Shown: positions 1 through 40,277 of the stretch, piece after piece
Layout: every line of letters begins with the position of its first letter
How positions within the stretch are numbered: the stretch's first letter is position 1
DNA from: Deltaproteobacteria bacterium
Lineage (GTDB): Bacteria > Desulfobacterota > Desulfobulbia > Desulfobulbales > Desulfurivibrionaceae
Direction: 5' to 3'
NCBI GenBank assembly: GCA_021811385.1
Contig: JAJZPC010000018.1
Location: 1-40,277, forward strand
Length of the DNA: 40,277 bases
Translations under genes and position numbers: made by a program
Notes under the pieces: generated by a model
The model's input: the letters and a program-made list of their open reading frames with translations, nothing else
What the model was told of the DNA's origin: nothing
The model's database searches: none

Positions 1-8
1 AGTTCCCT

Positions 9-1889
<1,881 letters not shown>

Positions 1890-1913
1890 GGTTTGGGGAT
1901 CTTTTATTGTTCG

Positions 1914-1969
1914 TTCAGGGGTGTCCCTGAAAAGTATCGTATTATAGCGGGGTTGGCGGGAATATGCAA
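1914..1969 (-). promoter_or_regulatory. Sigma-70-like promoter and leader hairpin of mnmG
   Basis: Read on the minus strand there is a -35-like TTGCAT (1964-1969), a 17-bp spacer and a perfect TATAAT (1941-1946), predicting initiation near 1934 and a leader of about 45 nt. Right after the predicted start the leader can fold TTCAGGG/CCCTGAA (1914-1920 with 1925-1931, 4-nt loop). The -10 box is strong and the -35 weak. The function of the hairpin is unknown. Confidence 0.6.
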
Positions 1970-1970
1970 A

Positions 1971-2783
1971 TCAGCCCGGGGTGCGCCACCAGATCAGGGC
2001 CCATCGGGGCGGGGTCTGTCTGGCGAGTTGCCACCTTTCACCGATCCGGCTCAGGCGCGCATCCACGTAAGCGGTAAGCAGTTTTTCCTCATCGGCGGTC
2101 AGGTCATCCACCATCCAGCGGTACGATTGCAGGGCTTCTTCCCGGGAGGAATAGGTTCTTGTGCTGTCCAGGGTGAGGAAGTCGACCCGGGCGTGGATGC
2201 CCAGGGAGTAGAGGATATTGACCGTGAAGATATAATCCGGGCCGGGCTCGAACGTGCGGCCGATGGCTCTAAAAAGATCCGGGTCAAAAGGCCCGGCCCC
2301 GACCCGGTCCACCACGTAGACAGCCTTGCCGGCCCAATCGTTCAGCTTGCGCAACGCCCCTTTCAGGTCGTCCACCGACAGGGAGCGGGAGGCGATGGCC
2401 ACCTCGTGGCGGGGAATGGCGAGCGTTTGCCAGTCGTCGGTCCAGGAACCCTGGACGGTGGTGATGTTGTCCCGGCCCGCGGCCTTGGCCTGCTTTTCCA
2501 GTTCGGCCAGCATGGATGCGGAATAGTCGAGGGCCGTGACCCGCCGCACCTGGCCGGCCAAGGGGATGGCCAGGGTGCCGGGACCGCTGCCCACGTCGAG
2601 CACGCTCCACTCCGGCTCGACCTCGAGATGGGCGAGAAATTGGGCGACAAAGGGCGAATCGAGGTTGCGTTCGGCAAACCCGGCGGCCCGTTTGTCCCAG
2701 TCGCTGCTTTTTTTCTTTTTCCAGGACTTGCGGGCTCTGGATTCGAGCCACATGGTGTCCCAGTCGATATCCTGATAGCGCAT
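1971..2783 (-). CDS. Class I SAM-dependent methyltransferase, substrate unknown
   Basis: A Rossmann-type methyltransferase of 270 aa from the preferred start at 2783 (MRYQDIDWDTMW). SAM-binding motif I is VLDVGSGPGTLAIPLA, followed by the acidic strand end VTALDYSASML and a motif resembling post-I (NITTVQGSW). The N-terminus is lysine/tryptophan-rich (SRARKSWKKKKSSDWDKRAAGF), a feature of a family of uncharacterised anaerobe methyltransferases. An upstream in-frame ATG at 2873 would put the N-terminus inside a palindromic repeat and is less likely. The gene ends 81 bp before the mnmG start and has a separate promoter downstream of it. The methyl acceptor cannot be deduced from sequence. Confidence 0.8.
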   Translation of the reverse strand: MRYQDIDWDTMWLESRARKSWKKKKSSDWDKRAAGFAERNLDSPFVAQFLAHLEVEPEWSVLDVGSGPGTLAIPLAGQVRRVTALDYSASMLAELEKQAKAAGRDNITTVQGSWTDDWQTLAIPRHEVAIASRSLSVDDLKGALRKLNDWAGKAVYVVDRVGAGPFDPDLFRAIGRTFEPGPDYIFTVNILYSLGIHARVDFLTLDSTRTYSSREEALQSYRWMVDDLTADEEKLLTAYVDARLSRIGERWQLARQTPPRWALIWWRTPG

Positions 2784-2811
2784 GGCGTTGTTTAATAGTG
2801 AAAGATTGTTT

Positions 2812-2951
2812 GCCACGAACTCCACGAAAGGACACGAAATTTTTCGTAACAGGCCGGGCTGGGGCGGCGGCAACAGAAATGTTTTTCCTCTGTGGCGGGA
2901 GTGCCGAAAAAATGAAGCTTTATTTTCGTGTTCTTTCGTGGAGTTCGTGGC
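2812..2951. repeat. 140-bp intergenic inverted repeat, 28-bp arms
   Basis: Arms 2812-2839 and 2924-2951 are reverse complements over 28 bp with one mismatch; the motif CCACGAA recurs within each arm. About 84 bp separates the arms. It lies between two methyltransferase genes on the same strand and does not code. The tandem CACGAA-type arms resemble dispersed palindromic elements seen in many proteobacterial genomes. There is no transposase. Confidence 0.85.
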
Positions 2952-2962
2952 TAATTATCATC

Positions 2963-3670
2963 TCATTTTCGGCGGGTGAGCCGGTTGACGATGATGGTCA
3001 GCTCCTTGCCTTGGCTGCGCATCTTCCGGGTACTCACCGCTATCTCGTATTCCTTTTCCGCCAGCAGGAGGAATTTGGGCATGCTTTTGCGGCGGACATC
3101 GTGGGCCAGGTAGATGACGCCTTGGTCCGCCAAAAGCGAGCGGAAGATGTTCAGAAGCGGTGCGAAAAATTCTTCCCGAAAGAGGATCTCCGCGCCGATG
3201 ATGGTGTCGAAGCGCGGCAGGGTGGGTGGTTTCAGCCAGTCGAGCAGACGGCACTCAACGCCTTTGAGGCCGGTGGCCGCGGCGCTGACCCGTTGAAAAT
3301 CAAGGATGTGCGGTTCGTAATCGGTCAGGGTCACCCGGTAGCCTGCCAGGGCGGCGGCAAGACCCGGCGCGCCGAGGCCGGCGCCGAGTTCGAGCAGGGT
3401 CTGGTCCTCTTTTGTCGGTGGGGTGGTGAGCATGAGGTCGGCCAGGACCATGGCGGCTTCCCAGAGCTTTACCCAGAAGGGAAATTCTCCCACATCCTCG
3501 AAGGGGTCTTTCCCTCCCAGGAGCGGTTCGAGGTCCGTGACCTGGAGCAGCTGGATTTCCTTGCCGCGCAGGCGCAGGGGCTCGAAATCCACCTTGTAGT
3601 TTTTGCGGATTTCCCGGAGGCGGGCATACTGTTTTTCAGGGAGCTGGGCAGGATCCATCGAGGTCTCCAT
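2963..3670 (-). CDS. Class I methyltransferase of the METTL21/family-16 (protein lysine methyltransferase-like) type
   Basis: A 235-aa protein. After an N-terminal beta-strand region comes GEFPFWVKLWEAAMVLADLM (about residues 81-100), matching the FPYWAKLW-type signature that precedes SAM motif I in methyltransferase family 16. Motif I is LLELGAGLGAPGLAAAL, followed by VTLTDYEPHIL and the DWLKP segment. Eukaryotic members methylate protein lysines; bacterial substrates are mostly unknown, so the exact target is not called. The start at 3670 may be replaced by the internal Met at 3658. The gene lies 25 bp downstream of uppP on the same strand and is probably cotranscribed with it. Confidence 0.8.
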   Translation of the reverse strand: METSMDPAQLPEKQYARLREIRKNYKVDFEPLRLRGKEIQLLQVTDLEPLLGGKDPFEDVGEFPFWVKLWEAAMVLADLMLTTPPTKEDQTLLELGAGLGAPGLAAALAGYRVTLTDYEPHILDFQRVSAAATGLKGVECRLLDWLKPPTLPRFDTIIGAEILFREEFFAPLLNIFRSLLADQGVIYLAHDVRRKSMPKFLLLAEKEYEIAVSTRKMRSQGKELTIIVNRLTRRK

Positions 3671-3695
3671 GGCGGCGAAGGATGGGCTTGTTTTT

Positions 3696-4508
3696 TTATC
3701 TTTGCAGGAACAGGGCGATCAGGACCAGGGCCGCCAACAGGAAGCGGTAGTAAGCGAAGATGGCAAAACTTCTGGCCCGGATGTATTGCATGATGAAGGA
3801 AATGAACAGGTAGCCGGAGATGGCCGCGGCCAGAAAACCGGCGGCATAGAGCATGCTTTGCCCTTCCGCCAGGCCATTTGTGAGGATTTTCGGAATTTCA
3901 TGCACCCCGGCTCCGAAGATGATGGGCGCGGAAAGCAAAAAAGAGAAGCGAACCGCGGCCTGGCGGGTGAGCCCCATGGCAAGGCCGCAGGTGATGGTGC
4001 TGCCGCTCCGGGACACTCCGGGGATGATGGCGCAGGCCTGGGAAAGGCCGATGAACAGGGCGTCAACCAGGGTTATTTTTTCAAAATTACGGGTGCGTTT
4101 GCCTGCGCGATCCGCCAGGAGGAGCAGGAGCCCGGCTCCGGCCAGGGCCGCCGCCACCATGGCGGGGTGCCGGAAATAGGTTGCTGCGGTTTCTTCCAAC
4201 AAGAGGCCTGCCAAGGCTCCGGGGATGGTGGCCATGGCAATGAAGATGGCCATTCCGCGCAGACGTCGTGTTTCTGCTTGGTCCTTGTGCAGGCCGAGGA
4301 CAGCCTTCGCCATCTGCCGGAAATCATCCCGGAAATAGGCGAGGATTGCCAGGAGGGTGCCAAGATGCAGGGCTACGTCAAAGGCCAGGTCGGACTCCTG
4401 GGCGCCGAGAAAATAATGGGCCAGGGCCAGGTGGCCGGAGCTGGAAACGGGCAGGAATTCCGTGGCGCCCTGGATGATGCCGAAAATGATCGCTTCGATG
4501 ATGTTCAT
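3696..4508 (-). CDS. uppP: Undecaprenyl-diphosphatase UppP (BacA)
   Basis: Integral membrane phosphatase that dephosphorylates undecaprenyl pyrophosphate to recycle the lipid carrier for peptidoglycan and O-antigen synthesis; its overexpression gives bacitracin resistance in other bacteria. The 270-aa length is typical. The two signature motifs are present: GATEFLPVSSSGHL near residues 14-27, and PGVSRSGSTIT in the second half, which supplies the arginine and serines of the active site. Six to eight hydrophobic segments are visible. No Shine-Dalgarno sequence precedes the ATG at 4508; the promoter just upstream predicts an almost leaderless transcript. Confidence 0.96.
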   Translation of the reverse strand: MNIIEAIIFGIIQGATEFLPVSSSGHLALAHYFLGAQESDLAFDVALHLGTLLAILAYFRDDFRQMAKAVLGLHKDQAETRRLRGMAIFIAMATIPGALAGLLLEETAATYFRHPAMVAAALAGAGLLLLLADRAGKRTRNFEKITLVDALFIGLSQACAIIPGVSRSGSTITCGLAMGLTRQAAVRFSFLLSAPIIFGAGVHEIPKILTNGLAEGQSMLYAAGFLAAAISGYLFISFIMQYIRARSFAIFAYYRFLLAALVLIALFLQR

Positions 4509-4516
4509 GGTGTGGC

Positions 4517-4545
4517 ACTATACGAAAGGGCAGGGGAAAAGTAAA
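4517..4545 (-). promoter_or_regulatory. Candidate promoter of uppP giving a leaderless mRNA
   Basis: Minus-strand TTTACT (4540-4545), a 17-bp spacer and TATAGT (4517-4522). Initiation would fall near 4510, two bases before the uppP ATG (A at 4508). There is no purine-rich ribosome-binding site between the -10 box and the ATG, which fits the same reading. Confidence 0.55.
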
Positions 4546-4571
4546 TACCGATGGGGCGCGATGCGTATGAA

Positions 4572-4602
4572 TAAAAAAAGCCCGGCCAGAGGCCGGGCTT
4601 TG
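4572..4602 (-). terminator. Rho-independent terminator of the small exported protein gene
   Basis: On the minus strand AAAGCCCGGCC-TCT-GGCCGGGCTTT forms a GC-rich hairpin followed by a run of T. It lies 33 bp past the stop codon of the 4635-4868 gene. Confidence 0.9.
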
Positions 4603-4634
4603 GGATGAGCCTGTAACAGGTCATCAAGAGGGGA

Positions 4635-4868
4635 TTAGCAACCCTCAACAGCCTTTTTCTTCTTGCCGGCTACGATCTTGCCGTCTTTTACTTCAACCTT
4701 GTCGCCAACCTTGGCAGCGCCTTCCACCGTGGATACGGCGCCGGCGCAATCAACGGTTACCTTGGTGCCGTCAACGGCGGTTACTTTGCAGTCAGCAGCG
4801 AAAGAAACTGCCGCGGTGCTTACAACAAATGCCATAGCCATTGCCAAAGAAATCATCTTTTTGCTCAT
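4635..4868 (-). CDS. Small exported three-cysteine protein of unknown function
   Basis: A 77-aa product with a clear Sec signal peptide (MSKKMISLAMAMAFVVST... ending SFA-A). The mature part is about 52 residues, with strand-rich turns (CKVTAVDGTKVTVDC, GDKVEVKDGKIVAG), a lysine cluster KKKK and a C-terminal Cys; three cysteines in all. The GGAGGAG ribosome-binding site abuts an ATG at 4874 (0-nt spacing) but sits 6 nt before the ATG at 4868, so 4868 is preferred. The gene has its own strong promoter and terminator and is therefore monocistronic and probably abundant. It could be an SH3/OB-like periplasmic protein, but I do not recognise the family. Confidence 0.8.
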   Translation of the reverse strand: MSKKMISLAMAMAFVVSTAAVSFAADCKVTAVDGTKVTVDCAGAVSTVEGAAKVGDKVEVKDGKIVAGKKKKAVEGC

Positions 4869-4900
4869 GTTCATCTCCTCCTAAGTATTATTTGAGAATG

Positions 4901-4969
4901 TCCTGTTATCCGAAACAGGAAAAATGAATCGTCGTTCAGTAAGTATACGACAGGAGAACAGGATGTCAA
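4901..4969 (-). promoter_or_regulatory. Strong sigma-70 promoter with leader hairpin
   Basis: The minus strand reads TTGACA (4964-4969), a 16-bp spacer, then TATACT (4942-4947), predicting a start near 4935. The leader contains a perfect 7-bp hairpin TCCTGTT/AACAGGA (4901-4920). This is the best match to the sigma-70 consensus seen in the window and drives the small exported protein gene. Confidence 0.8.
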
Positions 4970-4986
4970 CCGGAAAATTGCTCCTC

Positions 4987-5493
4987 TTATTTGAGGATGG
5001 CGTTGAGATCCTTCACCAGGGTTTGGTGGTCGACATAGCCATCGTAGCGTTTGACCACATTGCCTTCCTTGTTTACCAGAAACGAGGTGGGAATGCCGAG
5101 GATGCCGCCGAAGGCCGCGGGCGTTTCCGAATCGCTGAGCAATACGGGATAGTTGATCTCCATCTTCTGGGCGAATTTGTCAACCAGGGAGGCGCCGCCC
5201 TGGTCGGTGGAAATGCCGATCACGGTGAAGCCCTTGGGCCCGTACTCCTTTTGGAGTTTGATGAAATCCGGGATTTCCTTGCGGCAGGGAGGGCACCAGG
5301 TGGCGAAGAAATTGATCAGCATTGCCTGGCCCTGGTAGCCGCTGGACTTGACCGCTGCGCCATCCTTCACGGAAGGCAGGGTAAAGGCCGGCATCTTGGT
5401 GGCGCCCTGGGCAACGGTGGCCATCAGGGCGAAGAGGGCAAGGGTGATGGCCAGAAGGCGACCTTTCGCCGCCAGGGATTTCATGATCTGCAT
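4987..5493 (-). CDS. TlpA/ResA-family thiol-disulfide oxidoreductase, exported
   Basis: A 168-aa periplasmic thioredoxin-fold protein. Residues 1-31 form a signal peptide (LLAITLALFALMATVAQGA). The redox motif is WCPPC, with cysteines at 67 and 70, in the context NFFATWCPPCRKEIPDF typical of TlpA/ResA. The cis-proline region is GILGIPTSFLVNKEG. Family members reduce disulfides in apocytochromes c or other envelope proteins; the particular client cannot be read here. The ATG at 5493 has an AGGAG site 7 nt upstream. The gene stands alone between the small exported protein promoter and the ferredoxin-like gene. Confidence 0.9.
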   Translation of the reverse strand: MQIMKSLAAKGRLLAITLALFALMATVAQGATKMPAFTLPSVKDGAAVKSSGYQGQAMLINFFATWCPPCRKEIPDFIKLQKEYGPKGFTVIGISTDQGGASLVDKFAQKMEINYPVLLSDSETPAAFGGILGIPTSFLVNKEGNVVKRYDGYVDHQTLVKDLNAILK

Positions 5494-5616
5494 GGGCTTC
5501 TCCTGAATATGATGTATGCCGCCGACACGGTTTGTAAGCTTTTACCAAAATAGAATTTATTTACCCTCTTTTTCATGGAAACAAAAGGGAAAATATCGGG
5601 CCGGCGCCGGAGGCAT

Positions 5617-6372
5617 TCAGGAGGGCATGTTGCCCTGGCGGAGACGCTCTCCCCGGGCGGAGATCACTACCTCCCGCACCGGAATGGTCTTGCCGGAGCG
5701 GGAAAGGGCCTGGGAAACAATGTGCCGCATGTTCCCGCAGCAGGGCACCTCCATGATGGCCATGGTGATGCTTTTGATCCCCGACGCGGCAAAGATCTCC
5801 GTGAACTTCTGGATAGCGCTTTCCGCCTCGTCGAATTTCGGGCAGCCCACCATGACCACCTTGCCGCTCAGGAGATCGCGGTGAAAATCCGGGTAGGCCA
5901 CGGGCACGCAGTCCGCCGCGATGAGGAGGTCGGCGCCTTTGAGAAAGGGCGCGCTGGGCGGCACCAACCGGATCTGCACCGGCCAGTGGCTCAGGGCCGA
6001 ACCGGTGGCCGGTCCGAGCTGAACCGGCGCATTGGCCGCCTGGCAAGGGGTGGCAGGGGCAAAGGTCTGCAAGCGTGCCGAGGGGCAGCCGCCGACGGGC
6101 GGGGCGGGTTGGGGTTTTGCCGTGTCCCGGTTTTTGAGCAGCTCTTCCACCGCCTCTTCGTCAAAATCATCCGCCTCCCGCTCGATGATGCGCAGAGCCC
6201 CGGTGGGGCACTCGCCCAGGCAGGCGCCCAAGCCGTCGCAGTACTTTTCCGCCAGCATCCGCGCCTTGCCGTCCACGATCCGCAGGGCGCCTTCCGCGCA
6301 GGCCGGCACGCACTCGCCGCAGCCGGTGCAGAGGTTTTCGTCTATCTCGATTATTTTACGCAGTATCTTCAT
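5617..6372 (-). CDS. Ferredoxin-like Fe-S protein of the hcp cluster
   Basis: A 251-aa protein from the ATG at 6372. The N-terminus has a complete [4Fe-4S] motif CTGCGECVPAC (Cys 15, 18, 21, 25). The second motif, CDGLGACLGECP, keeps Cys 45, 51 and 55 but has Leu at the position of the usual second cysteine, so it is either a 3-Cys site or uses a distant ligand. A proline-rich linker leads to a C-terminal domain with further cysteines (DCVPVAYP, VGCPKFDE, VPCCGNM). It lies 13 bp downstream of the HD-domain gene and two genes downstream of hcp, so it is a plausible electron donor to the hybrid-cluster protein. That role is inferred from context. Confidence 0.85.
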   Translation of the reverse strand: MKILRKIIEIDENLCTGCGECVPACAEGALRIVDGKARMLAEKYCDGLGACLGECPTGALRIIEREADDFDEEAVEELLKNRDTAKPQPAPPVGGCPSARLQTFAPATPCQAANAPVQLGPATGSALSHWPVQIRLVPPSAPFLKGADLLIAADCVPVAYPDFHRDLLSGKVVMVGCPKFDEAESAIQKFTEIFAASGIKSITMAIMEVPCCGNMRHIVSQALSRSGKTIPVREVVISARGERLRQGNMPS

Positions 6373-6385
6373 GGTCGTATCTCCG

Positions 6386-7117
6386 TTATCCCTTGAGCAG
6401 CACCTTGGCGGCCAGGGCGGCTCCTGTCTTGGTGAGGAAGGAGCGGTCGATGATCTTTTGCAGATGTTCCGGCGGGGACACCACATCCTTTTGTTTTTCT
6501 TCCAGGTTGGTGATCAGGTCCGCATCGTAGAGCACCTTGAAATTCATGGTCTCCTCGGGTCTCGGCACATGGTGGTGGCCGATGATGTCGCAGATCTCGT
6601 CGATGAGCGGCTGCGGCGCGCCGAGTCCGGTGAGGATATCCCTGGCCACCGGCGGGCCCTCGATATGCTGGTATTTAGGCGACGAGCTGTTGTACTTGCG
6701 CTCCGATTCCTTGATGCCGATGTCGTGGAGATAGGCGGTGATCTCCACCACCGCGGGGTTGCATTCCTCCGTGGCGGCGATATCCATGGCATGGCGGGCC
6801 ACCCGGGTGGCGTGGCCGATGCGGCGAAAGTCGTCGCCAAAGTAGCGCTTCATCTCCACCGCCACCCGCTCCTTGAGTGTTTCCTGCTTCTTGGCCAGCA
6901 GCTCCGGGGGCAGGGAGCCCAGGCACTGCGTGGCGTATGGACAATACGAGGCGCAGCCGAAGTCGTTGTTGGGGTTGAGCATCTTGGCCCCGCACGTGGT
7001 GCACTTGCGGCTCACGTCATCCTTGAAAAACTCGACACTGTTGCCGCATTTCGGGCAGGTGGCCTCGAATACGGCGTTGGCGTCCCAGTAGCGGCTGTCC
7101 TGGCCGGGGCATTGCAT
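6386..7117 (-). CDS. HD-domain phosphohydrolase with N-terminal zinc-ribbon
   Basis: A 243-aa protein from the ATG at 7117. Residues 20-65 form a cysteine-rich region (CPKCGNS, KCTTCGAKM, GCASYCPYATQC) with zinc-ribbon-like pairs and four further Cys. The HD phosphohydrolase fold follows: H102, the defining H131-D132 pair (AYLHDIGIKESE), the triple His at 181-183 and D198/D200. The family hydrolyses phosphate esters of nucleotides or signalling molecules; the substrate is not known. Its position between hcp and the ferredoxin-like gene suggests a role linked to nitrosative or redox stress. A composite palindromic repeat separates it from hcp. Confidence 0.85.
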   Translation of the reverse strand: MQCPGQDSRYWDANAVFEATCPKCGNSVEFFKDDVSRKCTTCGAKMLNPNNDFGCASYCPYATQCLGSLPPELLAKKQETLKERVAVEMKRYFGDDFRRIGHATRVARHAMDIAATEECNPAVVEITAYLHDIGIKESERKYNSSSPKYQHIEGPPVARDILTGLGAPQPLIDEICDIIGHHHVPRPEETMNFKVLYDADLITNLEEKQKDVVSPPEHLQKIIDRSFLTKTGAALAAKVLLKG

Positions 7118-7180
7118 GATCTCGTTCCTTTGTTCTGTTTGATCTGTCAGCGACTGCAACTCTTACTATTTCTGAAAAAC

Positions 7181-7303
7181 TCCCCTCCCCTCGGAGTCTA
7201 CGCTTACCTGCGGGAGGGGCTGGGGGTGGGGGTAGCGATAACCTGCTGATACAATGGCAACTTCCCCCTCTCCCTAACCCTCCCCCGCAAGGGGGGAGGG
7301 AAT
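7181..7303. repeat. Composite palindromic repeat, copy 1
   Basis: Two GC-rich hairpin-forming halves (7181-7234 and 7256-7303) flank a 21-nt spacer. The reverse complement matches the element at 29462-29590, including the ends GAAGTTGCC and TACCCCCACCCC on either side of the spacer, and the string AGGTAAGCG. It sits between hcp and the HD gene and may attenuate or process the transcript. Confidence 0.85.
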
Positions 7304-7362
7304 TAATGTGATGTCGATTAAAAAGTTACAAGCCACCAGGCTGAAGGCTGACAGCTGTCCTT

Positions 7363-8994
7363 TTAGCCGAGGATGGCTTTCAGATCCTCGGCTGGGGTGG
7401 TTACCGGCTTGATGGCGAAGTTTTTCACCAGCACATCCAACACGTTGGGGGTGATGAAGGCCGGCAGGGAGGGTCCGAGCCGGATGTTCTTGATCCCCAG
7501 ATTCAACAGGGTCAGGAGGATGACCACCGCCTTCTGCTCGTACCAAGAGAGCACCAGGGAGAGCGGCAGGTCGTTGACCCCGCACTCAAAGGCGCCGGCA
7601 AGGGCCACGGCGATCTGGATGGCCGAGTAGGCATCGTTGCACTGGCCCACGTCGAGCAGGCGCGGGATGCCGCCGATATCGCCCAGTTTCTTGTCAAAGA
7701 AGCGGAACTTGCCGCAGGCCAGGGTCAGGACCATGCAGTCCGCGGGGATCTGTTCCACCAGTTCGGTATAGTAGTTGCGGCCCGGCTTGGCCCCGTCGCA
7801 GCCGCCCACCAGGAAGAAATGGCGGATGGCCTTGGCCTTGACTGCCGCGATGACCTTGTCGGCCACTCCCAAAACGGTGTTTCTGGCAAAGCCCACTAGG
7901 ACGGAGTCCTTGTCCACGGTATCGGTGAAGCCGGGCAGGGCCAGGGCGCGGTTGATGACCGGGCTGAAATCCTTGCTCTCGCCGATGTGCGCTACATCGG
8001 GCCAGCCGACCAGGCCGGTGGTGAAGACGTTGGCCTTGTAAGAGTCAAGGGGCTTCTGGATGCAGTTGGTGGTAAAGAGGATCGCCCCTGGGAATTGCGG
8101 CATCTCCTTTTGCTGGTTCTGCCAGGCCGTGCCGAAGTGACCGTAGAAATGGGGGTGTTTCTTCAGCTCGGGATAGCCGTGGCAGGGCAGCATCTCGCCA
8201 TGGGTGTAGATGTTGATCCCCTTGCCCTTGGTCTGCTCAAGCAGCATGGCCAGATCCTTGAGGTCATGGCCCGTGACCAGGATGCACTTGCCGGGAACAT
8301 GCCCCAGCGGCACCGGGGTCGGGACCGGATGGCCGTAAGTGGTGGTGTTGCCCGCATCGAGCAGCTCCATGGCCTTGAGGTTCACCTCGCCGCATTTCAG
8401 GGCAAGTCCCACCAGTTGATCCAGGCCCAGATCCTTGCGGGTCAGCTCAGCCATGGCTTCATGGATGTAGGTGTAGACCGTGTCGTCTTCCTTGCCGAGG
8501 ATGGCGGCATGGTCGGTATAGGCGGCCAGGCCGCGCAGCCCGTACATGGTGATCTGCTTCAAGGATTGCAGGTCCGGGTTGGCGTCCAGGGTGTTGATGA
8601 AGTTCAGGGCCGCGCCCTGTGCTTCCAGGCCGGCCAGGGAGTCGGCCGGGGTAAAGGTGGCTGCCGGGGCGGTGGAATCGATCTTGCCGCCTGCCGCGGT
8701 AACTTTTGCCTTCAACCCCTCACGCAGGGCAACGGTCTTGCGGATCAGCGCCTCAAAACGGCTGGGGTCGAAATCCACATTGGTGAGGCAGGAAAAAATC
8801 GCCTCGCAGGTGAAACGGTCCACCGCGTTGTCGACAACCCCCACCTTGCGGCCTGCGGCGGCAACCAGGCACAAACCTTGAACGGCATGGGTCAGCAGGT
8901 CTTCGAGCCCTGCCACGGCTTCATTTTTTCCGCAGACTCCGATGGCGGTGCATCCGGTTCCCTTGGCGGTCTGTTCACATTGGTTGCAAAACAT
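7363..8994 (-). CDS. hcp: Hydroxylamine reductase / hybrid-cluster protein, class I
   Basis: A 543-aa prismane protein containing a [4Fe-4S] cluster and a hybrid 4Fe-2O-2S cluster. It is associated with nitric oxide and hydroxylamine detoxification and with NO reduction or S-nitrosylation in studied bacteria. The N-terminal ligands are C3, C6, C15 and C21 (spacing X2, X8, X5), which is the class I pattern of strict anaerobes. Further on are the conserved GHDLKDL, HGEMLPCHGYPELKKH, VGGCDGAKPGRNYYTE and LACGKFRF segments that hold the hybrid cluster. The ATG at 8994 follows AAGGAG by 6 nt; the upstream extension to 9051 is not homologous. It leads a three-gene cluster with the HD and ferredoxin-like proteins. 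Confidence 0.97.
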   Translation of the reverse strand: MFCNQCEQTAKGTGCTAIGVCGKNEAVAGLEDLLTHAVQGLCLVAAAGRKVGVVDNAVDRFTCEAIFSCLTNVDFDPSRFEALIRKTVALREGLKAKVTAAGGKIDSTAPAATFTPADSLAGLEAQGAALNFINTLDANPDLQSLKQITMYGLRGLAAYTDHAAILGKEDDTVYTYIHEAMAELTRKDLGLDQLVGLALKCGEVNLKAMELLDAGNTTTYGHPVPTPVPLGHVPGKCILVTGHDLKDLAMLLEQTKGKGINIYTHGEMLPCHGYPELKKHPHFYGHFGTAWQNQQKEMPQFPGAILFTTNCIQKPLDSYKANVFTTGLVGWPDVAHIGESKDFSPVINRALALPGFTDTVDKDSVLVGFARNTVLGVADKVIAAVKAKAIRHFFLVGGCDGAKPGRNYYTELVEQIPADCMVLTLACGKFRFFDKKLGDIGGIPRLLDVGQCNDAYSAIQIAVALAGAFECGVNDLPLSLVLSWYEQKAVVILLTLLNLGIKNIRLGPSLPAFITPNVLDVLVKNFAIKPVTTPAEDLKAILG

Positions 8995-9020
8995 GGCACT
9001 CTCCTTGTTTGATGTAAAGG

Positions 9021-9051
9021 TTGTTGCAATCGCAACAAGCCGCGATTGCAA
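9021..9051 (-). promoter_or_regulatory. Nested palindromes in the hcp leader
   Basis: TTGTTGC-AATC-GCAACAA (9021-9038) is a perfect inverted repeat. It overlaps a second one, TTGCAATCGC/GCGATTGCAA (9024-9033 with 9042-9051, 8-nt spacer). The array begins 27 bp upstream of the hcp ATG. It could be an operator for a second regulator, or an RNA hairpin close to the ribosome-binding site. Confidence 0.6.
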
Positions 9052-9161
9052 CGGTTATTCCTTTGTCACTCGTTGAATTTGTGCTACGGACCTGTGGCCC
9101 TCTTCTTTTTTACGAGTTCAATAGGATTGGTGTAACCCGTATTGGTGCATTTGTTGAGCAA

Positions 9162-9203
9162 ACTATAGCGATAATTATCCTCCCGGGCGTTGACTTAAAT
9201 CAA
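9162..9203 (-). promoter_or_regulatory. Candidate FNR/HcpR-activated promoter of hcp
   Basis: TTGATTTAAGTCAA (minus strand, 9190-9203) has the TTGA-N6-TCAA half-site layout of CRP/FNR-family regulators, which include HcpR, the known regulator of hcp in sulfate reducers. A -10 box TATAGT lies at 9162-9167, predicting initiation near 9155. The palindrome centre is then at -41.5, the class II activator position. The rest of 9052-9454 holds no supportable gene. Confidence 0.6.
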
Positions 9204-9454
9204 GAAGAAAGAGTTTTTTTGTCCGGTTTCTTTTTTTTAACCCAGGACTGTGTTGCCGGGAACAAGAGGAAAAATTTTCTCCCCTTTCGCGCCGTGAATC
9301 GGGATTGTTCGCGGATGTTTTGTGGGCACAATATGCCGGAATAGTTATGGAAAATATAAAATGGTGGGCGAGGGAGGAGAGGGAACGGATTTTGCTTGTA
9401 TTGCGGGCAAGGGGAAAATTATTCTTGCAAGGAGCACGGCGATGAGTCCACTGA

Positions 9455-10048
9455 TCAGTCACCAGTTACTCGATATCGGTCTGGGGGAGGAATTCCCCAG
9501 GCAAGACACAGGCGGGAGTATATCCGGGAAAGTTTTTCAGGATGGGTGCCCAGGGCAGCGCACAGGCTATCAGCCGTATGGAGAGAACGGATCGCCAGAC
9601 AATGAGGATCGCCAAAGACCTTCAGGGTTTCGCCTGTGAACCAGAAGGGATACAGCTGGCAAAAGTAGGGGCGGGCCGTTTCCGGAAGCAGGCAGCCGCT
9701 TGGGCCGAGCAGGGCACATTGCCCCAGATTGTTCTGGGCCAGGCGCAGATGGTGTCCGCCCAGGGGGAAAGAGTTCAGCGCTTCGTGTTCGCTGCCGGGA
9801 AAAAGTGTCTGTATCCCCTGGATAAAACTGTGGGAGTTATGTTCCCGGACCACAAACCTGCCGTTTTCGATCCACGGAACAAGGCGCACCATGCGCTGCC
9901 ATTCTTCGCCGGAGAGGGGGGCAACCAGCTCTTCTTCGCTGGTGCCGCATCGGCAACAGGTTGGCCCCTGGCTGGCGCATTCCGCGCAAATTCCCGGATT
10001 TCCGCAGAAAGTTGTGTTTGGATTTTTGGTGAAATCCATATTGAGCAT
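9455..10048 (-). CDS. YkgJ-like cysteine-cluster protein (putative metal or Fe-S binding)
   Basis: About 198 aa. The N-terminal half has a cysteine cluster FCGNPGICAECASQGPTCCR (Cys 15, 21, 24, 31, 32, then 34), like the CxxC...CC arrangement of the YkgJ/zinc-or-iron-chelating family. Additional cysteines occur later (GQCALLGPSGC, YFCQLYPFWF), the last being characteristic of this family (R-P-x-x-C-x-x-[YF]-P). The biochemical role is unknown. GGGAGG lies 3 nt from the ATG at 10054 but 9 nt from the ATG at 10048, so the latter is preferred. It is divergent from the plsY group; the two opposing ribosome-binding sites form a CCTCCCG/CGGGAGG inverted repeat. Confidence 0.75.
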   Translation of the reverse strand: MLNMDFTKNPNTTFCGNPGICAECASQGPTCCRCGTSEEELVAPLSGEEWQRMVRLVPWIENGRFVVREHNSHSFIQGIQTLFPGSEHEALNSFPLGGHHLRLAQNNLGQCALLGPSGCLLPETARPYFCQLYPFWFTGETLKVFGDPHCLAIRSLHTADSLCAALGTHPEKLSRIYSRLCLAWGIPPPDRYRVTGD

Positions 10049-10089
10049 GGCCATAAACCTCCCGTATCATTCGTATCGGGAGGGCGGCC

Positions 10090-10287
10090 GTGGGACTTGA
10101 GGATTTTTTTTCGCCTTATTTTTCAGGGCCTGTAAAGAGGGGCCGGGAGCCGCTGGAGATCAAGGCCCAACAGCTTTTACGGCAAGCCTGGGAAAAAAAT
10201 TGGCGCGAAAGGAAAGGCGAGATGCTACTATGCCACGGTGTTTATCCGGTGCGGCAGAGGCTCAATAAAGACAGGACGGCAGGATGA
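10090..10287 (+). CDS. Short hypothetical protein translationally coupled to plsY
   Basis: A 65-aa ORF starting with GTG, 5 nt after GGGAGGG. Its stop codon overlaps the plsY start in an ATGA arrangement, the same junction used between plsY and the next gene, which supports real translation. The product is basic and tryptophan/arginine-rich (AWEKNWRERKG), without a membrane segment or a known motif. It could be a coupling leader peptide or a small protein; the family is not recognised. Confidence 0.45.
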   Translation: MGLEDFFSPYFSGPVKRGREPLEIKAQQLLRQAWEKNWRERKGEMLLCHGVYPVRQRLNKDRTAG

Positions 10288-10901
10288 TGGAATATTTTTT
10301 GGTGATCGGCGCGTATCTTATCGGCTCAATCCCTTTTGGTCTGGTTTTGGGGAGAGTGGCAGGGGTTGACGTGCGCGCCGCGGGCAGCGGCAACATCGGC
10401 GCCACCAATGTCGCGCGGCTGGTCGGGAAAAAGCTCGGGGCACTGACCCTGGTCTGCGATGCGTTCAAGGGTATCCTGCCGATGCTGGTTGCAGGCTGGC
10501 TGTTGGAAGAATCCGGCCAACGGGAACTCTGGATTGCGCTCTGCGGCGGCGCAGCCTTTCTCGGGCATCTCTACCCGCTGTATCTCAAGTTCAAGGGCGG
10601 CAAGGGCGTGGCAACGGCGCTGGGCATCTTTCTCTATCTTGCGCCAATGGCCGCATCGCTCGACCTGCTGATCTTTGTAGGGGTGGTGTATAACTGGGGC
10701 TATGTGTCCCTCGGCTCACTCACCGCGGCCCTACTGATGCCGGGGCTGGTCTGGCTGCTCACCGGCTCGGCGAGCAACACCGTGCTGGCTTCCGGGATCG
10801 GGGTATTGATCTGGGTCAAGCACCGGGACAACATCGTTCGGCTCAGGAAGCACGAGGAAAAGAGCTGGAGAAAAAAAGACGTTGATTCAGGAAGCGCATG
10901 A
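10284..10901 (+). CDS. plsY: Acyl-phosphate:glycerol-3-phosphate acyltransferase PlsY
   Basis: Inner-membrane enzyme that transfers an acyl group from acyl phosphate to glycerol-3-phosphate, the first step of phospholipid synthesis. The 205-aa product has the expected multi-pass topology and the three family motifs: GSIPFGLVLGRVAGVDVR near the start, AGSGNIGATNVAR, and LKFKGGKGVATALGIF. It overlaps a 65-aa ORF upstream and a J-domain gene downstream, each by 4 nt, so the three are likely one translationally coupled operon ending at the terminator at 11200-11237. Confidence 0.96.
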   Translation: MMEYFLVIGAYLIGSIPFGLVLGRVAGVDVRAAGSGNIGATNVARLVGKKLGALTLVCDAFKGILPMLVAGWLLEESGQRELWIALCGGAAFLGHLYPLYLKFKGGKGVATALGIFLYLAPMAASLDLLIFVGVVYNWGYVSLGSLTAALLMPGLVWLLTGSASNTVLASGIGVLIWVKHRDNIVRLRKHEEKSWRKKDVDSGSA

Positions 10902-11215
10902 CCAACGATGAATGGAAAAAGATCGTGGAAGCCAAGAATCTTCTGGGGTTGCCGGATCAGGCGACCCTGGCGGAAATAAAAAAGGCCTACCGGAGGCTCT
11001 GCAAGGAGCACCATCCCGATCTTGCTCACCACAGGCAGGAAGGGGTTGGGCTGGAAATGCATCGGCTCACCGAGGCGTGCCGGATTTTGCTGGAGTATGG
11101 GAAAAAGTACAAGATTCCCCTGGTGCCGGGGGAGGATCAGCCCCTTGAGGGGGAAGATTGGTGGATGGCCCGTTTCGGGGATGATCCGCTCTGGGGTCCG
11201 GGCCGCGGCAAATGA
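10898..11215 (+). CDS. Small J-domain (DnaJ-like) protein
   Basis: A 105-aa protein consisting almost entirely of a J domain, which stimulates Hsp70 ATPase activity. The helix II basic region (IKKAYRRLCKEH) leads to the invariant HPD at residues 39-41, followed by helix III (MHRLTEACRILLEYGKKY). There is no G/F or zinc-finger region, so it is a class C type co-chaperone. The last 30 residues are acidic and tryptophan-rich (GEDWWMARFGDDPLWG). Its ATG overlaps the plsY stop. The partner Hsp70 and client are unknown. Confidence 0.88.
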   Translation: MTNDEWKKIVEAKNLLGLPDQATLAEIKKAYRRLCKEHHPDLAHHRQEGVGLEMHRLTEACRILLEYGKKYKIPLVPGEDQPLEGEDWWMARFGDDPLWGPGRGK

Positions 11216-11237
11216 TTCCGCAGCCCCCCTTTTTTTT
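11200..11237 (+). terminator. Rho-independent terminator of the plsY operon
   Basis: GGGCCGCGG (11200-11208) pairs with CCGCAGCCC (11218-11226) with one C/A mismatch and a 9-nt loop, followed by a T8 run (11230-11237). The 5' arm overlaps the last codons of the J-domain gene. The T run abuts the stop codon of the convergent ppiD. Confidence 0.8.
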
Positions 11238-13130
11238 CTACTCCATGAATTTCTTGTCGGTGGTGATCTTGGCCCGGCTTTGCAGATAGGCGAGCCAGGC
11301 TTCCATGACCTGCATCTGTTTTTCCTGGGTCAGCATCTTCCTGAGCGCTTCTTTTTGGCCGGCGAAGGCTTCCTCGCTTGCCGGTTTGCCTTCCTTGAAA
11401 TGGAGCACGTAGAAGGTTGAGCCGTTCTCGGCGATCTCTTTCGGGTACGGCGAGGCCCCGCTGAGTTTCAATCCTTGCGCGGCAACGGGGGCAGGCAAGC
11501 CGCTGGCCGCCTGCTGGCTCCTCGTGAAAAAAGAGGTCTCCTGCACGTTGTTCCTGGTCTTTTCCGCCTCGGCAACGAGGGAGCCTTCCTTCTTTGCCTG
11601 GGCCAACAGGGCCACGGCGCCATCCTTGGCCTTGGCATGGGCCTGCTCGTCAAGGAAATCCTTCTCTACCCGGGCGCGAACCTCGGCCAATGCGGGAATT
11701 TGGGGTTCCTTCACCTCGTCAAGGGAGACAATGGCGTAGCCGCCTTTGATCTCAAGCAGCGAACTCAGCTCGCCCTTTTTCAGGCCGAAGATGGTTTTGA
11801 GCAGAGTGGGCTGGCCTGCCAGCGCCGGGGGAGGGCTGGCCTGGGTAAAGTAGTCGGTTGTCTGCACCGGCGTTGCAGCGTTGGCCGCATATTTATCCAG
11901 GCTGCCGGCCTGGATAATTCCCTCGTAGGCCTGGTTTGCCAACTGAAAGGTGATATCCTTGCCGCGCTGGGCCTTGAGCTCAGCGATGATCTGCTCCCGC
12001 GCCTGCGCCAGGGTGGTCACGCTTGCCGGTTTGATTTTTTCAAGCTTGATGAGGTGGAGGCCGAATTGGGTTTCCACGACTCCGCTGACCTCTCCTTCCT
12101 TGAGGGCAAAGGCTGCCTCGGCAAAGGGCTCAACCATCTGTCCCTTGCTGAAAAAGCCAAGGTCTCCGCCATTTTTCGCGGTTGAATCCTCGGAATGCTC
12201 CCTGGCCAGTTGGCCAAAATCCTTGCCCGCCTTGGCCAACGCCAGGATGGTTTCCAGTTTTTTGCGTTTGGCGGCTTGCAGCTCGTCACTCTCCTTGGGG
12301 TTTGACCGGATCAGGATATGCCGTGCCTGGCGTTGCTCGGGGGTGGAAAATTTCTCGGGGTTCAGTTTGTAGTACTGTTCGATCTCCTGGTCGCCCACCT
12401 GAATGTTGGCCCCGGCCTGTTCGTTGAGAAAGGTGATGTGGCGGAGCTTGACCTGGGGTTCGGTCAGGTAGGTTTGCTTGTTCCCTTCAAAGAAAAGATT
12501 CAGTTCCTGATCGGCAACCGGGCCTGAACTCCGAAAACTATCCGCGCTGAAGGCGACATATTCGAGCTTGAGTTGATCGTTGTCAAAGGCGAACCGGTCC
12601 TTGAGCTCGCCGTCGGATATCCGGGCGAACCGGGAAAGATGGGCAAGGATCTTGTTGCGAAGGAGGTCGTTGCGCACGTTGTTTTCAAAATCAGCCGTGG
12701 TCATCCGTGAGGAGGCCAACAGCTTTTTATAGCGGTCGAGCTTGAAGAGCCCTTCTTCCCGGAAGGCATCCATGCCTTGGATAACCTTGCGCACCTCTTC
12801 GCTGCTCACGATCAACCCAGCCTCCTTGGCGCCCTGCTGCATGACCAGTTCCTGAATCATCTGGTTCAGCACCTGCTGTTTCAGATTCAGCGCCTCCAGA
12901 AGCCCGGCGGGCAAGTTGCCGCCGAACTGTTCCTGGTAGCGGCTGAGGGTTTGGTTATAGGTTCGCTGGTACGCCTGGGAGGAAATGCTTTGGTCATTGA
13001 CCGTGGCAATGGCGTCGGGTCCGCCTTTTTGGCTTTTTCCCACCCCCCAGAAGACAAACACCAGGACGATGATCAGGATGGTGGCCTGGATATAGGTCGA
13101 TTGGGCCTTGCGGCGCATGAAGTCGAGCAT
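11238..13130 (-). CDS. ppiD: PpiD-like membrane-anchored peptidyl-prolyl isomerase (SurA N-terminal and parvulin domains)
   Basis: A 630-aa periplasmic folding factor. Residues 13-31 form a single N-terminal membrane anchor (YIQATILIIVLVFVFWGVG). It is followed by a SurA-like chaperone region (VNDQSISSQAYQRTYNQTL). The parvulin domain in the middle has QARHILIR, SEDSTAKNGGDLGFFSKGQM and FGLHLIKLEKI. A second, degenerate parvulin-like region follows, as in other PpiD proteins. It probably assists outer-membrane and secreted proteins leaving the Sec translocon. It lies downstream of polA on the same strand with a 121-bp gap. SurA-type annotation is possible but the membrane anchor favours PpiD. 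Confidence 0.92.
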   Translation of the reverse strand: MLDFMRRKAQSTYIQATILIIVLVFVFWGVGKSQKGGPDAIATVNDQSISSQAYQRTYNQTLSRYQEQFGGNLPAGLLEALNLKQQVLNQMIQELVMQQGAKEAGLIVSSEEVRKVIQGMDAFREEGLFKLDRYKKLLASSRMTTADFENNVRNDLLRNKILAHLSRFARISDGELKDRFAFDNDQLKLEYVAFSADSFRSSGPVADQELNLFFEGNKQTYLTEPQVKLRHITFLNEQAGANIQVGDQEIEQYYKLNPEKFSTPEQRQARHILIRSNPKESDELQAAKRKKLETILALAKAGKDFGQLAREHSEDSTAKNGGDLGFFSKGQMVEPFAEAAFALKEGEVSGVVETQFGLHLIKLEKIKPASVTTLAQAREQIIAELKAQRGKDITFQLANQAYEGIIQAGSLDKYAANAATPVQTTDYFTQASPPPALAGQPTLLKTIFGLKKGELSSLLEIKGGYAIVSLDEVKEPQIPALAEVRARVEKDFLDEQAHAKAKDGAVALLAQAKKEGSLVAEAEKTRNNVQETSFFTRSQQAASGLPAPVAAQGLKLSGASPYPKEIAENGSTFYVLHFKEGKPASEEAFAGQKEALRKMLTQEKQMQVMEAWLAYLQSRAKITTDKKFME

Positions 13131-13251
13131 GTGTCACCTGCTAACGTTAGGAATGAGAAGGCTGTTTTGTTAAAAATTCAGGACGTTATCCTAATTTTTT
13201 TCGTAAAGGCCGTCAACCGATTTAACCGGAAAAGAGGATGGGCGTTGGCCA

Positions 13252-15930
13252 TTACACCTTGGCCAGGTTTTCCCCCACCACCGTGTTCACCACCAGGGGG
13301 ACGTCAAGCCGCATGACCCCTTCCATGGCCTTCGTGACCGCCTCTGCTGTCGCCTCGATCTCCTGGGCCGGAACCTCGAAAACCAGCTCGTCGTGGATCT
13401 GGAGCAGGAGCTTGGCACCCAGCCCCTGTTCGCTGATCCGGTGGGTGGCGGCGATGGTGGCCAGTTTGATAATGTCCGCGGCCGTGCCCTGGATGGGGGT
13501 GTTGATCGCGGTGCGCTCGGCGAATTCGCGGCTGGCCTTGTTGGAGCTGTTGATGTCGGGCAGCAACCGCCGCCGGTTGAGCAGGGTGGTGACAAAGCCG
13601 TCCTGTCGGGCTTTTTCGACGATCTCCTCCATGAAGCGCTTCACCCCGGCATAGTGGGCGAAGTAGCGCTCGATGAAGGTGGCGGCCTCCTTGCGGCTCA
13701 GGTTGAGCTGGGCGGCCAGGCCAAAGGCGCTGATCCCGTAAATGATCCCGAAGTTGATGGTCTTTGCCACCCGCCGCATTTCAGGCGAGATAAAGGCGGC
13801 ATTGACTCGGAAGATCTCGGCCGCGGTCTGGCTGTGCACGTCCTGACCCGCGCGGAAGGCGGCAAGCAGGGCCGGGTCCTGGGCATAATGGGCCATGACC
13901 CGCAGATCGATCTGGGAATAATCCGCCGACAAAAAGAGGTGGCCCGGCGCGGCGACGAAGGCGGCCCGGATCTTCTGCCCCTCCGGGGTGCGGATGGGGA
14001 TGTTCTGGAGATTGGGGTTGCTGCTGCTCAACCGGCCGGTGGCGGTGACCGTCTGGTTGAAGGAGGTGTGGACCCGCCCGGTTGTGGGATGGATGAGCTC
14101 CGGCAGTCTGTCCACATAGGTATTCTTGAGCTTGCTTAAGCTTCGGTGGGCCAGGATCGCCGCAGGCAGGTCGTGCTGCCGGGCCAGGCTTTCCAGAACC
14201 TTGACATCGGTGGAATAGCCGGTCTTGGTTTTCCTGCCCTGGGGCAGACCGAGCTTGGCAAAGAGGATCTCGCCGAGCTGGCGGGTGGAATTGATGTTGA
14301 ACTCCTCCCCGGCCATATCATAGATGGTCTTTTCCAGCTCCGCCAGCTGGAGGCCGAAATCCTCGGACAGGTGCTGCAGCTGGGACTGGTCCACGGTGAT
14401 GCCGGTCTGTTCCATTTGCACCAGAATGGGAACCAGCTCCATCTCCAGGTTGGCGAAAAGCTCCCAGAGGCCAAACTCTTCGAGCTGGGGGCGGAATCGT
14501 TGCCAGAGCAGAAAGGCGCCGATCACATCCTCGCAGGAATAGTCCTTGGCCGCCTCCGGGGCAACATAGGCAAAGCTGTCCGGCCGCTTGTCGCCTGCGG
14601 TGACCTCGCCGAAGCTGGTCAGCTGTTTGCCGAGCATCTCCAGGCACAGGTCGTCGAGCTTTTGGGAGCGGCGGGAAGGGTCGAGGAGGTAGGAGGCGAT
14701 CATGGTGTCCCACAGGGGGCCATTGACAGGGAGGCCATGGTTTTCCAGGATGGGCAGATCGAATTTGAGGTTGTGGCCGAGCTTGGGCAGGGCGGGGTCG
14801 GAAAAAAGCGGGGCCAGGTTCTTTTGAACCAGGGTTAGGTCCAGCTGGTTGGCCACCAGGTTCCCGTCACCGTCCCGGTGGCCGATGGGCAGGTAATAGG
14901 CCTCCTCGGCTGTGGCGCAGAGCGAGATGCCCACCAGTTCGGCCACCAGCGGGTCCAGGGAGGTGGTCTCCGTGTCCAGCACCAGCAAGGGTTCCTTGGC
15001 CAGCTCGCGGCAGACCTTCTGGAGTTGGCTTTCCGTGGTGATCAGCTGGAATCCCTTGGTCTCCAGGGCAACGGCCTTGGAGGCAGGGGCTTTCAGCAAC
15101 CTGCTGAAATCGAGAAAGGCGTAGAGTCCCTGGAGTTTTTCCCCGTTGGGCTCGGGGATTTCGTATTCTTGCAGCTCCGGCGAGGCAAGGTCGTCTTTCA
15201 GGGCGATGAGTCGGCGGGAGAGAAAGGCATTCTCGCGATCGGCCAGGAGTTTTTCCTTGAGCTTTGCCTGGGAGATGGTCTCGATATTCCGGTAGAGCCC
15301 TTCCAGCGAGCCGCATTGGTTGATCAGTTTTTCCGCGGTTTTCGGGCCGATGCCCGCCACCCCCGGCACGTTGTCCGAGCTGTCGCCCATCAGGGCGAAA
15401 AAATCGAGGAGGTGCTCCACCGGGATATTGTATTTTTTTTGCACCGCAACGGGGTTCATGAATACGTCCCGCATGGGATCCCAGACGGTGATGGTTTTAG
15501 AAACCAGCTGGAGCAGGTCTTTGTCTCCGGAGACCACGATTACCGGGTGTCCTTGGGCCGCGAGTTTTTTGGCCGCCGAGGCGATCAGGTCGTCGGCCTC
15601 GAAGCCCTGTCGTTCCAGGCAGGCGATGTTGTGGGCGGCGACGATCTCCTTGATATAGGGGATCTGGCAGGCAAGGTCGTCGGGCATGGCCGGGCGGTTC
15701 GCCTTGTAGGCCGGGTACATCTCGTGGCGGAAGTTGGGGCCCCGCACGTCAAAGGCGATGCCGAGAAATCGGGGCGCCTTTTCCCGCAAAACCCGGAGCA
15801 GGATGTTGGTGAACCCGTAGATGGCATGGGTGGGCAGGCCGCTCTTGTTGGTGAGCGGGGCAATGGCATGGTAGGCCCGGTAGATGTAGGCGCTGCCGTC
15901 GATGAGGTACACAGGCTCTTGCTGGATCAT
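13252..15930 (-). CDS. polA: DNA polymerase I
   Basis: An 892-aa polymerase of repair and Okazaki-fragment processing. All three activities appear intact. The N-terminal 5'-3' exonuclease has YLIDGSAYIYRAYHA, FEADDLIAS and GDSSDNVPGVAGIGPKTAEKL. The 3'-5' exonuclease has VLDTETTSLDPL and the later NLKFDLPIL. The polymerase domain has SADYSQIDLRVMAHYA (motif A), RRVAKTINFGIIYG (motif B) and LLQIHDELVFE (motif C). The ATG at 15930 (MIQQEPVYLIDGS) fits the family N-terminus; a longer ORF to 15993 adds unrelated residues. The gene is divergent from flgM. Confidence 0.98.
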   Translation of the reverse strand: MIQQEPVYLIDGSAYIYRAYHAIAPLTNKSGLPTHAIYGFTNILLRVLREKAPRFLGIAFDVRGPNFRHEMYPAYKANRPAMPDDLACQIPYIKEIVAAHNIACLERQGFEADDLIASAAKKLAAQGHPVIVVSGDKDLLQLVSKTITVWDPMRDVFMNPVAVQKKYNIPVEHLLDFFALMGDSSDNVPGVAGIGPKTAEKLINQCGSLEGLYRNIETISQAKLKEKLLADRENAFLSRRLIALKDDLASPELQEYEIPEPNGEKLQGLYAFLDFSRLLKAPASKAVALETKGFQLITTESQLQKVCRELAKEPLLVLDTETTSLDPLVAELVGISLCATAEEAYYLPIGHRDGDGNLVANQLDLTLVQKNLAPLFSDPALPKLGHNLKFDLPILENHGLPVNGPLWDTMIASYLLDPSRRSQKLDDLCLEMLGKQLTSFGEVTAGDKRPDSFAYVAPEAAKDYSCEDVIGAFLLWQRFRPQLEEFGLWELFANLEMELVPILVQMEQTGITVDQSQLQHLSEDFGLQLAELEKTIYDMAGEEFNINSTRQLGEILFAKLGLPQGRKTKTGYSTDVKVLESLARQHDLPAAILAHRSLSKLKNTYVDRLPELIHPTTGRVHTSFNQTVTATGRLSSSNPNLQNIPIRTPEGQKIRAAFVAAPGHLFLSADYSQIDLRVMAHYAQDPALLAAFRAGQDVHSQTAAEIFRVNAAFISPEMRRVAKTINFGIIYGISAFGLAAQLNLSRKEAATFIERYFAHYAGVKRFMEEIVEKARQDGFVTTLLNRRRLLPDINSSNKASREFAERTAINTPIQGTAADIIKLATIAATHRISEQGLGAKLLLQIHDELVFEVPAQEIEATAEAVTKAMEGVMRLDVPLVVNTVVGENLAKV

Positions 15931-16105
15931 GGGGCATGATACTACCAGCCGCATGGTCGTTTGGCAACAACGGCCATGCGTCCTGTTGCGCAACGGCCCT
16001 GGCCGGCATCGTGCCTCGGCAGGGGAGGCGAGGCCGGGAACCCGGTGGCGGATGGTTGGCTTCCGGTTGAATTACGGTGGTTTTTTGAGAGGGGAGTTTT
16101 TTATT

Positions 16106-16132
16106 TTAAGTTTGTAATTAAGATTCCGATAT
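16106..16132 (+). promoter_or_regulatory. Sigma-28 (FliA) promoter of flgM
   Basis: TTAAGTTT (16106-16113), an 11-bp spacer and TCCGATAT (16125-16132) fit the sigma-28 pattern TAAAGTTT-N11-GCCGATAA closely, with exact spacing. It lies about 100 bp upstream of the flgM ATG. The leader includes GGGACA-GGG-TGTCCC (16161-16175), a short palindrome. Positions 15931-16105 hold nothing else recognised. Confidence 0.8.
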
Positions 16133-16234
16133 GATAAATACAAGGGTGTGGGTGAAGATAGGGACAGGGTGTCCCTGAGGCCTCAATCTCCACAAGTGGC
16201 TGCACGCAACCTGCAGGGAAGCAAGGATCCGGTC

Positions 16235-16534
16235 ATGAAACTAACAGGCATATTTCCACCGATCAAAACGGAGAAGGTTCAGGTCAGGAAATCTGAAGGC
16301 TCTGCCGCTGCCAGGGCTGAAAGCGCCGTTCTGCCGACGGATCGCGTGGTTCTGTCGGCCGGTTCCCTGGAGGTGCAAAAGGCCAAGGATATTCTTGAGC
16401 AGACTCCGGACGTTCGAATGGACAGGGTTCAGGCGCTCAAGGAAGAAATTGCCCGCGGCGAATATCAGGTCGATCCTTACCGGCTTGCCGATAAAATGAT
16501 GGGCAGTCTGCTCTCCGAAACCTTGGTCAAGTAG
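16235..16534 (+). CDS. flgM: Anti-sigma-28 factor FlgM
   Basis: A 99-aa protein from the ATG at 16235, with AAGGA 8 nt upstream. FlgM binds and inhibits sigma-28 until the hook-basal body is finished, and is then exported. The N-terminal third is disordered and polar (MKLTGIFPPIKTEKVQVRKS). The C-terminal sigma-binding helices are recognisable (VQALKEEIARGEYQVDPYRL, then ADKMMGSLL). The motif D-R-V-x-x-L-K-x-x-I-x-x-G-x-Y-x-V is typical. A sigma-28 promoter upstream gives the classic feedback loop. It is convergent with fliW. Confidence 0.93.
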   Translation: MKLTGIFPPIKTEKVQVRKSEGSAAARAESAVLPTDRVVLSAGSLEVQKAKDILEQTPDVRMDRVQALKEEIARGEYQVDPYRLADKMMGSLLSETLVK

Positions 16535-16626
16535 CGTCCAGCCCATCCTCACGCCTTTCTTTTTTTCGTTGTTCCTCAAGGCAGTCCTGTCTTTTTCTCT
16601 TATTTCCGTCATCTTTCGTTGGTCGG

Positions 16627-17115
16627 CTATTCCGCGTGTTCCATGGTGAAAACGGGCCAGCAGGCGTCGTAGCGCGTGGGATCCTGCAGAACCTGTTTGG
16701 CCAGCCGCGTCTGGGGATTGATCGCCACCGGGCCGAGCAGATTGGCCGTCATCCCTTCGGGGTTTTCCCTGGGGATGGTCAGGATGAGCAGGATGTCAAG
16801 CGGTTGACCTGCGGAGGCTTGCAGTTCCTGCCGGACAGGACCGGAGATTTCCGGCTGGTACTGGGGGATCAGGATAGCGGCCTGGGTGACCACAAAGGCG
16901 AGCTTCGGGTCGTCCAGGGACTGAAGCCAGAGAAACGGCGACTCCTCTCCGTGTGGCTTGACAATGAATCGTTTTGAGTCAGGGAAGCCCAGGAAGGGGG
17001 AGGTCATGGTGATGATTTTTTCCGGGTTTACCGACAGCTGGCCGAAACGGCTGGTGGACACCGTGATTTCCCCATGTTTTTCCGTGCAGATTGTTGTGGC
17101 CATGGCGTGCATCAT
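16627..17115 (-). CDS. fliW: Flagellar assembly factor FliW
   Basis: A 162-aa protein. FliW binds CsrA allosterically and flagellin competitively; free FliW titrates CsrA and so couples flagellin translation to its export. Family features include the N-terminal strand region STSRFGQLSVNPEKIITMTSPFLGF and the central FLWLQSLDDPKLAFVVT, with the later TANLLGPVAINPQTRLAKQV. GGGAGG lies 5 nt before the ATG at 17115, with alternative Met codons at 17112 and 17103. It follows csrA by 72 bp on the same strand, the order expected for the regulatory pair. Confidence 0.96.
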   Translation of the reverse strand: MMHAMATTICTEKHGEITVSTSRFGQLSVNPEKIITMTSPFLGFPDSKRFIVKPHGEESPFLWLQSLDDPKLAFVVTQAAILIPQYQPEISGPVRQELQASAGQPLDILLILTIPRENPEGMTANLLGPVAINPQTRLAKQVLQDPTRYDACWPVFTMEHAE

Positions 17116-17187
17116 CCTTTCCTCCCTTGGGGCTGAAGAGCAGTGTAACGGTGTGCGGTTGTTTTCATCGTGGTTCTTTCCTGTCTT

Positions 17188-17448
17188 TTATGTGCCGTTT
17201 TGCGGCGGCTTGGTTCGTGTTTTGTCGGTGCTGAAAACAGAGGCGAGGGAAGAAAGATCCGCCGGAGCCTCCGCAGCCCGGGTATTTTCCTCCACGATGC
17301 GGAGGTAGATCTCTTCGCGGTGGACCATAACCTCGGCCGGGGCCTCGACCCCGATCTTCACCTGGCCTCCCTTTATCTCGAGAACCCGGATTTTAATGCC
17401 ATCGCCGATGGCAATGGCTTCTCCTGGTTTTCTGGCAAGTATCAGCAT
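17188..17448 (-). CDS. csrA: Carbon storage regulator CsrA
   Basis: An 86-aa RNA-binding protein that blocks ribosome access at GGA motifs. [20 protein letters not shown] matches the family N-terminus, and [19 protein letters not shown] contains the strand-5 region with the Arg that contacts RNA and the G-V-x-A-P motif. The C-terminal tail after residue 60 is longer than in E. coli (61 aa) and polar. It is the next gene after flgL (211-bp gap without a supportable gene) and is followed by fliW. A GGGAGGG ribosome-binding site precedes the ATG. Confidence 0.98.
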
Positions 17449-17659
17449 GGTTTTCGCCCTCCCTGGCTTGATGGATGATGGAATACGCTCTTCCCTGAAC
17501 GCATTCTCCCTTTTTTACAAAGAGAAAACAATGCTTAGAAGCCGCCATGGAATAAAAGTGACAGCCGGACCATTCCGTTACGACTCCTTGCGCCGCCGGC
17601 GCTGCTGCCGCGGATGCCATTTATGCGGCAAGATTGTTTTGCCACGACGGCCTGCGTGA

Positions 17660-20326
17660 TTACTTGAGAAAATCCACCAGGCTTAGCTGCATGGTTTTAG
17701 CGGCTGCCGAAAGGGCGGCCTCGTAGGCAGTTTCCTTGCTTTTGAGTTCCAACAAGGCCTTGGTGATATCGGTGTCTTCCTTTTCCGAGAGATTTTCCTT
17801 GGTGGACAGCTCAAGGTTTGTATAAATCTGCTGCTGGACAATGATCCGGTTCGCCCGGGCGCCGAAGTCCGAGATCTGGCTGGTCAGGCTTTCCATCACC
17901 GTGTCGAAGTCGGCAATGGATTTTTCAAGGGCCTGGACCTGCATCTGCTCATTGGTGATGCCGGACATGTCAAGAAAGCCGCTGGTGTCTTCGAATGTAA
18001 AGGAGTACCGGGCGGTGTCGCTGGTTTCCATTTTCAAGGCGCCGTCGGCGCTCCAGGAGGCGGTCATCCCGGGAATGCCGTTTATTTTGGCGGCAATGGA
18101 AACCGGGCTGTCCGTGGCGATATCCACTCCGACATCCATGGTGAAATCCCTGGGCGGATAATAGGAATGGTCTGTCACGGTGATGGAGATGGCCCCGTCG
18201 GTGAAGGATTTGTATGGCTGCTCAAGCCCGGTGTTGCCGCTGTCAAGCGTGGCCGTGGTGTCCGTGGCCTCGTAAATGCCGGTGACGGTGCTGAAGTTCT
18301 GGCCGCGCAGGGCATCTTCAAACTGCTTGAGCGTCGAGAAGATCCCGGTGTCCATGACGGCCGTTTTTCCGTTTTTGGCCACTTCCAGGGTGCTTTCCTT
18401 GCCCACCTTGATGGCCAGGTCATGGTCCGGATCCCCGGCATAGCGGACGTTGCCCTCTTTTTTCTGGATGGTGATCACCTGCAGCCGGCCATCGTCGGCC
18501 ACATCCAGGCTTTCGCCGGTAACTACCACGCCGCCGCCGAGGCCGATAGCCTCCAGGCCCGGCTCGTAGATGTCGGGTGCAATGCCGATGGGGGTTGTTT
18601 CGACAAAAAACTGATGGGCGGAATCCAACTGGACCGAGCCGTAATACACGGCGCTGGCCGGGGTATCGGCGGCCGCGCCGTTCAGGTGGGTAATATTTTC
18701 CCCGTTGGCCGAGGTCTGGATGTGCAGGTTGCGGCCATCCTTGGCGGCCAGGGTGATAATCCCGTCGCTGTCCCTGGTGGCGACGATGCCGGTGGAGCCG
18801 GATTTGGCATTGATGGCCTCGATGATGGTGTTGTCGTCATCCTGGGCAATGATTGTGGCCGGATCGGGATTGGTTGCCGAGCTGCCGTCGAAGATGTCCA
18901 CCCCGTTGATGACCAGATCGCCGGTGCGCAAGGTGCCTGGGATGACAGCGCCGCCGGCGGTCCGGTAGACCGGGGTGATGTCGGCGGTGACGCCGGTGGT
19001 GGCGGCCTGGTCGTTGATGGCCTTGGCCTTGGCCGCTGCCGAGGCGTCGGCGTAGATGGAGGAGAGCCCATCGTCGGCCGTGGCCGCGATGGGGGTGCCG
19101 TTGATGGTGAGATCCCCGGCCGCCAGGGCGGAGCCGTAGCGCAAGGTGCCGTCTCCGGCTGCGTCGGCAAAGCCGATTGCCCCCCCGCCAAGGCCGATAC
19201 GGTTAAGGATGGTGTCGTCCACCGCGCTGGTGGTGATGGTGAAGGATTCGGTGGAGGAAAGGGAGATCTGCCCGGTGTTGTGGGTGGCGTCGGCAACTTG
19301 CGCCGCAACGGCGAAATTGATGCTTGTCCCTGTGACGCCGGTGTTGAACGCCGTGATATCAACGGCTGAGCTGTCGCCGGTCTGGGCGTTTTTCAAGATC
19401 AGGGTGTCGTTGGCCGCGCCGTTGGTGGTATCGCCGATCTCCGCGGTCACGCCGGTCAGGCCGGTGGCGGAATTCACTGCGGCGACAAAGGCCGCATTGA
19501 CCGTGGCCGCCGAGTCGCCCAGGGTTACCGGGATGGTGAATGCCACGCCGTTCATGGTCATGGTGATGTTGCCCGTTGCCGCGGCGACGGTGGTCGCGGC
19601 GGACGAATAGGTAAGGGTGGTGAGGTTTGCGCTGACGGCCGGGCTGGTAGCCGCGCCGTTTATGGCGGCGGCGAGCTTTGAGGCCCCATCCATGTTGAGG
19701 CCGTTGGTTACCAGGGTGTTGAGGTCCACCGGGCCGATATCCGTTCCGTTAATCAGTACATCGCCTGCAATCAGATCGGCGGGGGGAGTGTTGCTTACGG
19801 TGGAGGTGAGGAACTGGTCGGTGGCGGCAACGGCGTTGCCGTTGACCCGGTAGCCGTCCACCAGATCGGCGATAAACGGCGCCGGTTCAGCGTCGGTGTA
19901 GCCGGTGGTCCGGTAGCCGCCGAAGACGTATTTGCCGTTTACCTCGCTGTTGGCCAGAAGAATGGATTGTTCCCAGAGATGGCGGACTTCTTCCCCGGCG
20001 CTGGCCCGGTTTTCTGGCGTGACCGAGGCGTTGATCTGCTGAATGGCCAGGGTCTTTGCCCGCAGGGCCAGATTCTTCATCTGGGTGAGCCCGTTTTCCG
20101 CGGCGGTGATGGTCTTGTCGCCGAAGAGGAGATTGTCCTTATAGGAGGTGATCTGGGTCAGGTTGCTCCGCAGTCCCAGGGCGGTCACCAGATTCACCGG
20201 GTCATCGGAGATGGTGGACATCTGTTTGCCCGAGGAAATCTCGGTGTTGATCCGGTTCATATCCGTGGTGATCTTATTGAGATTCGTCAGGATATTGTAA
20301 TGGATGGACTGCATGGTGATCCGCAT
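17660..20326 (-). CDS. flgL: Flagellar hook-associated protein 3 FlgL, greatly enlarged
   Basis: An 888-aa junction protein between hook and filament; typical FlgL proteins are 300-450 aa. The conserved N-terminal coiled region runs from MRITMQSIHYNILTNLNKIT to about residue 140 (VNGKYVFGGYRT). The C-terminal flagellin-like helix ends TAYEAALSAAAKTMQLSLVDF. Residues 150-770 are an expanded surface region with at least three ING motifs (LINGTDIG 191-198, TINGTPI 407-413, VINGVDI 472-478), as in flagellin hook-IN repeats, and a T/A/D-rich module at 250-395 shared with FlgK. The ATG at 20326 was chosen because upstream residues are unrelated. It starts 10 bp after flgK ends. Confidence 0.93.
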   Translation of the reverse strand: MRITMQSIHYNILTNLNKITTDMNRINTEISSGKQMSTISDDPVNLVTALGLRSNLTQITSYKDNLLFGDKTITAAENGLTQMKNLALRAKTLAIQQINASVTPENRASAGEEVRHLWEQSILLANSEVNGKYVFGGYRTTGYTDAEPAPFIADLVDGYRVNGNAVAATDQFLTSTVSNTPPADLIAGDVLINGTDIGPVDLNTLVTNGLNMDGASKLAAAINGAATSPAVSANLTTLTYSSAATTVAAATGNITMTMNGVAFTIPVTLGDSAATVNAAFVAAVNSATGLTGVTAEIGDTTNGAANDTLILKNAQTGDSSAVDITAFNTGVTGTSINFAVAAQVADATHNTGQISLSSTESFTITTSAVDDTILNRIGLGGGAIGFADAAGDGTLRYGSALAAGDLTINGTPIAATADDGLSSIYADASAAAKAKAINDQAATTGVTADITPVYRTAGGAVIPGTLRTGDLVINGVDIFDGSSATNPDPATIIAQDDDNTIIEAINAKSGSTGIVATRDSDGIITLAAKDGRNLHIQTSANGENITHLNGAAADTPASAVYYGSVQLDSAHQFFVETTPIGIAPDIYEPGLEAIGLGGGVVVTGESLDVADDGRLQVITIQKKEGNVRYAGDPDHDLAIKVGKESTLEVAKNGKTAVMDTGIFSTLKQFEDALRGQNFSTVTGIYEATDTTATLDSGNTGLEQPYKSFTDGAISITVTDHSYYPPRDFTMDVGVDIATDSPVSIAAKINGIPGMTASWSADGALKMETSDTARYSFTFEDTSGFLDMSGITNEQMQVQALEKSIADFDTVMESLTSQISDFGARANRIIVQQQIYTNLELSTKENLSEKEDTDITKALLELKSKETAYEAALSAAAKTMQLSLVDFLK

Positions 20327-20336
20327 GGCTTTTCTC

Positions 20337-22865
20337 CTATCGCACCGAATCAAGCAAGGTTTGCAGCATCTCGTCCGACATGGTGATGAGGCGGGCGGCG
20401 GCGGTGTAAGCGTGCTGGTATTTGACCAGGTTCGCCATCTCTTCGTCCAGGGAAACCCCGGAAACCGAATCACGCATTTCCTTCACCTGCTTGTTGACCA
20501 GCAGCGTGGAATCGTAGGAATGGGTGATGGTGCGGGTGGTATTGGCAACCTGGCCCACCAGGGTGTTGTAAAAGCCATCCAGGGTGTTCCGGGTTCCGCC
20601 GGTAAAGGTCACATACTCATCGTGCTGGATGTTGGTGACCTTGAGGGAATTCGTGTTGTCGCCGCGGAATATTTGTCCCTGCGGGCCGACGGTGGCTGCG
20701 GCAAGGGTGTTGAGATCGCCGGCGATCACGCTGTTCAGGGAGATGGTTGCCGCGCTGTTTCCGGAGAAGAAGGTGTTGATCCCGGCAACCTGGAGAAAGT
20801 TCGAGGTGTCGTTGGCAAAGGCGAACTGGTGGCCGGCGTCCGGGGTGAGGCGCAGGCTGTTGCCGTAAGTTGAGGCGTCCACCCAGGGTGTCCCGCCGGT
20901 AACGGCGCCCGCGTTCGTCATGGCGGTGTCGATGGCGCGGACCACGTCGTCCAGGTCGTAGACCCGCTCCAGGGAGACGGTGACCGGCTGGGCCATGGCC
21001 AAGGAGCCATCGTTGTTGTAGACCCAGATGTCGAAGCTGCCGGTGGTGTCGAGTTCGTCAAAATAATCGTATCCGGGAAGCAGGGGGCCCTGGTTGCTGA
21101 TGTCCGGGCCATAGGTGATGGTGCCATCGCCGGATTGAGTGTCAAAGGTGAATGGGGGATTGGTAAGGCCAAGCTGGGCCAGGATGGCGTCGTCCGCTCC
21201 GGCATTGATGGTGTAGGAGGCCGTGGAAAAAATGGTGATCTTTCCGGTGTTGTGGGTGGCGTCGGCGGTGTAGCTGTTGCCGTTGATCGTGTCGAGGCCG
21301 AGGTCGGAGGTGAAGGCCATGGGTACGCCCGCCCGGGTTATGCCCAGATTGGCCACGGTGATCGAAGAGCCGTCGCCCTCGTTCAGATTGGAGAAGACGA
21401 TGGAGTTGGCAACCCCGCCGTTGGTGCCGTCGCCGGCTATCGCCTCGATGGTCACCGGATTGGCGGTGGTGGCGAGGCTGTTGTATGCGGAGAGATCACT
21501 GGTGATTTCGGCGGCCAGATTCGTGGCAAAGGTGGCGGGGAAGCCCACGTCGCCCGCGGCCACCGTGTAGCTGACGGCAACGCCGTTGACGGTAAGATTG
21601 ACGACGTCTCCGGCCAGGATGTTTGTTGTCGCGTCAACCGCCGTCCCTGCCGTCAGGGTGGTCAGGCGCGCCTCGACTCCGGCCTCGGCCGTATTGATGG
21701 CGTTCACGGCATTGTAGGCCTTGGTCATGGCCAGGCCGGACTGGTCCCCGCCGCCGATGATGTCCCCGATCTCCCGGCCGTTGATGGTGATGCTGCCTGC
21801 GGGAATGGAGGTGATGTCGGTGGTCGCGTCCACGGTGGAGGTGAGACGGGCGACATTTTTCGCCACCTCGGCCCCGGTCAGGGTGTCGCTGAACAGATTC
21901 AGCCCGACCCCCTGGGTATGCTGCTGATTGAGTTCCCGGATCAGGGAGTTGGCAAAGGCGTCCAGCCGGCCGAGGAAGTTGTCCGGGTCGCCTTCAATCA
22001 GATTGCCGCGCACCTCAAGCCACCCCCCGATCTTGCCGCCCAGTTCCGCGCCTCCGCCGATGGGGCGCCGCGTTTCCGCGCCGTCATTGTCGGTGTTTAC
22101 CCAGATGAGTTCGTTGTTTTCCCAATCCACCTGCCAGGATTCGTTGCTTTCCACCAGGGTGTGGCCGTCGGCCATGAGGATGGTGTAGGCGCCGTTTTTG
22201 TCCTCGAAAAAAGAGATGTCCAGGAGCTTGGAAAGGTCGTTGACCAGGGTGTCGCGTTTGTCGCGCAGGTCATTGGCCTGGCCCGCCGCGGATTCCGTGC
22301 CGGAAATCTCCACGTTGAGAGAGGCGATCTGGCTGACGATGGAGTTGACGTCGCCGATGGCCGTGTCCAGACTGACCCCGATATCGAACTTGGCCTGGGT
22401 CATTTCGCTGGTCATGGTGTGCAGCTGGTCGATGATCAGCTGGGAGGATTGGATTACCGCCTGCCTGGTTCCGGATATTTCCGGGTTGTCGGACAGATCC
22501 TGCCAGCTGGACCAGAACTGGTTCATCAGGTCGTTGATGGCCAGGCCCGGCGCTTCGTTGAACACGGTTTCCACCAGCCGCATGGATTCCTGCTGCGCCT
22601 CCAGGCTGCCCAGGTTCGATTCCTGGCTGGCCAGCCGCTGCACCATGAACTGGTCGTAGTTCCGCAGGATGTTTGTGCCCTTGACGCCGCCGCCCAGCAT
22701 GCCGGAGCTGATGGGGGTCGCGTTGTGGGTTTCCAGTTGCAGCGACTGCCTGGTGTAGCCCGCGGTATCGACGTTGGCGATATTGTGCGATGCCACCTGG
22801 AGAGAAAGCTGGTGGGTGAGGAGCGCCTCCTTGGCAACACTCAGCACATGGGAGATGCCGGCCAT
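20337..22865 (-). CDS. flgK: Flagellar hook-associated protein 1 FlgK, enlarged
   Basis: An 842-aa protein (E. coli FlgK is 547 aa) that with FlgL forms the hook-filament junction. The N-terminus has the rod/hook signature LQVASHNIANVDTAGYTRQS (residues 22-41). Conserved FlgK segments follow (FWSSWQDLSDNPEISGTRQA; GGKIGGWLEVRG). The C-terminus has the GVSLDEEMANLVKYQHAYTA signature. Residues about 350-590 are an insertion with an ING motif (SITINGREIG) and a module that shares ADATHNTG and following residues with FlgL. It is 3 bp downstream of flgN and 10 bp upstream of flgL. Confidence 0.95.
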   Translation of the reverse strand: MAGISHVLSVAKEALLTHQLSLQVASHNIANVDTAGYTRQSLQLETHNATPISSGMLGGGVKGTNILRNYDQFMVQRLASQESNLGSLEAQQESMRLVETVFNEAPGLAINDLMNQFWSSWQDLSDNPEISGTRQAVIQSSQLIIDQLHTMTSEMTQAKFDIGVSLDTAIGDVNSIVSQIASLNVEISGTESAAGQANDLRDKRDTLVNDLSKLLDISFFEDKNGAYTILMADGHTLVESNESWQVDWENNELIWVNTDNDGAETRRPIGGGAELGGKIGGWLEVRGNLIEGDPDNFLGRLDAFANSLIRELNQQHTQGVGLNLFSDTLTGAEVAKNVARLTSTVDATTDITSIPAGSITINGREIGDIIGGGDQSGLAMTKAYNAVNAINTAEAGVEARLTTLTAGTAVDATTNILAGDVVNLTVNGVAVSYTVAAGDVGFPATFATNLAAEITSDLSAYNSLATTANPVTIEAIAGDGTNGGVANSIVFSNLNEGDGSSITVANLGITRAGVPMAFTSDLGLDTINGNSYTADATHNTGKITIFSTASYTINAGADDAILAQLGLTNPPFTFDTQSGDGTITYGPDISNQGPLLPGYDYFDELDTTGSFDIWVYNNDGSLAMAQPVTVSLERVYDLDDVVRAIDTAMTNAGAVTGGTPWVDASTYGNSLRLTPDAGHQFAFANDTSNFLQVAGINTFFSGNSAATISLNSVIAGDLNTLAAATVGPQGQIFRGDNTNSLKVTNIQHDEYVTFTGGTRNTLDGFYNTLVGQVANTTRTITHSYDSTLLVNKQVKEMRDSVSGVSLDEEMANLVKYQHAYTAAARLITMSDEMLQTLLDSVR

Positions 22866-22868
22866 GGC

Positions 22869-23390
22869 CTAGACCTCCCTGCTCAGCAAAGAGGGTTGAT
22901 TCAGCGAGGGCTTCCTGCTCAGGCCGTTGAGCCCGTAAATGGGGCGGTCCGCGATCCCGCTGGTGATCAAGTGAATGGCGTCGTTCAGGTAGTGTTTCAC
23001 GTCCGAGGCAAAGTGTTTGTTGATCTGGTTGCGGCTGAGGATCTCCTCCCGCAGCCCGGTCAGCTTCTGCCGGTATTGGCCGAGTTTTTCCCCTTCTTCC
23101 GGGTTGAGCAGGGGAATGAGGGCGGCAAGCCGGACGGTTTTTTCGCGTGCGTCCGGGCGCAGCGCACCGGCCATCTCGGCGAGCAGTCCATCCAGGGCCT
23201 GGATGCGGCTCAGCCGGTTTTCCTTCCTGGCGCTCAGGCGGATGAGTCCCTGCATGTCCATGTTCACCAGGGCTTTTTGTTCTTCGCTCAAGATGGCGAG
23301 CATATCCTGGGAAAGAAGGACTTCCTGCTCCAGGGTTTCGAAGAATTTGGCGGGCAGGGAGTGTTGTTCCGCTGTTTCTGTGTGCTGCAT
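22869..23390 (-). CDS. flgN: Flagellar export chaperone FlgN
   Basis: A 173-aa, largely helical protein. FlgN is the cytoplasmic chaperone for FlgK and FlgL, delivering them to the export ATPase. The long amphipathic helices are visible (FFETLEQEVLLSQDMLAILS; EEQKALVNMDMQGLIRLSAR, with K-E-N-R after it), the latter matching the FlgN pattern L-x-x-E-x-x-A-L-x-x-x-D. It is directly upstream of its two clients, separated from flgK by 3 bp and from flgJ by 3 bp, so the operon position supports the assignment. Confidence 0.9.
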   Translation of the reverse strand: MQHTETAEQHSLPAKFFETLEQEVLLSQDMLAILSEEQKALVNMDMQGLIRLSARKENRLSRIQALDGLLAEMAGALRPDAREKTVRLAALIPLLNPEEGEKLGQYRQKLTGLREEILSRNQINKHFASDVKHYLNDAIHLITSGIADRPIYGLNGLSRKPSLNQPSLLSREV

Positions 23391-23393
23391 GGC

Positions 23394-23705
23394 CTATTTC
23401 TCCTTGCTTGCCGGAAGATGGGCTTGCGAGAGTTGCCGGTAGAGCATTTCGCCGAAGCCGAGACCGTTGCTTCCCGCCATTTTCTGGGTCATCTGGTCGT
23501 CCTGGATGGACTGGAACATTTCCTCGCCGTAGCCGCCGTCAAGCAGGCCGCTTTTTTCGATACCCTGCCGGGCCTGGCTCAGGATCTGCTTGAGCATCAG
23601 GGCTTCAAATCCGGCGCACGCCTCGCGGAGTTTCTTCTCCTTGAGCGTATCGGTCGAATTGGTGATTCCCTTGAGTCCGGCGGTTGCTTCGCTGGTGATA
23701 TCCAT
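23394..23705 (-). CDS. flgJ: FlgJ-type rod-binding protein, muramidase domain absent
   Basis: A 103-aa protein equal to the N-terminal rod-capping domain of FlgJ. The signature is ACAGFEALMLKQILSQARQG followed by GYGEEMFQSIQDDQM and GLGFGEMLYRQL. The C-terminal muramidase of enterobacterial FlgJ is missing, as in many non-enteric bacteria, so a separate lytic enzyme must open the peptidoglycan. The start at 23705 is preceded by AGGAG. The gene lies 76 bp after flgI. Confidence 0.92.
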   Translation of the reverse strand: MDITSEATAGLKGITNSTDTLKEKKLREACAGFEALMLKQILSQARQGIEKSGLLDGGYGEEMFQSIQDDQMTQKMAGSNGLGFGEMLYRQLSQAHLPASKEK

Positions 23706-23781
23706 GACGGCTCCTAATCCCGATAAACGGGGGAAGTGCGTTAACGAAATTATGTCCTGCCGGCAAATAATTCCTAACTTG

Positions 23782-24897
23782 CTAAATGATTTCCAGTTCC
23801 GCCTGCAAGGCGCCCGCGGCCTTGATGGCCTGAAAGATGGCGATGAGTTCGCGGGGGGCCACGCCCACCGAGTTCAAGGCCCGCACCACCTCGCCCAGGG
23901 TCACGCCCGATTGCATGGTCACCACCTTCTGTCCGACCCTGATGGGGTCATTGGGGGAGTTGGCCGGAACGCCGGGCTGTGGCGGAGGTTTGACCTGCAG
24001 GCTCAGGTTGCCGTGGGACAGGGCGAACTGGTTGAGGGTGACATTGTCGCCCATGACCACCGTGCCGGTCCGTTCGTTGAGAACCACCCTGGCCTTGCGC
24101 TCCGGGGTGATCTCGATGTTTTCCAGGGCCGCCAGCAGGGCGACCTCCTGGGCTTTGTATTTGGGCGGAACAGCGACATCCACCGAGGCGCCGTCACGGG
24201 CGGTGGCGTAGGGGCCGCCCAGATAGGTGTCGATGGCGGTTTTCATCAGGGAGATGGTGGTGAAATCCGGCGTGGCCAGGCTGATGGTGATGCTCTCCTT
24301 GTTGGCAAAGCTCACCGGCACTTCGCGCTCCACCGAGGCGCCGTTGGTGATCCTGGCCACGGTCGGGTGATTCGCCTGCTTGGCCGCGCCGCGGGCGGCA
24401 GGATCGTTCCCGGTGCTGATGGGGCCCTGGGCCATGGCGTAGATGTTGTTGTCCAGACCTTTCAGCGGGGTGGCCAGCAGGGTGCCGCCCTGCAAGGAGG
24501 TGGCGTCGCCCACCGAGGAAATGGTCACGTCGAGGCTTTGGCCCGCCTTGAAAAAGGGCGGAAGGGTGGCGGTCACCATGACGGAGGCGATATTTTTCAC
24601 CTTGGTGGCTTCCGGGTCCACCTTGACCCCGAGGTTGTTAAGCATGTTGGTGAGCCCCTGGCCGGTAAAGGCGGCCTTGTTGCCGTCGCCGGTGCCGTTC
24701 AGGCCGACCACGATGCCGTAGCCCACCAGCTGGTTGTTCCGCACCCCTTTCACCGTGGCCAGATCCTTGAGGCGCACGGCATGGGCCAAGCCGGCGTTGA
24801 GGAGCAGTCCGAGCAGCAGCGCGCAGACAAGGAACAGCGTGGTGCGCGGAAAAGTCTGCTTCGGGTTCTTTTTGGCTGTCATGGTCGTCGTCTGCAT
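23782..24897 (-). CDS. flgI: Flagellar P-ring protein FlgI
   Basis: A 371-aa periplasmic protein that forms the P ring around the rod in the peptidoglycan layer. It has a signal peptide (LFLVCALLLGLLLNAGLAHA). The mature start VRLKDLATVKGVRNNQLVGY is a family hallmark, followed by GIVVGLNGTGDG, then FTGQGLTNMLNNLGV. The C-terminus GVTLGEVVRALNSVGVAPRE followed by LIAIFQAIKAAGAL is also conserved. The ATG at 24897 is preferred, with GAGG about 8 nt upstream; 24882 is an alternative. An ORF extension to 25017 is not family-like. Confidence 0.96.
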   Translation of the reverse strand: MQTTTMTAKKNPKQTFPRTTLFLVCALLLGLLLNAGLAHAVRLKDLATVKGVRNNQLVGYGIVVGLNGTGDGNKAAFTGQGLTNMLNNLGVKVDPEATKVKNIASVMVTATLPPFFKAGQSLDVTISSVGDATSLQGGTLLATPLKGLDNNIYAMAQGPISTGNDPAARGAAKQANHPTVARITNGASVEREVPVSFANKESITISLATPDFTTISLMKTAIDTYLGGPYATARDGASVDVAVPPKYKAQEVALLAALENIEITPERKARVVLNERTGTVVMGDNVTLNQFALSHGNLSLQVKPPPQPGVPANSPNDPIRVGQKVVTMQSGVTLGEVVRALNSVGVAPRELIAIFQAIKAAGALQAELEII

Positions 24898-25079
24898 GGA
24901 GCTGTCCTCGGCCTGTATTCTGCGGAGCCTGTATCTTGCTATCCTAGCAAGCAATGTGCCATGGGAGAGGCAGGGGTTGTAATGTGCCTTTTTTAAAGGA
25001 AATATTCTTTTTTTCATGGGATCCTCCTCGGAGAGAAAGGAATATTTTGCCTAGTCAACAGGAGCAAGGCACAAGGTTA

Positions 25080-25113
25080 AAGGATACAGGTCGCTTTTTT
25101 CACCTGTATCCTT
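25080..25113. repeat. Perfect 12-bp inverted repeat between flgH and flgI
   Basis: AAGGATACAGGT (25080-25091) and ACCTGTATCCTT (25102-25113), 10-bp spacer. It lies 12 bp past the flgH stop within the operon. The hairpin could act as a partial terminator or RNA-processing signal setting flgI below flgH. No strong T tract follows on the minus strand. Confidence 0.8.
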
Positions 25114-25125
25114 GCGCCGTTATCC

Positions 25126-25821
25126 TCAAAACGGCCAGACGTTGTCCAAGGCCCTGGCCAGCCAGCCCGGCTGCTGCTTGTCGCCGAGAACCCCCTGGCC
25201 GCTGTATTCGATCCGGGCGTCGGCAACATGGGTCGAAAGGACCGAGTTGTCCTGGGCGACATCCTGCGGCCGGATGATGCCGGAGAGAATGATGTGCTGG
25301 GTTTCATTGTTGACCTTCACCTCCTGGTAGCCGCGGATGTTCAGGTTGCCGTCGGTGGTGATGTCGATGACCCTGGCCGAGATGGTGGCGGTCACGTTGC
25401 TTTTCCGGTCGGTCTTGCCCTTGCCCTCGAAATCATTGGTCAGCTTGGCCTGGATCTCGGTGAGCGAAGGGGAAAAGCGATGGTTTTTGTCCGCCAGCCA
25501 GGTCTCCAAGCCAAAAAGGCTGGAGACGCCGCCGGTGACCGTTGATTCGCGCTCGGTCTTGGTGTTGGCCTCTTTGTTGGCCTTGGAGGTCTCCACGATG
25601 CGGACCAGAACGATGTCGCCGACCCGTTTCGCCCGGCTGTCCGCGTAGAGGTCCAGGCCGCTGCTGGCCGCATAGATCGTCCCCTCCGGCTGGGCTTGCG
25701 CGACCCGGGGCGGGGTGGGCAGGGTGTAGCGTTCCGGCAGCTGCTGGGCCTGCTGGCTGCCGGCGCAGCCGGAAAGCCCTGCGAGCAGAAGGATGACGGT
25801 GGTGTGGAGTGTGGTGCGCAT
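25126..25821 (-). CDS. flgH: Flagellar L-ring lipoprotein FlgH
   Basis: A 231-aa outer-membrane lipoprotein forming the L ring. From the ATG at 25821 (AAGGAG 6 nt upstream) there is a lipoprotein signal with lipobox LAGLSGC. The family core follows: SSGLDLYADSRAKRVGDIVL, then VRIVE, and the conserved GNLNIRGYQEVKVNNETQHI before ILSGIIRPQDV. It ends DARIEYSGQGVLGDKQQPGW, as usual. It is 32 bp downstream of flgA. Confidence 0.96.
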   Translation of the reverse strand: MRTTLHTTVILLLAGLSGCAGSQQAQQLPERYTLPTPPRVAQAQPEGTIYAASSGLDLYADSRAKRVGDIVLVRIVETSKANKEANTKTERESTVTGGVSSLFGLETWLADKNHRFSPSLTEIQAKLTNDFEGKGKTDRKSNVTATISARVIDITTDGNLNIRGYQEVKVNNETQHIILSGIIRPQDVAQDNSVLSTHVADARIEYSGQGVLGDKQQPGWLARALDNVWPF

Positions 25822-25853
25822 ACGCTTCTCCTTTGATGACTGGGGTGTCTGTT

Positions 25854-26582
25854 TCAAAATTCGGCCTCCACCACGCCGGCGGCCAGAATCCGGGCCTGGA
25901 TCTCGCGGCGGCTGGTGAGGTTTTTGACCCGGATTGTTTCGCCGAGCGCTCCGGAATTTTTGGCCTCTCCGGGAGTGGTTATTTGGATGGCCTTTGATTT
26001 CGCCATGATGGTCACCATCTCGCCCCGGTTCACCAGGGGAGGGGCGTCAAGGTTCTGGGCATGGAGGATGGCCCCGGCCGGCAGCGAGATTTTCAGCTTC
26101 TGTCCCACCGCCTGTTTCGGGTCTTGGATCAACCCTGCATCGAGCATGGAGATGTCCTGCCGCTTGGCAACGAGGTCGTCGCTGGTGATGATATCGTTGC
26201 GGCTCAACCGTTTTGTCGTGTTGACCACCGTGCCGAAAAGGTGCAGATCGCCGCTCATCTTCAGCTGCCCCTGCTCCTTTCCCTCTTGCAGGATGGCGGC
26301 GGTCACCTGTTTTTTGCCGGGGCGGGTGTCATTGGGCTTCTGGGTGATCCGGTAATCGAAGCTGCCTGTCGGCAAGGCCATGGCCAGGGGGCGGACGGTG
26401 AAATTGGTGATCTGGACGTCTTCCTTGGGCCAGGGGGAATCCTGGAGCACCACCTCGCTGAAGATATTCTCCAGCGCGGCAAGGTCCGGGGTGGCAATGG
26501 GGTCCGCTGCCTTTCCGGACAGCGGAGAGGCGAGGCAGAGCAGCAGGGCGATGGTGCACAGGCGCAACAGCATCTTAGTCAT
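25854..26582 (-). CDS. flgA: Flagellar P-ring assembly chaperone FlgA
   Basis: A 242-aa exported protein (signal LLRLCTIALLLCLASPLSGKA) needed for P-ring assembly from FlgI. The C-terminal SAF domain is recognisable: RLSRNDIITSDDLVAKRQDI, GQKLKISLPAGAILHAQNLD, APPLVNRGEMVTI and the final GETIRVKNLTSRREIQARIL. It is followed by flgH and flgI, its partners, and starts 5 bp after flgG ends. Confidence 0.93.
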   Translation of the reverse strand: MTKMLLRLCTIALLLCLASPLSGKAADPIATPDLAALENIFSEVVLQDSPWPKEDVQITNFTVRPLAMALPTGSFDYRITQKPNDTRPGKKQVTAAILQEGKEQGQLKMSGDLHLFGTVVNTTKRLSRNDIITSDDLVAKRQDISMLDAGLIQDPKQAVGQKLKISLPAGAILHAQNLDAPPLVNRGEMVTIMAKSKAIQITTPGEAKNSGALGETIRVKNLTSRREIQARILAAGVVEAEF

Positions 26583-26587
26583 TCCTT

Positions 26588-27370
26588 TTAACGGACCAGG
26601 GTGTTGGCTACTTCCAGCAGCTTGTCCGCCGTGGTGACCGATTTGGAGTTTACCTCGTAGGCCCGCTGGGTGATGATCATGTTGACCAATTCCTCGGTGA
26701 CATCCACGTTGGAGACCTCGATGAAACGCTGCTGGATGGTGCCCAGCCCATCGGTGCCGGGGTTGGCTTCGGTGGGGGCGCCGGAGGCCTCGGTTTCCAG
26801 GAAGAGATTGGCGCCGGTGCTGCGCAGGCCGCCCGGATTGACAAAACTGTGCAGGGTGAGCTGAACCGTGGCGAGCACCTGCTGCTGGGCATCCTTGGCT
26901 TCGAGCAACCCATTGTTGTTGATGCCGATGGAGGTTGTCCCCTGGGGCACGGTGAATTCGGGCTGGAGCCGGTCGCCGTTCTGGGTGACCACATTGCCGT
27001 CTCCATCGAGGCTGAAGGCGCCGGCCCGGGTGAAATAGTCCTGGCCGTCGCGGACCACCTTGAAAAACCCACTGCCCTCGATGGCGAAATCCAGGTCGTT
27101 GCCGGTTTCGGTGAGGCTGCCCTGGGTGAAGATCTTCTGCACCGAGGTGGGACGGACACCGAGGCCCACCTGGATGCCGGAAGGCACCCTGCCGCCATCG
27201 GCGGTTTCCGTGCCCATGGCCCGGAGTTCCTGGTAATAGAGATCCTCGAACTGGGCCCGGCTCTTCTTGAAGCCGGCGGTGTTGACGTTGGCCAGGTTGT
27301 TGGCGATGGTGTCCAGCTGCAACTGCTGGCCGGTCATGCCGGTGCGGCCTGAGAATAATGAGCGGATCAT
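26588..27370 (-). CDS. flgG: Flagellar distal rod protein FlgG
   Basis: A 260-aa rod protein. The N-terminal rod signature is LQLDTIANNLANVNTAGFKK (residues 17-36), followed by the FlgG-type segment QFEDLYYQEL. The D1 region DLDFAIEGSGFFKV and the C-terminal SNVDVTEELVNMIITQRAYE, followed by VNSKSV, are both conserved. AAGGGGA lies 5 nt before the ATG. It forms the distal rod on which P and L rings assemble. It starts 31 bp after flgF. Confidence 0.97.
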   Translation of the reverse strand: MIRSLFSGRTGMTGQQLQLDTIANNLANVNTAGFKKSRAQFEDLYYQELRAMGTETADGGRVPSGIQVGLGVRPTSVQKIFTQGSLTETGNDLDFAIEGSGFFKVVRDGQDYFTRAGAFSLDGDGNVVTQNGDRLQPEFTVPQGTTSIGINNNGLLEAKDAQQQVLATVQLTLHSFVNPGGLRSTGANLFLETEASGAPTEANPGTDGLGTIQQRFIEVSNVDVTEELVNMIITQRAYEVNSKSVTTADKLLEVANTLVR

Positions 27371-27401
27371 GCTGGTCCCCTTATGCTGTTTGAGTTAACG
27401 G

Positions 27402-28127
27402 CTATCCTGCCAGGCTGCCGACCCTGCGCACGGCAAGGTCGTCAAGGTCGTCCACGGCCCGGATCATTTTTTGCTGTCCTTCATAGGCGCGGTACAGATC
27501 GATCATCTCCGTCATTTCCGTGACGGTATTGACGTTTGATTTTTCCAGATGCCCCTGCATGATTTGCAGATTCTCCGGGGTTTCCGCCGGAGCCCCCTCG
27601 GCAAGGCGGAAAAGATTTTCTCCTTCCTTTTTCAGAGCCTGCGGGTCCGCGGTGACCACCGCCAGGCGGTCGACCGCAAGGCCATCGACAAACAGGCGGC
27701 CGTCGCGGGCCACATCAACCTTGTTGCCGTTGATGGTGATGGGGCCTGCCTCGCCGAGTACGGGGTAGCCGTTGGCCGTGACCAGCACCCCTTCGTTGTT
27801 GCGCTGGAAGTTGCCCGCCCTGGTAAGGCGCTCCCCGGCCGGAGTCTGGACCCGGAAAAAACCATCCCCGGAAATGGCCATGTCAAAGGGAGCGTCAGTT
27901 TTTTGAACAACGCCCTGCTGGTGGACCGTGTTGATGCGCAGTGCCTTGCCGACCCGCTGGCGGGTGCGGTTGGCCTGGTAGAGCATCTCGTCGAAGGTGA
28001 CGGTTTCCTTCTTGAACCCCGGCGTGTCGACATTCGCCAGGTTGTTTGCCACCTGGTTGAGCCGCTGCTCATGGTTGATCAGGGTTTCGACGCCTTCCAG
28101 CAATCCGAGTCTGTTATGGATGAACAT
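27402..28127 (-). CDS. flgF: Flagellar proximal-rod protein FlgF
   Basis: A 241-aa rod protein of the FlgF/FlgG family. The signature RLNQVANNLANVDTPGFKKE starts at residue 23, with DAPFDMAISGDGFFRVQTPA in the middle and SNVNTVTEMTEMIDLYRAYE near the C-terminus. It precedes flgG, the usual flgF-flgG order, and is shorter than FlgG. It is the first gene after the sigma-54 promoter at 28159-28175. AGAGG lies about 8 nt upstream of the ATG. Confidence 0.92.
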   Translation of the reverse strand: MFIHNRLGLLEGVETLINHEQRLNQVANNLANVDTPGFKKETVTFDEMLYQANRTRQRVGKALRINTVHQQGVVQKTDAPFDMAISGDGFFRVQTPAGERLTRAGNFQRNNEGVLVTANGYPVLGEAGPITINGNKVDVARDGRLFVDGLAVDRLAVVTADPQALKKEGENLFRLAEGAPAETPENLQIMQGHLEKSNVNTVTEMTEMIDLYRAYEGQQKMIRAVDDLDDLAVRRVGSLAG

Positions 28128-28158
28128 GGCATACCTCTTCTGTGTTTGTGTCCTATTG

Positions 28159-28175
28159 TTGCAAGAGGCGTGCCG
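28159..28175 (-). promoter_or_regulatory. Sigma-54 promoter of the flgF operon
   Basis: Minus strand CGGCACGCCTCTTGCAA differs from the sigma-54 consensus TGGCACG-N4-TTGCW at one position and keeps the invariant GG (-24) and GC (-12) with exact spacing. Initiation would be near 28149, giving a leader of about 22 nt that contains the flgF ribosome-binding site. Confidence 0.88.
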
Positions 28176-28363
28176 GGGATGTTGTTCGGGCGGAGGAGCG
28201 GGGGTGTTCGTGTGCTAAATGAAGTGAATACAAATGGTTACGCGGTTTGTTGCGGGAGGTGGGGCCGGGTGTTGGGAGCGTCAAAAAAATGGATGCTCGG
28301 GCAGGAGGGGAGGTATATTTTGCCTAGCGGGGAATGCGGAGATTGCTTGGCAATCAGAGAATC

Positions 28364-28642
28364 TTACGAGGGGGTCATCTTGCTGTTGGCCCGGTAGACA
28401 AAGGCAAGGATCTCCGCCACCACCAGATAGGTGTCCGGGGGGATATCGGCATTGAGGTTCAGCTTGGCCAGGATCTCCACCAGATCGGCATCCTCCTGAA
28501 TGGGGATGCCGTACTCCTTGGCCAGGGCGATGATCTTCTCCGCCACCTCCCCGGCGCCCTTGGCAACCATCTTGGGCGCTTCATCACGGCTTGTGTCGTA
28601 GCGGAGGGCAACAGCCTTTTTTTTTGCTGGCGTATCTGGCAT
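28364..28642 (-). CDS. FlhB C-terminal-domain homologue (FlhX/YlqH type)
   Basis: A 92-aa soluble protein equal to the cytoplasmic domain of FlhB/YscU export-switch proteins. It starts directly at KKKAVALRYDTSRDEAPKMV, lacking the NPTH autocleavage site and the membrane domain. The rest is well conserved: AKEYGIPIQEDADLVEILAK and NADIPPDTYLVVAEILAFVY. In other bacteria stand-alone copies can partly replace the cleaved FlhB C-terminus in export-substrate switching; its role here is inferred. The start at 28642 has a weak ribosome-binding site. It lies upstream of flgF on the same strand and has a separate TATAAT -10 box at 28698-28703. Confidence 0.88.
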   Translation of the reverse strand: MPDTPAKKKAVALRYDTSRDEAPKMVAKGAGEVAEKIIALAKEYGIPIQEDADLVEILAKLNLNADIPPDTYLVVAEILAFVYRANSKMTPS

Positions 28643-28723
28643 TATGGGCGCTGCTTGTATGGTTGGGTTTGTGCGTGGCCAAGGGATTATTGCAGCAATT
28701 ATACCCCACAACAATCGGAGCGG

Positions 28724-29431
28724 ATGAAAAAAATGCAATTCGGACAAACCTTGCAGTCGGGACGGCTTATCTTGCGGTACAAGCGGTTTCTTGCCGACGT
28801 GGAAATGGACGATGGCCGTCTGCTCACCGTGCATTGCCCGAATTCAGGCAGCATGCTGGGCTGCAAGGAGCCCGGCAGCCCGGTGCTCGTCTCCCTGGCG
28901 GACAACCCCAAGCGCAAGTATGGTCACACCCTGGAGATGGTGCGGGTGGGCGCGACCTGGGTGGGGATCAACACCGCCCGCACCAACGGGCTGGTGGCCG
29001 AGGCCATTCAGGCGGGGGTGGTGACGGAACTGGCCGGGATCGAGACGATCCGGCCAGAAGTCAAGGTGTCGGATAAAAGCCGGTTAGACTTTCTCCTCAC
29101 CCGTGGCCAGGAGAAGATCTATGTGGAGGTGAAGAACTGTAGCCTGGCCCTGGACCGGGCGGCCATGTTCCCCGATGCCGTTACCGTGCGGGGCGCGAAG
29201 CATCTGGCCGAGCTGTTGGCCCTGCGCCAAACCGGCTGTAGGGGTGTGGTTTTTTTCTGCGTGCAGCGGGAGGATGTGGATTATTTTTCTCCGGCCGAGC
29301 ACATTGATCCGGGGTATGCCAAAGCGTTGCGGGAGGTGGCGGCCCAGGGGGTGGAGGTGCTGGCCTATGGGGCATCCCTGAGCCCGGAGGCGATCACTGT
29401 TGTGCGAAAACTGCCGGTGCGGCTGGGCTGA
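28724..29431 (+). CDS. sfsA: SfsA family protein (sugar fermentation stimulation protein A)
   Basis: A 235-aa protein. The N-terminal OB-like part has GRLILRYKRFLADVEMDDGR and VHCPNSGSMLGCKEPGS. The nuclease-like C-terminal part has SRLDFLLT followed by IYVEVKNCSLALDRAAMFPD and GAKHLAELLAL, conserved in SfsA. In E. coli it was linked to maltose metabolism, but the fold suggests a DNA-binding or nuclease-related activity; the true function is unsettled. The ATG at 28724 follows GGAGCGG closely and 28733 is an alternative. It is divergent from the FlhB-like gene. Confidence 0.93.
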   Translation: MKKMQFGQTLQSGRLILRYKRFLADVEMDDGRLLTVHCPNSGSMLGCKEPGSPVLVSLADNPKRKYGHTLEMVRVGATWVGINTARTNGLVAEAIQAGVVTELAGIETIRPEVKVSDKSRLDFLLTRGQEKIYVEVKNCSLALDRAAMFPDAVTVRGAKHLAELLALRQTGCRGVVFFCVQREDVDYFSPAEHIDPGYAKALREVAAQGVEVLAYGASLSPEAITVVRKLPVRLG

Positions 29432-29461
29432 CGGCCGGGAAAGGGGGTGCCGCCGGGCTCT

Positions 29462-29590
29462 TGCCTCCCCTCCCTCGACGGGAGGGGACCGAGGGGTGGG
29501 TGAAGTTGCCGATGGCCTCGGATGTGGCAAGTACCCCCACCCCCTAACCCCCTCCCGTAGGTAAGCGCAGACTCCGGGGGAGGGGGAATT
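29462..29590. repeat. Composite palindromic repeat, copy 2
   Basis: Same architecture as the reverse complement of 7181-7303: a GC-rich hairpin half (29462-29510), a 21-nt non-matching spacer (29511-29531) and a second half (29532-29590) containing AGGTAAGCG and ACTCCG. It lies between sfsA and queC, is non-coding, and probably acts as a transcription barrier. Confidence 0.85.
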
Positions 29591-29687
29591 TCATTGCACC
29601 GTGAAAATCTGTGCTGAATAGTTACGATCTAATTTTCTCAGCTTGCTTCGCCGCAACCCTTGCAATAAAGTAACGAGAACAGAAAAC

Positions 29688-29710
29688 GGCCGCCTGATGC
29701 GGCCAGGAGA
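29688..29710 (+). promoter_or_regulatory. Hairpin abutting the queC ribosome-binding site
   Basis: GGCCGC-CTGAT-GCGGCC (29688-29704) forms a perfect 6-bp hairpin directly followed by the AGGAGA ribosome-binding site (29705-29710). It may influence initiation. No preQ1 riboswitch consensus could be fitted in 29591-29716. Confidence 0.45.
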
Positions 29711-29716
29711 TATATT

Positions 29717-30412
29717 ATGATGCAAAAAAAACCAAAAGCGGTGGTGCTCTTGAGCGGCGGGCTTGATTCTGCCACGGTTCTGGCCATGGCCATGGCCGAG
29801 GGCTACGAGTGCTGCTGCCTCAGCTTTGCCTACGGCCAGCGCCAGCAAGTGGAGCTGGAGCGGGCTAAGGCCAATGTCGCCCGCAGGGGGATCGAAAAAC
29901 ACCTCATCCTTCGCCTCGATCTCGACGCCATCGGCGGCTCGGCCCTGACCACGGATACCGCCGTGCCCAAGGGCCGCAGTCAGGCGGAGATGAACGGTTC
30001 CATCCCCATCACCTACGTGCCGGGCCGCAACACCATCTTCCTCTCCTACGCCATGGCCTGGGCCGAGGTGCTGGGCGCGGGCGATGTGTTTCTCGGGGTC
30101 AATGTCATGGATTACAGCGGCTATCCCGACTGCCGCCCGGAGTTTCTCGAAGCCTTTGAGCGGGTGGCCAATCTGGCCACCAGGGCCGGGGTGGAAGGGG
30201 AGACCCGTTTCCGGGTCCATGCCCCGCTCCTCAAGCTGACCAAGAGGGAGATCATCGAAAAAGGGTTCGAGCTCGGGGTGGATTACGGCCTGACCCACAG
30301 CTGTTATGACCCGGACGCACAGGGGCGGGCCTGCGGGAGTTGCGACAGCTGCCTGTTGCGGCTCAAGGGGTTTGCCGAGGCCGGGCGGGTTGATCCGGTG
30401 GAGTATCAGTGA
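29717..30412 (+). CDS. queC: 7-cyano-7-deazaguanine synthase QueC
   Basis: A 231-aa ATP-dependent enzyme converting 7-carboxy-7-deazaguanine to preQ0 in queuosine synthesis. The PP-loop motif [14 protein letters not shown] lies at residues 13-26. The conserved [20 protein letters not shown] and [16 protein letters not shown] follow. The C-terminal zinc site is formed by cysteines in [20 protein letters not shown]. No other queuosine genes are adjacent. Tandem ATG codons at 29717 and 29720 are possible starts after AGGAGA. Confidence 0.97.
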
Positions 30413-30435
30413 TAATGCATAATGAAGAGGGCACA

Positions 30436-31431
30436 ATGAAGAATGCATTGGGCGGGTTGTTCATGGTCGGCCTGCCAGGGACGGAGCTGGATGATTCCAC
30501 CCGCGACCTTATTAATAGGTATGGGATCAATAATTTCATCCTCTTCAAGAGAAACGCCGAGAATCCGGAGCAGATTCGCACCCTCTGTCTTGGGCTGGCT
30601 GATGCCTGCCGCGCGGCCGGGCTGGGTGCGCCGCTGATCTCCATCGATCAGGAGGGCGGCACCGTGGCCCGGCTCAAGGCGCCCCATTTCACCGAGTTTC
30701 CCGATGCCAGGGCGCTGGCGGAGAGTGAGCGGGCAGAGGAGTTGCTGACTGACTATGCCCGCACCTGCGCCAAGGAATTATTGGCGGTGGGGATCAATAT
30801 GAATCTGGCCCCGGTGTTGGATGTGAGCCCGGCCGGGCTGGGGTTGTTCATGGAAAGGCGAGCCCTGGGCGGGACGCCGGAGCAGGTGGCCCGGCTGGGC
30901 GCGCTGGTGATTACGACCATGCAGGATAACGGCTTGGCTGCCTGCGCCAAGCATTTTCCCGGATTGGGCGGAGCAACTCTGGACCCCCACAAGGTGCTGC
31001 CCGTGGTGGATCGCTCGCTCGAAGAGCTGCGCGGCTGCGATCTGGTGCCGTTTGTCGAGGCGATCCGGGCGGGAGTGGCCGGGGTGATGACCTCGCATAC
31101 CGTGTATCCGCAGCTTGATTCCGAGTTCCCCGCCACTCTGTCGCCGCGGATTTTGGGCGGAGTGCTCCGCGATGAGCTGGGATATGATGGGATGGTGGTT
31201 ACCGACGATCTGGAGATGGGGGCCATTGAGAATGAAGGCACGGTGGCGGATGCGGCGCTCACCTCATTTTTGGCCGGGGCGGATATGCTGTTGATCTGCC
31301 AAGAGCACTCGAAGATTATTGCGGCCCATGAATTATTGAGTAAGGCGGTGGGCGGGGTGGTTTCCGGGGAGAGGGTGCGGAGGTCGCTGGAGAGGATTGG
31401 TGTGGTGCGGAGGCGGTTTGCTGGGGTTTGA
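30436..31431 (+). CDS. nagZ: Beta-N-acetylhexosaminidase NagZ-type (glycoside hydrolase family 3)
   Basis: A 331-aa cytoplasmic enzyme that removes GlcNAc from muropeptides during cell-wall recycling. Substrate-binding DQEGG is at residues 71-75, the KHFPGLG motif at 172-178 with H185 nearby as the general acid/base dyad loop, and the nucleophile aspartate in VVTDDLEMGAI (257/258). The family-typical second domain is absent, as in proteobacterial NagZ. The ATG at 30436 follows GAGG by 5 nt; an in-frame GTG at 30409 overlaps queC but is less likely. It ends 60 bp before the cassette core site. Confidence 0.93.
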   Translation: MKNALGGLFMVGLPGTELDDSTRDLINRYGINNFILFKRNAENPEQIRTLCLGLADACRAAGLGAPLISIDQEGGTVARLKAPHFTEFPDARALAESERAEELLTDYARTCAKELLAVGINMNLAPVLDVSPAGLGLFMERRALGGTPEQVARLGALVITTMQDNGLAACAKHFPGLGGATLDPHKVLPVVDRSLEELRGCDLVPFVEAIRAGVAGVMTSHTVYPQLDSEFPATLSPRILGGVLRDELGYDGMVVTDDLEMGAIENEGTVADAALTSFLAGADMLLICQEHSKIIAAHELLSKAVGGVVSGERVRRSLERIGVVRRRFAGV

Positions 31432-31490
31432 GGGATGGGATTTTGTGCATATTTCCGGCTATCATGATAGCTAGGTCCGTAGGATAACTT

Positions 31491-31497
31491 GTTAGGC
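31491..31497 (+). other. Integron-type core site GTTAGGC at the start of cassette 1
   Basis: GTTAGGC fits the GTTRRRY core cut by integron integrases between G and T. The cassette would begin TTAGGC at 31492. Its complement matches the R'' box GCCTAAT of the attC at 32115-32121 in six positions, as expected for the two ends of one cassette. No full attC or attI could be folded on the nagZ side, although a palindrome GCTATCA/TGATAGC lies nearby. Confidence 0.6.
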
Positions 31498-31541
31498 CGC
31501 ACTCACCGGCACCGATCACTTGTACGAAACAGGACTTCAAG

Positions 31542-32120
31542 ATGAAAACAGTACGAACATCGGTAGAGGCATGGTCACGTGAAGATCTTGTGCGCGCCGC
31601 GATAGCGATGATGAAGATCGCCGGTTGGTCGCTGGCTCTCATTTGGGCTGCCTACCTAGTTCGATTTACCTCAATTCTTGGTCCGTTTCATACGTTTCTA
31701 TTTGGCTCTGAGACACCCGACCAGATCGCGAATGCGAAGGCAGCATGGGGCCAATTCGGCGATTTTGTGGGAGGCACGCTTAATCCGCTAGTGAGTCTGC
31801 TTGCCTTGGTCGGCTTGGTGTTCACCATCTTGCTGCAGCATGAGGCGATGATGCGTGTTCAAAAAGATGCCGCAGCTAGCCAAAAGGCGCTCTCGGATCA
31901 AACGCGGCTGTCACTTGAAGCTGCTAGGCTTCAGTCATTGGCAGCCGCCCTCGAAGTGACTACAGAAATGCATCGCCAAGCTGTCGCAGTCAGCCACATT
32001 TCGGTAATAGATCTTTTGAGGCGGAAGGAAAATATTGCGGACCAAATCCTTGAGATCAATGAGCGGCTGGCAAGGCAGACACAAGCAACGGATGAGGAAG
32101 CTGCGACAGGTGCGGCCTAA
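31542..32120 (+). CDS. Cassette 1: two-TM coiled-coil protein resembling the N-terminus of phage abortive-infection (putAbiC-like) proteins
   Basis: A 192-aa protein. Two membrane segments are visible, at about residues 24-45 (MKIAGWSLALIWAAYLVRF) and 83-102. The second is preceded by AWGQFGDFVGGTLNPLVSLL, a motif typical of putative phage abortive-infection proteins (PF16872-like) and related two-TM proteins. A coiled coil follows (ALSDQTRLSLEAARLQSLAA), and the protein stops without the large C-terminal domain of full-length members. AGGA lies 7 nt before the ATG. The stop codon TAA lies inside the R'' box of the attC, a common cassette feature. Function as a defence protein is inferred from resemblance only. 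Confidence 0.7.
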   Translation: MKTVRTSVEAWSREDLVRAAIAMMKIAGWSLALIWAAYLVRFTSILGPFHTFLFGSETPDQIANAKAAWGQFGDFVGGTLNPLVSLLALVGLVFTILLQHEAMMRVQKDAAASQKALSDQTRLSLEAARLQSLAAALEVTTEMHRQAVAVSHISVIDLLRRKENIADQILEINERLARQTQATDEEAATGAA

Positions 32121-32183
32121 TCATTCAATCGAGAAGGCGCACCCCGGCAAGCCGGGTCACGCCTCTCATTTCAAACGTTGAAC
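32115..32183 (+). other. attC recombination site (59-base element) of cassette 1
   Basis: Boxes in order: R'' GCCTAAT (32115-32121), L'' GAGAAGGCG (32131-32139), a central hairpin CCCGGC-AA-GCCGGG (32143-32156), L' CGCCTCTC (32160-32167) and R' GTTGAAC (32177-32183, fits GTTRRRY). L'' and L' pair with one unpaired extrahelical base, the feature that sets strand choice by integron integrases. Total length is 69 bp, within the normal range. The unpaired spacers CATTCAATC and ATTTCAAAC flank the inner boxes as expected. Confidence 0.85.
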
Positions 32184-32193
32184 GAGGATGACC

Positions 32194-33162
32194 ATGATGA
32201 ATCGAGAGCGATTCATTTATTTTATGCAGAATGGAGAGAAGGGGCCAATAAAAATAGGTCTCGCTTTTGACGTGCAGCGGAGATTGGCTCAAGCTCAGAC
32301 ATTTAATTACCAAGCAATTACCCTTCTCGGACACATCCCTGGTGATCAACGGCTTGAAACGGCTCTTTTGAAAAGGTTTTTTCCATATCACCTCTTGGGT
32401 GAGTGGTTCGCGTTTAATGACGAACTATACAATCTCGCAAGGGGCGTTTTCGATGTAGAGTATGAAAAGTATGGCGATAGAAATTATTTGGTACTTTATC
32501 GACAGACCACCGAATCTATGACCGATCCTTGCCCGTTCTGCCTGGCATCACATAGTCATGGAATCGGTGATGGACATCGAGTAGAGCACTGTCTCCCCCA
32601 ACACGGTCGATCCTCGATACTTACAACTGACGGCACATCCCTTTATCGCGATCACGGGTATATCATAAAGACCCGTGATCCAGACGGACCACCTCCAAAA
32701 GAACCAAGATGCAACCGAGTGAGTGAGGTTCGGCTCCGAGTTTTCGCAAATTTACTAACATTTGCCACGAACAAGTTTATTGAATCTAATATTTTTTCTG
32801 TCGATCCAGCAACGATCCCGCCGAAAGGTGGCGTAGAACTTCTTGTAAAATATCCTGATGGGACACCATGTAAGATACGATGCAATGACGCAGGGTATGG
32901 TGAAGTCGGAATAAATATACTTTACGGGATAAAGAGCGCCGACCCTCCTGTGTACACTTTCGTGTCCAGACAATCCAAAGAAATATGTTCTGCTCATGCG
33001 GCTGGCTGGCTTGAGCGCAGGGTAGGGAAATATCTTCAGATACCGGCTGAGTCGACATCCATTGAGCTTTATTGTGCAAAGCATGTTTGTAAGCAACTCG
33101 CAGAGCGAGAAATTCAGCCAATTGCGGATTCGTTCAAGAAGCAAGGTCCATTTCATCTTTAA
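32194..33162 (+). CDS. Cassette 2: GIY-YIG (MUG113/T5orf172-like) nuclease-domain protein
   Basis: A 322-aa protein. Residues 6-80 fit the GIY-YIG fold of the MUG113/T5orf172 group: RFIYFMQNGEKGPIKIGLAF (the GIY and YIG equivalents), an RR pair, and GDQRLETALLKRFFPYHLLG with the glutamate. A zinc-binding-like region follows (CPFCLASHSH, then GHRVEHCLPQHG). The C-terminal 150 residues are not recognised. GAGG lies 6 nt before the ATG at 32194; 32188 and 32197 are alternatives. Base composition is visibly richer in A+T than in flanking genes, suggesting foreign origin. It begins right after the attC at 32115-32183. Confidence 0.75.
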   Translation: MMNRERFIYFMQNGEKGPIKIGLAFDVQRRLAQAQTFNYQAITLLGHIPGDQRLETALLKRFFPYHLLGEWFAFNDELYNLARGVFDVEYEKYGDRNYLVLYRQTTESMTDPCPFCLASHSHGIGDGHRVEHCLPQHGRSSILTTDGTSLYRDHGYIIKTRDPDGPPPKEPRCNRVSEVRLRVFANLLTFATNKFIESNIFSVDPATIPPKGGVELLVKYPDGTPCKIRCNDAGYGEVGINILYGIKSADPPVYTFVSRQSKEICSAHAAGWLERRVGKYLQIPAESTSIELYCAKHVCKQLAEREIQPIADSFKKQGPFHL

Positions 33163-33263
33163 ATGATTGCAGACTTAAAGCGATAAATAGGGAAATTGGG
33201 ACGGATTTATTATTCTGATTACCAAGCAATCTTATCAATCAGGGTAATGGGCTTCATCCTTCT

Positions 33264-33298
33264 GTTCTTTTTCTTTTGCTTGCCCAAAGAAAAAGAAC
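33264..33298. repeat. 13-bp perfect inverted repeat, A/T-rich
   Basis: GTTCTTTTTCTTT (33264-33276) and AAAGAAAAAGAAC (33286-33298) with the 9-nt loop TGCTTGCCC. Similar TTTTGCTTGCCC-AAAG palindromes are widespread as intergenic repeats in proteobacteria. It sits in a gene-free stretch (33163-33570) between the cassette gene and the toxin-antitoxin pair. Confidence 0.85.
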
Positions 33299-33463
33299 CA
33301 AAAAGAAAAGGCACCCAGCCACTTGTCCCGCCGCAGGCGGGATGCCCTGTGCTCCTCGGCGGAAAAGAAACGAAAAAAGAAACGGAAGAAACAGAAACGG
33401 GGTCGGACCAAGGCAACTGATTGATTTGACAGAAGAAGGGTATGAAAGATTGGCTGTATTTCG

Positions 33464-33504
33464 CCTCAAAAGCCCATTTTGATGGCCAAAATGGGCTTTT
33501 GAGG
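33464..33504. repeat. 17-bp perfect inverted repeat
   Basis: CCTCAAAAGCCCATTTT (33464-33480) and AAAATGGGCTTTTGAGG (33488-33504), 7-nt spacer. It lies about 65 bp downstream of the antitoxin stop on the minus strand and may serve as a bidirectional terminator or be a dispersed repeat. A smaller hairpin CTGCGG/CCGCAG (33516-33531) follows. Confidence 0.85.
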
Positions 33505-33570
33505 GGGGCACTTCCTGCGGGCAAGCCGCAGATGTTCTTGTTATGCGCAATGGGAGTGTTATCGTTGGGC

Positions 33571-33867
33571 CTATCCCCGGTCGGGAACAATGGCAAGTTT
33601 GAGTCCGAGCCCATGGATGATGTTGTGGAAGGTGCGCAGTTCCGGGTTTCCTTTTCTGGACAGGGTGCGGTAGAGGTTTTCCCGTTTGATGTGCGCCCGT
33701 TCGGCAACGGCGGTCATGCCGCCCATGGCCTGGGCCACCCGGCGCATGGCCAACAAGAGCGCGTCGCGGTCGTCTTCGTCGATGGCGGCGGTGAGGTATC
33801 CGGCGGCAAATTCTGGGTCTTTGAGCAGTTCGTTCAGGTCTTTTTCGTAATCGGTCATGGTGTGCAT
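33571..33867 (-). CDS. HigA-like antitoxin (HI1420-type addiction module antidote)
   Basis: A 98-aa protein with the HI1420 family layout. An acidic N-terminus (DYEKDLNELLKDPEFAAGYL) leads to a helix-turn-helix (MGGMTAVAERAHIKRENLYR) and then a C-terminal segment (NPELRTFHNIIHGLGLKLAI). It should bind and neutralise the toxin encoded just upstream and repress the operon. AGGAG lies 8 nt before the ATG at 33867, giving a 13-bp overlap with the toxin; the Met at 33858 would give an ATGA overlap instead. Confidence 0.92.
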   Translation of the reverse strand: MHTMTDYEKDLNELLKDPEFAAGYLTAAIDEDDRDALLLAMRRVAQAMGGMTAVAERAHIKRENLYRTLSRKGNPELRTFHNIIHGLGLKLAIVPDRG

Positions 33868-34199
33868 CGCTGTTTCTCCTGATGATCTTTCCAGTACACC
33901 TTGGCGGTTTCTATGTCTCGTTCCTGCGTGCTCTTGTCGCCGCCGACCAACAACAGCACCACCCGGTCGCCGTCGTGGGCATAGTACACACGATAGCCAG
34001 GACCATGGGGGATGCGCAATTCCATCACGCCGGAGCCAACGCCCTTGTGGTCGCCAAGATTGCCGACGGCAACCCGGTCAAGCCTCGCGGCAATGCGCTG
34101 CATGGCGGCACGGTCGCGCAGGGAGAGAAACCAGTCCCGGAAAGGCTTTTTTCCGTGCGGATCGGTGTAGTAGGTGAGCTGGCGCGGAATGGCTTGCAT
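33855..34199 (-). CDS. HigB/RelE-superfamily toxin (HI1419-type)
   Basis: A 114-aa protein of the phage-derived Gp49-like/HigB group. It has DPHGKKPFRDWFLSLRDRAA near the start, RIAARLDRVAVGNLGDHKGV in the middle, then MELRIPHGPGYRVYYAHDGD and LLVGGDKSTQERDIETAKVY, all hallmarks of this family of mRNA interferases. The toxin gene precedes the antitoxin gene, the HigBA order. The pair stabilises nearby DNA or responds to stress or phage in other bacteria. Both genes read leftward, opposite to the cassette genes. Confidence 0.92.
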   Translation of the reverse strand: MQAIPRQLTYYTDPHGKKPFRDWFLSLRDRAAMQRIAARLDRVAVGNLGDHKGVGSGVMELRIPHGPGYRVYYAHDGDRVVLLLVGGDKSTQERDIETAKVYWKDHQEKQRCTP

Positions 34200-34207
34200 G
34201 TTTTGAT

Positions 34208-34225
34208 TGTATCATATACGATACA
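34208..34225 (-). promoter_or_regulatory. Candidate operator of the toxin-antitoxin operon
   Basis: TGTATC-N6-GATACA is a perfect 6-bp inverted repeat 9 bp upstream of the toxin ATG, and it overlaps a -10-like TATGAT/TACAAT on the minus strand. This is the expected place for autorepression by the antitoxin. Confidence 0.6.
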
Positions 34226-34306
34226 GCACATCAACAGGAAAGATGGCCGTGCCTTGGAAACAAGAGTGTGGTCATGATCTTATTTCTATAAACAGTGAGT
34301 AAACAC

Positions 34307-35377
34307 ATGGAACTCTCCCCTTTTCTCCAAGACCTTTCCCGACAACCCATCATCCAGCGGCTCATGGTGGTCGCGGTGTATGGACTGTTGGCCAAGGCGG
34401 TGGATATCTTTGTCAACCGCATCCTCAAGCGGTTGGCCGCCGCTTATACCACCACCGATATCGACGACAAGGCCATCGACATCCTTCATTTCCCCATTGT
34501 TTTCAGTGTCTTCTTTTTCGGGGTGCTCCATGCCGTGACCATGTCGCCTGGCCTTGCCGCCCCTTGGGAGAAGTTTGTGCCTGCCCTGGCGCAGAGCATT
34601 GCCCTCATCGTCTGGACCCTTGCCGCGCTACGTCTTTTTGTGGTGCTGGGCGAGCATTATCTGGAGTCCATTTCCGAGCGGGGCAAGATCGGGGCTGATC
34701 TCTTTTTGCTGCTGAAGAACGTGGTCCGGGTGATTGTCATTGTTTCCGCCCTGATCTGGCTGCTTTCCATCTGGAACGTCAATCTCGCCCCCCTCTTTGC
34801 CTCCGCCGGTATTGCCGGTATCGCCGTGGCCCTGGCCGCCAAGGACAGTCTGGCCAATTTTTTCGGCGGGATCAGCATCTTTGCCGACAGAACCTTCAAG
34901 GTGGGCGATTACATTATCATCGACAATACCCAGCGCGGCGAGGTGGTGGAGATAGGTGTCCGCTCCACCCGGATCAAGACCCGGGACGATGTGCTGATCA
35001 CCATCCCCAACTCCATTCTGGCCAACAGCAAGGTGCTCAATGAAAGCGCGCCCATCCCCCGTTTCCGGGTCCGGGTGCCGGTGGGGGTTGCCTACGGCAG
35101 CGATCTGGAGCAGGTCGAGGCGGTGCTGCTCAGGGTGGCTGCCGCGAACCCGGCGGTGGTCAAGGATCCGGCGGCCAGGGTGCGGCTGCGCGCTTTCGGG
35201 GCGTCGTCCCTTGATTTCGAGCTGCTCTGTTGGGTGGCGGACCCGAGTGTCAAGGGGTTGGAGATCCATAACCTTTTGAAGGGCATCTATCGGGAGTTTG
35301 CCGCAAACTCCATATCCATCCCCTTTCCGCAGCAGGATGTGCATCTCAAGGAGCTGCCGGAGCGGGTTGAAAAATAG
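34307..35377 (+). CDS. MscS-family mechanosensitive channel
   Basis: A 356-aa inner-membrane channel that releases solutes on osmotic downshift. About four hydrophobic segments precede the pore helix. The pore/TM3 region has the small-residue pattern ASAGIAGIAVALAAKDSLAN, followed by FFGGISIFADRTFKVGDYII. The MscS beta domain has RTFKVGDYI...VVEIGVRSTRIKTRDDVLIT and IPNSILANSKVLN. The start is uncertain: an in-frame GTG lies at 34295 and the ATG at 34307 has only a weak purine stretch upstream. Confidence 0.93.
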   Translation: MELSPFLQDLSRQPIIQRLMVVAVYGLLAKAVDIFVNRILKRLAAAYTTTDIDDKAIDILHFPIVFSVFFFGVLHAVTMSPGLAAPWEKFVPALAQSIALIVWTLAALRLFVVLGEHYLESISERGKIGADLFLLLKNVVRVIVIVSALIWLLSIWNVNLAPLFASAGIAGIAVALAAKDSLANFFGGISIFADRTFKVGDYIIIDNTQRGEVVEIGVRSTRIKTRDDVLITIPNSILANSKVLNESAPIPRFRVRVPVGVAYGSDLEQVEAVLLRVAAANPAVVKDPAARVRLRAFGASSLDFELLCWVADPSVKGLEIHNLLKGIYREFAANSISIPFPQQDVHLKELPERVEK

Positions 35378-35487
35378 GCGCGGATTTATTTCCGCAACAG
35401 GATGGGCTTGCGCCCGGGGGATCAATTGAAGAGCGGGAAGAGAAATGATGTGTAACCCTGCCTGTCCGCGCACGCGGCGGTAGCCCC

Positions 35488-36249
35488 ATGCCGCGCGCCG
35501 TCATCCTCTTCGTCACCGTTGCCGCCATCTACCTGGGGTTCTGCGGTATTTTGTTCTTCTTGCAGCGCTCCCTGATCTACTTCCCGCAGCCGAGCGCTCT
35601 TCGCAGCCCTGCCACCACCTTCAGGGTGCCGGTGGCGGAGGCGGAGGTCTTGGTGTCGGTGCGGCCGCGCGAGGGGGCGAAGGCCTTGCTCTACTTCGGC
35701 GGCAACGCCGAGGACGTCTCTCTTAGTCTGCCTTTGTTTTCCAGGGATTTTCCGGAGCACGCCATCTACCTGCTCCATTACCGGGGCTATGGCGGCAGTT
35801 CCGGAGCGCCGTCGGAAGAGGCGATCCGGAAGGATGCCCTGGCCTTGTTCGACGCGGTCCATGCCAAGCATTCCGAGATCGTCGTGGTGGGGCGCAGCGT
35901 TGGTTCCGGCGTCGCCGTCCGTTTGGCCAGCCAGCGGCCTGTGTCCCGCCTGGTGCTGGTAACGCCGTACTACAGCCTGGAAGAGCTTGCGGCCCGGTTG
36001 TACCCCTACATTCCGGTGAGGTGGCTGCTGCTCGACAAATTCGAAGCCTGGCGCTACGCCCCCCGGGTGGTCGCGCCCACCGTGCTGGTGGCGGCCGGAA
36101 ACGACGAGGTGGTCCCGGTCGCAAGCACGGAACGGCTACTGGCCTGCTTCGGCAAGGGTGTCGCCACGCTCGAGGTCATCGCCGGGGCAACCCACAACAC
36201 CATCTCCGAGAGCCCCCGCTACCTCGAAATACTCAAAGCCGCCCTATGA
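35488..36249 (+). CDS. Alpha/beta hydrolase of the Bem46/ABHD13-like type, membrane-anchored
   Basis: A 253-aa protein with an N-terminal membrane segment (AVILFVTVAAIYLGFCGILF, residues 4-23). Hydrolase elements: the oxyanion-hole strand YFGGNAED, the HYRGYGGSSGAPS loop, the nucleophile elbow GRSVGSG, an acid residue in NDEVVPV and the catalytic His in AGATHNTI. Substrates of this family are poorly known. It starts 110 bp after the MscS gene on the same strand. Identification is firm at the superfamily level. Confidence 0.9.
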   Translation: MPRAVILFVTVAAIYLGFCGILFFLQRSLIYFPQPSALRSPATTFRVPVAEAEVLVSVRPREGAKALLYFGGNAEDVSLSLPLFSRDFPEHAIYLLHYRGYGGSSGAPSEEAIRKDALALFDAVHAKHSEIVVVGRSVGSGVAVRLASQRPVSRLVLVTPYYSLEELAARLYPYIPVRWLLLDKFEAWRYAPRVVAPTVLVAAGNDEVVPVASTERLLACFGKGVATLEVIAGATHNTISESPRYLEILKAAL

Positions 36250-36285
36250 ATGGAGAAGAAGGGGGGATCGGCCCCGGCATGGCCG

Positions 36286-38307
36286 TCACTCTGGATCGCT
36301 CGCCAGCATGGGGATCTTGACCGTGAAGGTGGTGCCCTTGCCTTCCTCGCTTTCCACCAGGATATCGCCCTTGTGGTTCTTGACCACGATGTCGTAGGCG
36401 ATGCTCAAGCCCAACCCCGTGCCCTTGCCCACCTCCTTGCTGGTGTAGAACGGTTCGAAGACCCGTTTGATCTTGTCCGGCGGGATGCCGCAGCCGCTGT
36501 CGGTGATGCTGGCATAGACCCAGTCGGGGTCCGCCCAGGTCTTGATCCGGATCTCCCCGTGTTTTTCAATGGCTTGGGCCGCGTTGACCAGGAGGTTCAT
36601 GAACACCTGATTGAGCTGCTGCGGATTGCAAACGGTGCGGGGCAGGTCGCCGTACTCCTTTTTTACCTCGCATTTGTATTTCAACTCGTTCCAGACGATG
36701 CCGAGGGTGGTGTCCAGACATTCGTTGATGTCGGCGGCCAACCGTTCGGCCTGATCGGCCCTGGAGAAATTCTTGAGTCCCTGGACGATCTTTTTGACCC
36801 GGTCCGCGCCGTCCAGGGACTCCGTCACCAGCTGCCGGGAGTCCTCGATGATGTAGTCGATCTTCATTTTTTTGCGCAGGGCGTCAAGTTCCTCATCCTG
36901 CTGCTGGGGCAGCCGCTTTTCCAGCGCCTCGATGAAGCCGGTGAGCCGCTCCAGATATTTGGCCAGTGAGCCGAGGTTGCTGGCGATGAACCCCATGGGG
37001 TTGTTGATCTCATGGGCCACCCCGGCCGCAAGCTGGCCGACCGAGGCCATTTTTTCCTGTTGCAGGATCTGGCTCTGGGTCTCCTTGAGCCGGGTATAGG
37101 CCTCTTCCATCTCCCGGTTCTTTTGCGCCAGTTCGTGCGTCCGTCCCAGCACCCGCCCCTCGAGTTCGTCATTGAGGCGGCGGAGTTCTATTTCCGCCAG
37201 TTTGCGCTCGGTGATGTCGGTGATGGTGCCGACATAGCCGCTGATCTCGCCCTCTGCCCCTCTCTCCACCGCCGACTGCCCCATTACCCAGCGGATCGAG
37301 CCGTCCGGCCGCTGGTAGCGGTATTCGACATTGCATGGTTGCTGGCCCCGTATTGCCTGATTCCAGATGGTCTCCACCCGCTCCCGGTCCTCGGGGAACA
37401 ACCCGCGCTTCCAGCCTTCCCCTTGTGCCTCGGCATCGCTCAGGCCGACGATTTCGCACCAGCGTTCGTTGACATAGAGGCAGTTGCCGGCCGGGCTGGT
37501 CCGGAAAATGCCCACCGGGGAGATCTGCGACAGCGAACGGAACAGCCGCTCGCTGTCGAGCAGGGCCTCGCCCGAGCGGACAAGCGCCTCTTCCCGCTGG
37601 GCGAGCATATCCAGCATCCTGTTGAATTCCCGCGCCATGCCGGCTGCTTCGTCAATGCCGGGAACCTTGGGGCGGACCTGATTGTTCCCGGAGCGGACCT
37701 CGTCCATGGCCGCTTGAATCACATACAGCCGTCGGGTGAGCCGCCGCGCCATCAGCCAGGCCAGGAACGAGCCTATGCCAATGGCTATCAGGGCATAGGC
37801 CAAGCCATCACGGAAGATTTCGTTCAGCTTGCGGACGGCTAGCTGTTGGCCGATACCCACCCGGGCCCAGCCCACATGCTGGTCGGCAAGCATTACCGGG
37901 ACCATGACATCGACCAGTTCCAGGCTCCGGTTCAGCTCCCTCGGGCGGACCTCGGCGGGCAGGTTGCGCACATAGAGGCCGAGCCGGGCGCGATCGGTGT
38001 GGGCCAGCACCCGTCCCTGCCCGTCGAGCAGCATGGCAAATCGGAGTTCCGGGTAGCGATGCTGGGCCTCGGCCAGTTCCTGAAGGCCGGAGATATCATG
38101 GGAGGCGAGCCAGCCGGCGGAAGAGGTGGCGAGGGAATGCCCCAGATACATGGCCTGTTCCACCTGACGCGCCAGGATGAACGCCCGCTGGTTCGTGACC
38201 AGATCCCAGACGAAAAGGGTCATCATGACCGCATGCACCGCGGCCACGCCGATGATGAGCTGGCGGCGCAGGGTGCCGAAAAAGAATCCGTGCAGGGTGC
38301 TGCTCAT
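36286..38307 (-). CDS. PAS-domain sensor histidine kinase
   Basis: A 673-aa membrane kinase. TM1 lies at residues 16-35 and TM2 at 168-188, bounding a periplasmic sensor region of about 130 residues. A HAMP region (ARRLTRRLYVIQAAMDEVRS) leads to a PAS/PAC domain (about 255-370, with YRYQRPDGSIRWVMGQ and GTITDITERK). A coiled coil follows, then the HisKA with His432 in QLAAGVAHEINNPMGFI. The HATPase domain has N-box NQVFMNLLVNAAQAI, G1 DSGCGIP and G2 GTGLGLS. It overlaps the upstream PhnD-like gene by 4 nt. No response regulator is next to it. Confidence 0.95.
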   Translation of the reverse strand: MSSTLHGFFFGTLRRQLIIGVAAVHAVMMTLFVWDLVTNQRAFILARQVEQAMYLGHSLATSSAGWLASHDISGLQELAEAQHRYPELRFAMLLDGQGRVLAHTDRARLGLYVRNLPAEVRPRELNRSLELVDVMVPVMLADQHVGWARVGIGQQLAVRKLNEIFRDGLAYALIAIGIGSFLAWLMARRLTRRLYVIQAAMDEVRSGNNQVRPKVPGIDEAAGMAREFNRMLDMLAQREEALVRSGEALLDSERLFRSLSQISPVGIFRTSPAGNCLYVNERWCEIVGLSDAEAQGEGWKRGLFPEDRERVETIWNQAIRGQQPCNVEYRYQRPDGSIRWVMGQSAVERGAEGEISGYVGTITDITERKLAEIELRRLNDELEGRVLGRTHELAQKNREMEEAYTRLKETQSQILQQEKMASVGQLAAGVAHEINNPMGFIASNLGSLAKYLERLTGFIEALEKRLPQQQDEELDALRKKMKIDYIIEDSRQLVTESLDGADRVKKIVQGLKNFSRADQAERLAADINECLDTTLGIVWNELKYKCEVKKEYGDLPRTVCNPQQLNQVFMNLLVNAAQAIEKHGEIRIKTWADPDWVYASITDSGCGIPPDKIKRVFEPFYTSKEVGKGTGLGLSIAYDIVVKNHKGDILVESEEGKGTTFTVKIPMLASDPE

Positions 38308-39218
38308 CGTTTCAGCTCAACCGGCCTCACTTTTTGTTCAAACCGCGCAATGTATTGCCGCACGATCTCGTAATCCGCGTCCGCGGCCGGCAGGAAGCGA
38401 TTTGTTTCCATGCCTGCCAGGATGGCGCGGCCTGCCGGGGTATCCTGCAGCCGCAACAGGGCGAGGCGGACCTGCTCCCGGACCTGGGGCGGGACATCAT
38501 CCCGGGCCATGACCGAATTATTGATGAGCGAGGGGGTTTCCCAGATCACCTGCAGCTCCGCGGCCTCGCGCGGATGTTCTTTCTGAAAGGCCCGCCAGGG
38601 CGGGGGCCAGGTGGCGCCCGCCGCGGTCAGCTTGAGATGGACGTTCATGATCGAGGATTCCTGGGAGCCGACGTACCGGTTCTCGATCTCGGTGTTGACC
38701 TTGAGCCCGTGCTCATAGAGGAAGTATTGGGGCATGATGCAGGCGGCCAGGGCGGTGGGTGACGGATAGCTCACCGCCTTGCCCTTCAGGTCGGCAGGCG
38801 TCTTGATGCCGCTGTCCCGCCGCACCAGAAAGAGTCCCTTGAAGTCCTCGGGCTGGCCGGCCATGGCGATCACCGCATAGCCCGCCTTCATCGCCTCCAG
38901 GGTCTGCCAGGGGTTGGGCAGCAGGAATTCCGGCCTCCGCGCCCGGAACTTCTCTTCAAAATTTCCGTAGTCGCGGGAGGATTCCAATTCCAGCCTTGCG
39001 TTTTGCACCTGGTCGTTGAGGTATTCGATAAGCGGCTGATAGTCATGCTGGAGTTTGATGGGGTTGTGCAGGGGATGGATCGCCAGGTGATAGGTGGGGG
39101 CTGGTTGCGCCAGCGGTGCGCTGCCGTATTCCGGGCCCTGTCGGCTGGGTTTTTGCTCGCAGCCGGACGCCAGGAGCGCCAGGGCAAAGACGATGAGGCG
39201 AAAGACAGATAGAGGCAT
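38304..39218 (-). CDS. PhnD-like periplasmic binding lipoprotein
   Basis: A 304-aa lipoprotein with signal FRLIVFALALLASGC. The mature part is the PhnD/phosphonate-type periplasmic-binding fold (LAIHPLHNPIKLQHDYQPLI; EFLLPNPWQTLEAMKAGYAV; TPADLKGKAVSYPSPTALAA). Its stop codon overlaps the start of the histidine kinase gene (ATGA), and no ABC permease or ATPase gene is present. The likely role is therefore as a ligand-binding partner of the kinase rather than as a transporter subunit; the ligand is unknown. This is inference from gene order. Confidence 0.88.
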   Translation of the reverse strand: MPLSVFRLIVFALALLASGCEQKPSRQGPEYGSAPLAQPAPTYHLAIHPLHNPIKLQHDYQPLIEYLNDQVQNARLELESSRDYGNFEEKFRARRPEFLLPNPWQTLEAMKAGYAVIAMAGQPEDFKGLFLVRRDSGIKTPADLKGKAVSYPSPTALAACIMPQYFLYEHGLKVNTEIENRYVGSQESSIMNVHLKLTAAGATWPPPWRAFQKEHPREAAELQVIWETPSLINNSVMARDDVPPQVREQVRLALLRLQDTPAGRAILAGMETNRFLPAADADYEIVRQYIARFEQKVRPVELKR

Positions 39219-39494
39219 AAGGCGAGTCCTCCCATGGGGGGAAGGGGGCGGTTATCACTCCCTCCGGCGGTGCTTCATGTTATATGATGCGGCAAAGAGG
39301 GGTAGAAAATCAAGGAGAGAAAAATCGGGCCGGGTTTTTCTTCGAATCCCGCCTTGCCCGTGCTGTTTTTTTTCTTGCAACCGGCGCGAAGAGAAGCTGT
39401 TTTTTGCCTGCCATCGTGGTAGAATACAATCGAAAGCTCTCCAATCGGCTGCCCCCTGCGGGCGCCAGTTTAATCACTGTGATGGAGGAAATGC

Positions 39495-40028
39495 ATGGAA
39501 CTACAAGTTGAAGGACGGAACCTGGAAATTCGTAAGGCTTGGCAGGAAAAAATCGAAGAGGAAAAGGGGCGGCTCGATCGCCATCATCCCGGACTTGTTC
39601 ATCATCTCCGCATCTCCATTGAGGAGACCGCCGGGCACAAGGCGGGCGGTCACGAGGTTCGCGTGGTTGCTTCCGTTCCCAATGACACCGTGGTTGTGAA
39701 AAGAAAGGGGGAGACGGTGCGGCCCCTGCTGGTTGAGGCGTTTGACACCCTTGGCCTCCAGTTGAAGGAGTTGCAGCGCAAGCGGCGGCAGACCGGCAAG
39801 GAGCCGGAGGGGGCGGCGGCCGGACCGGCCATGGGCACCATCAAGAGTCTGTTCCCCTACGAATCCTACGGGTTTCTCGCGACCCCGGACGGCCAGGAGG
39901 TGTATTTCCACGAAAACGCCCTCAAGGACGTGACCATGTCCCAGCTGGCCGAAGGCGACGAGGTTCGTTTCGGCGAGGGCGAAGGGGACAAGGGGCCGAC
40001 CGCGGCGTGGGTAAAGCTGGTTAGATAG
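39495..40028 (+). CDS. Fusion of an HPF/RaiA-like domain to a cold-shock domain
   Basis: A 177-aa protein. Residues 1-95 resemble the S30AE/HPF ribosome-associated fold (MELQVEGRNLEIRKAWQEKI; KRKGETVRPLLVEAFDTLGL). After a linker rich in Gly/Ala/Glu, residues 112-177 form a cold-shock-like domain: MGTIKSLFPYESYGFLATPD, EVYFHENALKD and EGDEVRFGEGEGDKGPTAAW. The RNP1-like core YGFLAT is present, and V-Y-F-H is the RNP2-like part. It may tie ribosome hibernation to RNA binding. GGAGGA lies 5 nt before the ATG. Confidence 0.85.
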   Translation: MELQVEGRNLEIRKAWQEKIEEEKGRLDRHHPGLVHHLRISIEETAGHKAGGHEVRVVASVPNDTVVVKRKGETVRPLLVEAFDTLGLQLKELQRKRRQTGKEPEGAAAGPAMGTIKSLFPYESYGFLATPDGQEVYFHENALKDVTMSQLAEGDEVRFGEGEGDKGPTAAWVKLVR

Positions 40029-40044
40029 GAGCGGCGTAAAAAAA

Positions 40045-40119
40045 CAAACGCAAAGTCGCAGAGGCGCAAAGAAATCGAAGAAAAGAACTCTTTTTTCGCG
40101 TCGTTGCGTCTTTGCGTTA
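40045..40119. repeat. Imperfect palindromic repeat between hpf-csd and nadA
   Basis: AAACGCAAAGTCGCAGAGGC and following bases on the left (40045-40071), and TCGTTGCGTCTTTGCGTT on the right (40101-40118), form an imperfect inverted repeat. GCAAAG-type elements like this are common dispersed repeats. It is non-coding and lies 30 bp upstream of the nadA start. Confidence 0.6.
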
Positions 40120-40150
40120 CATACTTCAGTTGGGAGTGAAGGACTTACCA

Positions 40151-40277
40151 ATGACCGTGTTGCAGCAGGTTGAGCTTGGCTCGGAATACCTGCAGGAAAA
40201 TGAAGACGTAATCTGCCAAAAGATTGCCGCCCGCAAGAAAGAGCTGGGCGGCAATCTTTTGATTTTGGGGCATCACT
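40151..40277 (+). CDS. nadA: Quinolinate synthase NadA, N-terminal fragment cut by the window edge
   Basis: Forty-two codons are visible before the sequence ends. The start MTVLQQVELGSEYLQENEDV and the segment IAARKKELGGNLLILGHH match the N-terminus of NadA, the [4Fe-4S] enzyme condensing iminoaspartate with dihydroxyacetone phosphate in NAD synthesis; the LGHH segment is part of the substrate site. AAGGA precedes the ATG by about 8 nt. The call rests on a short stretch. Confidence 0.7.
   Translation, partial: MTVLQQVELGSEYLQENEDVICQKIAARKKELGGNLLILGHH

Follow-up and report, generated by a model that had tools for sequence, protein, structure and literature searches.

The window, by which we mean the whole stretch of 40,277 bp analysed here, carries a short run of integron-type inserts directly behind the host gene nagZ. 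The features of this part of the window are as follows.

30409–31431, plus strand: nagZ, encoding a beta-N-acetylhexosaminidase (Pfam Glyco_hydro_3, 1e-67; NCBIfam PRK05337, 229 bits against a cut-off of 207).
31443–31497, plus strand: putative solo attI, directly 3' of the nagZ stop (similarity by nhmmer and by position weight matrix, PWM).
31492–32177, plus strand: gene cassette 1, 686 bp, TTAGGCCG ... CGGCCTAA, including its attC up to the G of R' (8-base end match and fold).
31542–32120, plus strand: cassette gene 1 (ORF1), 192 aa.
32115–32183, plus strand: attC, 69 bp (covariance model R2 and folds; box limits set by eye), consisting of R'' (32115–32121), a spacer, L'', a central hairpin, L' (32160–32170), a spacer (32171–32176) and R' (32177–32183).
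32178–33184, plus strand: insert 2, a probable cassette 2, starting TTGAAC; its right limit is given by the conserved downstream block, which begins at about 33185 in relatives.
32188–33162, plus strand: cassette gene 2 (ORF2), 324 aa (Pfam domain matches).
33571–34199, minus strand: a pair of RelE/HigB-type toxin (33855–34199) and antidote (33571–33867), over cut-off for NCBIfam TIGR02683 and TIGR02684.

The nagZ gene overlaps the upstream queC, its 3' end forms the border of the attI site, and the order sfsA–queC–nagZ recurs in stretches of eight congeners. Both cassette genes run in the same direction as queC–nagZ; a consensus scan of the plus strand of 30300–33700 gave no sigma-70-like match. 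No match to Rfam at gathering scores and no tRNA (ARAGORN) was found in the window. The toxin–antidote pair lies downstream of the cassettes and outside them; both genes are present at the equivalent place in the congener G006, and the antidote alone in G016. A block (...TTGCTTGCCCAAAGAAAAAGAACC...) at 33230–33350 recurs behind the nagZ inserts of several congeners and looks like a dispersed short repeat.

ORF1 has two hydrophobic segments (about residues 16–37 and 75–104, by hydropathy) and has no counterpart in Pfam or PADLOC, nor one in NCBIfam that exceeds its cut-off. Searched by tblastn, it aligns with part of a Vibrio alginolyticus protein labelled 'putative phage abortive infection protein' (34.5% over residues 20–137); a viral contig is also similar (40% over 110 residues). 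An anti-phage role would be a guess. Matches to ORF1 occur in 5 of the 193 genomes of the order, its own included, and the other four are weak. ORF2 carries an N-terminal T5orf172/MUG113 domain (residues 9–79; Pfam MUG113 4.8e-6 and T5orf172 2.2e-4, both over cut-off), which we take to be GIY-YIG-like. ORF2 found no relatives in viral contigs and one weak match in plasmids, and the insert searched as DNA matched no plasmid. As a separate observation, the Vibrio alginolyticus relative of ORF1 stands behind an attC-like site (threshold 10.5) in a plasmid cassette-like array (L215:2337–2462 and 2477–3331).

The ends of cassette 1 speak for an integron origin. GTTAGGC, which the earlier note had placed at 31491, occupies 31491–31497, and the boxes of the 69-bp site were found as described there (R'' GCCTAAT at 32115–32121 and R' GTTGAAC at 32177–32183), with the stop codon of ORF1 (TAA, 32118–32120) indeed within R''. 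The proposed complementarity of the two ends reaches two bases further than had been claimed: the cassette start TTAGGCCG (31492) is complementary at 8 of 8 bases to the cassette end CGGCCTAA (ending at 32120), 624 bp apart. Cassette 1 thus has the complementary ends of an integron gene cassette; this evidence covers cassette 1, and cassette 2 is only a probable cassette. The note had also seen one extrahelical base in the site. Unpaired bases are present in L'', but there are two (top-strand C32130 and A32134, by eye), because the pairing of AAT-C-GAG-A-AGGCG with the opposite CGCCT-CTC-ATT leaves two bases over. Two extrahelical bases are typical of attC sites.

Folding of the bottom strand agrees with this assignment. 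In the integrated form the site folds at -15.5 kcal/mol (z -3.95), and 0 of 200 dinucleotide shuffles were as low; the outer boxes are unpaired in this form because R' there is part of the next cassette. When the circle form is assembled in silico (32115–32177 joined to 31492–31497), the bottom strand becomes one continuous R/L/L/R hairpin of -17.3 kcal/mol in which both outer and inner boxes are paired, a value that 0 of 500 mononucleotide shuffles reached.

Covariance models were trained on attC sites from the integron arrays of relatives, the window being left out. Model R2 (36 rows from a search with R1, a few of them the wrong strand of a site) scores the window attC at 21.2 bits (E 0.0043), its sole match in the 40-kb window up to E 10. 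Model R1, built from 20 trimmed attC sites and without a trained loop, reaches 19.7 bits (E 0.16; 282 kb, 31 sources); with filters off the site scores 9.0 bits and ranks third in the window (E 6.1), and in a scan of its own genome at E <= 5 it is absent among the 150 of 872 candidates scored. A custom structure scorer places it first of two candidates in the window (12.4 versus 10.8). Scores of this size also arise by chance. A small control of 201 kb, in which one strand of each of five shuffles was read, gave four matches of at least 10.5, two of them at 12.3–12.4 and both of these with a 6-base partner; a large control, with 60 shuffles read on both strands (4.8 Mb), yielded 13 matches of at least 12.4, or about 0.2 per window, of which two had a 6-base partner and none an 8-base partner. 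The folded attC alone is modest evidence, because shuffled controls also reach its structure score; structure and 8-base end match together are convincing. It is an attC of the ordinary kind, if somewhat divergent, and much of the case for it lies in the end match. Nothing convincing was found as an attC at the right end of insert 2, where GTTCAAG (33132) and GATAAAT (near 33180), considered as a decayed attC of cassette 2, had no model support. A first de novo attC scan lacking a stem rule was discarded as far too loose, and alignment A1, misaligned in its 3' half, was left out of model building.

The DNA in front of the first cassette (31443–31494) reads as an attI that lacks an integrase gene, and its crossover is expected to fall between G31491 and T31492. 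Congeners have a conserved element of about 55 bp behind nagZ, which ends in ...GAATAACTTG/TT (the slash marking the crossover). The genus comprises 17 genomes and 16 nagZ loci, as G009 gave no nagZ match; the element is clear at 6 of the 16 (the window, G004, G005, G006, G007 and G016), and G010 and G011 show it in degenerate form. An nhmmer search with the profile of the six species, in which the window is itself a training row, gives the window attI 48 bits. The core lies 59, 65, 69, 70, 72 and 73 bp behind the nagZ stop in the six species (59 bp in the window), so that all six share one arrangement. The element also occurs in G008 and G014 (40 and 44.7 bits), on contigs other than those of their nagZ genes.

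In G023:C46, G025:C118, G056:C16 and G006:C6 the same core is found upstream of intI and on the strand opposite to it, the expected place of an attI. A 24-nt PWM built from these four intI-linked sites scores 31471–31494 at 17.1, the highest value among 80,506 window positions (the next is 10.4), and the other five nagZ sites at 11.5 to 27.5, with G004 lowest at 11.5; the test is partly circular because three of the four training sites (G023, G025 and G056) were found through a pattern drawn from the nagZ sites. A 16-nt attI pattern at up to two mismatches proved too short, as forward and reversed-control counts were similar among the matches listed; its matches were kept only near intI or with support from the longer profile. 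By sequence similarity, then, the site corresponds to the attI of a complete integron. GTTAGGC at 31491 ends this conserved attI, and the locus would therefore be a capture site, more than a cassette boundary or a stray cluster.

The cargo behind this constant border changes from species to species. With insert limits set by hand, the six nagZ inserts comprise five different contents: those of G005 and G007 are alike (91.7% over 592 bp), and the inserts otherwise have no mutual match at E 1e-3, as DNA or as protein. The block behind the inserts is common to several congeners. A locus in which nagZ and both cassette genes are always contiguous, which would have spoken against the cassette reading, is not what the relatives hold: ORF1 had no match at E <= 0.001 in the 16 other genomes of the genus, and ORF2 was found, among the 17, in its own genome only. 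An exact end match of 6 to 8 bases at a plausible place occurs only in the window among the six nagZ sites. In G016 the model gives one attC-like match (18.2 bits, E 0.35), with cassette ends that disagree, and a second one with agreeing ends was recognised by eye; the attC of G007 is weak (13.9 bits, E 3.3), and R1 gave no match near the nagZ site in G004, G005 or G006. In a 16-row nagZ tree, three changes are required to explain the site (17 of 500 shuffles were as low), several deep forks being uncertain, and the pattern is as might be expected for an old site lost several times.

The claim that no integrase accompanies the cassettes holds for their surroundings: none lies beside them or in the window, and the window's contig (C29) as a whole gave no IntI match, so that an adjacent intI, as in a complete integron, is lacking. 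It does not hold for the genome, which carries an IntI on contig C50 (368 bits, cut-off 265). The intact frame at C50:24003–24950 is the sole IntI over cut-off in this MAG, which is 75% complete; other matches lie on C45, C63, C94 and C97. C50 is a prophage-like contig, and the IntI is flanked there by portal and terminase genes. An attI-like site and cassettes of its own accompany it; that attI is dissimilar to the nagZ site, and the C50 IntI may or may not serve the latter. The small integron concerned (L009:13979–16915, that is G000:C50:23979–26915, between the portal and large terminase genes) has three attC sites of 33.6–45.3 bits, all three of which trained R1, and a weak fourth of 14.0; its four cassette genes are oriented against the attC sites, along with the phage genes. 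Phage-borne integrons are already known (PMC9892861). Elsewhere in the same MAG, another attC (G000:C84:42061–42117, L153:1501–1557; 31.8 bits) lies behind small genes that by eye resemble a HicAB pair; the cassette after it starts TTATGCGC, and GCGCATAA follows about 0.65 kb further on.

The earlier note called arrays of the CALIN type rarely described in Desulfobacterota, which needs correcting, as integrons are common here: IntI over cut-off is present in 34 of 58 genomes, the window's own included, and integrons in this phylum are mentioned in PMC9668308. Among the species with the nagZ site, G006 has an IntI with a matching attI on another contig, and three of the six have no IntI over cut-off (G007, at 95% completeness, G004 and G005). 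Two IntI frames over cut-off (G006:C10:86427–87356 and G015:C9:330562–331491) contain one in-frame TGA each.

Two lineages show intI lost while attI has stayed: G021 and G012 keep an attI beside an intI stub. In G023 the order is ispG–intI–attI, with attC following (C46). In the congener G021 about 1.3 kb between ispG and attI, corresponding to intI in G023, is missing. G021 retains ispG (88% over 1100 bp), 62 bp from the 5' part of intI and the attI flank (83% over 162 bp), and its genome has no IntI over cut-off. In the stretch of G012:C48 examined, the match is to intI residues 1–45 only, about 220 bp before its attI.

We consider it probable that the nagZ locus is an integrase-less, or solo, attI filled with integron cassettes by an IntI acting in trans, with probable expression by read-through. 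On this account intI at nagZ would have been lost or never present. An IntI supplied by another integron of the cell, by a prophage or by an incoming element would recombine the folded bottom strand of attC with the G/TT core of attI, and the captured genes would probably be transcribed from queC–nagZ. Loading by an integrase from elsewhere is suggested because the docking site is shared by sister species whose genes there differ. That cassettes were exchanged after intI was lost, or without its ever having been present at nagZ, we infer as the most economical reading.

It is unlikely, though by no means negligible, that the locus is instead a fossil, in which a full integron once stood behind nagZ, each lineage lost intI separately after filling, and the remains are static. 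The stubs in G021 and G012 show that such loss occurs, cassette 2 has no recognisable attC, the site is degenerate in G010 and G011, and half of the six species lack an IntI over cut-off. Separate deletions, however, would hardly yield a nagZ-to-core interval that is colinear in six species within 59–73 bp, and so short an interval leaves little space for a remnant of intI. Integron integrases also use secondary sites. Insertion by IntI into a chance site of the kind named attG in PMC12901181, the likeness to attI being coincidental, is a much more improbable explanation, as six species conserve a stretch of about 55 bp, which is found again elsewhere in G008 and G014, and the core is common to intI-linked attI sites. 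We give hardly any credence to the view that there is no integron here and that a hairpin and repeats arose by chance between nagZ and mscS: two model runs give the attC modest scores and such structure scores arise at about 0.2 per window (more often in the smaller control), but none of the 13 shuffled matches has the 8-base end match, the circle form gives a full hairpin, and at the other end there are an attI and species-specific inserts.

The preferred reading, a solo attI loaded in trans, makes the locus a variant of an already known arrangement, a CALIN with its own attI. The earlier note was right that integron cassettes with an attC and no neighbouring integrase are present, as the ends of cassette 1, its structure and the R2 score attest. 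Its label CALIN calls for at least two attC sites without intI; R2 recognises one in the window up to E 10, and the locus is a SALIN, the current term for a single attC without integrase (PMC9229058). Integrase-less cassettes are common in genomes (PMC9668308). Like CALIN and SALIN elements, the nagZ locus has attC cassettes without an adjacent intI; it differs in that its inserts start at a conserved attI common to several species, with only one attC recognisable. The closest parallel is the Shewanella prophage M16-3, described in PMC9892861 as a CALIN with its own attI. There a Shewanella-type attI opens the integrase-less array and the genome also holds a complete integron, as here, but that attI is a second copy within one prophage, whereas the nagZ site is chromosomal and holds different cargo in six species. 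In Treponema phagedenis intI was lost and attC sites and cassettes were left, a remnant that PMC3607928 calls static; in contrast, the nagZ site keeps its attI, and its inserts differ between species. The integron of G023:C46 has a closely similar attI core (CAGAAACCACAGAATAACTTG/TTA), with intI present there and absent at nagZ.

A docking site that stays constant in six species as its cargo changes argues that cassette traffic survives the lack of a neighbouring integrase. The nagZ site and its intI-linked sister sites make up a defined system for testing capture in trans. Searches for intI and attC alone would overlook such attI sites, empty ones included.

More tentatively, with the chances somewhat against it, solo attI sites might be a distinct class. 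They would be landing pads without an integrase, kept behind housekeeping genes in Desulfobacterota and perhaps further phyla; a single integrase specificity, shared among them, would serve them in trans, and host operons would take the place of Pc. If this is true, an integron would be dispersed over the genome, with several docking sites in each. When GTDB contigs were scanned for exact matches to the pattern, 54 stretches with 55 sites came back; Desulfobacterota (Desulfopila aestuarii among them) and Candidatus Scalindua are named in many of the titles, and some others look like chance. The longer ATACAGA start is present at 31 sites, 28 of which have at least 1.2 kb of upstream DNA. intI lies upstream of six of these (115–442 bp, opposite strand) and of none of the remaining 22, some of which may be chance matches; an attC-like site follows downstream in 8 of the 22, and cassette ends match the core (6-base rule) in 4. 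Outside the 31 sites, L205 has intI, and L182 and L185 have an intI stub.

An inverted repeat, TCTGTATATC-N14-GATATACAGA, directly precedes the attI core in six stretches in which no intI was found (L159, L178, L184, L196, L203 and L206). A repeat score of at least 8 is reached by 6 of the 22 sites without intI (two from one MAG), by 0 of the 6 with intI and by 47 of 1000 random 73-mers; the score is 5 at the window site and ranges from 5 to 9 at the remaining nagZ sites. The repeat is not exclusive to sites lacking intI, because the intI-linked G025 site, outside the 28, also scores 8. One possibility is that it gives the integrase, or some other protein, a further place to bind. In L173, a stretch of a Desulfobacteraceae MAG in which no intI was found, two attI-like sites lie 1.1 kb apart on the reverse strand, with cores at 5934 and 7071.
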